Below are positions 1-36,407 of a stretch of 36,407 bases of DNA, piece by piece. The notes under the pieces are model-generated. The model did not search any database and was not told the origin of the DNA. It saw only the letters and a program-made list of their open reading frames with translations. Each line of letters begins with the position of its first letter. Positions within the stretch are counted from its first letter, which is position 1. A program made the position numbers and the translations under genes. The DNA is taken from contig JAITOL010000018.1 of the NCBI GenBank assembly GCA_031289955.1, positions 1-36,407 on the forward strand. The letters run 5' to 3'. The stretch comes from Synergistaceae bacterium. Lineage in GTDB: Bacteria; Synergistota; Synergistia; Synergistales; Synergistaceae.

Positions 1-2765
1 TGGTTTATGAAGTCGACGAGGAGTATGGCGTTATTCACCACGACTCCGACGAGAAGTATTATCCCCATGAAGCTCATGACGCTGATGCGCAGTCCGGCGA
101 GATAGAGCATGCCGAACGAGCCCGCCGTCATGAGGGGCAGAGAGAACATGACCGTGAACGGATGCAGAAACGACTCGAACTGTATCGCCATAACTATATA
201 GACGAGCAGCACGGCAAAAATGAGCGCTATCGTCATGTTGGCGAAGCTCTCGCGCATTCGCTCGGAGTCGCCGGTCGGAACCATGTTGTATGTTCCGTCC
301 TGCGGCGCGTATTTGCGGAATACTTCCTCCATTATGATTATGCCCTCGCTCGGCGGGATGCCCTCCACGTTCGCGCCTATCTGGAGAGAGCGCTGGCGGT
401 TGTAGCGCTTTATTACGTTCGGCGACGGGCCTATGCTCGTGTTGACGAGAGCGTCCGCGCGTATGACGTGTCCGTCCGCGGTCTGAACGAGGGTGTTTCT
501 CACCTTGTCTGGATCGTCGCGCAGGTTCTGTTCGGCTCTCACCCTTATATCGTATCTGTAGCCGCCCTCGTTGAACGTGCCGCTGGTCGTCCCGCCGAAC
601 CATGCGTTGAGCTCGTCAGAGAGGTCTCTCACGTTGACTCCGAGGTCATCCGCCAGGGCGCGGTTGAGTTCGAGGTTTATGCGGGGCTTGTTCATCTGGA
701 GATCCGTCGTGATGTCGACGAGGCCGCGCGGATTTTTGGCGAGGTCGGATTTTATCTGCTCGCCTATCTCCGCGAGAGATTCGCTCGTCGGCCCCTGTAT
801 CATCAGCGTTATGTCCGAGCCTCCCCAACCGCCCATCTTGATGTCGACGTCGCGGAACGACGCGAGCTTGCGGCGGAGCTGTCCCATTATGATGTTCGAT
901 CGCTCGCGCTGATCCCTGGGGATGAGCTCTATCGTGAGAGATCCCTTGTAGATCTCCTGCCCCTGTCCGCTTCCGGCCACTCCGTATGTATAGGCGACCC
1001 TCGGGTCCGCCTCCACTACCTTTATCATCTCGTTCATGACGCTCTCCGTGACTTCGAGCGACGTGTCGGCGGGAAGCTCGATATTGAGCCTGATGTATCC
1101 CTGATCCTCGTTTGGAGTGAACTCAGAGCCGAGCGTCGCCGCGAGCTTTATGCCCCCGGCGAAGAGCAGCACCGCTAACGCTATCACGGAGAAGCGGTGT
1201 TTCACGGCGGACGAGAGCAGGGCCCTGTAGCCGTTTTCGAGCATGATAAACGGCGCTTCCAGGACGCGCTCGATAAATCCGTGTTCGAGGCGCCCCAATA
1301 TGCGCGAGCAGAGAAAGGGCGTCAGTGTCAGCGATAGAAGAAGCGATATGGTTATGGTCATCGCGACCGTTACGCCGAACGCGTTGAAGAACCTCCCCAT
1401 GAGCCCCCCCATGAACGCTATGGGGATGAAGACGGCGAGAGTCGTGGCGGCGCCGGCCACCACAGCGAAACCGACCTCTCCCGCGCCGTCGCTCGCCGCT
1501 CGCATCGGGTTTTTGCCCATCGCCCTGTGACGCGTGATATTTTCCATGACGACGCTTGTGGCGTCGACGACCATGCCGACCGCGAGCGAGATGCCCATCA
1601 TCGATATATTGTTTATAGTTATTCCCATCCAGTAAAGCACCGCGACGCTTCCAAGGAGGCAGACCGGTATCGTTATGACCGCGATTATCGTCGCTTTCAT
1701 GGTGCGGAGGAAGATGAACATTATTATGGACGTGAGGCATATGGAGAGTATGATGTCCCCCCGCACGCCGTTCATGGAGCGCATGATGAAGCGCGCCGAA
1801 TCGGAGATGACGACGAGCTTCGTGCCTCGCGGCGCCATTTTGTTCAGCTCATCGACGCGTTTGCGCACTTCGACGGCCAGAGCCACTTCGTTGGCGCCCT
1901 TCTGTTTGCGCACCTGCACCATGATCGTCGGGCTGTTTTCATAAAGAGACTGACTGCGCTTGTCCTCGAAATCATCCTCGATGCGGGCGACGTCGCGGAG
2001 CCGGATGATGGCGCCGTTCCTGTACGCGACCGGCACGTACGACAGTTCGGCGACGGAGCTGTACTCGCCGTTGAGCCTTATGCCATATTCGCGGGTGCCG
2101 GTTTCGATGCGTCCTGCCGGCAGCTCGACATGCCTTGTGTATATGGCGTTCTTTATGTCTTTTGTCGTGAGGCTGTACGCTTCGAGGCTGTCCGTGTTGA
2201 CCCAGACGCGTATTTCTCGGTCCCTGAAACCGGCGAGTTGTATCCCGCCGACTCCGGCCACGGTCTGAAGGCGTTCCGAGACGACGTTGTCCACGTATCT
2301 CGCCACCGTCTTCATGTCGGTGCGCCCGTCCGTCTCGACGGCGATGTTCATTATAGGCATATTGGACGGGTCGAATTTGTCGACTCGCGGTTCTTCGCAG
2401 TCGTCAGGCAGGCGTCCTTTCGCCATGCTTACCTTGCCGCGCACGTCGGCCGCGGCGAAATCGACGTTCCTGTCGAGGTCGAACTCGGCCACGATGACGG
2501 AACGCCCCTCATAGCTGCTCGACGTGATGCTCTTGATGCCCTCTATCGTGTTTATGCTCGCTTCGAGCACGTCGGTGACGTCATTGTCGATGATGGCGGG
2601 GCTTGCGCCTTCCATGGCAGTCTGCACGACCACTATGGGGAAGTCTATATTTGGCATTCGCTCCACGCCCATCTTCGAGTAGGAATAAAATCCGATGACG
2701 ACCACGGCGATTGTGAGAATGAGGACGGTGACGGGACGGCGCAGGGAAATGTCTATTATTTTCAT
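1..2765 (-). CDS. RND (HAE1-type) multidrug efflux transporter, 3' end cut by window
   Basis: Inner-membrane proton-driven pump subunit of an RND tripartite efflux system. The reading frame is open from an ATG at 2765 to the left edge, giving about 921 residues; family members have about 1,030-1,050, so roughly the last 110-130 residues lie outside. The N-terminus (MKIIDISLRRPVTVLILTIA) is the typical first transmembrane segment, followed by a porter domain, a transmembrane block at about residues 330-530 and a second porter domain. In TM4 the motif is GMVVDATSVVMEN: Asp401 matches the first of the two AcrB proton-relay aspartates and the second is Ala402, as in many HAE1 relatives that have D-N or D-S. 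A purine-rich GGGTGGG lies just upstream of the start. No adaptor or outer-membrane channel gene is visible; they may lie beyond the edge. The substrate cannot be told. Confidence 0.93.
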   Translation of the reverse strand, partial: MKIIDISLRRPVTVLILTIAVVVIGFYSYSKMGVERMPNIDFPIVVVQTAMEGASPAIIDNDVTDVLEASINTIEGIKSITSSSYEGRSVIVAEFDLDRNVDFAAADVRGKVSMAKGRLPDDCEEPRVDKFDPSNMPIMNIAVETDGRTDMKTVARYVDNVVSERLQTVAGVGGIQLAGFRDREIRVWVNTDSLEAYSLTTKDIKNAIYTRHVELPAGRIETGTREYGIRLNGEYSSVAELSYVPVAYRNGAIIRLRDVARIEDDFEDKRSQSLYENSPTIMVQVRKQKGANEVALAVEVRKRVDELNKMAPRGTKLVVISDSARFIMRSMNGVRGDIILSICLTSIIMFIFLRTMKATIIAVITIPVCLLGSVAVLYWMGITINNISMMGISLAVGMVVDATSVVMENITRHRAMGKNPMRAASDGAGEVGFAVVAGAATTLAVFIPIAFMGGLMGRFFNAFGVTVAMTITISLLLSLTLTPFLCSRILGRLEHGFIERVLEAPFIMLENGYRALLSSAVKHRFSVIALAVLLFAGGIKLAATLGSEFTPNEDQGYIRLNIELPADTSLEVTESVMNEMIKVVEADPRVAYTYGVAGSGQGQEIYKGSLTIELIPRDQRERSNIIMGQLRRKLASFRDVDIKMGGWGGSDITLMIQGPTSESLAEIGEQIKSDLAKNPRGLVDITTDLQMNKPRINLELNRALADDLGVNVRDLSDELNAWFGGTTSGTFNEGGYRYDIRVRAEQNLRDDPDKVRNTLVQTADGHVIRADALVNTSIGPSPNVIKRYNRQRSLQIGANVEGIPPSEGIIIMEEVFRKYAPQDGTYNMVPTGDSERMRESFANMTIALIFAVLLVYIVMAIQFESFLHPFTVMFSLPLMTAGSFGMLYLAGLRISVMSFMGIILLVGVVVNNAILLVDFIN

Positions 2766-2892
2766 GAAAGCCCACCCTTAAACGAATTTTATCGAATCTA
2801 GCATCCACTTTACGAAGATTCTACAGGATGCTGAATAATATTCAATATTAATATATTGTCACAATGTAAAGTATGTAGAAATATACAATTAG
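2766..2892. promoter_or_regulatory. AT-rich divergent intergenic region upstream of the RND pump
   Basis: This AT-rich segment separates the leftward pump gene from the rightward flgB region. It contains an AATATT-G-AATATT inverted repeat at about 2835-2852 and TATTAAT-like boxes that could serve a leftward promoter. Such a palindrome next to a pump gene could be a TetR- or MarR-type operator, but no regulator gene is adjacent and no promoter stands out clearly. The location is seen; the role is inference. Confidence 0.3.
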
Positions 2893-3045
2893 ATGCTTCA
2901 AGGACGATTTGCAAATGTAGGCGACGCGATCTCTTTCTTTCATACATCCTCCGGGAAGCTCTATTTCGCGAAGGAGATTTCGCCGATTCTCCTCAAGGTC
3001 GCGCTGTCCGCGCCCGAATATAATTATGACAGGGAGGTGTGGCTA

Positions 3046-3450
3046 ATGCGCGGAGATATGGCATGGGGAGTAATAGAGAAGGATCTCGGAGGCCTGGCGA
3101 AGCGTCTTGAGGCCACGTCTCAGAATATCGCCAATATGAACACGCCCCGCTATGCGCGTCGCGAAGTGTCGTTCGAGGATCAGCTCAAAGAGGTTATCGA
3201 CTCGCCGAACAGACTTCCCCTGACGCGCTCCAACGAAAAGCATTTTTCCAATGTCAGGGCGAGCCTGTCGGAGGTCGCTCCTTCCGAGAGATCCGTGGGT
3301 TATGAAATTTACAGGCTCGACTGGAACAACGTCGATCCCGAGACCGAGACGGCGAGAATGGCCGAAACCCGCATGTCGTATCAGGCTATGACAAGGGTTA
3401 TGACCCGCAAGATAGCGATGTATCGCCGTGCTATAGGAGGCGGCGCGTAA
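3046..3450 (+). CDS. flgB: Flagellar basal-body rod protein FlgB
   Basis: Proximal rod subunit of the flagellar basal body, exported to the periplasm by the flagellar type III apparatus. The 134-residue product matches the usual FlgB size. Near the N-terminus it has the rod-protein signature LEATSQNIANMNTPRYARRE, and near the C-terminus a helix (TETARMAETRMSYQAMTRVM) that forms the coiled coil of rod proteins. The frame is open back to 2893, but GGGAGGTG sits right before the ATG at 3046, and the preceding 51 codons do not resemble FlgB, so the downstream start is chosen. A GCCGATTC box at 2982-2989 resembles a sigma-28 -10 element, but its -35 partner is poor. The stop overlaps the flgC start (TAATG), so the two are translationally coupled. 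Confidence 0.93.
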   Translation: MRGDMAWGVIEKDLGGLAKRLEATSQNIANMNTPRYARREVSFEDQLKEVIDSPNRLPLTRSNEKHFSNVRASLSEVAPSERSVGYEIYRLDWNNVDPETETARMAETRMSYQAMTRVMTRKIAMYRRAIGGGA

Positions 3451-3899
3451 TGAGGATTTTCAAGTCTATAGATATAGCGGGAAGCGGGCTCACCGCCAAC
3501 CGCCTCTGGATGGACACGATCTCCGGGAACCTGGCGAACGTCAACACGACGCGCACTCAGGGCGGAGGCCCTTATATCAGACGCGTGCCGGTGTTTCAGG
3601 AGCGCATGATGGAGGCCGTCGGGGGGCAGGATGACCGCACCTCAAAGGGCTGGTTCGGTTTTCACGCCGCTTCGGGCGTGCGAGTCGCCGACATCGGCAC
3701 CGACGCCACGCCGCCGCGCCTCGCGTATCAGCCCGACCATCCGGACGCGAACGCGGAGGGATATGTGGCGTATCCCAACGTCAACGTCGTGCGGGAGATG
3801 GCGGACATGATGGTGGCAAGCCGCGCTTACGAAGCCAACCTCACCGTGGTCGACACCGCGAAGACGGTCTGGAACAGCTCTTTGGATATTATGCGTTAA
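3450..3899 (+). CDS. flgC: Flagellar basal-body rod protein FlgC
   Basis: Second proximal rod subunit of the flagellum, assembling on FlgB. The 149-residue length is normal. The N-terminal part (FKSIDIAGSGLTANRLWMD, then SGNLANVNTTRT) is the conserved rod/hook D0 motif, and the C-terminal VNVVREMADMMVASRAYEAN is the matching terminal helix. The ATG overlaps the flgB stop codon. A strong terminator follows within 25 bases, so fliE, which commonly follows flgC, is not part of this transcript. The remaining flagellar genes must be elsewhere. Confidence 0.95.
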   Translation: MRIFKSIDIAGSGLTANRLWMDTISGNLANVNTTRTQGGGPYIRRVPVFQERMMEAVGGQDDRTSKGWFGFHAASGVRVADIGTDATPPRLAYQPDHPDANAEGYVAYPNVNVVREMADMMVASRAYEANLTVVDTAKTVWNSSLDIMR

Positions 3900-3921
3900 A
3901 ATAAAAATATCATTCGAATAT

Positions 3922-3968
3922 AACCGGCGGGGCGTTCGGCACTATTCCGGAGCGCCCCGCCGGTTTTA
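3922..3968 (+). terminator. Rho-independent terminator after flgC
   Basis: A 13-bp GC-rich inverted repeat (AACCGGCGGGGCG at 3922-3934 pairing with 3953-3965) with an 18-base loop is followed by a short T run. It closes the flgBC unit. Confidence 0.9.
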
Positions 3969-3992
3969 CGTAATGTTTAAAAATGCGTGATA

Positions 3993-4026
3993 TTGACATT
4001 GCCTCCTATACGTTGATACATAGAAT
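3993..4026 (+). promoter_or_regulatory. Candidate sigma-70 promoter of arcA
   Basis: Two overlapping options are visible. TTGCCT at 3999-4004 is 16 bases from TAGAAT at 4021-4026. TTGACA at 3993-3998 is a consensus -35, but its best -10 (ATACAT at 4016-4021, 17-base spacing) is weak. Either would start arcA mRNA about 35-45 bases before its ribosome binding site. Confidence 0.4.
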
Positions 4027-4065
4027 TACTTATATATTCGGATAAAACTTGGGGAGGTTGTTTGT

Positions 4066-5301
4066 GTGAGCTGTGACGACAGAGGTGTGTATGTTGGCTC
4101 TGAGATAGGCAAACTGTGCCGAGTGTTCCTTCACAGGCCGGGGAGCGAGCTTGAGCGCGTCACCATCGACAATAAGGACGAGCTGTTGATAGACGAGATA
4201 GTGTGGGTCGAGCGGGCCCAGGCGAACCACGACGAGTTCGCCGGGCTTCTGCGCCAACATGGAACGGAAGTCGTCTATTTTCAGGACTGTCTCGCCGATA
4301 TACTGAACGATCCGTCCGTCCGATCCTCTCTTTTGGACGATCTGCTGCTGTTCGAGACGAGGGATCGCACTCTCGCCGACGCCCTAAAGAGGACGGTCAT
4401 GGAGATGACGGCGGAGGAAGCGTCCTCCACTCTGATAGGCGGCATGACCAAAAAAGAGGCCGTGGCCCGCATGGGCGACATCAAAAGCCTCGTCTTCAGG
4501 TCGGCCGGGGACGACGCGTTTTTCTTCTACCCCTTGCCGAATCTCTACTTTCAGCGCGACCCTTATTTCTTCGTGCGCAACGCCGTCGTTCTCTGCGCCA
4601 TGCGATTTCCGGCCCGCAGGAGGGAGCCTCTTTACGCCAGATACATCTTTCAGCATCACCCGCTGTTCAAGGACGTAAAGATACTCTTCGGCGCCGATCC
4701 CGCCGACCGCTATCCGAACATCATAGAGGGAGGGGATTTTCTCGTCTTGAACGAGGAATGCGTGGCCATAGGCGTGTCGCAGCGCAGCACTCCCGGAACG
4801 ATACAGAACGTTGGCTCGCGCCTCGCCTCCGAGGTCGGCATAAGGAGGGTTCTCGCGGTCGACATCCCAAAGGAACGGGCGTATATGCACCTCGATACAG
4901 TCTTCACGATGGTCGACAGGGACGCTTTTACCATATATCCCGGCGTGGCCGGGAAGATGCGCGTGTGGGAGCTCGATTACGAGGAGAACGGGCGGCTCGC
5001 GAATATCACGGAGTCGCGCGACCTCTTCGGCTGCTTGAAAAAAAGTCTGGGAGTGGATAAAATCAGGAGCATAGAAACTGGAGGCGGAGACCTGATCTCG
5101 GCTTCGCGCGACCAGTGGAACGACGGCACGAACACTCTTGCCATCGCGCCCGGGGTGGTCGTCACCTACGAGAGCAACATGGCGTCGAACCGCGCTCTGC
5201 GCGACAACGGCGTCACTGTGTACGAGATAAACGGTTCGGAACTCGGAAAAGGTCGCGGCGGTCCGAGGTGTATGTCAATGCCGCTCAAGCGGGAGGGATA
5301 A
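4066..5301 (+). CDS. arcA: Arginine deiminase
   Basis: Cytosolic enzyme hydrolysing L-arginine to citrulline and ammonia, the first step of the arginine deiminase (ADI) pathway. The product has 411 residues, close to the family norm. Diagnostic motifs are SEIGKLCRVFLHRPG at the N-terminus, PLPNLYFQRDPYFF, EGGDFLVLNEE, MHLDTVF, and the C-terminal GRGGPRCMSMPL carrying the catalytic Cys402. Translation starts at GTG 4066, nine bases after GGAGG. No arcB (ornithine transcarbamylase), arcC (carbamate kinase) or antiporter gene is next to it; instead a PHP-domain gene is translationally coupled downstream. The energy-yielding part of the pathway, if present, is encoded elsewhere. Confidence 0.96.
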   Translation: MSCDDRGVYVGSEIGKLCRVFLHRPGSELERVTIDNKDELLIDEIVWVERAQANHDEFAGLLRQHGTEVVYFQDCLADILNDPSVRSSLLDDLLLFETRDRTLADALKRTVMEMTAEEASSTLIGGMTKKEAVARMGDIKSLVFRSAGDDAFFFYPLPNLYFQRDPYFFVRNAVVLCAMRFPARRREPLYARYIFQHHPLFKDVKILFGADPADRYPNIIEGGDFLVLNEECVAIGVSQRSTPGTIQNVGSRLASEVGIRRVLAVDIPKERAYMHLDTVFTMVDRDAFTIYPGVAGKMRVWELDYEENGRLANITESRDLFGCLKKSLGVDKIRSIETGGGDLISASRDQWNDGTNTLAIAPGVVVTYESNMASNRALRDNGVTVYEINGSELGKGRGGPRCMSMPLKREG

Positions 5302-5304
5302 CCT

Positions 5305-6099
5305 ACGTATTACGATTCTCATGTGCACACCATATACTCTCACGATGGAAGCTCCCCTGTTTTTTCGATATGCGAGGAGGCGGTATCGCGCGGTTTGCGC
5401 GGCGTCGCGTTTACGGATCACTGCGATATTGCCTCGGGACGCGACGTCTGCGCGTCCGTAAAGGATTCGCTCGCGAGTGAAGCTGAACGAGCCCGCGAGA
5501 CATACAAGGGCAGGCTCGAAATATCCATCGGCATAGAGCTCGGCGAACCTCATCACAACCTGTCCTTGGCGCGCGAGCTCGTCTCCGACGACAGGCTGGA
5601 TTTCGTAATAGGCTCGCTGCACTGCGCGCGCGGACAGCAGGATTATTACTATATAGACTATGGCAAAACCGACCTCGACGCGATGATGCTCGGATATTAC
5701 CGCGAGCTGCTGGAACTGGCCGAAAGCGGGTTTTACAGCGTCATAGGGCATATCAACTATCAGATTCGCTACATGCCGGAGTCAGTTAGAAAAAGCATAG
5801 ATCTGACCAGGTATTACGACCTCCTGCGCGAGATACTGAAGGTCGTGGCGTCATCCGGAAAAGGAATCGAGATCAACACGTCCGGCATCTGGCGCGGGAT
5901 AGGTTTCACTCTGCCCTCCTCCGAAGTTGTGTCGATGTTCCGCGAGTGCGGCGGGGAGATCGTGACGACCGGTTCCGACGCTCACAGCGCCGACCATGTT
6001 GGGGACGCTCTCGACGCGGCGCTGAAATGCCTCGGGGACGCGGGTTTCGACAAATTCGCGTTCTTCAGGAACGGCGCGCCGGAATTTCACGCAATATGA
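5305..6099 (+). CDS. PHP-domain phosphatase, HisJ/HisK histidinol-phosphatase family; apparent ACG start
   Basis: Metal-dependent PHP phosphoesterase most similar to histidinol-phosphate phosphatases of the HisJ type. Metal-binding motifs are DSHVHT at the N-terminus, FTDHCD, the GIELGEPHHN glutamate, the H of GSLHC, GHINY, and GSDAHS near the C-terminus. ATG, GTG or TTG starts in frame occur only at GTG 5323 or later, which would delete the first metal-binding Asp and His. The arcA stop is at 5299, and the only well-placed codon is ACG 5305, seven bases after GGGAGGG; starting there gives the expected (M)YYDSHVHT. The product would be 264 residues. No histidine-biosynthesis gene is nearby, so the true substrate is uncertain. 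The gene is coupled to arcA and ends at a large bidirectional terminator. Confidence 0.85.
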   Translation, partial: TYYDSHVHTIYSHDGSSPVFSICEEAVSRGLRGVAFTDHCDIASGRDVCASVKDSLASEAERARETYKGRLEISIGIELGEPHHNLSLARELVSDDRLDFVIGSLHCARGQQDYYYIDYGKTDLDAMMLGYYRELLELAESGFYSVIGHINYQIRYMPESVRKSIDLTRYYDLLREILKVVASSGKGIEINTSGIWRGIGFTLPSSEVVSMFRECGGEIVTTGSDAHSADHVGDALDAALKCLGDAGFDKFAFFRNGAPEFHAI

Positions 6100-6100
6100 C

Positions 6101-6154
6101 GACGATATAAAATAGCGGCGTCCCTGTCCGGGGACGCCGCTATTTTATATCGTC
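6101..6154. terminator. Bidirectional terminator between convergent genes
   Basis: A perfect 24-bp inverted repeat (6101-6124 with 6131-6154) with a six-base loop has a GC-rich top and an AT-rich base (TATTTTATA on either strand). It lies between the stop of the PHP gene and the stop of the opposing propeller gene and can serve both. Confidence 0.9.
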
Positions 6155-6174
6155 CGAGGATTGTCCGCCGGAGG

Positions 6175-7287
6175 TTATCTGATGCAGCGCAGCACTCCGT
6201 CCATCGCCGTCACGAATATCGCGTTCGGCCCCAGCGCGGGGGCGGAGGCGACGGAGCCCGACGTCTCCAGCTGCCATCTCGTTGCGCCGCTGTTGGCGTC
6301 GAGAGCGTAGATGATTCCGCTGTCGTTGCCGAACAACAGCAAATCGTCGCGCAGCGCCGGAGACGACGCTATGCGCGCTCCCGTCTCGGCCTTCCACAGC
6401 ACATTGCCGGAAGCCGCGTCCAGCGCCGTCATCGTTCCGTTTATATTTCCGAAATAAATTTTTCCGTTGATCACCAGAGGAGACGATTCTATCGAGCCTC
6501 CCGAATCATAATTTCTTATTACGGCCTGGTTTTTGATGTCGGCTGTGTAGAGTTTGCCGTCCCAGCTTCCGAAGTGAAGCATCCCGCCCGATACGGCGGG
6601 GCATGCCGTGATCGGGCCGCCGACTATCGCGCGCCACTTCAGCTTGCCCGAATTGGCGTCGATCGCCAGCATCTTGCCGTCGTGGTTGCCGATATACACG
6701 ACCCCGTTCGAGACGGCGGGCGAGCCGTAAACCTCGCGCCCGGCCTTGTAGCTCCATTTGCCCCAGCCCGTCGCGATATCGACGGCGTATACGTTGCCGT
6801 CAACCCCGCCGAAATAGACGCCGCCGTCCGCCACGGCAGGGGAAGACGCCACGCTGTTGTGCGTCGTGAACTGCCACTTGAGCTGTCCGCTGAGCGAGTC
6901 GAGCGCGTATACCTTGCCGTCGTACGAACCGAATATCACCAGATTGCCGGAGACGGCGGGCGACGACGCGACCCAGTTTTCCGTCTGATAGGTCCAGCGT
7001 GTGCGTCCGTCGGACGCGCTTACCGCGTACAGATTTCCGTCATTGGAGCCGAAAAAAACGATCCCGTTCGATACGGCCGGAGACGACTGGATGGCCTGCG
7101 CCGCGTTTATCTGCCACGAGACGTCGCCCTCCATTCTGTACTGCGACTGAGACGGGGGCGCAACGGTTCCCGTGCGCGCCGCGTTGCCGCGGAACATTGG
7201 CCAGCCTTCGCCGCAATAACCCACGCCGCTCGCTATGGACAAAAGCATCAGAGCGGCAAAGCTCAATGTAAACAACTTTTTCATCAT
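6175..7287 (-). CDS. Secreted PQQ-like beta-propeller repeat protein
   Basis: Exported protein built from about eight tandem repeats of ~40 residues, each with the pattern SSPAVSNGxVxFGSxDGxLYAxDxxSGxxxW. This is the PQQ/WD-like propeller fold, related to BamB and quinoprotein dehydrogenase propellers. Residues 1-27 are a signal peptide (MMKKLFTLSF with a hydrophobic core, Cys near YCGEG). Of several in-frame starts, ATG 7287 follows AGAGG by five bases and ATG 7284 is the alternative; the upstream GTG 7293 lies inside the ribosome binding site. No catalytic domain is attached, so a scaffold or BamB-like outer-membrane role is possible but not shown. It is a single-gene unit convergent with the PHP gene. 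Confidence 0.88.
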   Translation of the reverse strand: MMKKLFTLSFAALMLLSIASGVGYCGEGWPMFRGNAARTGTVAPPSQSQYRMEGDVSWQINAAQAIQSSPAVSNGIVFFGSNDGNLYAVSASDGRTRWTYQTENWVASSPAVSGNLVIFGSYDGKVYALDSLSGQLKWQFTTHNSVASSPAVADGGVYFGGVDGNVYAVDIATGWGKWSYKAGREVYGSPAVSNGVVYIGNHDGKMLAIDANSGKLKWRAIVGGPITACPAVSGGMLHFGSWDGKLYTADIKNQAVIRNYDSGGSIESSPLVINGKIYFGNINGTMTALDAASGNVLWKAETGARIASSPALRDDLLLFGNDSGIIYALDANSGATRWQLETSGSVASAPALGPNAIFVTAMDGVLRCIR

Positions 7288-7397
7288 CCGCACCTCTTTT
7301 GGTTTTTTATGTATAATACTCGAATACTTATGGTATCATAATATGCGCTATGTGGCGCGGATTACGTAAAAATACCGCGATAATTAGCGATTTATAT

Positions 7398-7426
7398 TTG
7401 AACGAGTTTACTGAATGTGCGATAAT
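7398..7426 (+). promoter_or_regulatory. Sigma-70 promoter of cheW
   Basis: TTGAAC (7398-7403) is separated by 17 bases from GATAAT (7421-7426). This places the transcription start about 40 bases before the cheW start. Confidence 0.7.
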
Positions 7427-7475
7427 ACTACCGTAATTCCTCAGTAGAGATAATAAGAGGCGGGAGGTAAGGTAT

Positions 7476-7991
7476 ATGTCTGAGGTGTCAGCCGTGATGA
7501 CGAAAAAAAATGTCGATGACGACGGCGCGATGATGGAACGCGAAAGAACTCTGTTGGTGTTCGATCTCGTCGGTGAATACTGCGGGCTCGACGTCAACCT
7601 TGTCAGGGAAATAGTCCATGTCCCGCCGAGGATAACCAGAGTGCCCAACGCCCCTCACTATGTAAGGGGCGTCATAAATCTAAGAGGAACGGTGATCCCT
7701 GTGTTGGACTGCGCTCTCAAGATGGGCGGTTCGCAGACGGGCAGCACCAGCGAATCCCGCATAGTCGTGGCGGAGTTCGAGGGGATACAGTTCGGCGTGC
7801 TCGTGGACGCGGTGCGCGAGGTGCGAAGCGTTCCGGATTCGCTGATAGAGTCGGAGGATTCCTCGAGCGCCGGTTCCATAGGAACGGAATATGTGATCGG
7901 AATAGCGAAGATGGAAGACGGCAGGCTGATAGTCCTGCTCGATCTGGCCGAGCTGTTCGATATAACGCAACTGCTGGAGGAAGAAAATTAA
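7476..7991 (+). CDS. cheW: Chemotaxis coupling protein CheW
   Basis: Cytoplasmic adaptor linking methyl-accepting chemotaxis proteins to the CheA kinase. The 171-residue product is a single CheW domain with typical stretches LLVFDLVGEYCGLDVNLVRE, RVPNAPHYVRGVINLRG (the conserved receptor/CheA-binding part) and VIPVLD. The N-terminal ~25 residues are a variable acidic extension. ATG 7476 follows GGGAGG at suitable distance. It is not grouped with cheA, cheY or cheB but is followed directly by a PHP gene whose ribosome binding site lies in the cheW 3' end. It presumably works with the two chemoreceptors at 29-33 kb. Confidence 0.95.
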   Translation: MSEVSAVMTKKNVDDDGAMMERERTLLVFDLVGEYCGLDVNLVREIVHVPPRITRVPNAPHYVRGVINLRGTVIPVLDCALKMGGSQTGSTSESRIVVAEFEGIQFGVLVDAVREVRSVPDSLIESEDSSSAGSIGTEYVIGIAKMEDGRLIVLLDLAELFDITQLLEEEN

Positions 7992-8811
7992 AACAATAGA
8001 TCTTCATGTCCACAGCGTGTACTCCGACGGTACATGCACGGTGGATCAGATAGTCGGACTCGCTCGCAGGCGTGGAATCTCGGTTCTGTCCCTGACGGAT
8101 CATGATACTGTGGACGGGTGGAAGACATTGAAAAAACTTTGCCATGACAGCTCGATACGCCCCATTTCAGGCGTCGAGCTGTCTTCTGTATATGGCGTGA
8201 CCGTACATATCCTTGGTTACAGGATGGAGCGCATGGAACCTCTCGAAGAAGCTCTGTCATGGACCAGGGATCGCAGAAACGAACGAAACGAACGTATAGT
8301 TTCGCGACTTCGCGAACTCGGGTTGGATGTTACAATGGAGGATGTAAAACGTGAAGCGTCCGGCAGGGTAGTGGCGCGTCCGCATATAGCGCGGGCGCTC
8401 GTCGCGAAGCGATACGCGCCTGATTTGGCGGGGGCTTTCACTCGTTATCTGGCCCGGGGAGCGTCGGCTTATGTGGAAAGAGAGGGACTTTCCCCTCGGG
8501 ATTGCGTCCGATTGATCAGGGAGGCGCGAGGTCTGCCGGCGCTGGCGCACCCATCGCTTACGGGCTATGACCGCGCCGCGCTGGGGGAATTGCTGGAGGA
8601 TTTGAAATCATGCGGGCTTTGGGGGCTCGAATGTATATCGTCGCACTGTTCTTCGGAAGAGGCGTATAATTATCTCGCGATAGCGTCCGAACATTCGTTA
8701 TATCCGACCGCCGGCTCCGATTTTCACGGTTCCACGCGTCCCAAGGCGATTCTCGGCGTTCAAGTGAGCGACGATTTTCTGCCCTGGGCGCGTCTCGGCG
8801 TAAATTTTTGA
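7987..8811 (+). CDS. PHP-domain phosphoesterase (TrpH/YciV, RNase AM-like); apparent ATT start
   Basis: Metal-dependent PHP hydrolase of the TrpH/YciV group; characterised members are 5'-3' exoribonucleases or 3',5'-nucleotide bisphosphate phosphatases. Motifs are DLHVHSVYSDG, LTDHDT, SGVELS, ALAHPS and GSDFHG, in the family order. The first ATG/GTG/TTG in frame is GTG 8017, which would remove the metal-binding DLHVH. The only well-placed codon upstream is ATT 7987, six bases after GGAGG (7976-7980), giving (M)KTIDLHVHS, the typical N-terminus of this family. The product would be 274 residues. It overlaps the cheW stop codon by five bases, so translation is coupled. Linkage to chemotaxis is by position only. 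Confidence 0.87.
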   Translation: MKTIDLHVHSVYSDGTCTVDQIVGLARRRGISVLSLTDHDTVDGWKTLKKLCHDSSIRPISGVELSSVYGVTVHILGYRMERMEPLEEALSWTRDRRNERNERIVSRLRELGLDVTMEDVKREASGRVVARPHIARALVAKRYAPDLAGAFTRYLARGASAYVEREGLSPRDCVRLIREARGLPALAHPSLTGYDRAALGELLEDLKSCGLWGLECISSHCSSEEAYNYLAIASEHSLYPTAGSDFHGSTRPKAILGVQVSDDFLPWARLGVNF

Positions 8812-8849
8812 TTATAATTTTATCCATCTGACATAAAGGGGTAGTTTTC

Positions 8850-9881
8850 TTGACGAATCTCGATTTCAGAAGCGATACGGTGACACAGCCGACGGACAGG
8901 ATGCGCGAGGCCATGGCGTCCGCCGTCGTGGGAGACGACGTATACGGCGACGACCCGACGATGAACGAGCTGCGGGAGTACGCGGCGGAGCTCACTGGCA
9001 TGGAGGACGCGCTGTATGTCTGTTCCGGCACCATGGGCAACCTTGTGTCCGTGATGGCTCACTGCGCGAGAGGAGAAGGCGTCCTCATGGGCGTCGGATC
9101 CCACACGTGGAAAAACGAGGCGGGCAACGTCGCTTTCATAGCGGGAGTGATGCCTTATCCGCTGGACGACGCGTCGGGTTTGCCCACCCTGGAGTCTATA
9201 AAAGCGTCTTATCAGCCCGTTGGCAACGTGCATAACGCCAACACGACTCTGCTTGTGGCGGAAAACACGCACAACAGCGCCGGCGGTCTTCCGGCGGCGG
9301 CCGGCCCGTTCGGGGATGTGGCGTCGCTGGCTCATGAAATGGGCATGAAAGTTCACGTTGACGGCGCCCGCATATTCGACGCGGTCGCGTTTTTTGGAAA
9401 TGACATAAAGGATTACACGAGGCAGGTCGACTCGATACAGATATGCCTCTCGAAGGGCCTGGGAGCTCCCATGGGATCGATAGTCTGCGGAAAGCGCGAG
9501 TTCATCGGCCGCGCCCTCAGGCACAGAAAGGCGGTCGGCGGAGGACAGAGGCAGTCCGGTATCGCGGCGGCCGCCGGGCTCGTCGCTCTGCGCGAAATGA
9601 GGGGGCGTCTTGTGGAAGACCACCAAAACGCGGCTCTGCTCGCCGCTCTGGTGGCGGACATAGGTTTCGAAGTGGAGTTTGTCCCCAGGAGGACTAACAT
9701 GGTATATTTCAAGACCGGGCCAAAGTTCAGTGACGCCGCTTCCCTGGCGGATCGCTGCCGCGGCAGGGGGCTTTTGATAGGCCCGGCCGGTACGGATCGT
9801 GTGCGCATGGTCACGCACGTCGGAGTGGACGAAAATTCCGTCCGCTCCGCGGTCGAGATTTTAAAAGATATCAATGAGTAA
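8850..9881 (+). CDS. ltaE: Low-specificity L-threonine aldolase
   Basis: PLP-dependent enzyme cleaving L-threonine and L-allo-threonine to glycine and acetaldehyde. The product has 343 residues. Recognisable elements are FRSDTVTQPTDRMREAM at the N-terminus, VGDDVYGDDPT, HVDGARIF, and SKGLGAPMGS with the PLP-binding Lys202. The start is TTG 8850, about eight bases after AAGGGG. Its stop overlaps the next gene by eight bases. It fits an amino-acid-fermenting lifestyle. Confidence 0.96.
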   Translation: MTNLDFRSDTVTQPTDRMREAMASAVVGDDVYGDDPTMNELREYAAELTGMEDALYVCSGTMGNLVSVMAHCARGEGVLMGVGSHTWKNEAGNVAFIAGVMPYPLDDASGLPTLESIKASYQPVGNVHNANTTLLVAENTHNSAGGLPAAAGPFGDVASLAHEMGMKVHVDGARIFDAVAFFGNDIKDYTRQVDSIQICLSKGLGAPMGSIVCGKREFIGRALRHRKAVGGGQRQSGIAAAAGLVALREMRGRLVEDHQNAALLAALVADIGFEVEFVPRRTNMVYFKTGPKFSDAASLADRCRGRGLLIGPAGTDRVRMVTHVGVDENSVRSAVEILKDINE

Positions 9882-11244
9882 GGGCGCCGCGAGAGCGGAG
9901 ATAGAGTCGGCGGCGGAGTTTCTCCTGGCCTCGGCCGGAGGGAAACCGGAAATGTTCGGCGCCGACGTCATGTATTCGTTCGCGGAGTCTCACTCGCTCT
10001 CTTTGATGGACGGAGTTCCGGAGGAGAACACGAGCGGAGCCTCCGGCGGGCTCTCGCTTCGCTGCATAGCGAAAGACGGGCGTCAGGGGGTTGCGACGGT
10101 CAACAATTTTTCAGGCGCTTCGCTCGAGGATCTCGTCGATTGGAGCTATGCCAACTGCCTCGCCTCTGAGAAGGACGACGGAGTGTCTCTCTACGAGGGG
10201 CCTATTCGCAATGAGGACGCGTCTTTGGAGATAATGGACGCGGATATGGAGACTTACGCCGACGCCGCTTTCAGGATGGAAACCTGCGCCCGGATGACGG
10301 AGACGGCGAGAGGCCGCGACGCTAAGGTTTTGTCCGTCCGTTCATCGTCGTGGTCTCACATGTTCGGCGAGATGTTCTACGCGTCCACGGCCGGAGTCTC
10401 GGGCTGGAAGGAGGGCACGTCGGCATCCTGCGGCGTGGCTGTCGTTCTGAAGGACGGCGACTCTTACGAAATGGGCGCGTACGGAAAGAGCGAAAGGTTC
10501 GCGTCCTCCCTCGATCCGGAGGAGATAGCGCGTCTTTCAGTCGACAGGACGCTTCGCATACTCGGCGGTCGCCCGGTCAGGACGGGAAAATACACCATAC
10601 TGCTCGAACCGGAGGTATCCGCCTCCATCGTGGACGAGATAGGGGATATGTTCTGCTCGTCGGAGGTACACAAGGGGCGTTCCCTCATGGGCGGACGGCT
10701 CGGGCAATCCGTGGCCGGAGGCGTCGTAACCCTCGTCGACGACGCGAGGCTTCCCCGAAGGCTGGGATCGTCGTCGTTCGACTGCGAGGGCGTCCCCACG
10801 GGAAAAACGACGCTGATAGACTCGGGCGTGGCGAACGCCTATCTATACAATCTCCAGCACGCGTCGAAGGACGGGACGAAGTCGACCGGCAGCGCGTCGC
10901 GGGGCCTGTCCAGCCTGCCCGACGTGGGGACGTCTAACCTCGTTTTGCGGCCCGGCGCGGATTCGCCGGAACGCCTGATGGAAAATATAAAACTCGGTTT
11001 TTGGGTAACTGAATTGATGGGGCTTCATATGATAGACTCTATAAGCGGTAATTTCTCGCTCGGAGCGCGCGGCGTTCTGATAGAAAACGGCCGGCCGTCC
11101 GGGCCGGTTGCCGGGGTGACAATTGCGGACAATCTGATAGATTTTCTGAAAAAAATAACATCGGTTGGCCTCGACCTCGAGTTTTTCGGCTCGACAGGGG
11201 CGCCCACCATGGTTGTGGAGGATGTTACGCTTGCCGGTAAGTAG
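9874..11244 (+). CDS. TldD/PmbA-family protein (TldE-like)
   Basis: Member of the TldD/TldE (PmbA) family; the E. coli heterodimer is a metalloprotease that trims modified peptides and degrades unfolded small proteins. The 456-residue product shows the N-terminal domain with GGLSLRCIAKDG and the C-terminal barrel with SSLPDVGTSNLVLRPG and GNFSLGARGVLIENG. The zinc motif HExxxH of TldD is not visible, so this is the TldE/PmbA-like non-catalytic partner. No tldD gene is adjacent. It starts at an ATG inside the end of ltaE, and its own end contains the start and ribosome binding site of the amidase gene. Confidence 0.9.
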   Translation: MSKGAARAEIESAAEFLLASAGGKPEMFGADVMYSFAESHSLSLMDGVPEENTSGASGGLSLRCIAKDGRQGVATVNNFSGASLEDLVDWSYANCLASEKDDGVSLYEGPIRNEDASLEIMDADMETYADAAFRMETCARMTETARGRDAKVLSVRSSSWSHMFGEMFYASTAGVSGWKEGTSASCGVAVVLKDGDSYEMGAYGKSERFASSLDPEEIARLSVDRTLRILGGRPVRTGKYTILLEPEVSASIVDEIGDMFCSSEVHKGRSLMGGRLGQSVAGGVVTLVDDARLPRRLGSSSFDCEGVPTGKTTLIDSGVANAYLYNLQHASKDGTKSTGSASRGLSSLPDVGTSNLVLRPGADSPERLMENIKLGFWVTELMGLHMIDSISGNFSLGARGVLIENGRPSGPVAGVTIADNLIDFLKKITSVGLDLEFFGSTGAPTMVVEDVTLAGK

Positions 11245-12859
11245 ACGTTTTTCACGCATCACGATATGCGCCATAATATTGATTTTCGTAATGTGTTCCG
11301 TCTCGGACGCGCTGGAGATGGATCTGATGCAGGGAGATCTCAGGAAAGGCGCCGTCTCGGTCATGGACAACTCCGGCATGAGATTCGTAGCCCTCGAAGA
11401 GGTCATGGCCCGGCTCGCTTTCGCCGCGTCGCCGTCCAACGGAGGGTTTGTCGTCACGTACTCCGGTAAGAAGATAGAGTTCTGGAACGGCACGAGCGCG
11501 GCCAGGATAAACGGCTCGGTGAGCCCGCTCGCGACCGTGGTCAAGTACGACGGAACCCACTGGTGGGGGGAGGTCAATTCATCCATCCAGGCCATCGATC
11601 TTTTTCTGACCAGCGTGTCCCGCCCCTCGGGAATAAGGCTCGTTCCGGCCAGCCCACAGCCCGCTGTTTCGAGGAACGTTCCGGTCGCTCCTCCCATAGT
11701 CGCTCAAACCCCGCCGCCCGCTGATCGGCCTTCCTCCGCTCCGACCGCTTTACCTCAGCTTTCGGGTTCGAAGGTCGAAATATCCCGCGTGAGATGGGGG
11801 GAGCAGGTCGACGCGTACAGGGCGGTGGTGGACGTATCGGAACAGACAGACGCCATACTGACCGAGCGGCCTGGCAGCCTCGAAATCAGGTTTCGCAACG
11901 CTAAAACCGCTGATATATCCGGACGGAGCCCGTGGCCGCCTCTCGATGTGACGTCAAAGGCTCAGGGGAACGACGTTGTTCTCTCGTTCGCTCATTCGTC
12001 TCAGATGGTGAAGGGCTTCTGGGTCGCCGAACCGCCCCGGTATGTCGTGGACTTCTACTTCGGCGAATCTCCGGCCCCGATCCCAGCCATTCCTCAGAAC
12101 ACTGTGCCCATTAAGACGACGCCGAAGCCGGCGCAACCCGCCCAGAAGGATAAATTTCTCATAGTGATAGACGCCGGGCACGGAGGACATGACGGCGGGG
12201 CCGTGGGCAACAACCTCAAGGAGAAGGACATGAATCTGCTGGCGGCCCTTCAGCTCGGCATAAGCCTGAAGGCGCTCGGCGCCGACGTCAAGCTGACACG
12301 ACAGGACGACAGATATCTGAAGTTGGCGGAGCGCACGGAGATAGCCAACGCGACTAACGCGGACGTGTTCATAAGCCTCCATTGCAACGCGGTTCCAAAG
12401 GGAAAACACGCGACGGGAACCGAGCTCTATCTCATGGCCGAACAGACCGACCAGGACGCGCTGAACCTGGCTATCCTTGAAAACAGGGAACTCAGCGGAA
12501 GCGCGGAGAGCGCCGACGATGTAAATGAGGCGGCCGACAAGAAAACAAAGATGCTTCTCAAGATACTCGGGGATATGCAGCAGAGCGACAAAATCAACGA
12601 GAGCACGACGCTCGCGGAATTCATCTATAACAAGATGAGATCCGACGGATTTCAGCTGCGCAAGGTGCGCCAGGCGCCGTTCTTCGTTCTGCGGGGCGCC
12701 GGAATGCCGGCCATGCTCGTTGAGATGGGCTATATAAGCGAGGCGAGCGACGCGAAACTATTGAATTCGCAGGCAAACCGGAAGAAAATGATGGATTCGC
12801 TGGCAAAGGGCATATTGAATTATCTTGGAAAGAGAACTGGGGAGGGCGGACGCCAATGA
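11231..12859 (+). CDS. N-acetylmuramoyl-L-alanine amidase (AMIN-like + Amidase_3)
   Basis: Exported cell-wall hydrolase cleaving the amide bond between MurNAc and L-alanine. The order is: signal or anchor segment (residues ~8-26), a copper-amine-oxidase-like/SLAP-type domain (~30-130), a proline-rich linker (~135-175), an AMIN-like domain (~180-280), a short proline/lysine linker, and an Amidase_3 catalytic domain from ~310. Zinc and catalytic residues are visible in DAGHGG, NLKEKD, SLHCNA and VEMGYI. Start choice: TTG 11231 lies nine bases after GGAGG; ATG 11222 directly abuts the ribosome binding site. It overlaps the upstream TldE-like gene and shares ATGA with the GerMN gene. Confidence 0.93.
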   Translation: MPVSRRFSRITICAIILIFVMCSVSDALEMDLMQGDLRKGAVSVMDNSGMRFVALEEVMARLAFAASPSNGGFVVTYSGKKIEFWNGTSAARINGSVSPLATVVKYDGTHWWGEVNSSIQAIDLFLTSVSRPSGIRLVPASPQPAVSRNVPVAPPIVAQTPPPADRPSSAPTALPQLSGSKVEISRVRWGEQVDAYRAVVDVSEQTDAILTERPGSLEIRFRNAKTADISGRSPWPPLDVTSKAQGNDVVLSFAHSSQMVKGFWVAEPPRYVVDFYFGESPAPIPAIPQNTVPIKTTPKPAQPAQKDKFLIVIDAGHGGHDGGAVGNNLKEKDMNLLAALQLGISLKALGADVKLTRQDDRYLKLAERTEIANATNADVFISLHCNAVPKGKHATGTELYLMAEQTDQDALNLAILENRELSGSAESADDVNEAADKKTKMLLKILGDMQQSDKINESTTLAEFIYNKMRSDGFQLRKVRQAPFFVLRGAGMPAMLVEMGYISEASDAKLLNSQANRKKMMDSLAKGILNYLGKRTGEGGRQ

Positions 12860-13695
12860 GACCTTCGGAAAGAAGAAAATGGAAGAGCGACGACGAACCG
12901 TCGCCGAGAGAAAAGCGGGAGATGATCGAGCGAGGCGAGTGGGAGGATGAGGACGAGGCGCCAAACAGAGCGCCTCTTGTTTTCCGCATTCTCGCATGGT
13001 CGGCGCTCGTCGTGATATTTTTCGCGGTTGGGTACGGGGTGACGTCGCTCGCTTTCAAGTGGCTGGACAGCAAGAGCGTGACGCCGGCGGCGGAAAATCT
13101 GACGCCGACTCCCGAGGATGCCGCGTCGCTGATGGTTCAAAATCAGGATCAGGATCAAAATCAGAATCCGGCGCAGGATCAGAACCAAAATCCGGTACAG
13201 AACCAAAATCAAAATCAGGGCCAGAGCCGGATGCCGACGGCGAGATCCGCAGACGTGGCGCCTCAGGGCGATACCCAGCAGAGGCAGGACGGTTCCGTGA
13301 CGGTCACGATCTCCATACCGGACGGAAATACGTTCAAGCTGAAACCGATACAGATTCGCGGTTCCAACGCGCTCAGGGAGGACATTATGAAGCAGACCCT
13401 GGCCGCGTACATGGACGTCATGAAAGAGAACCAGATGCTATCCCGCGAAGCGCAGGATCTAAACATATTTCAGAGCGGAGAGTGGCTGTATCTCAACATG
13501 AACGGCGATTTTCTCGAGTCGATAAAGACGCTCGGCACGGAAAAATCGCGAATAATGCTCACCGGCATTGTCAAGACAATGGCTGATAATTTCGATCCGG
13601 TGAACAAGGTAAAATTCTACATAGACGGCAAGGAAGTGCGCGACAAAAAACCCATCGATCTGACCTCTCCCTGGGGCATCAGCGCGAGGTCATAG
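12856..13695 (+). CDS. Membrane-anchored GerMN-domain protein
   Basis: The 279-residue protein has a charged cytoplasmic N-terminus, one transmembrane helix (~41-66, FRILAWSALVVIFFAVGYGV), a Gln/Asn-rich linker (~94-122) and a C-terminal GerMN domain (~145-270) with FKLKPIQIRG, GEWLYLNMNGDF and KVKFYIDGKEV. GerMN domains occur in spore germination protein GerM and in envelope proteins of non-sporulating bacteria; next to a cell-wall amidase an envelope role is likely. ATG 12856 overlaps the amidase stop (ATGA), showing coupled translation. The gene is followed by rph after four bases. Confidence 0.85.
   Translation: MRPSERRKWKSDDEPSPREKREMIERGEWEDEDEAPNRAPLVFRILAWSALVVIFFAVGYGVTSLAFKWLDSKSVTPAAENLTPTPEDAASLMVQNQDQDQNQNPAQDQNQNPVQNQNQNQGQSRMPTARSADVAPQGDTQQRQDGSVTVTISIPDGNTFKLKPIQIRGSNALREDIMKQTLAAYMDVMKENQMLSREAQDLNIFQSGEWLYLNMNGDFLESIKTLGTEKSRIMLTGIVKTMADNFDPVNKVKFYIDGKEVRDKKPIDLTSPWGISARS
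13135..13221 (+). repeat. Low-complexity Gln/Asn/Asp repeat inside the GerMN gene
   Basis: Short units of the type CAGAAYCAAAAT / CAGGATCAG recur in tandem and encode alternating Q, N and D residues with two NP punctuations. It lies between the membrane helix and the GerMN domain, so it is a flexible linker prone to slippage-type length change. Confidence 0.85.
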
Positions 13696-13699
13696 TCGG

Positions 13700-14485
13700 G
13701 TGGATTCGCGGTTTCGCGCCGACAACAGGCGTTATGATGAATTGAGGAGCATATCGATAGAACGCGGCGTAAACCGTTACGCCGAAGGTTCGGCCCTTAT
13801 AAGATGGGGCGACACGGTCGTCAACTGCACGGCGTCCGTGGAAAATCGCGTTCCTCCGTTTCTGCGGGGGCTCGGTTCCGGATGGGTGAGCGCCGAATAC
13901 TCCATGCTCCCGAGAGCTACACAGGAACGAAACCAGAGGGATGTGACCCGGGGCAAACCGAGCGGGCGCAGCAGCGAGATACAGCGCCTGATAGGGCGTT
14001 CCGTGAGGGCGGCCGTCGATCTCGCTTCCATAGGGGAGAGGACCATACTCGTGGACTGTGACGTCCTCCAGGCCTCAGGAGGCACGAGGACCGCGTCGAT
14101 AACGGCCTCGTTCGTCTGCCTCGTTGACGCGCTCAGGACGATAGCGCGCTGCGACGGCAGGAGCGATCTGCCGATAACGGCTCAGATAGGCGCGGTGAGT
14201 GTCGGTATTGTCGGGGGCGCGCATCTGCTCGACCTGTCGTACGAGGAGGATCATGTGGCCGAAGTGGACTGCAACGTGGTGATGACGAGTGCCGGGGAGT
14301 TTGTGGAGATTCAGGGAACGGGCGAACGCGGTTCGTTTTCGAGGAGAGATCTCGATAATATGCTCCTGCTGGCGGAATCCGGCCTGAGGGATATATTTTC
14401 GATACAGCGCGACGCCCTCGATCTCTCCGAATCCGAGGCCGCAATGTTCGACCTCCTCGAGCTCGAAAAGGGAACAAACGCCTGA
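13700..14485 (+). CDS. rph: Ribonuclease PH
   Basis: Phosphorolytic 3'-5' exoribonuclease trimming tRNA 3' ends. The 261-residue product carries the expected DSRFRADNRRYDELRSISIE start, VSAEYSMLPRAT, GRSSEIQRLIGRS, the phosphate-binding SGGTRTASITA, and EIQGTGERGSFSR. GTG 13700 is the start, four bases after the previous stop, with GAGG upstream. The stop codon overlaps the CTG that appears to begin rdgB. Confidence 0.96.
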   Translation: MDSRFRADNRRYDELRSISIERGVNRYAEGSALIRWGDTVVNCTASVENRVPPFLRGLGSGWVSAEYSMLPRATQERNQRDVTRGKPSGRSSEIQRLIGRSVRAAVDLASIGERTILVDCDVLQASGGTRTASITASFVCLVDALRTIARCDGRSDLPITAQIGAVSVGIVGGAHLLDLSYEEDHVAEVDCNVVMTSAGEFVEIQGTGERGSFSRRDLDNMLLLAESGLRDIFSIQRDALDLSESEAAMFDLLELEKGTNA

Positions 14486-15126
14486 AGCTGCTTCTTGCGA
14501 GCGGAAACGAGCATAAATATCGCGAGTTCGTCGACTTCTTCAAATCGATCGAGCTATGCGCAAACGCGCCGGTCGAACTGTTATGCGCGCGTGACTTTCC
14601 AGAATCGCCGGGGAACGCGGAGGAGACAGGTTCCACATATGAGGAAAACTCGCTGATCAAGGCTCGCGCCTGGGCGAATTGTACCGGTATCCCCGCAATA
14701 GCCGACGACAGCGGTTTGGAAGTGAGGCGCCTGGGGTGGCGGCCCGGGGTTTTTTCGGCGCGCGCGGCGTCCGGGAGCGATTCGGACAGGGTCGTGTGGA
14801 TGCTGAACGAGCTGTCGGGCGAGGCCGACAGGCGCGCCCGATTTGTTGCCTGCGTAGTGATAGCTTTTCCGGGCGGAGGATTTTCCTCGCGCGATTATTT
14901 TGCGGCGCTCGGCGCGTGTTGGGGAAATATTTCAAGCTCCCCGAGGGGAGAATCGGGTTTCGGGTATGATCCGCTGTTCGTTCCTGACGGCTATGACGCC
15001 ACATTCGCGGAGCTTGGGCCTGCGGCGAAATCTAAAATTTCCCACAGGGCAAAGGCCATGCGGGGGGTAGCGCAAATGTTATCGTCTGTGCTAAAATATC
15101 ATGCTGTGCATTTAGGATTATCTTGA
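14482..15126 (+). CDS. rdgB: XTP/dITP diphosphatase (RdgB/HAM1); apparent CTG start
   Basis: House-cleaning enzyme that hydrolyses non-canonical purine triphosphates such as dITP and XTP to monophosphates. Motifs include the N-terminal KLLLASGNEHKYREF nucleotide-binding loop, ENSLIKARAWA, ADDSGLEV, GFGYDPLFVP and the C-terminal SHRAKAM. Family members begin two to ten residues before this loop. The rph stop is at 14483-14485, no ATG/GTG/TTG is in frame until GTG 14716, and CTG 14482 lies eight bases after AAGGGA; it gives (M)KLLLASGNE and a 214-residue protein of normal size. The CTG overlaps the rph TGA (CTGA). The rph-rdgB order is widespread. Confidence 0.93.
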   Translation: MKLLLASGNEHKYREFVDFFKSIELCANAPVELLCARDFPESPGNAEETGSTYEENSLIKARAWANCTGIPAIADDSGLEVRRLGWRPGVFSARAASGSDSDRVVWMLNELSGEADRRARFVACVVIAFPGGGFSSRDYFAALGACWGNISSSPRGESGFGYDPLFVPDGYDATFAELGPAAKSKISHRAKAMRGVAQMLSSVLKYHAVHLGLS

Positions 15127-15156
15127 GAGCGAGCTCTCATAGGAGGACTTTAAATT

Positions 15157-15390
15157 ATGGGTAGAGTTCTGGCGGTTTTGTTTATGATACTGTGCGTTGT
15201 TATCATTGTGATGGTCTTCATGCAGCATCGCAAGAGCGGCGGATTCTCCGGCAGTTTCGGAGGCGGAGGCACACAGATGGACGCTTCGGGCGGTTCGTGG
15301 CAGAGGATGTCGGCGCTGGCAAAAATTACCTGGGGGCTTGTCGCTGTGTTCATGGTGCTGTCTTTCATACTCGTGAGGATCAAACTGTAG
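15157..15390 (+). CDS. secG: Preprotein translocase subunit SecG
   Basis: Small membrane subunit of the SecYEG channel. The 77-residue product has two transmembrane segments (about 3-21 and 56-74) separated by a Gly/Ser-rich loop (GGFSGSFGGGG), the normal SecG plan. AGGAGG precedes the ATG. It lies 30 bases after rdgB, probably on the same transcript. Confidence 0.93.
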   Translation: MGRVLAVLFMILCVVIIVMVFMQHRKSGGFSGSFGGGGTQMDASGGSWQRMSALAKITWGLVAVFMVLSFILVRIKL

Positions 15391-15409
15391 AGGCAAATAC
15401 CCTTTGCGC

Positions 15410-15438
15410 TTGACCTTATGATTATGTTGAATTATAAT
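15410..15438 (+). promoter_or_regulatory. Strong sigma-70 promoter of rplM-rpsI
   Basis: TTGACC (15410-15415), a 17-base spacer and a perfect TATAAT (15433-15438). The resulting leader of about 65 bases ends in GGAGGAGG before rplM and contains an imperfect hairpin around 15465-15490; I cannot confirm it as an L13 autoregulatory leader. Confidence 0.85.
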
Positions 15439-15512
15439 CTTTTGGCTTGTCTGTAGCAGCTTTATGCACTGACCCCGTTCGAGGCGGTGTTTTTAGAGGA
15501 GGAGGAAGTTTT

Positions 15513-15959
15513 ATGATCGGTACGCGCACTTATGTGGCCAAACGCGAAGAGGTGGAGCACAAGTGGTATGTGATAGACGCCACTGATAAACATCTCGGAC
15601 GCCTGGCCGTTCAGGTTGCCCGTATTCTCACCGGAAAGCATCGTCCGACGTATACGCCCCATGTCGATACGGGGGATTTCGTTATAGTGATAAACGCGGA
15701 TAAAGTTGGTCTGACCGGCAAGAAGAGCGAGCAATCGAAAATTTACAGATACAGCGGCTATCCTGGCGGGCTGAAAAGCGCGACTTACGGCGAGGTGTTG
15801 GAACGCCGTCCCACGCATCTGATCGAAAAAATCGTGTGGGGCATGCTGCCGAAGACGAAGCTCGGACGTGCCATGTACAGGAAACTTAAAGTTTACGCCG
15901 GAGCGTCTCACCCGCACGCCGCACAGCGTCCGGAGCCTGTGGACAGCTTCAAGTGGTAG
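15513..15959 (+). CDS. rplM: 50S ribosomal protein L13
   Basis: Early-assembling large-subunit protein. From ATG 15513, preceded by GGAGGAGG, the product is 148 residues with [39 protein letters not shown] and [20 protein letters not shown], all L13 signatures. The frame is open farther upstream, but the extension includes the promoter and has no L13 similarity. It is followed by rpsI, the usual pair. Confidence 0.98.
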
Positions 15960-15972
15960 GGGGAGTATAGAT

Positions 15973-16365
15973 ATGGACGTGCTCAATTACTGGGGAACAG
16001 GACGCCGCAAGAACGCGGTTGCGCGTGTGTTGATTCGTTCCGGAGACGGAAAGATCACCATCAACGACCGTGAGGTGGACGATTATCTGCCGAGGTTCTT
16101 CTGGAAGTCTCAGGCTATGGAGCCGCTCACCGTTGCGGGCGTCGAGGGCAAAGTGGACGTCTTGATCAACGCGCACGGCGGCGGTCTTACGGGGCAGAGC
16201 GGGGCGATACGCATGGGCATAGCCCGCGCGATACTGAAGCTCAACCCCGACGCCAGGCCGGTCTTGAAGAAGGCAGGTATGCTTCGCAGGGACTCCCGCA
16301 TGGTAGAACGCAAGAAGTTCGGCCAGAAGGGCGCTCGCGGAAAGAGGCAGTTCTCCAAGCGTTAA
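15973..16365 (+). CDS. rpsI: 30S ribosomal protein S9
   Basis: Small-subunit protein whose C-terminal tail contacts P-site tRNA. The 130-residue product has YWGTGRRKNAVARVLI, GGGLTGQSGAIRMGIARAI, LRRDSRMVERKKFGQKGARG and the terminal KRQFSKR. GGGGAG precedes ATG 15973. It is followed by a bidirectional-looking terminator. Confidence 0.98.
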   Translation: MDVLNYWGTGRRKNAVARVLIRSGDGKITINDREVDDYLPRFFWKSQAMEPLTVAGVEGKVDVLINAHGGGLTGQSGAIRMGIARAILKLNPDARPVLKKAGMLRRDSRMVERKKFGQKGARGKRQFSKR

Positions 16366-16390
16366 TCTTATTTCGGACAATATAAATACA

Positions 16391-16423
16391 AAGGCCGCCT
16401 CGTGTGTGGGGCGGCCTTTTTTT
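16391..16423. terminator. Rho-independent terminator between rpsI and trkH
   Basis: Nine-bp GC-rich stem (AAGGCCGCC with GGCGGCCTT), ten-base loop and a seven-T run on the plus strand. The opposite strand has TTTGTATT after the stem, so it may also end the leftward trk transcript. Confidence 0.9.
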
Positions 16424-16461
16424 GAGCGCGCATGATCCGGAAACGCCGCTGTCCGCCTGCC

Positions 16462-17910
16462 TCAAATCCGCCAGAATCGCGGAGTGAATATCACCATCAG
16501 CGTGAATATTTCGAGCCTGCCGCAGAGCATCAGGAATATGTAGACGCACTTGACCGCGTCGGGCAGGGACGAATATCCCTCCGTCGGGCCGGCCATTCCG
16601 AAGCCCGGGCCCACGTTGCCGAGCGTCGCGGCGACCCCGGATATCGCGGTCGTCATGTCGAGCCCGAACAGCGTGAGAAGCACGAAGCCAACGGCGAATA
16701 TTCCCATATACGCGGCAAAGAACGCGAAGCACGAGGCGACGACGCCGGCGTCCACGGGTTTGGAACCGATTCTCGTCGGCACTATGGCTCGCGGATGAAT
16801 CCTCCGAGAGAACTCGGCCGTTATATGTTTCAAGATTATGAGCACCCTTACGCAGGTTATGCCGCCGGCCGTCGATATCGCGCACCCGCCGCAGAACATC
16901 AGCGTGAGCATGAGAAAGCGCACCGACGCCGGCCAGACGTTGTAGTCGGTCGTGAAAAACCCGCATGTCGAGAGCATGCTCACTGTGTGGAAAAAACCCT
17001 CCGTGACGGATTTGAGCGGCGAGTCGAATATCCCATCGCGGTAGAGCAAAATTGATGCCGCAACTCCGAACGATATGAGGACTCCGATGTAAAAACGTAG
17101 CTCGGGGTTTTCCTTGAGGCGGGTTCCGCCTTTATTTGTCACGAGCGTATGAAAAAACGTGAGGTTTGCCGCAGAGAGAAAAAGAAATATGGCGGTGATC
17201 CATTTGACGTAGTTGCCGGTGAAATGTCCCACGTTGTCGCTGTAGGGCGAAAAGCCTCCCGTCGCGAGCGTGCTGAACGACAGTGTCAAAGAGTCGAAAA
17301 TGTCGAGCCCCCCCAGCGACAACAGAAATATCTCGGCCGTCGTGAGCGCCAGGTATGTTTTGCAGAGAAACGCCGCCGTCTGTTGTATGCGTGGAGTTAG
17401 CCTCTCATGTATCGGGCCGGATACCTCCGCCTTATAAAGCTGCATGCCGGCCGCCGACATGGGGAAAATGGCGAGCGTCAGCACCACGACCCCTATGCCC
17501 CCGAGCCACTGTGAAAAGCTGCGCCACAACAATATGCCGCGCGGCATCGACTCGATATCCCTCAAAACCGTGGCCCCTGTCGTCGTAAATCCGGACACGC
17601 CCTCGAATATCGCGTCCAGAAAGCCCGCGGTCCCTGAATAAAAATATGGCAGCCCCACCACCGCGGAAGCCGTCGCCCATGAACAAGCCACGGACAATAT
17701 CGCCTCCCTCGCGGTCATCATCGAGCAGCTGGAGTCCCTGCCCGCGTAATACAGCGCCGCGCACAGAACCGTTCCGGAGGCGAACGAAAGGGACATGGCT
17801 CGCAGGCCGGCGCCGCCTTCGAGTGCGCTCCAGACGATTGGAAACAAAATCGCGACGGTCACAGCGGCCGTCGTCGTCGCGATGAATCGCGCCACCGGTC
17901 TGAAGTTCAA
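16462..17910 (-). CDS. trkH: TrkH-family potassium channel subunit (second copy)
   Basis: Membrane-embedded K+ pore subunit. The 482-residue protein is highly hydrophobic with the four pore-loop repeats of the Trk/Ktr/HKT family: SGFTTTGATVL, ATGGFSPYSDN, STCGFFTTDYN and GNVGPGFGMAG, the glycine in each forming the selectivity filter. It starts at TTG 17910, whose bases overlap the TGA of trkA by four nucleotides, so both are coupled. It differs clearly in sequence from the trkH copy at 19297, so the two are old paralogues. Confidence 0.93.
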   Translation of the reverse strand: MNFRPVARFIATTTAAVTVAILFPIVWSALEGGAGLRAMSLSFASGTVLCAALYYAGRDSSCSMMTAREAILSVACSWATASAVVGLPYFYSGTAGFLDAIFEGVSGFTTTGATVLRDIESMPRGILLWRSFSQWLGGIGVVVLTLAIFPMSAAGMQLYKAEVSGPIHERLTPRIQQTAAFLCKTYLALTTAEIFLLSLGGLDIFDSLTLSFSTLATGGFSPYSDNVGHFTGNYVKWITAIFLFLSAANLTFFHTLVTNKGGTRLKENPELRFYIGVLISFGVAASILLYRDGIFDSPLKSVTEGFFHTVSMLSTCGFFTTDYNVWPASVRFLMLTLMFCGGCAISTAGGITCVRVLIILKHITAEFSRRIHPRAIVPTRIGSKPVDAGVVASCFAFFAAYMGIFAVGFVLLTLFGLDMTTAISGVAATLGNVGPGFGMAGPTEGYSSLPDAVKCVYIFLMLCGRLEIFTLMVIFTPRFWRI

Positions 17911-19280
17911 TCCGTGCTTACCCCCAGAGCTTCGAGCGTTTCATTTATCACCTCTAGCGTCGAGAACATGATGACCCTGTCTCCCGCGTTGAGGCTCGAC
18001 GTTCCCGTCGGTATGAAAAGATCCCGCGAACGCTCCCTGCTCACGAGTCCAAGCAGAGATCCGGTCGGCAGGGAGAGATCCTTCAGTTCCACCCCGATTG
18101 CCGGGCTGTCCTCGGGTATCGTTACCTGGATCGTCTCGGCCCCTATCTGGTCGAGCATCGCGAGAGTGCTCGCGTGGCCCGGATATCTGACCGCGCTTAT
18201 CAGCACGCTCGACAGCGCGTCGTTTCTGCTCACTACCGCGTCCACCGGGATCGACTCCGACAGCCTCATATAGTTCTTCCTTCTGATGACCGCTATGCTC
18301 TTGCGCGCGCCGAGCGACTTCGCGAGCGTCGCCAGTATCAGGTTGACCTCGTCGCTCTCCGTCGCGGCGACGAATCCTCCGGCGTTCGCTATGCCCTCCT
18401 GTATGAGCAGCTCCTCGTCGGCCCCGTCTCCCCACAGCATTGTCACTTTCGGAAGCTCGCCGGCTATTCGCCTGCATTTCTCCCTGTCTATATCTATAAT
18501 GCGAATGTCTATGCCCTTCATCCCCCGCTGGAGCAGAAGGGCCGTCTGGAAGCCGACCTTGCCGGCGCCGACTATCATGACGCGCTTTAGTTTCTTCGCC
18601 TTGTGCGGCTGGTACAGCTCCGCTATCTCCTGAATCTGGTCGAGATAGCAGAACGAGTAGCAGAGATCGCCCGCCTGAAGCTCGTCCGCAGCGCGAGGAA
18701 TGAAGCCCTCGTCTCCGCGCTGAACGTAGACTACGATCGTGACGAGCGAGGGATTTCGGCGTCTCATCTCCAGCAGCGCTACGCCGCACACGGGGCTGTC
18801 CTCCTCGACTCGGAACGCGTATATGCCGGCCTTCTCGTCGAACTCGGACGAATAGACCGCGCTCTGCGTCTCCAGCAGGTTTTCTATCTCCCGCGCTACG
18901 CTCCGTTCGGGGGAGACCATCATATCTATGCCGAGGTCGCGGCTCCACGCGTCGGTGTCGGTGAACTCCATTCCAACGGCCCGGGAGATTACCCTCGCGA
19001 CGCCCATTTTTTTAGCGATCCAGCACGCGAGGATGTTGACCTCGTCACGACTCGAACAAGCTATGAGCATCTCCACGTCGCAATCGGGTTTGACGCCCGC
19101 CTTCTCCAGCACGTTCGGCCTGGCGCCGTTGCCGCGGACGACCATCACGTCGAGGTCGTTTTCGGCCTTTGCCGCTCGCTCCGGGTTTTCCTCCACTATA
19201 ACGATATCATGACCGTCATGAGAGAGGTTGCGGGCAACGCTGAAACCTATCTCTCCCGCGCCGACTATAACGATGTGCAA
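17907..19280 (-). CDS. trkA: Trk potassium uptake regulator TrkA
   Basis: Peripheral cytoplasmic gating ring protein that binds NAD(H) and nucleotides and regulates TrkH. The 457-residue product holds two RCK halves, each with a Rossmann domain and a TrkA_C domain. GAGEIGFSVARNLS begins the first and GAGKVGFQTALLLQ the second (about residue 238). The start is TTG 19280 eight bases after GGAGG, giving the classic MHIVIVGAGEIG. It lies between two trkH genes in one leftward operon. Confidence 0.96.
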   Translation of the reverse strand: MHIVIVGAGEIGFSVARNLSHDGHDIVIVEENPERAAKAENDLDVMVVRGNGARPNVLEKAGVKPDCDVEMLIACSSRDEVNILACWIAKKMGVARVISRAVGMEFTDTDAWSRDLGIDMMVSPERSVAREIENLLETQSAVYSSEFDEKAGIYAFRVEEDSPVCGVALLEMRRRNPSLVTIVVYVQRGDEGFIPRAADELQAGDLCYSFCYLDQIQEIAELYQPHKAKKLKRVMIVGAGKVGFQTALLLQRGMKGIDIRIIDIDREKCRRIAGELPKVTMLWGDGADEELLIQEGIANAGGFVAATESDEVNLILATLAKSLGARKSIAVIRRKNYMRLSESIPVDAVVSRNDALSSVLISAVRYPGHASTLAMLDQIGAETIQVTIPEDSPAIGVELKDLSLPTGSLLGLVSRERSRDLFIPTGTSSLNAGDRVIMFSTLEVINETLEALGVSTD

Positions 19281-19296
19281 AACGCATACCTCCAGT

Positions 19297-20781
19297 CTAA
19301 TCGCGTGCTTCTTCGAACCATATTACACCCTCGCGCCAGAACTCGCCCGAGAACAGCGCGAATACCGTGTAGAGCTCCAGCCTTCCGCTCATCATGAGAA
19401 AAGAATAAATCCACTTCGCCCCCTGCGCCTGTGATCCGAAATTATACTTGGGACCGAGATTGCCGAAAGCGGGGCCCACGTTGCCGAGCGCCGAGGCCAC
19501 CCCGGATATGGCCGCTATGAGGTCGGTCTCGAACAGCGAGATTGCGAACGTGCCGGCCGCGAAAACTATCAGGTAAAGGCCTGTAAATGCCATGCACGAC
19601 GACACGACGGCCGGGTCGAGCGTGGTTGTGCCTATGGGATATATCAGCACGGAACGCGGGTTGAGGGTGCGCGACAGCTGACGGGCTATCTGCCGTCCGG
19701 TAACGAGCAGCCTTATATGCTTTATTCCGCCGGACGTAGAACCGGCACAGCCTCCGAGGAACAGGCAGATAAAAAGCAGCGACTTTGTGACGTACGGCCA
19801 CATTTCGTAATCGGCGGACACGAAGCCCGTCGTGGTGACGAGGCTCGTCACTTGAAACGCGCCATACCGCAGCGCGTCGAAAAACGAAAGATAAAGTCCC
19901 CCCGCGTACAGCGCGACCGATATTGCGAGGCTTGTCGACGCCACGACGAAGAAGTAGAACTTGAACTCGGGATCCGTGAAAAAGTTTTTGAGCGTTTTGC
20001 CCCTTAGCGCGCGGATATACAGCACGAAATTCGCGCCGGACAAGAACATGAAGAGCGTTATGATCCATTCGACGTATGGGTCTTTGAAGAAAGCGACGCT
20101 TGTCGAATGTGTGGAAAATCCCCCGGTCGAGATGGTCGCCATCGCGTGGTTTATCGCGTCGAAAAACCCCATGCCCATCAGGCAGAGACATACCGTCAGA
20201 ATAGTTGTGAGGGCGAAATATACGGACCAGAGCGCTATAGTGGTCTGCCGGAGGCGTGGCGTCACTTTTTCGTGGACGAGGCCCGGGGACTCGGCGCTGA
20301 ACATCTGAAACCCGCCTATGCTCGTAAACGGCAGCATGGCGAGCGTGAGGACTATGATGCCCATTCCTCCGAGCCAGTGCGTTATGGCCCGCCACGTCAA
20401 AAGCCCCCGAGGCAGTTCGTCGAGCGACGGGAATATCGTTGCCCCCGTCGTCGTATAACCGGACATGCTCTCGAAAAACGCGTCGGTAAACGTGGGCGCC
20501 GCCCCGTCGAGCCAGTAGGGAAAGGCGCTGATGAAGCTCGCTGTTATCCATGCGGCGGCAACGGAAGCGATCACGTCCCGCACTCTCATCCGAGACATAT
20601 CGGCCCGTCTCCCGCCCAGGTAGAGCAGAAAACCCACGAAAACGCCGATCATGAGCGAGGCGGCGAAAGCGCGCGCGTCTCGTCCATTTATGGCGCAAGC
20701 ATAGGCGAATGGGATCAACATCCATCCGGAGATGATGAACGCGACGATACTTAAAAATTTCAGAACAACGCGAAATCTCAA
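19297..20781 (-). CDS. trkH: TrkH-family potassium channel subunit (first copy)
   Basis: K+ translocating subunit of 494 residues with ten or so membrane segments and four filter-containing pore loops: SGYTTTGATIF, STGGFSTHSTS, TTTGFVSADYE with GSTSGGIKHIR behind it, and GNVGPAFGNLG. The start is TTG 20781, ten bases after GGAGG. It ends 16 bases before trkA. It may be cotranscribed with the esterase gene 90 bases upstream; no convincing promoter was found in that gap. Confidence 0.94.
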   Translation of the reverse strand: MRFRVVLKFLSIVAFIISGWMLIPFAYACAINGRDARAFAASLMIGVFVGFLLYLGGRRADMSRMRVRDVIASVAAAWITASFISAFPYWLDGAAPTFTDAFFESMSGYTTTGATIFPSLDELPRGLLTWRAITHWLGGMGIIVLTLAMLPFTSIGGFQMFSAESPGLVHEKVTPRLRQTTIALWSVYFALTTILTVCLCLMGMGFFDAINHAMATISTGGFSTHSTSVAFFKDPYVEWIITLFMFLSGANFVLYIRALRGKTLKNFFTDPEFKFYFFVVASTSLAISVALYAGGLYLSFFDALRYGAFQVTSLVTTTGFVSADYEMWPYVTKSLLFICLFLGGCAGSTSGGIKHIRLLVTGRQIARQLSRTLNPRSVLIYPIGTTTLDPAVVSSCMAFTGLYLIVFAAGTFAISLFETDLIAAISGVASALGNVGPAFGNLGPKYNFGSQAQGAKWIYSFLMMSGRLELYTVFALFSGEFWREGVIWFEEARD

Positions 20782-20870
20782 AGCGTTACCGCCTCCTTGC
20801 GTGATAATACCACAACGGCACGGACATGCGGCCGAGCGTGTCGTACAGGGATTCGCTTAAATGCCCCGGC

Positions 20871-21431
20871 TCACTTGATTATCGAACGCAGAATGTCGTT
20901 TACCTCCGGCGTGAAGCCGAGCCGATGCGAGCCCTCTTCTATTTCGTAGATGTGACATCCTTTGGGAAGCAGCGGTTTTGTGACAACGTCATGCCGCAGC
21001 AGCTCGTCGCGTCCTCCCAGCAGGACGTGCAGGTTGTCGGCGCCGCCCCGTTCGTAATAGGAATCGAGGCTGTCGTAGTAGTACAGGCCGAAGAGCTCGT
21101 GATACCTCCTGCACATCTCGAGCGGCAAGCCCTCCATCGAGCCGAGCGACAAAAAGGGTACGAAAGCGGGGTTTATGAGGATCGCTTTGATATGCGGGTA
21201 AATTCTGTTGAGCAGCGCCGCGAAAAAACCGCCGAGGCTGCTGCCCAATGCGTAATCGGCATCGCGCGCCACGCCCGATATGTTGTCCAAAATGTCGCGC
21301 GGCAGCGCGTGTTCATAGTCGAACGTGGGGGAATAAATCTCGTGATCCGTTACGTTGTCTCTTATCCACGCGTATTTTGAATTGTCTCCCGAGCTGGCGA
21401 GACCGTGAACGTTTATTATCATCCCGCTCAT
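20871..21431 (-). CDS. YqiA/YcfP-like alpha/beta-hydrolase (esterase)
   Basis: Small cytosolic alpha/beta-hydrolase of about 186 residues. INVHGLASSGDNSKY is the oxyanion-hole strand, GSSLGGFFAALL is the nucleophile elbow (Ser in G-S-S-L-G), LLGGRDELL supplies the acid residue and EEGSHRLGF the catalytic histidine. This arrangement is typical of the YqiA group, whose natural substrates are unknown. ATG 21431 follows GGGAGGAG closely; a second ATG nine bases on is an alternative. It precedes the trk operon on the same strand. Confidence 0.85.
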   Translation of the reverse strand: MSGMIINVHGLASSGDNSKYAWIRDNVTDHEIYSPTFDYEHALPRDILDNISGVARDADYALGSSLGGFFAALLNRIYPHIKAILINPAFVPFLSLGSMEGLPLEMCRRYHELFGLYYYDSLDSYYERGGADNLHVLLGGRDELLRHDVVTKPLLPKGCHIYEIEEGSHRLGFTPEVNDILRSIIK

Positions 21432-21539
21432 TTCTCCTCCCGATTCATGTGGCTTAGCGTATCTTACAACATTTTGGCGGCAGGTGGAATCTCGGGCCAC
21501 ACGGCGGCATGTTTTTACCCTCAAATAGCGCGTCTGGTA

Positions 21540-21568
21540 TTGACAAGGCGCGGCGCAATTTATACAAT
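21540..21568 (+). promoter_or_regulatory. Promoter of tRNA-Arg
   Basis: Consensus TTGACA (21540-21545), 17-base spacer and TACAAT (21563-21568), about 30 bases before the mature tRNA 5' end. Confidence 0.85.
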
Positions 21569-21598
21569 TCTCAAGTTATGCGAACGTAACGCTGATAC

Positions 21599-21675
21599 GC
21601 GCTCGTAGCTCAGTAGGATAGAGCGACGGCCTCCTAAGCCGTAGGTCTGCGGTTCGACTCCGCACGAGCGCGCCA
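21599..21675 (+). tRNA. tRNA-Arg (anticodon CCT, reads AGG)
   Basis: A full cloverleaf is readable: acceptor GCGCTCG with CGAGCGC, D-stem GCTC/GAGC, anticodon stem ACGGC/GCCGT with loop CTCCTAA (anticodon CCT at 21633-21635), T-stem TGCGG/CCGCA with loop TTCGACT, discriminator G and an encoded CCA. It is a single-gene unit with its own promoter and terminator. Confidence 0.97.
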
Positions 21676-21683
21676 CTGATAAC

Positions 21684-21722
21684 AAGGGTTCAGGGGTTTT
21701 GCTCCTGAGCCCTTTTGTTTTT
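21684..21722 (+). terminator. Terminator of tRNA-Arg
   Basis: Eleven-bp stem (AAGGGTTCAGG with CCTGAGCCCTT, one G-T pair), nine-base loop, then TTTGTTTTT. Confidence 0.9.
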
Positions 21723-21753
21723 CAGACTCCGTATAGACTCCGAGGTGGGAAGG

Positions 21754-21783
21754 CAAAAAAATAACCCCCTGCGCGGGGGGTTA
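21754..21783 (-). terminator. Leftward terminator, probably of mtaB
   Basis: Nine-bp stem TAACCCCCT/GGGGGGTTA with a GCGC loop. Read on the minus strand it is followed by a seven-T run, the classic terminator form, so it most likely ends the mtaB transcript. Confidence 0.75.
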
Positions 21784-21784
21784 G

Positions 21785-21934
21785 CTGAGGCGCTCTGATT
21801 GGTTTGACTATTTTTGCTATTTCGCCGTTGCGGACGCAATTATGAGCGGCGGCGAAGCGGACAATTTTATTAAAAGCAAAGCCGCGCGCGTAAGGGAGAT
21901 ATTGCCGCAACACGAATCGTTCAACGAACACTAA
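21785..21934 (+). pseudogene. Orphan small ORF, possible 3' remnant of a gene
   Basis: An open frame of 49 codons runs from CTG 21785 to TAA 21932-21934, with an internal ATG at 21842 giving 30 residues (MSGGEADNFIKSKAARVREI and on, ending NEH). The composition (WFDYFCYFAVADA then charged residues) looks like a real protein C-terminus, but I do not recognise the family. The stop codon lies inside the stem of a hairpin ending in TTTT on the plus strand, the usual arrangement at the end of a real gene. No proper start or ribosome binding site for a full gene is present upstream, so it may be a decayed remnant. Confidence 0.35.
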
Positions 21935-21966
21935 AAGCCGGGATAACCCGGCTTTTAGTGTTTTCA
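21927..21966 (+). terminator. Long perfect inverted repeat with terminator form
   Basis: A 16-bp perfect stem (21927-21942 with 21947-21962), ATAA loop, followed by TT on top of the stem's own TT on the plus strand. It lies 27 bases beyond the mtaB stop and contains the stop codon of the opposing small ORF. Confidence 0.75.
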
Positions 21967-21993
21967 ACCTTTAACGCGAATCGCTTGCGGGGG

Positions 21994-23379
21994 TTAGAAT
22001 TTCAGGTCGTATTTTGCCGGGTCGAGCTTGTCGCAGTCGTCCGCGACGTCCTCGATCAGTTCCTCTACGGTTCCGGGGAGAGCGCCGACGGAGTCGATCA
22101 GTTTATTGAGCCAGTCTTTCTCTTTGTCGTTGATGCGGAGTTTGCCATCTTTGACGGCCTTCGCCATGGAGGCCAACGCTAGTTCGGCGGCTTTTTTAAC
22201 GCGGTTGTAATGCCCGGTCTCGGCGACTATGCCCTTTGATATTTCCAGAACCACGTCCGGGCGGAGAACCCAGGCGTGCGGGTCGAGGCAGCTGTCCGAA
22301 TCGGCGTGGAGGTCGCGGATCAGCAGGGCGGTTTCTTTGCCCTTTGCCTTCGCTTCGTTCATCAGGCGGCAGTCGTACGCCAACAGTTCGAAATACGCGA
22401 CGGGCGCTATGCCGCTCAATAAATTTACATTCTGCACGGATTCGTTGGACCACAGATCGGCCACGCATATCGCCACGTTTCCGCACGAGCTCAAATGTGC
22501 GCATGAGGCGGCCCGTCCCTCCATGGATATCGGGTTGCCGGTTATCGCCTTGATGTAGGGCCCCTCGTAGCCGCAGTCTTTGTCGGGGCCGACCGCGCCG
22601 TTCTCCATAGCTACGAGGCTGCGAACCGCGCACATGACGCGATCCGTCGCCGCGAAAACGCGCGGGATGTAATTTTTTTCAGCAAGAACCATCGCTGTGT
22701 TGGCAAGCCCGCAGGCAGTGTCTCCCGCCGCTATGGTCCCGTGTTTGTCCGCGATATTGCTGATCGCGGTCCATATTACCTCCATGTCCCGGCAGCCCAG
22801 CACGGACAGCGCGAAAACAGCTTTTTTGACGTCGCAGAACATAAGGGCGTCGTCGTGAACTTCTTTGCCGCCTATCGTCTCGATGGCGAGAAGATCCGCG
22901 CCAGCCTTCGCGCTGCCCTCGAATACCTCCATCGTCTCGTCCCAGCGGTTGCCGCGCCACATATGGACGAGTCCCTCGCCCTCGCGGTTGTCGTTGGGGG
23001 TGATCCGGACCGCGCCTTTGATCCCGAGTTTCGCCTCGTGCTCTTTGATTATATCGACCACGACTTTGCAGACCTCTATTCCCCATTTCGGATTAAACGT
23101 CATATCCGGGAGGGTTTCGATCTCGGCGACAAACCCTGGACATTCAAGTTCGTGCGCCCGCACGCATGTTTTTGTGATTATCTCCCTGTAGTTTTCTATC
23201 GCCTCCGGCCAGGTCGAATCGTTCAGCGACATCGTGGGCAGCGTGAAATTCAACTCCGGATACATCGTGCCACCGCCTATGACCATCCCGTTTTTCAGCG
23301 TCACCGGGTTTTTCGCCGTGCCGAAGATAAAATCGTCGATATCTGTGTAAGCTGTGGTGTGAAACTCTTTCTTTGCCAT
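21994..23379 (-). CDS. mtaB: Methanol:corrinoid methyltransferase MtaB-like
   Basis: Zinc enzyme that activates methanol and transfers its methyl group to the Co(I) corrinoid of MtaC. The product has 461 residues, essentially the same as the Methanosarcina MtaB. Zinc ligands are conserved: Glu167 in LAIETIGGKE, Cys223 in AAGDTACGLANTAM and Cys269 in GPDKDCGYE (Glu164/Cys220/Cys269 in M. barkeri, from memory). ATG 23379 follows GGAGG by ten bases. Upstream on the same strand lies a cobalamin riboswitch with a transcription terminator. No mtaC (corrinoid protein), mtaA or reactivase gene is within the window, which is unusual because mtaB and mtaC are normally adjacent. A related substrate instead of methanol cannot be excluded. 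Confidence 0.93.
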   Translation of the reverse strand: MAKKEFHTTAYTDIDDFIFGTAKNPVTLKNGMVIGGGTMYPELNFTLPTMSLNDSTWPEAIENYREIITKTCVRAHELECPGFVAEIETLPDMTFNPKWGIEVCKVVVDIIKEHEAKLGIKGAVRITPNDNREGEGLVHMWRGNRWDETMEVFEGSAKAGADLLAIETIGGKEVHDDALMFCDVKKAVFALSVLGCRDMEVIWTAISNIADKHGTIAAGDTACGLANTAMVLAEKNYIPRVFAATDRVMCAVRSLVAMENGAVGPDKDCGYEGPYIKAITGNPISMEGRAASCAHLSSCGNVAICVADLWSNESVQNVNLLSGIAPVAYFELLAYDCRLMNEAKAKGKETALLIRDLHADSDSCLDPHAWVLRPDVVLEISKGIVAETGHYNRVKKAAELALASMAKAVKDGKLRINDKEKDWLNKLIDSVGALPGTVEELIEDVADDCDKLDPAKYDLKF

Positions 23380-23460
23380 GTACAAAGTTCCTCCTCTATA
23401 TTGTGTTGAAATTCGGAAGCCATGCGGCTTCCGGTGCTGCGCCGGTGAATTCGGGGGAAT

Positions 23461-23491
23461 AAAAAAAAGACCTCCATATACACAGAGGCCT
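23461..23491 (-). terminator. Riboswitch expression platform: intrinsic terminator before mtaB
   Basis: On the minus strand an eight-bp stem (AGGCCTCT with GGAGGTCT, two G-U pairs) is followed by eight Ts. It sits between the aptamer and the mtaB ribosome binding site, as expected for transcriptional attenuation. The 3' strand of aptamer P1 (GAGGGCT) is nearly complementary to AGGCCTC of the terminator, so a mutually exclusive antiterminator is possible. A second hairpin (GGAAGCC-GCAT-GGCTTCC, about 23415-23432) lies closer to the start codon. Confidence 0.8.
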
Positions 23492-23552
23492 TCGCTTATT
23501 TGCGTACGACAAAGTGCGATAACACACAGAGGCGTAACAAGACAAATATACA

Positions 23553-23742
23553 GCCCTCGCTAAAAGCATCCGGTTGGGTTTCCTGACTTTCGTTCACCCT
23601 ACTCCCGCGCCTTCCCAGCTCCCTTGACAGGAGCCAGTGACATTATGCGGTTTCGTCCCGATTACAGTAGCGGGGCTGTTCTGGTTTCGCACCAGATTCC
23701 ACACGCCGGAACTTTGACGCTATTCAATTTTTTTAGCCGGGC
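23553..23742 (-). ncRNA. Cobalamin (B12) riboswitch aptamer
   Basis: Read on the minus strand, the conserved core elements appear in order: GGAATCTGGTGCGAAACCAG, CAGCCCCGCTACTGTAA, GTCACTG, GGGAAGGC and AGTCAGGAAACC. The P1 helix closes it: GCCC-GCTAAAA (23731-23742) pairs with TTTTAGC-GGGC (23553-23565). The element is about 190 bases, the normal size. It lies about 170 bases upstream of mtaB in the same orientation and ahead of an intrinsic terminator, so coenzyme B12 or a related corrinoid should control mtaB transcription. Confidence 0.95.
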
Positions 23743-23771
23743 GAATTTCTCCAGCCCCGCATATCGGAGCA

Positions 23772-23780
23772 ATTATATCA
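23772..23780 (-). promoter_or_regulatory. Extended -10 promoter of the riboswitch-mtaB unit
   Basis: On the minus strand TGATATAAT is a perfect extended -10 (TGnTATAAT). No good -35 is present, which extended -10 promoters tolerate. Transcription would start about 20-25 bases before the aptamer P1 helix. Confidence 0.6.
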
Positions 23781-23891
23781 CACAATATTGCCCGCCCTCG
23801 CGCTATGGCGAAAAAACAGCCGAAAAGAGCCTCTGAACGCTGTTCGGGTATGAACAAAAAAGTGAAATATTATAGTAATATTAAAGATGAT

Positions 23892-24043
23892 GTATTGGTA
23901 GTCATTCAGGCGGCATATGAGTTGGCGCGGCGCGTCGGGTGATATTTATCGACAATGGCCGCATAGCGGCGGATCTGCCGACGGGCGAGTTTTTTTCAGT
24001 CGATGACGTCAGGATTCAAAAATTTTTGCGGCATGTGGAGTGA
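23892..24043 (+). pseudogene. 3' relic of a GlnQ-type amino-acid ABC transporter ATPase
   Basis: Two adjacent frames together reproduce the C-terminus of polar-amino-acid ABC ATPases. Frame one (23892-23936) reads VLVVIQAAYELARRV, matching the usual VVVTHEMxFARxV. Frame two (23939-24043) reads VIFIDNGRIAADLPTGEFF and ends KFLRHVE, matching VIFIDxGRIxExGxPxxxF and the family tail. Between them about seven bases seem to be lost (the A-D-R of VADRV), causing a frameshift. Walker A, Walker B and signature motifs are absent, so the first ~190 residues are gone. The stop TGA overlaps the GTG of the dipeptidase gene, a fossil of translational coupling. It is non-functional as an ATPase. Confidence 0.8.
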
Positions 24044-25809
24044 CTGATCAGATCATGATTGCGGCGATGTGCGTTTTCCTTTCACTTTTTCTCCTGCTCC
24101 TTGGCGCCGGAAAATCGCGCGCCTGCACGACGGTGATAGTGGGCAAAAGAGCATCGGTCACAGGCGAGATTTTAGTCGGACACAACGAGGACAGCGATGG
24201 ACGCTACGTCATGTGGACGCACGTCGTTCCGCCGAAAGCATCCGCGCCGTCAGTCCGTTTCGAGCCGGAGAGCGCTCTCATCCCAATGCCGGGGGAGAGC
24301 GCCGGGCTTTTCTGGTCGGAGGCGAGGTCATACCGCGCCTCCGGCGCGTCCTTCTGCGATTTTTACGTCAACTCGAACGGGGTCGTGATTTGCAGCGACA
24401 GCTGCGGGCCGTCCAAGGAGGACTCCCCTGAGATATCGGACGGCGGCGTGGGATACGGAGTCCGGCGCGTCGTGGCCGAGACCGCGAAAAGCGCATGTCA
24501 TGCCGTCGAAATAACGACAGGCCTCATCGACAGATATGGCTACATCGGCAACGGGCGCTCGTATCACTTCGCGGACAGGGACGAGGCCTGGGTGGTTCAG
24601 GTCGCTGGCGGCAAACATTACGCCGTGAAGCGAGTCCCTGACGACGAAGTCTACCTGATTCCCAACCACTTTACGATCCGTGCCCCCTCCCCCGAGACCC
24701 CGCACCTCGCGGAGCTGATCTCCTACGCTGTCGGCCGCGACTGGTGCGGCTTGGAGGAGGCGACCAGCGACAGGTTCGACTTTGCCCGCGCTTATCAGGC
24801 ATTGGGGGGATATCGCCCCAAAAGAAGCTTTCACCGGCATCTGCGTGGGTTGGAGATAATCCTCGGCACGACGCTCGATCCGGACGCGGATCTCCCGTTC
24901 TCCGTCAGGCCGCCGCGCAAAATAGGCGTAAACGATATAAAGAAAGTTCTGCGGAGTCATTTCGAGGGGACGGCCGACGATATTTCATCCTCCACGCCCT
25001 GGGGCACGCCACACGCCATGGAGACCCGCGCGATCTGCGACGAGTCGACTCTCGAAAGCAACATCGTCCAGATCCGGGATGATCCCAGTGCCATTCTGAT
25101 ACGCAGGGCGTTCGGCAAACCCTGCCTCTCGCCGTATACGCCATGGTATCCTGGAATGACGCGAGTGCCTGAGGGCTTCGAGGGCGGCGGGCACGAGTAC
25201 GCGCTCAGCACGCACTTCTCGTCTCCGGCGTCGGATTTCGACTACTCGCTCACCCCGGGCTGGCGCGCTCACGTTGACCTCCAGACGGCGATCGAGCTGC
25301 TTTACCCCGAGTCGGCCGCGGACGTGCGGAAGCGCGTCACGGAGTTTGAAAAGGCGATCGAGACGAGGATAGCGGAGTTTGAGGACTCGCCGGCCCGTCG
25401 CGCCTGCGACGATTTTGTCGCGACGGCTGTGTCGGAATCCCTCTCGCTGATAGCCCGCCTTTATGAAAACCTCGGCATCGCCTCGCCGAAATTTGTCGGC
25501 ATCGAGACGCCGTACGAGTTCGACGCGGACAAATTTGAACGCCCCGTTACCGTGCGGGTCGAGAGCCGCTTCGCGCCGGAGAATGTGGTTCTGGAGAGAA
25601 CGATTCTCGGCATTGCGCACATCCCCCTCTCCGGATGGTCGAGGGCACAAAAATGCCGGCGCGCCGGGGACAGTCTTGAAATCACGTTCAACTTCGCGGC
25701 GGATTGGGCGGACGACATTGTCCCGTGCGCGTGCGACATGTGGCTGCTTTTGATCGATGACGCGGGAGCGCGCGTCGTGGGGAAAATACCCGTCACGTTC
25801 AAATATTAG
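24040..25809 (+). CDS. Family C69 (U34) dipeptidase, exported
   Basis: Ntn-hydrolase-type dipeptidase acting on short peptides. Residues 1-28 form a signal peptide with a long Leu-rich core ending in GKSRA. The next residue, Cys29 in CTTVIVGK, is the expected nucleophile exposed by processing. GHNEDSDGRYV and the SDSCGPSKED, NHFTIR and TPWYPG regions fit the C69 family. At 589 residues it has a C-terminal extension of 80-100 residues over lactobacillar PepD. GTG 24040 overlaps the relic ABC gene; ATG 24055 and ATG 24067 are alternative starts with weak ribosome binding sites. A periplasmic dipeptidase coupled to an amino-acid importer would make metabolic sense, but the importer part is destroyed here. 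Confidence 0.9.
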   Translation: MTDQIMIAAMCVFLSLFLLLLGAGKSRACTTVIVGKRASVTGEILVGHNEDSDGRYVMWTHVVPPKASAPSVRFEPESALIPMPGESAGLFWSEARSYRASGASFCDFYVNSNGVVICSDSCGPSKEDSPEISDGGVGYGVRRVVAETAKSACHAVEITTGLIDRYGYIGNGRSYHFADRDEAWVVQVAGGKHYAVKRVPDDEVYLIPNHFTIRAPSPETPHLAELISYAVGRDWCGLEEATSDRFDFARAYQALGGYRPKRSFHRHLRGLEIILGTTLDPDADLPFSVRPPRKIGVNDIKKVLRSHFEGTADDISSSTPWGTPHAMETRAICDESTLESNIVQIRDDPSAILIRRAFGKPCLSPYTPWYPGMTRVPEGFEGGGHEYALSTHFSSPASDFDYSLTPGWRAHVDLQTAIELLYPESAADVRKRVTEFEKAIETRIAEFEDSPARRACDDFVATAVSESLSLIARLYENLGIASPKFVGIETPYEFDADKFERPVTVRVESRFAPENVVLERTILGIAHIPLSGWSRAQKCRRAGDSLEITFNFAADWADDIVPCACDMWLLLIDDAGARVVGKIPVTFKY

Positions 25810-25823
25810 CGAATGATCCTTTT

Positions 25824-26984
25824 TTAATTTGTTCCTTCTTTTAAAATCGCCAGATACGATTCATAGGCGAAGACTCGGTTACGCCGATTCCCCGACATTT
25901 GTGCTAAAATTCCCGCTTCGCAGAGCCTTTTTACCGCTTTGGATACTGTAGCGTATGTTACATTCAAGGCTGCCGCTGTTTTTTGGATTTCGATGATCGG
26001 GTTTTCCTCGAGATAAGCGAACAGCTTGACGCTGGTCTTTGCTCCGCGCCCCAAATTTTCAACCAATGCCGCGTTTTTCTCATGCAAGGAGTCGAGCCTG
26101 TCGATTGTCGCGCTGGCGTCGGCGGCTGATTCCAGAATCGCTTGAAGAAAGAACGTCACCCATTGTTCAAAGTCGCCCTTGTCTCTGACCTCGCTCATGC
26201 GGTCATAGTATTCAATGCGATTTTTTTTGAGAAAGTATGAAATATACAAAGCGGGCGTGCTCAACACATTCCGTTCCAGCAAAAAAAGAGTGACCAACAG
26301 CCGCCCAATGCGGCCATTACCGTCCAGGAATGGATGGATCGTCTCAAACTGATAATGAATCAATGCCGCGCGAATCAACACGTCGAGATTGCTGTCGCTG
26401 TTGATGTATTTTTCCAAATCAGACATGGCGTCCGTCATGTCTTCGGGCGTTGGCGGGATATAGCGGGCGTTGTTGAGGGCGCTTCCCGCGCCGCCAATCC
26501 AGTTTTGGGAACGGCGAAACTCGCCGGGATTTTTCTCCTGGCCGCGAACTCCCCGCATCAGTACCGCGTGCGTTTCTCTGATGAGACGGGCGGAAAGCGG
26601 CAGACGTCGCAGCCGCTCGATGGCAAACTCCGTCGCTTCGACATAATTGATGACCTCCGCGACATTTCGATTGGCGTTATGGTCTATAAATGGATCGAGG
26701 ATGTCTTCCAGCGTCGCCTGTGTTCCCTCTATCTGTGACGACATCAGGGCTTCTTTGCGGACATACATTGATATAAACAGATTCACGCTCGGAATACGCG
26801 ACGCTATGGTTTCCAGCCGCGCTAATTGTCTATTCGCCTCCACCAGCAGCCCGACAATGTCGCCGCTCAATTCGATTGGCGGGTCTGGCGGCAAAGGCGA
26901 AGGCACGAAAGACCGATACTCCAATTCGCCCGACAAGTTTGTTTTGTATTTTCCAGCTCGCAGGGGTTGAATGTTCCGGGGCAT
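25824..26984 (-). CDS. Fic-domain protein with N-terminal inhibitory helix (class II)
   Basis: Predicted protein AMPylator or related nucleotidyl transferase. The 386-residue protein has a Fic_N region, the inhibitory motif SSQIEG at residues 82-87 (S/T-x-x-x-E-G/N), the Fic core with HPFLDGNGRIGR (catalytic His217) and a C-terminal winged-helix domain (~316-386, IQKTAAALNVTYATVSKAVK). Glu86 is the residue that blocks productive ATP binding in this class. ATG 26984, with GGGGAGA upstream, is preferred to a start 11 codons earlier. Codons are more AT-rich than in flanking core genes. No antitoxin gene is adjacent, as expected for a self-inhibited class II protein. The target is unknown. Confidence 0.92.
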   Translation of the reverse strand: MPRNIQPLRAGKYKTNLSGELEYRSFVPSPLPPDPPIELSGDIVGLLVEANRQLARLETIASRIPSVNLFISMYVRKEALMSSQIEGTQATLEDILDPFIDHNANRNVAEVINYVEATEFAIERLRRLPLSARLIRETHAVLMRGVRGQEKNPGEFRRSQNWIGGAGSALNNARYIPPTPEDMTDAMSDLEKYINSDSNLDVLIRAALIHYQFETIHPFLDGNGRIGRLLVTLFLLERNVLSTPALYISYFLKKNRIEYYDRMSEVRDKGDFEQWVTFFLQAILESAADASATIDRLDSLHEKNAALVENLGRGAKTSVKLFAYLEENPIIEIQKTAAALNVTYATVSKAVKRLCEAGILAQMSGNRRNRVFAYESYLAILKEGTN

Positions 26985-27022
26985 GTTTAATCTCCCCTCT
27001 CCAAAGTAAAATAACAAGCAAA

Positions 27023-27052
27023 ATTATACCGCGTTATTATACTTTATGGCAT
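27023..27052 (-). promoter_or_regulatory. Candidate promoter of the Fic gene
   Basis: On the minus strand ATGCCA is separated by 18 bases from a perfect TATAAT. A second TATAAT lies within the spacer. The element partly overlaps the end of the preceding SH3-like gene. Confidence 0.5.
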
Positions 27053-27063
27053 ATAAATATAAT

Positions 27064-28440
27064 TCAGTCGTATACGACCCACTCGTAATAAATTTCGGAC
27101 AGCAGCCCGGCTTTGTCGATAGTCAGCTTCAGAGCGTCCGCGCCTGGCAAGTATTCCATGACGGAGTTGCCGCGTTCGTCGCGCGCCAGGTTGTCCGGAA
27201 GTCCCAGCGCTCGTTCCATGTAATTCACATCGCACCACTTCTCGCCTATCGCGAGCCCGCCTATAGAGGATCCCTTGCGCGAGAACCTGAAATTGCCTCC
27301 CAGGTCGTTCCCGTTGCCGTCCGCGGTGTCGTCGATTACTATGTCCCCGAAGTCAGATATCTTGCGCGTCCAGTGGTATCCGTTTCCATCGTCGGACTCC
27401 TCCCGTTTGACCGACGCGGATGGCCCCCATTTTTTCTCCGCCTCCTCGCCCGACCCGAGGTTCAAAACAGCTCTGCCTATAAATGCCAAAGCTTTCTCTC
27501 CCGGCGTAGAGTTGTAAAAGTTTCCCCGGACGTGAAGCTGTTTTGCTTTGATCCAACCCGCGTCGCCCGGCCCGGTCATCGCGAGATACCATCCCGAGGA
27601 GGGGCCGCCCTCGCTCCAGCCCAATATCCGCACATATTCTTCTTCCGTCAATGTCATGCTCGTTCCGGAGTTCTCGTCCGGGGAATTATATAGCGGCGCA
27701 TCCTGGTCTTTCTCTATCGTGGCGAACCAGGGGAGTCCGGTCAGCATGGTCATACCCTGGGATTTTCGCGATATGTCTCTCGCGTCGACCGGGCCTGACA
27801 GGGCTTCTTTGAGGCTTGTCCCGGCGATTCGCCCCACAGCTTCCTCGTCGTCCGTCCCGACCGATGAAATGGCGATATATTCGGCGCTGACGTAACTTCT
27901 GGAGGGCGGTTTATCGCCTTCCGCCACTACGGAGTACCACGTGCCGTCCGGCGCGTAAAGAGGCGGGCCGGTCACTGCCAGAACATCTCCATATTGAACC
28001 TGGAATTTGACCCGGCCCTGCAAGCCGGGCGTTTCACGTATGTTTACGAAATAGCCGAGAACAATCGCGCTCATTCGCTCCTCCGTGAAAGATTCCGAGA
28101 CCCCCGTCACATTTATGCCCAGTTTCCGGGCGAGGTTGACCCAGCGCCCGGTGCCGTCATACACGTATATATACGCCAGATCCACGCCCTCGCCGTTCAC
28201 GGACACGCTCCAGTAGTCCTCTCCCTCGTCGCTGACAGATACCCGCGATACGATCTCCGCCTCCGGCGGCGCGTCTCCGCATGGTTCGCAGAAATTTCTT
28301 ATGTCTATCTGCGCCTTCAGAACGACGCTCGCCCGTTCAGCCTCGTTTCGGCTGACAAGAGCCGCCTGATCCGCCTCGGACGCGTTAGTGAAAGCGCTCG
28401 CGCACGAAAAAAATAAAACCGCGAAAAGCAACCTGCGCAT
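27064..28440 (-). CDS. Exported protein with SH3-like domain(s), function unknown
   Basis: The 458-residue protein has a signal peptide (MRRLLFAVLFFSCASAFTNA). A bacterial SH3-like domain is suggested at about residues 150-215 (VNIRETPGLQGRVKFQVQYGD) and a second SH3-like stretch at about 245-305 (APLYNSPDENSGTSM, ending GDAGWIKAKQLHV). The C-terminal ~150 residues have no match I recognise. GGAGC precedes ATG 28440. It follows the YbjQ gene by 40 bases on the same strand, so the two are probably one transcript. A cell-wall-binding or envelope-sensing role is plausible for SH3b domains but unproven. Confidence 0.7.
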   Translation of the reverse strand: MRRLLFAVLFFSCASAFTNASEADQAALVSRNEAERASVVLKAQIDIRNFCEPCGDAPPEAEIVSRVSVSDEGEDYWSVSVNGEGVDLAYIYVYDGTGRWVNLARKLGINVTGVSESFTEERMSAIVLGYFVNIRETPGLQGRVKFQVQYGDVLAVTGPPLYAPDGTWYSVVAEGDKPPSRSYVSAEYIAISSVGTDDEEAVGRIAGTSLKEALSGPVDARDISRKSQGMTMLTGLPWFATIEKDQDAPLYNSPDENSGTSMTLTEEEYVRILGWSEGGPSSGWYLAMTGPGDAGWIKAKQLHVRGNFYNSTPGEKALAFIGRAVLNLGSGEEAEKKWGPSASVKREESDDGNGYHWTRKISDFGDIVIDDTADGNGNDLGGNFRFSRKGSSIGGLAIGEKWCDVNYMERALGLPDNLARDERGNSVMEYLPGADALKLTIDKAGLLSEIYYEWVVYD

Positions 28441-28480
28441 TACGGCACGCTCCTTATGGGTATGTTTTCATTATTGATAT

Positions 28481-28909
28481 TTAAGCGTTCATATACGTGA
28501 CTGCTGCGCCGTATACTAAAAACTCCACCACCGTCTGCATTATTTCGGACGACGAAAAACGCACTCCGACTATGGCGTCCGCCTTCAGTTCGCGGGCTTC
28601 GTCGAGCATCCGGTCAACCGCGATCCTGCGGGCTTCGGCGATCATGCCCGTCGCGCCGGGAAGTTCGCCGCAGGGAGAACCCGCAAACAGGTTCTGCGCG
28701 TCGGTCACGATGTTTCCGGCGTACACCACGCTGCCCTGCACAAGCCCCAGATTGATAAATTTCTTGCCCCCTATGGTCTCGGTCGTCGTCACAAGTATTT
28801 TGGAATCGCGTCTTTTGGGTGAGTCGACCGCGACCGAGGGGCGGGGCCTGTCGCCATACTGCCGCTTCCATTTGTCCTGCTCTTCCTGCTCCCAAGGCGG
28901 TAAATCCAT
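28481..28909 (-). CDS. YbjQ/UPF0145 family protein
   Basis: Member of the YbjQ family (PF01906 type, putative heavy-metal-binding domain, pentameric in known structures; function not established). The 142-residue protein has a ~35-residue polar N-terminal extension, then ILVTTTETIGGKK, GLVQGSVVYAGNIV, ARELKADAIVGVRFSSSEI and VEFLVYGAAV, the standard family order. ATG 28909 is preferred, with GGAGGAGG 9-12 bases upstream; a TTG three codons earlier abuts the ribosome binding site. Confidence 0.9.
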   Translation of the reverse strand: MDLPPWEQEEQDKWKRQYGDRPRPSVAVDSPKRRDSKILVTTTETIGGKKFINLGLVQGSVVYAGNIVTDAQNLFAGSPCGELPGATGMIAEARRIAVDRMLDEARELKADAIVGVRFSSSEIMQTVVEFLVYGAAVTYMNA

Positions 28910-29142
28910 GAATAACAACCTCCTCCATCTTCTCTTGATAATATAGTGCCAAAATAATACCTCGAACTGGGCATATTGTCACGAACAAATTGGGCTTTAT
29001 CGTGAAATTCATCGCTTGCCCGGCTGTCGTTGCGCTTTTGTCTATTTTCGACGCCGGAACCACATTCAACAACGCGGGTTCAGGTTTCAGATATACCTCT
29101 TGATTCTCTGGTCGTGTTTTTATATATGTTTTTACCTACTTC

Positions 29143-29171
29143 TTGACCATCTTTTTTGCTGATGGTAAAAT
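29143..29171 (+). promoter_or_regulatory. Sigma-70 promoter of first chemoreceptor gene
   Basis: TTGACC (29143-29148), 17-base spacer, TAAAAT (29166-29171), about 35 bases before the start codon. The rest of the 295-base gap between 28910 and 29204 shows no gene or clear structure. Confidence 0.8.
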
Positions 29172-29204
29172 TATTTTGGTGCTAAATTTAAGGGGGTGTT
29201 TACA

Positions 29205-30986
29205 TTGCAGTGGTTTAAAAATCTGCGCACTACGGTGAAAATTCTGTCTCTCATGATCGTGATGCTCATTCTCATGGTCTTTATAGCGATAACCGGCTAC
29301 AGGACGAGTCACTCCATTTCCGGCGATATAAAGATACTCTATGAAGACTACGCGACGCCCGCCATCCTCATGTCCGAGGCGAAAACCCTCGCCGTGATGA
29401 ACAGGCGCATGATCCTGAGCCTCATCAACGCGAATACGGACGACGAGGTGAACGGCTACACGAGCAGGGTGCTGGATGACAGAAAAAAAATCGCGGAATT
29501 GATAGCGAGATATGAGCAGACGAACCTCACTCCTGAGGAAGTAACCCTCATAGGCCAGCTCAAAACCCTTGGCGCGTCGAACGAGAAATTGCAGGACGAG
29601 GCCATGAAGCTTGGCAGGGCCGCTTACGGACATGAAGAGCTCGACGCCCGTCTGCGCACTGGCGGCGATATGTCGGCGTCCGAGAATTCCTACACGGAAG
29701 TATTCGACAAACTCGTCGCTCTGCTCGTGAAGTTGTGCGACGAGACGACTGCGGATTCCAAGAAGCATGCCGAATCCGGGACGTTTCAGATAGCCGTCTC
29801 ATCGCTCATAGCCATAGTGATCGGCCTGATACTGGGCGTCGTGGTTTCCCGCATAATAACCGCTCCCATAGGCAGGATACAACGCAGCGTGAAACTGTTT
29901 TCCGAGGGCGATCTCATAAGCACGTTCGACACGGAGGGACGCGACGAGCTCGCCAATATGAGCAGAGGCCTTCAGGATATGGCCGATAATCTCAAAAGCA
30001 TAATCAGCTCGGTCAAAGACGCAAGCGGTAACATGAACGAGACTGCCCAGGAGTTCTCGGCCCTCGCCGAGGAGACGAACGCGTCCGTAGAGGAGTTCCG
30101 GGCCAATGTCGAGGAGATGGGGGCAAACCTGAACTCGCTTGCCTCGACAGGAGAAGAGGTCAACGCGTCCGTCGAGGAAGTGGCGGCCGGAGCGCAGGCC
30201 ACAGCGGAGAAGGGCACCGACATAGCGCGTCAGGTCGACGAGGCCATGGCGGCGGGCGAAAATGGCATGAACGCGGTTCGCAAAGCTGTAAGCGGCATCG
30301 AGGGAGTGGCGAAGAACGCGGCGGACGCCGCGAAGAGCGTGCAGGAGCTCGGCGAACGCACGCGCCAGATACAGGAGTTTGTCTCTCAGATCGGCGGAAT
30401 AGCGGATCAGACGAACCTGCTGGCGCTGAACGCGGCGATAGAGGCCGCCAGGGCGGGCGACGCCGGACGCGGTTTCGCGGTCGTGGCGGAGGAGGTTCGC
30501 AAATTGGCCGAGGACAGCAATGTGGCGGCCAAAAACATAGAGGAACTCGCCAAGACGATCACGGGAGATCTCGACGGCGTCGTAGGCATATCGCTCGGCA
30601 ACGCGAAAGCGTCGCAGGGCGCGAGCGACCTCTCCCACGAGACGGCGTCCATTATAGCGAGCATGATCAGCTACCTCAGAAATATATCGGGCGCGACGCA
30701 GGATCTTGCCGCCGTTTCGGAGGAGCAGGCCGCGTCGAGCGAGGAGATAGCTGAAGCGGTGCAGAATATAGCCATGAAGGTGGGCAGCGCGGCGGAGGCA
30801 GGAGAGAATATCCGCAGCGGAATCGGGGAGGTGTCGACCGCGGCGGAGAGAATGGCCTCCGGAGCGGAGGGACTGTCTCGTCTCGCCGGAGAATTATCGG
30901 AGCTTCTGGAGTTCTTCAAGATGGAGGAAGAGGTCAAAACATCGCAAAACGCTCGTCTGAGAGCGTTGCCATCACAAAAAAGATAG
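29205..30986 (+). CDS. Methyl-accepting chemotaxis protein (first copy)
   Basis: Transmembrane chemoreceptor of 593 residues: TM1 at about residues 13-35, an extracytoplasmic four-helix-bundle-like sensor (~36-190), TM2 (~193-218), HAMP (~219-270) and a cytoplasmic coiled coil. The hairpin tip [20 protein letters not shown] binds CheW/CheA and is nearly invariant in the family. Repeated ETNASVEEF and [10 protein letters not shown] blocks precede the tip. TTG 29205 is taken as start because AAGGGGGTG lies eight or so bases upstream and (M)QWFKNL matches family N-termini; GTG 29196 lies within that site. The ligand is unknown. The gene has its own promoter and terminator. Confidence 0.95.
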
Positions 30987-31009
30987 CATAAACGTTCCTG
31001 TCAAAATAT

Positions 31010-31057
31010 AAACATATCGCATGTTTGATTTCAGAATCGGGCATGCGATATGTTTTT
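31010..31057 (+). terminator. Terminator of first chemoreceptor gene
   Basis: Fourteen-bp perfect stem (AAACATATCGCATG with its complement at 31042-31055), 18-base loop and five Ts. Confidence 0.9.
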
Positions 31058-31087
31058 ATGATAAAATATACATATTTCCAACAACAA

Positions 31088-31103
31088 CAACAACTAGTTG
31101 TTG
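31088..31103. promoter_or_regulatory. Perfect 16-bp palindrome, possible operator
   Basis: CAACAACTAGTTGTTG is a complete dyad, preceded by further CAA repeats (from 31081). It ends three bases before the -35 of the second chemoreceptor promoter, a typical regulator-binding position. No regulator gene is adjacent, so its partner is unknown. Confidence 0.5.
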
Positions 31104-31106
31104 CTA

Positions 31107-31135
31107 TTGACAATGTATATTTCTCAAGTTATTCT
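31107..31135 (+). promoter_or_regulatory. Sigma-70 promoter of second chemoreceptor gene
   Basis: TTGACA (31107-31112), 17-base spacer, TATTCT (31130-31135). The leader to the ATG at 31294 is about 150 bases, AT-rich, with no clear structure. Confidence 0.7.
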
Positions 31136-31293
31136 AGCATGGGAGGAGATGCTTACATTTCTAATTATAGTTATTGATTTGTTTTAATATGCTGTCCATC
31201 TTCTATTTTTTCCCTTGTTTCTGGTTTACGGCCGTTTTGTAGAGCGGTCATTTTGTTTTAGGTTTACATAAATATTCTTAGGGGGTAAAAAGT

Positions 31294-33075
31294 ATGTCGT
31301 GGTTAAAAAATAGAAGTATAGGTGTCAAATTGGGCATACTGGCTGCGGTTCCGCTGATTTTGCTGATATTTGTGGCGGTTTTTAATTATTCCGCGTTAAC
31401 AAGGATAGACGAGCGTTATTCTGTGGGCATCGATAATTACGCTATGTCGGCTACCGATTTCGCGATTTTTAGAGCCAACCTTCAGGGGAACCAGAAGAAC
31501 GTCCTCAAGGTAATAGCTATGGAGAATGTCGAAAAACTCAAACCGGTTCTGGATGATATGGACGCGAGAAGACGACAGAACGCTGAAATTTTGGAAAATT
31601 TTAAAAAATTGCCCATGGATGATAAAGCGAGAACTCTCGTGAGCCGCATTGACGCGTCGCTGACGACATTGCGCGGCGTGCAGGACAAGGCGGTCGAGAT
31701 AGGCAAATCAGGGACGCAGGAAGCCGGCGAGGAGGCTGCGCATTACTTCTTCGACGAGGTCGAACCCATCGTCCTCGATTTCAACGCAACCCTGGTGGAA
31801 TTGTCTGATTTGCTGGTCAAAGCAACCGATGACGTGCAGACCAGCTCCACCGAATACACTAACGAGGTCGCCGCCACAGGAGCGGCGGTTTCCGCGTTTG
31901 CCACCATATTCACCCTGCTGCTGAGTTTCTTGATATCGCGTCTCATAACGAAGCCGCTAAATTCAATGAAGGAAAAGATCGTGCATTTCTCCGCCGGAGA
32001 CCTTACTGTCGAGTTCGACACGTCGGGCCGCGACGCCATAGCGCAGATGGCGGTCGAGCTGGATAAGATGGCCGTGACGCTGAGGGGTGTGATGAACACC
32101 ATCAAGGATGCCGGGGTCAATATCTCCGACTCCTCGCAGGATTTCTCGGCGATGGCGGAAGAGACGAACGCCTCGGTGGAGGAGTTCAGGGCGAACGTCG
32201 ACGAGATGAACGTGAACCTGAGCGGGCTGGCCTCGGCCAGCGAAGAGGTCAACGCGTCGGTCGAGGAAGTGGCGGCAGGGGCGCAGACCACGGCCGAAAA
32301 GGGCACGGACATAGCGCGCAAGGTCGACAACGCGATGAGCGCCGGAGACGAGGGGATGAACGCTGTGCGCAGCGTCGTCGAGGGCATAAGCAGGGTCGCG
32401 GACAGCTCCGCGGCGTCGACGTCCGCCGTGCTCGAACTAGGCAACAGGACGCGCCAGATACAGAGTTTCGTATCTCAGATAGGCAGCATAGCGGATCAGA
32501 CGAACCTGCTGGCGCTAAACGCCGCAATCGAGGCGGCGCGCGCCGGAGACGCCGGACGCGGGTTCGCGGTTGTGGCGGAAGAGGTTCGCAAACTCGCGGA
32601 GGACAGCAACGTCGCGGCGAAGAGCATCGCCGATCTGGCAAGTCAGATAACGGGCGATCTCGACCGTATTGTCAACTATGCCCAGGCAAACACGGAGGAT
32701 TCCAACAAGGCAAAGGATCTTTCGAGCGAAACGGAAAACGCCATTTCGAACATGATCACGTACCTGCGCGACATCGCCGCGTCGACCCAGGATCTGGCTG
32801 CTGTGGCCGAGGAACAAGCGGCGTCCAGCGAGGAGATAGCGGAGGCGGTGCAGAGCATGTCGACTAAGATCAACGACACCGCTAACGCGAGCGAGAACAT
32901 ACGCTCGAGCGTAGCGGAAGTGGCGGCGGCTTCGGAGAAGGTAGCCGAAGGTTCAGAGAGCCTGTCGGGGCTCTCGGGCAATCTGCAGGAGGAGCTCGCG
33001 TACTTCACGATAGGCGACGACTCCGCCCCGGCCTCGAAGAAAAAAGGCTTGAAGGCTCTGCCGACGAGGAGATAA
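31294..33075 (+). CDS. Methyl-accepting chemotaxis protein (second copy)
   Basis: Chemoreceptor of 593 residues, the same length as its upstream neighbour. TM1 is at ~11-31, the sensor domain (~32-190) resembles a four-helix bundle, TM2 lies at ~191-213 ([17 protein letters not shown]), then HAMP and the signalling coiled coil with tip [20 protein letters not shown]. Sensor halves of the two receptors are very different, while the signalling halves are nearly identical in protein but carry many silent differences in DNA, pointing to an old duplication. GGGGGT precedes the ATG. The ligand is unknown. Confidence 0.95.
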
Positions 33076-33106
33076 CGATTTTTCACACAAATAATATATA
33101 AACTAT

Positions 33107-33144
33107 AAGGACGCCCCCGTAACATACCACGCGAGGGCGTTCTT
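33107..33144. terminator. Bidirectional terminator between chemoreceptor and GAF gene
   Basis: Ten-bp stem (AAGGACGCCC with GGGCGTTCTT, one G-T pair) between convergent genes, with A/T-rich flanks on both sides. Confidence 0.75.
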
Positions 33145-33163
33145 ATATTCATTTACATATCAC

Positions 33164-33649
33164 TTACATATAGATGAGGCGGACGAGCGAGCTGGCTATT
33201 TTTTCGAGCCCTCTTTCGTCGTCTTTGTCGAAACGCGAGCGCATCGTGCTGTCTATGTCCAGCACGCCCAGAACGCGATCTTTCTTCAAAAGCGGTATGA
33301 CTATCTCGGACGCCGACGACGCGTCGCAGGCTATGTAATTGTCACACGCCGCAACGTCGTCGACCCGCACTGTTTTTTTCTCCTGCGCGGCCATTCCGCA
33401 TAACCCTTTGCCCAGTTTGATGGATGTCACGGCCGGCTCGCCCTGAAACGGGCCGAGCGTCAATATTTCCCCCCTGAACAGGTAAAAGCCCACCCAGTTT
33501 GTGTGGATGAGATATTTTTTGATAAGAGACGACGCGTTCGAGAGGCTCGATATTACGTCGTCACGTCTATCTATCACAGCCGCGCACGCCGAATCGAGGT
33601 GCGCGTACATTTCGTTTTTATTCTTAAAATCTTCCATTTCGAGAATCAT
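33164..33649 (-). CDS. GAF-domain protein, free methionine-(R)-sulfoxide reductase-like
   Basis: Cytosolic single-GAF protein of 161 residues resembling fRMsr (MsrC), which reduces free methionine-R-sulfoxide. NWVGFYLFRGEILTLGPFQG, GKGLCGMAA, ACDNYIACDASSASEIVIPL and GVLDIDSTMRSRFDKDD follow the family order. Cys84 (GLCG) and Cys108 (IACD), the resolving and catalytic positions, are present. The third family cysteine, in the P-A-C motif, is Val74 here, and an extra Cys102 is present. ATG 33649 follows GGGAGGG. It lies 37 bases downstream of the histidine kinase and may be on its transcript. Confidence 0.88.
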   Translation of the reverse strand: MILEMEDFKNKNEMYAHLDSACAAVIDRRDDVISSLSNASSLIKKYLIHTNWVGFYLFRGEILTLGPFQGEPAVTSIKLGKGLCGMAAQEKKTVRVDDVAACDNYIACDASSASEIVIPLLKKDRVLGVLDIDSTMRSRFDKDDERGLEKIASSLVRLIYM

Positions 33650-33686
33650 AATTCCCTCCCTCCCTCTCGCCGTAATCAGCGATCTC

Positions 33687-35156
33687 TTAAATTACAACCG
33701 TTATTATAGTTCCACTTCCGGGTTCGGACCAGAGGTTAAATTCTCCCCCAAGCAGCTCGACCCTTCGTTTCATGCCGGTGAGGCCTCGCCGTCCCTCCTG
33801 GAGGAGGAGGCCTATCGTCTCCGCGTCGGGTTTGAAGCCCACGCCGTTGTCCGATATGCGGAACTCCACGCCGCCGCCCTCGTGAGGGTTCGCGTCCACA
33901 TTTACCTCCGTGGCGCCGCCGTGACGGACGGCATTGGACACCGCTTCCTGGAATATCCGAAACAGCGCGAGAGTCGTCTCCTGAGGAACGTCGAGGTTTG
34001 CGTCCACATTCGTGTTGACCGTTATCGAATGTTGGCGCTCGAATCGGCTGGCGGCCTCTTCCAGACAGGAGACTATGCCCAATGATACCCATGGAGGAAC
34101 GAGAGAATCGCATATGTCCCGCAGGTCTTCCACGAGATCTTGCGCCACTTCCTCCGCCGTTTCGAGCTGGGACGCCGCCTCACGCGGCATGCCGAGAGAT
34201 GTGAGATTCAGCATCTGTATGCGCTGTACCAGGGCGGAAACCACCTGAATGGGGCCGTCGTGTATATCCTGAGCTATCCTGCCTCTTTCATCCTCCTGAG
34301 CCTTGATTATGTCCCCGAGATAACGTTTTTCGAGGGAGTCTTTGTCGATCATCCTGTGGGCCAGATCCGTAACCGCTTTCTTTAAAGATGATATTTCCTC
34401 GACTTTGAGCCGTCCGAACGCGGGCGGTCCATCCTCGTGTTTAGGAGTCTCTGAGCCCCACTTGAGCGTGTTCACCTCCGCCGAAAGAGATTGAAGCGGA
34501 AGAATGACGGAACCGCGGAGTATGAGAAGCCCCACGAGGCAGATGAGCATTCCCATGGTTCCGGCGAACGCGAGTTTCATCATGTTGAAGTCGTTTCTGC
34601 CCATCCAGCTCATCATGGTCACCGCAGCCACCGCGTATACCTTTGGGTTGTCCGTCGAGGATATGTGAGCCACGTACGTCACTCGTTTATCGCCGAGCCT
34701 GAAGCTGCCCGCGATATTGCTCCCGTCCGCAGCCACGCCGGCCGTATCGCTCATTGTGCCAGAGAATATGTTCGCCAGTATCGCGGCGTTCTGAGAGAAA
34801 GAGATGAGTTCCCCGCGTTTAGTGATATAAGCCACCATGCCGGGGATGAATTTTCCCCTCGCGTTTGGGTTGCGCCTGAAAAGTTTGTTCCAGCCCGCTT
34901 TATCGTTGTCGTTATAAGAGACGAGCGTGTCGTATCCGTGGTCTGCCAGCAAAGAGAGGAAAGCGGCTATCCTTTCGGGGTTTCCCTCCTTCCATCTGTC
35001 GGCGGCGTAGTCGGCGAGGTTTTCGACGTATCGCCCCGCGATGCCGGTGGTCATCTTCTTCTGTGACATTACCGTCGTTGCGGATTCGAACAGAATTACA
35101 AGCACCGGCAGCAGTATGCATACAAATAGTATTGTGAGAAGTTTGCGCCTTAACAC
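33687..35156 (-). CDS. Sensor histidine kinase, HisKA_3 (NarL/DegS-type)
   Basis: Membrane-bound two-component sensor of 489 residues. TM1 is at ~6-24, an extracytoplasmic domain spans ~30-190, TM2 lies at ~194-220, then a linker, HisKA_3 with QDIHDGPIQ (phosphoacceptor His299), and a HATPase_c domain with EAVSNAVRHGG (N box), DNGVGF and GLTGMKRRVELLGG. The start is GTG 35156, sharing one base with the regulator's TAG (TAGTG), so translation is coupled; upstream in-frame codons overlap the regulator gene. The stimulus is unknown. Its partner is the response regulator directly upstream. Confidence 0.94.
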   Translation of the reverse strand: MLRRKLLTILFVCILLPVLVILFESATTVMSQKKMTTGIAGRYVENLADYAADRWKEGNPERIAAFLSLLADHGYDTLVSYNDNDKAGWNKLFRRNPNARGKFIPGMVAYITKRGELISFSQNAAILANIFSGTMSDTAGVAADGSNIAGSFRLGDKRVTYVAHISSTDNPKVYAVAAVTMMSWMGRNDFNMMKLAFAGTMGMLICLVGLLILRGSVILPLQSLSAEVNTLKWGSETPKHEDGPPAFGRLKVEEISSLKKAVTDLAHRMIDKDSLEKRYLGDIIKAQEDERGRIAQDIHDGPIQVVSALVQRIQMLNLTSLGMPREAASQLETAEEVAQDLVEDLRDICDSLVPPWVSLGIVSCLEEAASRFERQHSITVNTNVDANLDVPQETTLALFRIFQEAVSNAVRHGGATEVNVDANPHEGGGVEFRISDNGVGFKPDAETIGLLLQEGRRGLTGMKRRVELLGGEFNLWSEPGSGTIITVVI

Positions 35157-35818
35157 TAGTGTCCGCCATCGTCGAGGGAGGTGTCCTCGAGAAGCTCGTC
35201 GAGCGTCATTATGCCGTATTTGAGAGCCACCAGGAGAGCTTCGCTCTTGCCGCGGCACCCGAATTTCGCGTATACGGATGTCAGGTGAGCCTGTACGGTC
35301 CGCTCGGTGATGCAGAGCATCACCGCTATCTCCTTTATGGAAAATCCCCTCGACGTAACGAGCAGCACTTCGCGCTCGCGAACGGACAGGGGCTCGGGGA
35401 GGGCGCTTTTGTCGCTCAGGATGCCGGCCACTCTCGAATCGAGATAAAACCCGCCGCTCATGACCTGCTTGATCGCGACCTCGAGTTCGCGTATCGCGGT
35501 CGTCTTGAGCACAAAACCCATTGCTCCGGCGCGGAGCGAGGCCATTACATAAGGCTGCGCGTTGAAGCTCGTCAGCATTATGGCGCGGGTCGGAATTCCG
35601 CTGTCTTTTATCCTCTGCGCGACGGCAATGCCAGATTCGCGCGGCATCTGTATGTCGAGCAGCGCGATGTCAGGGCGCTCCTGTTGGATGATCTTCCATG
35701 CCGTCTCTCCATCCTCCACCTGAGACGTCAGCGTGAAGTTTTCGTTTCTTTTTATCCACTCCGCGAGACCCGAGCGCGTCAGAGGATGATCGTCCGCAAT
35801 CACAATTCTGATCGTCAT
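35156..35818 (-). CDS. LuxR/NarL-family response regulator
   Basis: DNA-binding response regulator of 220 residues. The receiver domain has the acidic pair in VIADDHP (Asp9, Asp10), phosphoacceptor Asp55 in LLDIQMP, Thr83 and Lys105 in FVLKTT. A C-terminal LuxR helix-turn-helix follows (~148-200, LSVREREVLLVTSRGFSIKE). ATG 35818 is preceded six or so bases by AAAGGAGA; the earlier GTG at 35836 overlaps that site and is rejected. Cotranscribed with the downstream kinase. Its target genes are not evident. A weak promoter (TTGTGA, 17 bases, GATATA) is possible around 35850-35880. Confidence 0.95.
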   Translation of the reverse strand: MTIRIVIADDHPLTRSGLAEWIKRNENFTLTSQVEDGETAWKIIQQERPDIALLDIQMPRESGIAVAQRIKDSGIPTRAIMLTSFNAQPYVMASLRAGAMGFVLKTTAIRELEVAIKQVMSGGFYLDSRVAGILSDKSALPEPLSVREREVLLVTSRGFSIKEIAVMLCITERTVQAHLTSVYAKFGCRGKSEALLVALKYGIMTLDELLEDTSLDDGGH

Positions 35819-36063
35819 GCGCAGTCTCCTTTCCACACATTCATAATATATCGTACATCCGAACGATTCTCACAAGATACGTATAAATATACAAAGGAAA
35901 AATTCTCGCGAAAATTATTTTTCATATTTTATTGACATTTTAGATAATCAAAGCAAATTAAGCCCAGATATCATGATAATTAAATCTTATTTTAGCTCTA
36001 ATTGTAATGTAATATATACTCAGGAATTACTTTTTAGGGATTGTTAATATCTAAAAGAAAGCG
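35819..36063. other. AT-rich intergenic region upstream of the rRNA promoter
   Basis: No gene is seen. It contains the divergent regulator promoter region, a GTATA-AA-TATAC dyad at about 35880-35892, a TTGACA at about 35933 lacking a good -10, and A/T tracts that could act as an UP element for the rRNA promoter. Confidence 0.5.
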
Positions 36064-36092
36064 TTGACAGATAGTGCCAAGCTCATTATACT
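36064..36092 (+). promoter_or_regulatory. rRNA operon promoter
   Basis: Consensus TTGACA (36064-36069), 17-base spacer and TATACT (36087-36092), about 200 bases before mature 16S rRNA, with an A/T-rich upstream stretch. Confidence 0.88.
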
Positions 36093-36293
36093 TGCCCTTG
36101 CTCGCTTGAGCACGGCACCTTGAAATCGTTCTCCAAAAGAGAACGCCCATACTGAGCAAGAACAGAATACCAATAAACGTTAGGGCAATTTTGCAATTTC
36201 AGTTTGAAAGGCAAATGCGGCAACGCATTTCGCAAACAAACTAAAAGTCCGTGCGAAGCCGCTCTCGCGAGTGGGTTTCGCATAGTAAAGAAA
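36093..36293 (+). ncRNA. Structured 16S rRNA leader
   Basis: Three clear hairpins: CGTTCTC-caaaa-GAGAACG (36127-36145); AAATGCG-gcaa-CGCATTT (36213-36230) nested inside AGTTTG/CAAACT (36201-36242); and a longer stem at 36253-36281 beginning GCGAAGCC. These are typical of a precursor leader involved in folding, antitermination and processing. I could not identify a certain boxA. Confidence 0.7.

Positions 36294-36407
<114 letters not shown>

Follow-up and report, generated by a model that had tools for sequence, protein, structure and literature searches.

A cobalamin riboswitch that terminates transcription probably represses, in cis and when corrinoid is ample, a duplicated and putatively functional gene for methanol:corrinoid methyltransferase (mtaB) in a Synergistaceae bacterium. 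The gene lies in a window of 36,407 nt (the whole stretch of DNA that was analysed), where positions 23780-21994 of the minus strand carry, in transcription order, an extended -10 promoter, the aptamer, a terminator and intact mtaB (Table 1). We infer the ligand, the repressing sign and the physiological reason of this switch, and it is uncommon for a gene whose product uses corrinoid to be under an OFF switch. With rather less than even confidence, we suggest that the genus repeatedly recruited cobalamin riboswitches to methanol methyl transfer, that the spare mtaB serves as an isozyme for corrinoid shortage, and that corrinoid-dependent methyltransferases form an undescribed class of targets.

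Table 1. Features of the mtaB leader and gene in the window, and related loci in two other species
Feature	Position	Strand	Evidence
Extended -10 promoter element TGATATAAT	23772..23780	-	sequence
Cobalamin riboswitch aptamer with closing helix UCCGG/CCGGA	23569..23710	-	RF00174, sequence, conserved columns
P13 hairpin UAGC[GAGG]GCUG	23551..23562	-	sequence, comparison with riboswitches of the genus
Intrinsic terminator, 12-pair stem (23493-23466) and T8, -13.6 kcal/mol	23461..23493	-	terminator scan
Hairpin CGGAAGCC-GCAU-GGCUUCCG without T run, between terminator and mtaB	23414..23433	-	sequence
Ribosome-binding site GAGGAGG (strong)	23390..23396	-	sequence
mtaB, methanol:corrinoid methyltransferase, 461 aa, ATG at 23379, single-gene unit	21994..23379	-	Pfam PF12176
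Riboswitch before PocR/AraC-mtaC-metA-reactivase genes	L135 9615-8075; L136 11718-10166	-	sequence

The original prediction of a complete B12 aptamer, followed on the same strand by a terminator and mtaB, was borne out. In the covariance-model search, RF00174 matches positions 23700-23578 of the minus strand, inside the region where the aptamer had been placed, with 82.6 bits (E 4.5e-19; gathering score 31.5 bits). The match is local (model positions 47-167), in our opinion because P1 and P2 are short, and the outer helix, UCCGG at 23710-23706 with CCGGA at 23573-23569, closes by sequence. When 16 riboswitches from the genus are aligned, the aptamer retains all invariant columns, and in P5 it has an A-U pair where the others have G-C, a compensatory change. 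Both features argue that the aptamer is a genuine structure and exclude a chance match. It is an ordinary member of RF00174 and, going by the order of its expression platform, its ligand is most likely adenosylcobamide.

Transcription would be expected to start near position 23765. The TGATATAAT promoter has no good -35 match and was not flagged by the consensus promoter scan. Since the gene upstream is a divergent neighbour, mtaB appears as a one-gene unit, and no second promoter was predicted for it on the same strand between the terminator and the gene; the same holds for the orphan mtaB of a related genome, G008. The 480-nt leader contains two terminator-like sites compared with 0.5 in shuffled sequences. 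Near its 5′ end, GCGGGGCTG (23760-23752, minus strand) perfectly complements 9 nt of the L5 region, CAGCCCCGC (23678-23670, minus strand). This complement was equalled in 56 of 5000 shuffled leaders, and the pairing could act as a competitor of the aptamer fold.

The gene product matches Pfam PF12176 with 533 bits, which agrees with the earlier claim that the riboswitch precedes a corrinoid-using enzyme. Its only relative in the PDB is Methanosarcina barkeri MtaB (2i2x), and the zinc ligands of that structure, E164, C220 and C269, are retained as E167, C223 and C269. The methanogen equivalog model NF040651 gives 399.5 bits, below its cut-off of 720 bits, which was made for methanogen MtaB; such a score is expected of a bacterial form. 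Comparison of the window copy with the orphan mtaB of G008 gave a dN/dS of about 0.07; the estimate is weakened by saturated dS and points to purifying selection. The best explanation of the window mtaB is a duplicated, still functional copy.

The original prediction also held that the partner genes of mtaB are missing. They are absent from the window, and a search of the host assembly (2.65 Mb, 219 contigs, 96% complete) located most of them elsewhere. Contig C67 carries a second mtaB, 80% identical to the window copy, together with the only B12-binding_2 corrinoid protein of the genome and two RACo reactivases. It further encodes a CobW-type GTPase, a PocR/AraC regulator, metA, a homocysteine methyltransferase-type protein and a CODH/ACS cluster. 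For MtaA the search returned a single weak MtaA/CmuA-like protein on contig C40, so that MtaA is the one doubtful partner of the putative methanol system. An mtaB orphaned from all its partners was therefore rejected: judging from the gene content of C67, the window copy is an orphan only locally. The mta clusters of acetogens such as Sporomusa likewise combine MtaB and a corrinoid protein for methanol use beside the Wood-Ljungdahl pathway (PMC12456013). The cobalamin riboswitches reported in Sporomusa sphaeroides belong to genes of B12 biosynthesis and transport, while mta is probably under the control of MtaR (PMC12456013).

Two further observations concern C67. The acetyl-CoA synthase beta subunit is fused there to a CdhD-type corrinoid Fe-S protein subunit (L013 2917-6369, 1151 aa), and the fused gene is part of the CODH/ACS cluster beside mtaB; methanol-fed acetogenesis may thus be possible in Synergistaceae. 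In addition, metA and a stand-alone homocysteine S-methyltransferase (L013 10143-12259, L014 5892-9038) adjoin mtaB and the corrinoid protein, hinting at a methyl flow from methanol to methionine.

The nearest named relatives of the host are Synergistaceae MAGs of one genus. We take this to be a termite-gut genus, the isolate codes of the relatives being in agreement with a published termite-gut survey. MtaB is found in 8 of 188 Synergistota genomes, from two genera. Among 11 genomes of the host genus, 64 RF00174 matches lie above the gathering score, and the host genome has 8. Most known targets are genes of B12 synthesis, B12 uptake or the B12-independent nrdD. The first downstream genes include cbiC-cbiK, BtuF-type transport, TonB-linked and surface proteins, and the anaerobic, B12-independent nrdD. 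Such genes make up the classic repressed set; besides nrdD, the regulon of the window switch includes B12 import and cobalt chelation.

Four of the 64 riboswitches precede methanol genes. Two stand before orphan mtaB genes, in the window and in G008, where the riboswitch (contig C43, L021/L137) lies about 400 nt upstream of the gene; a survey of riboswitch-mtaB pairs in related genomes had been proposed with the original prediction, and G008 is the second such orphan. The other two belong to clusters in two other species (G004, contig C285, and G002, contig C20). There a PocR/AraC gene, with the riboswitch 250-350 nt upstream, heads a line of genes for mtaC, metA and an AcsV-type reactivase, and mtaB lies beyond them. 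Riboswitch control of these clusters is less certain because a second promoter, TGATATATT, is possible directly before pocR in both. Their mechanism may also differ from that of the window leader, since a T run directly follows the P13 hairpin in both leaders. In L135 (9615-8075, minus strand), 10 nt located about 70 nt downstream are perfectly complementary to the 3′ side of P13. Most cluster copies of mtaB are without such a riboswitch, and at the mta clusters that seemingly lack one no degenerate riboswitch was found, even at E up to 1.

In the phylogenetic tree, a 99/98 branch separates the two orphan mtaB genes from all eight copies in clusters, which argues that the orphan paralog is old. 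The riboswitches of the two orphans are not nearest to one another. The window riboswitch is most similar to those of contigs C17 (85%) and C161 (82%) of its own genome, and over 349 nt, a span that includes the terminator, the leader of the G008 mtaB shares 84.5% identity with that on contig C24 of G008. Those of G004 and G002 are homologous (78% identical). A single inherited riboswitch-mtaB unit is thus unsupported, the window riboswitch being nearest to those of its own genome and that of G008 being a copy of a G008 leader. Because the leaders differ, riboswitch and methanol genes were probably brought together on two or three separate occasions; caution about these origins is advisable, as aptamers this short give poor resolution and gene conversion may homogenise them. 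G008 has 14 riboswitches above the cut-off, and its leader of about 350 nt (aptamer, terminator and second hairpin) is duplicated before unrelated genes (C43 and C24), as if leaders were spreading as cassettes in this genome.

The arrangement of P13 and the terminator may provide some clues regarding the direction of control. The expected kissing partner of the P13 loop (L13), GAGG, is CCCCG in L5, near 23676-23672. GAGG permits two or three L5 pairs only, and hence a short kiss; GCGG is commoner, and GNGG-type loops occupy the P13 position in about half of the parsed riboswitches of the genus. In a repressing corrinoid riboswitch, as Procknow et al. showed, the kissing loop stabilises P13 and a separate terminator is thereby free to form (PMC10653944). 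The repressing, transcriptional RF00174 riboswitch of Priestia megaterium metE (PMC10653944) has its aptamer core, L5, P13 and separate downstream terminator ordered as in the window leader. In contrast to that type, the window target is a corrinoid-using methanol methyltransferase and not a gene of B12 synthesis, uptake or a B12-independent isozyme. In the window, P13 and the terminator do not overlap, with about 58 nt between them, and the order of P13 and then terminator is shared with the cbiC/cbiK riboswitches of the genus. For these reasons the window switch is most likely repressing (OFF) and would raise MtaB under corrinoid shortage. The original prediction regarded such logic as paradoxical. 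It is indeed odd, yet it has a parallel, because a cobalamin riboswitch before the corrinoid-dependent enzyme gene mutA of Veillonella parvula represses a reporter (PMC9600662). The enzyme there is methylmalonyl-CoA mutase, which uses adenosylcobamide itself, whereas the window enzyme is a methyltransferase.

According to the repressing model, ample adenosylated corrinoid would bind the aptamer, L5 would kiss L13 and P13 would be stabilised; the terminator would then form and mtaB would stay untranscribed. When corrinoid is scarce, RNA polymerase would read through into mtaB, and MtaB would join the corrinoid protein and the reactivase, whose genes lie elsewhere, on C67. Extra MtaB may serve to sustain methanol methyl transfer despite little charged carrier. 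Alternatively, methanol use may be turned on when adenosylcobamide-dependent pathways idle. Neither MtaB nor MtaC uses adenosylcobamide, which would then report that adenosylcobamide-dependent catabolism is able to run instead.

An ON riboswitch, in which corrinoid binding blocks termination and production of the corrinoid-using enzyme is thereby limited to times when its cofactor is present, was among the options of the original prediction. It is physiologically simple, and the OFF model is without a clear antiterminator: among the candidates, which pair a P13 or aptamer strand with the 5′ arm of the terminator, the best duplex (-10.1 kcal/mol) was equalled in 37 of 100 shuffles, and none stands out. 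Thermodynamic folding of the leader did not discriminate ON from OFF, the terminator being predicted to form whether L13 is free or not. However, in the sole activating corrinoid riboswitch known, that of A. halodurans cobT, P13 overlaps and excludes the terminator (PMC10653944) and so works as an antiterminator. The separation of the two elements in the window disfavours an ON switch of this known kind, and the layout agrees instead with riboswitches of cobalamin-synthesis genes of the same genus, so that we consider activation by corrinoid unlikely.

Similarly unlikely is a main role of the RNA in trans, or as a small RNA ending at the terminator, with mtaB incidental or reached by read-through. 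There are precedents for such action: EutX/Rli55 and the antisense riboswitch of Listeria pocR are noncoding RNAs with positive control (PMC5821096, PMC9943018) and, as they sequester EutV or oppose pocR, favour pathways that depend on B12. Riboswitches of the genus also precede an ANTAR regulator-eutA locus and PocR-type genes. EutX/Rli55 and the Listeria RNA are likewise B12 riboswitches tied to B12-dependent catabolism. The window riboswitch, in contrast, is a sense leader that precedes mtaB, for which no further promoter was predicted, and neither an ANTAR-type double hairpin nor an antisense target was identified at the window locus. Finally, a wandering leader may have landed before mtaB by chance, with no selected function. 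Leaders do get copied within these genomes, as the C24 copy in G008 illustrates, and the two orphan mtaB copies have no synteny in common. Against this, the four methanol links come from at least two leader lineages, compared with a crude expectation of about 0.05 links that assumes about 1500 transcription units per genome, and the terminator, ribosome-binding site and enzyme are all intact. Mere chance is thus an improbable account, and repression in cis remains the reading we prefer.

A widespread pairing was rejected: outside the host genome, a cobalamin riboswitch was found in the retrieved flanks of only 1 of 80 mtaB loci, and that locus belongs to the same genus; RF00174 was run on 40 of these loci and a genus covariance model, built from Synergistaceae and so liable to miss remote forms, on all 80. 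None was found near the 72 mtaB loci of other phyla (RF00174 on part, the genus model on all). The regulatory link had been proposed as undescribed, and the open literature searched made no mention of a cobalamin riboswitch in front of mtaB. As far as tested, both the target and its repeated recruitment are new. Cobalamin riboswitches are commonly taught as feedback brakes on B12 synthesis, uptake and B12-free isozymes. If our reading is true, several species would have a brake on a B12-using pathway, derived from different leaders, and cells would be rationing the entry of methyl groups according to how much cofactor they have. Such rationing would be relevant to the turnover of methanol in the termite gut, and to acetogenesis that may be fed by methanol there. 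The window leader offers a simple case for measuring the sign of an unusual riboswitch by reporter.

Two other riboswitches of the genus deserve mention. In G001 (contig C319, 17129-17321, L148), one precedes genes for an ANTAR response regulator, a PdtaS-type kinase and eutA. This locus resembles the EutX/Rli55 setting of Firmicutes but occurs in a member of Synergistaceae; positive logic through noncoding RNA is possible at the pocR and eut loci, and no sign of it was seen at the window mtaB. In the host genome (contig C189, L016 10645-14785), another adjoins a divergent btuF riboswitch and heads a set of genes that includes a 2-hydroxyglutaryl-CoA dehydratase D-type protein and an apparent ASKHA activator.
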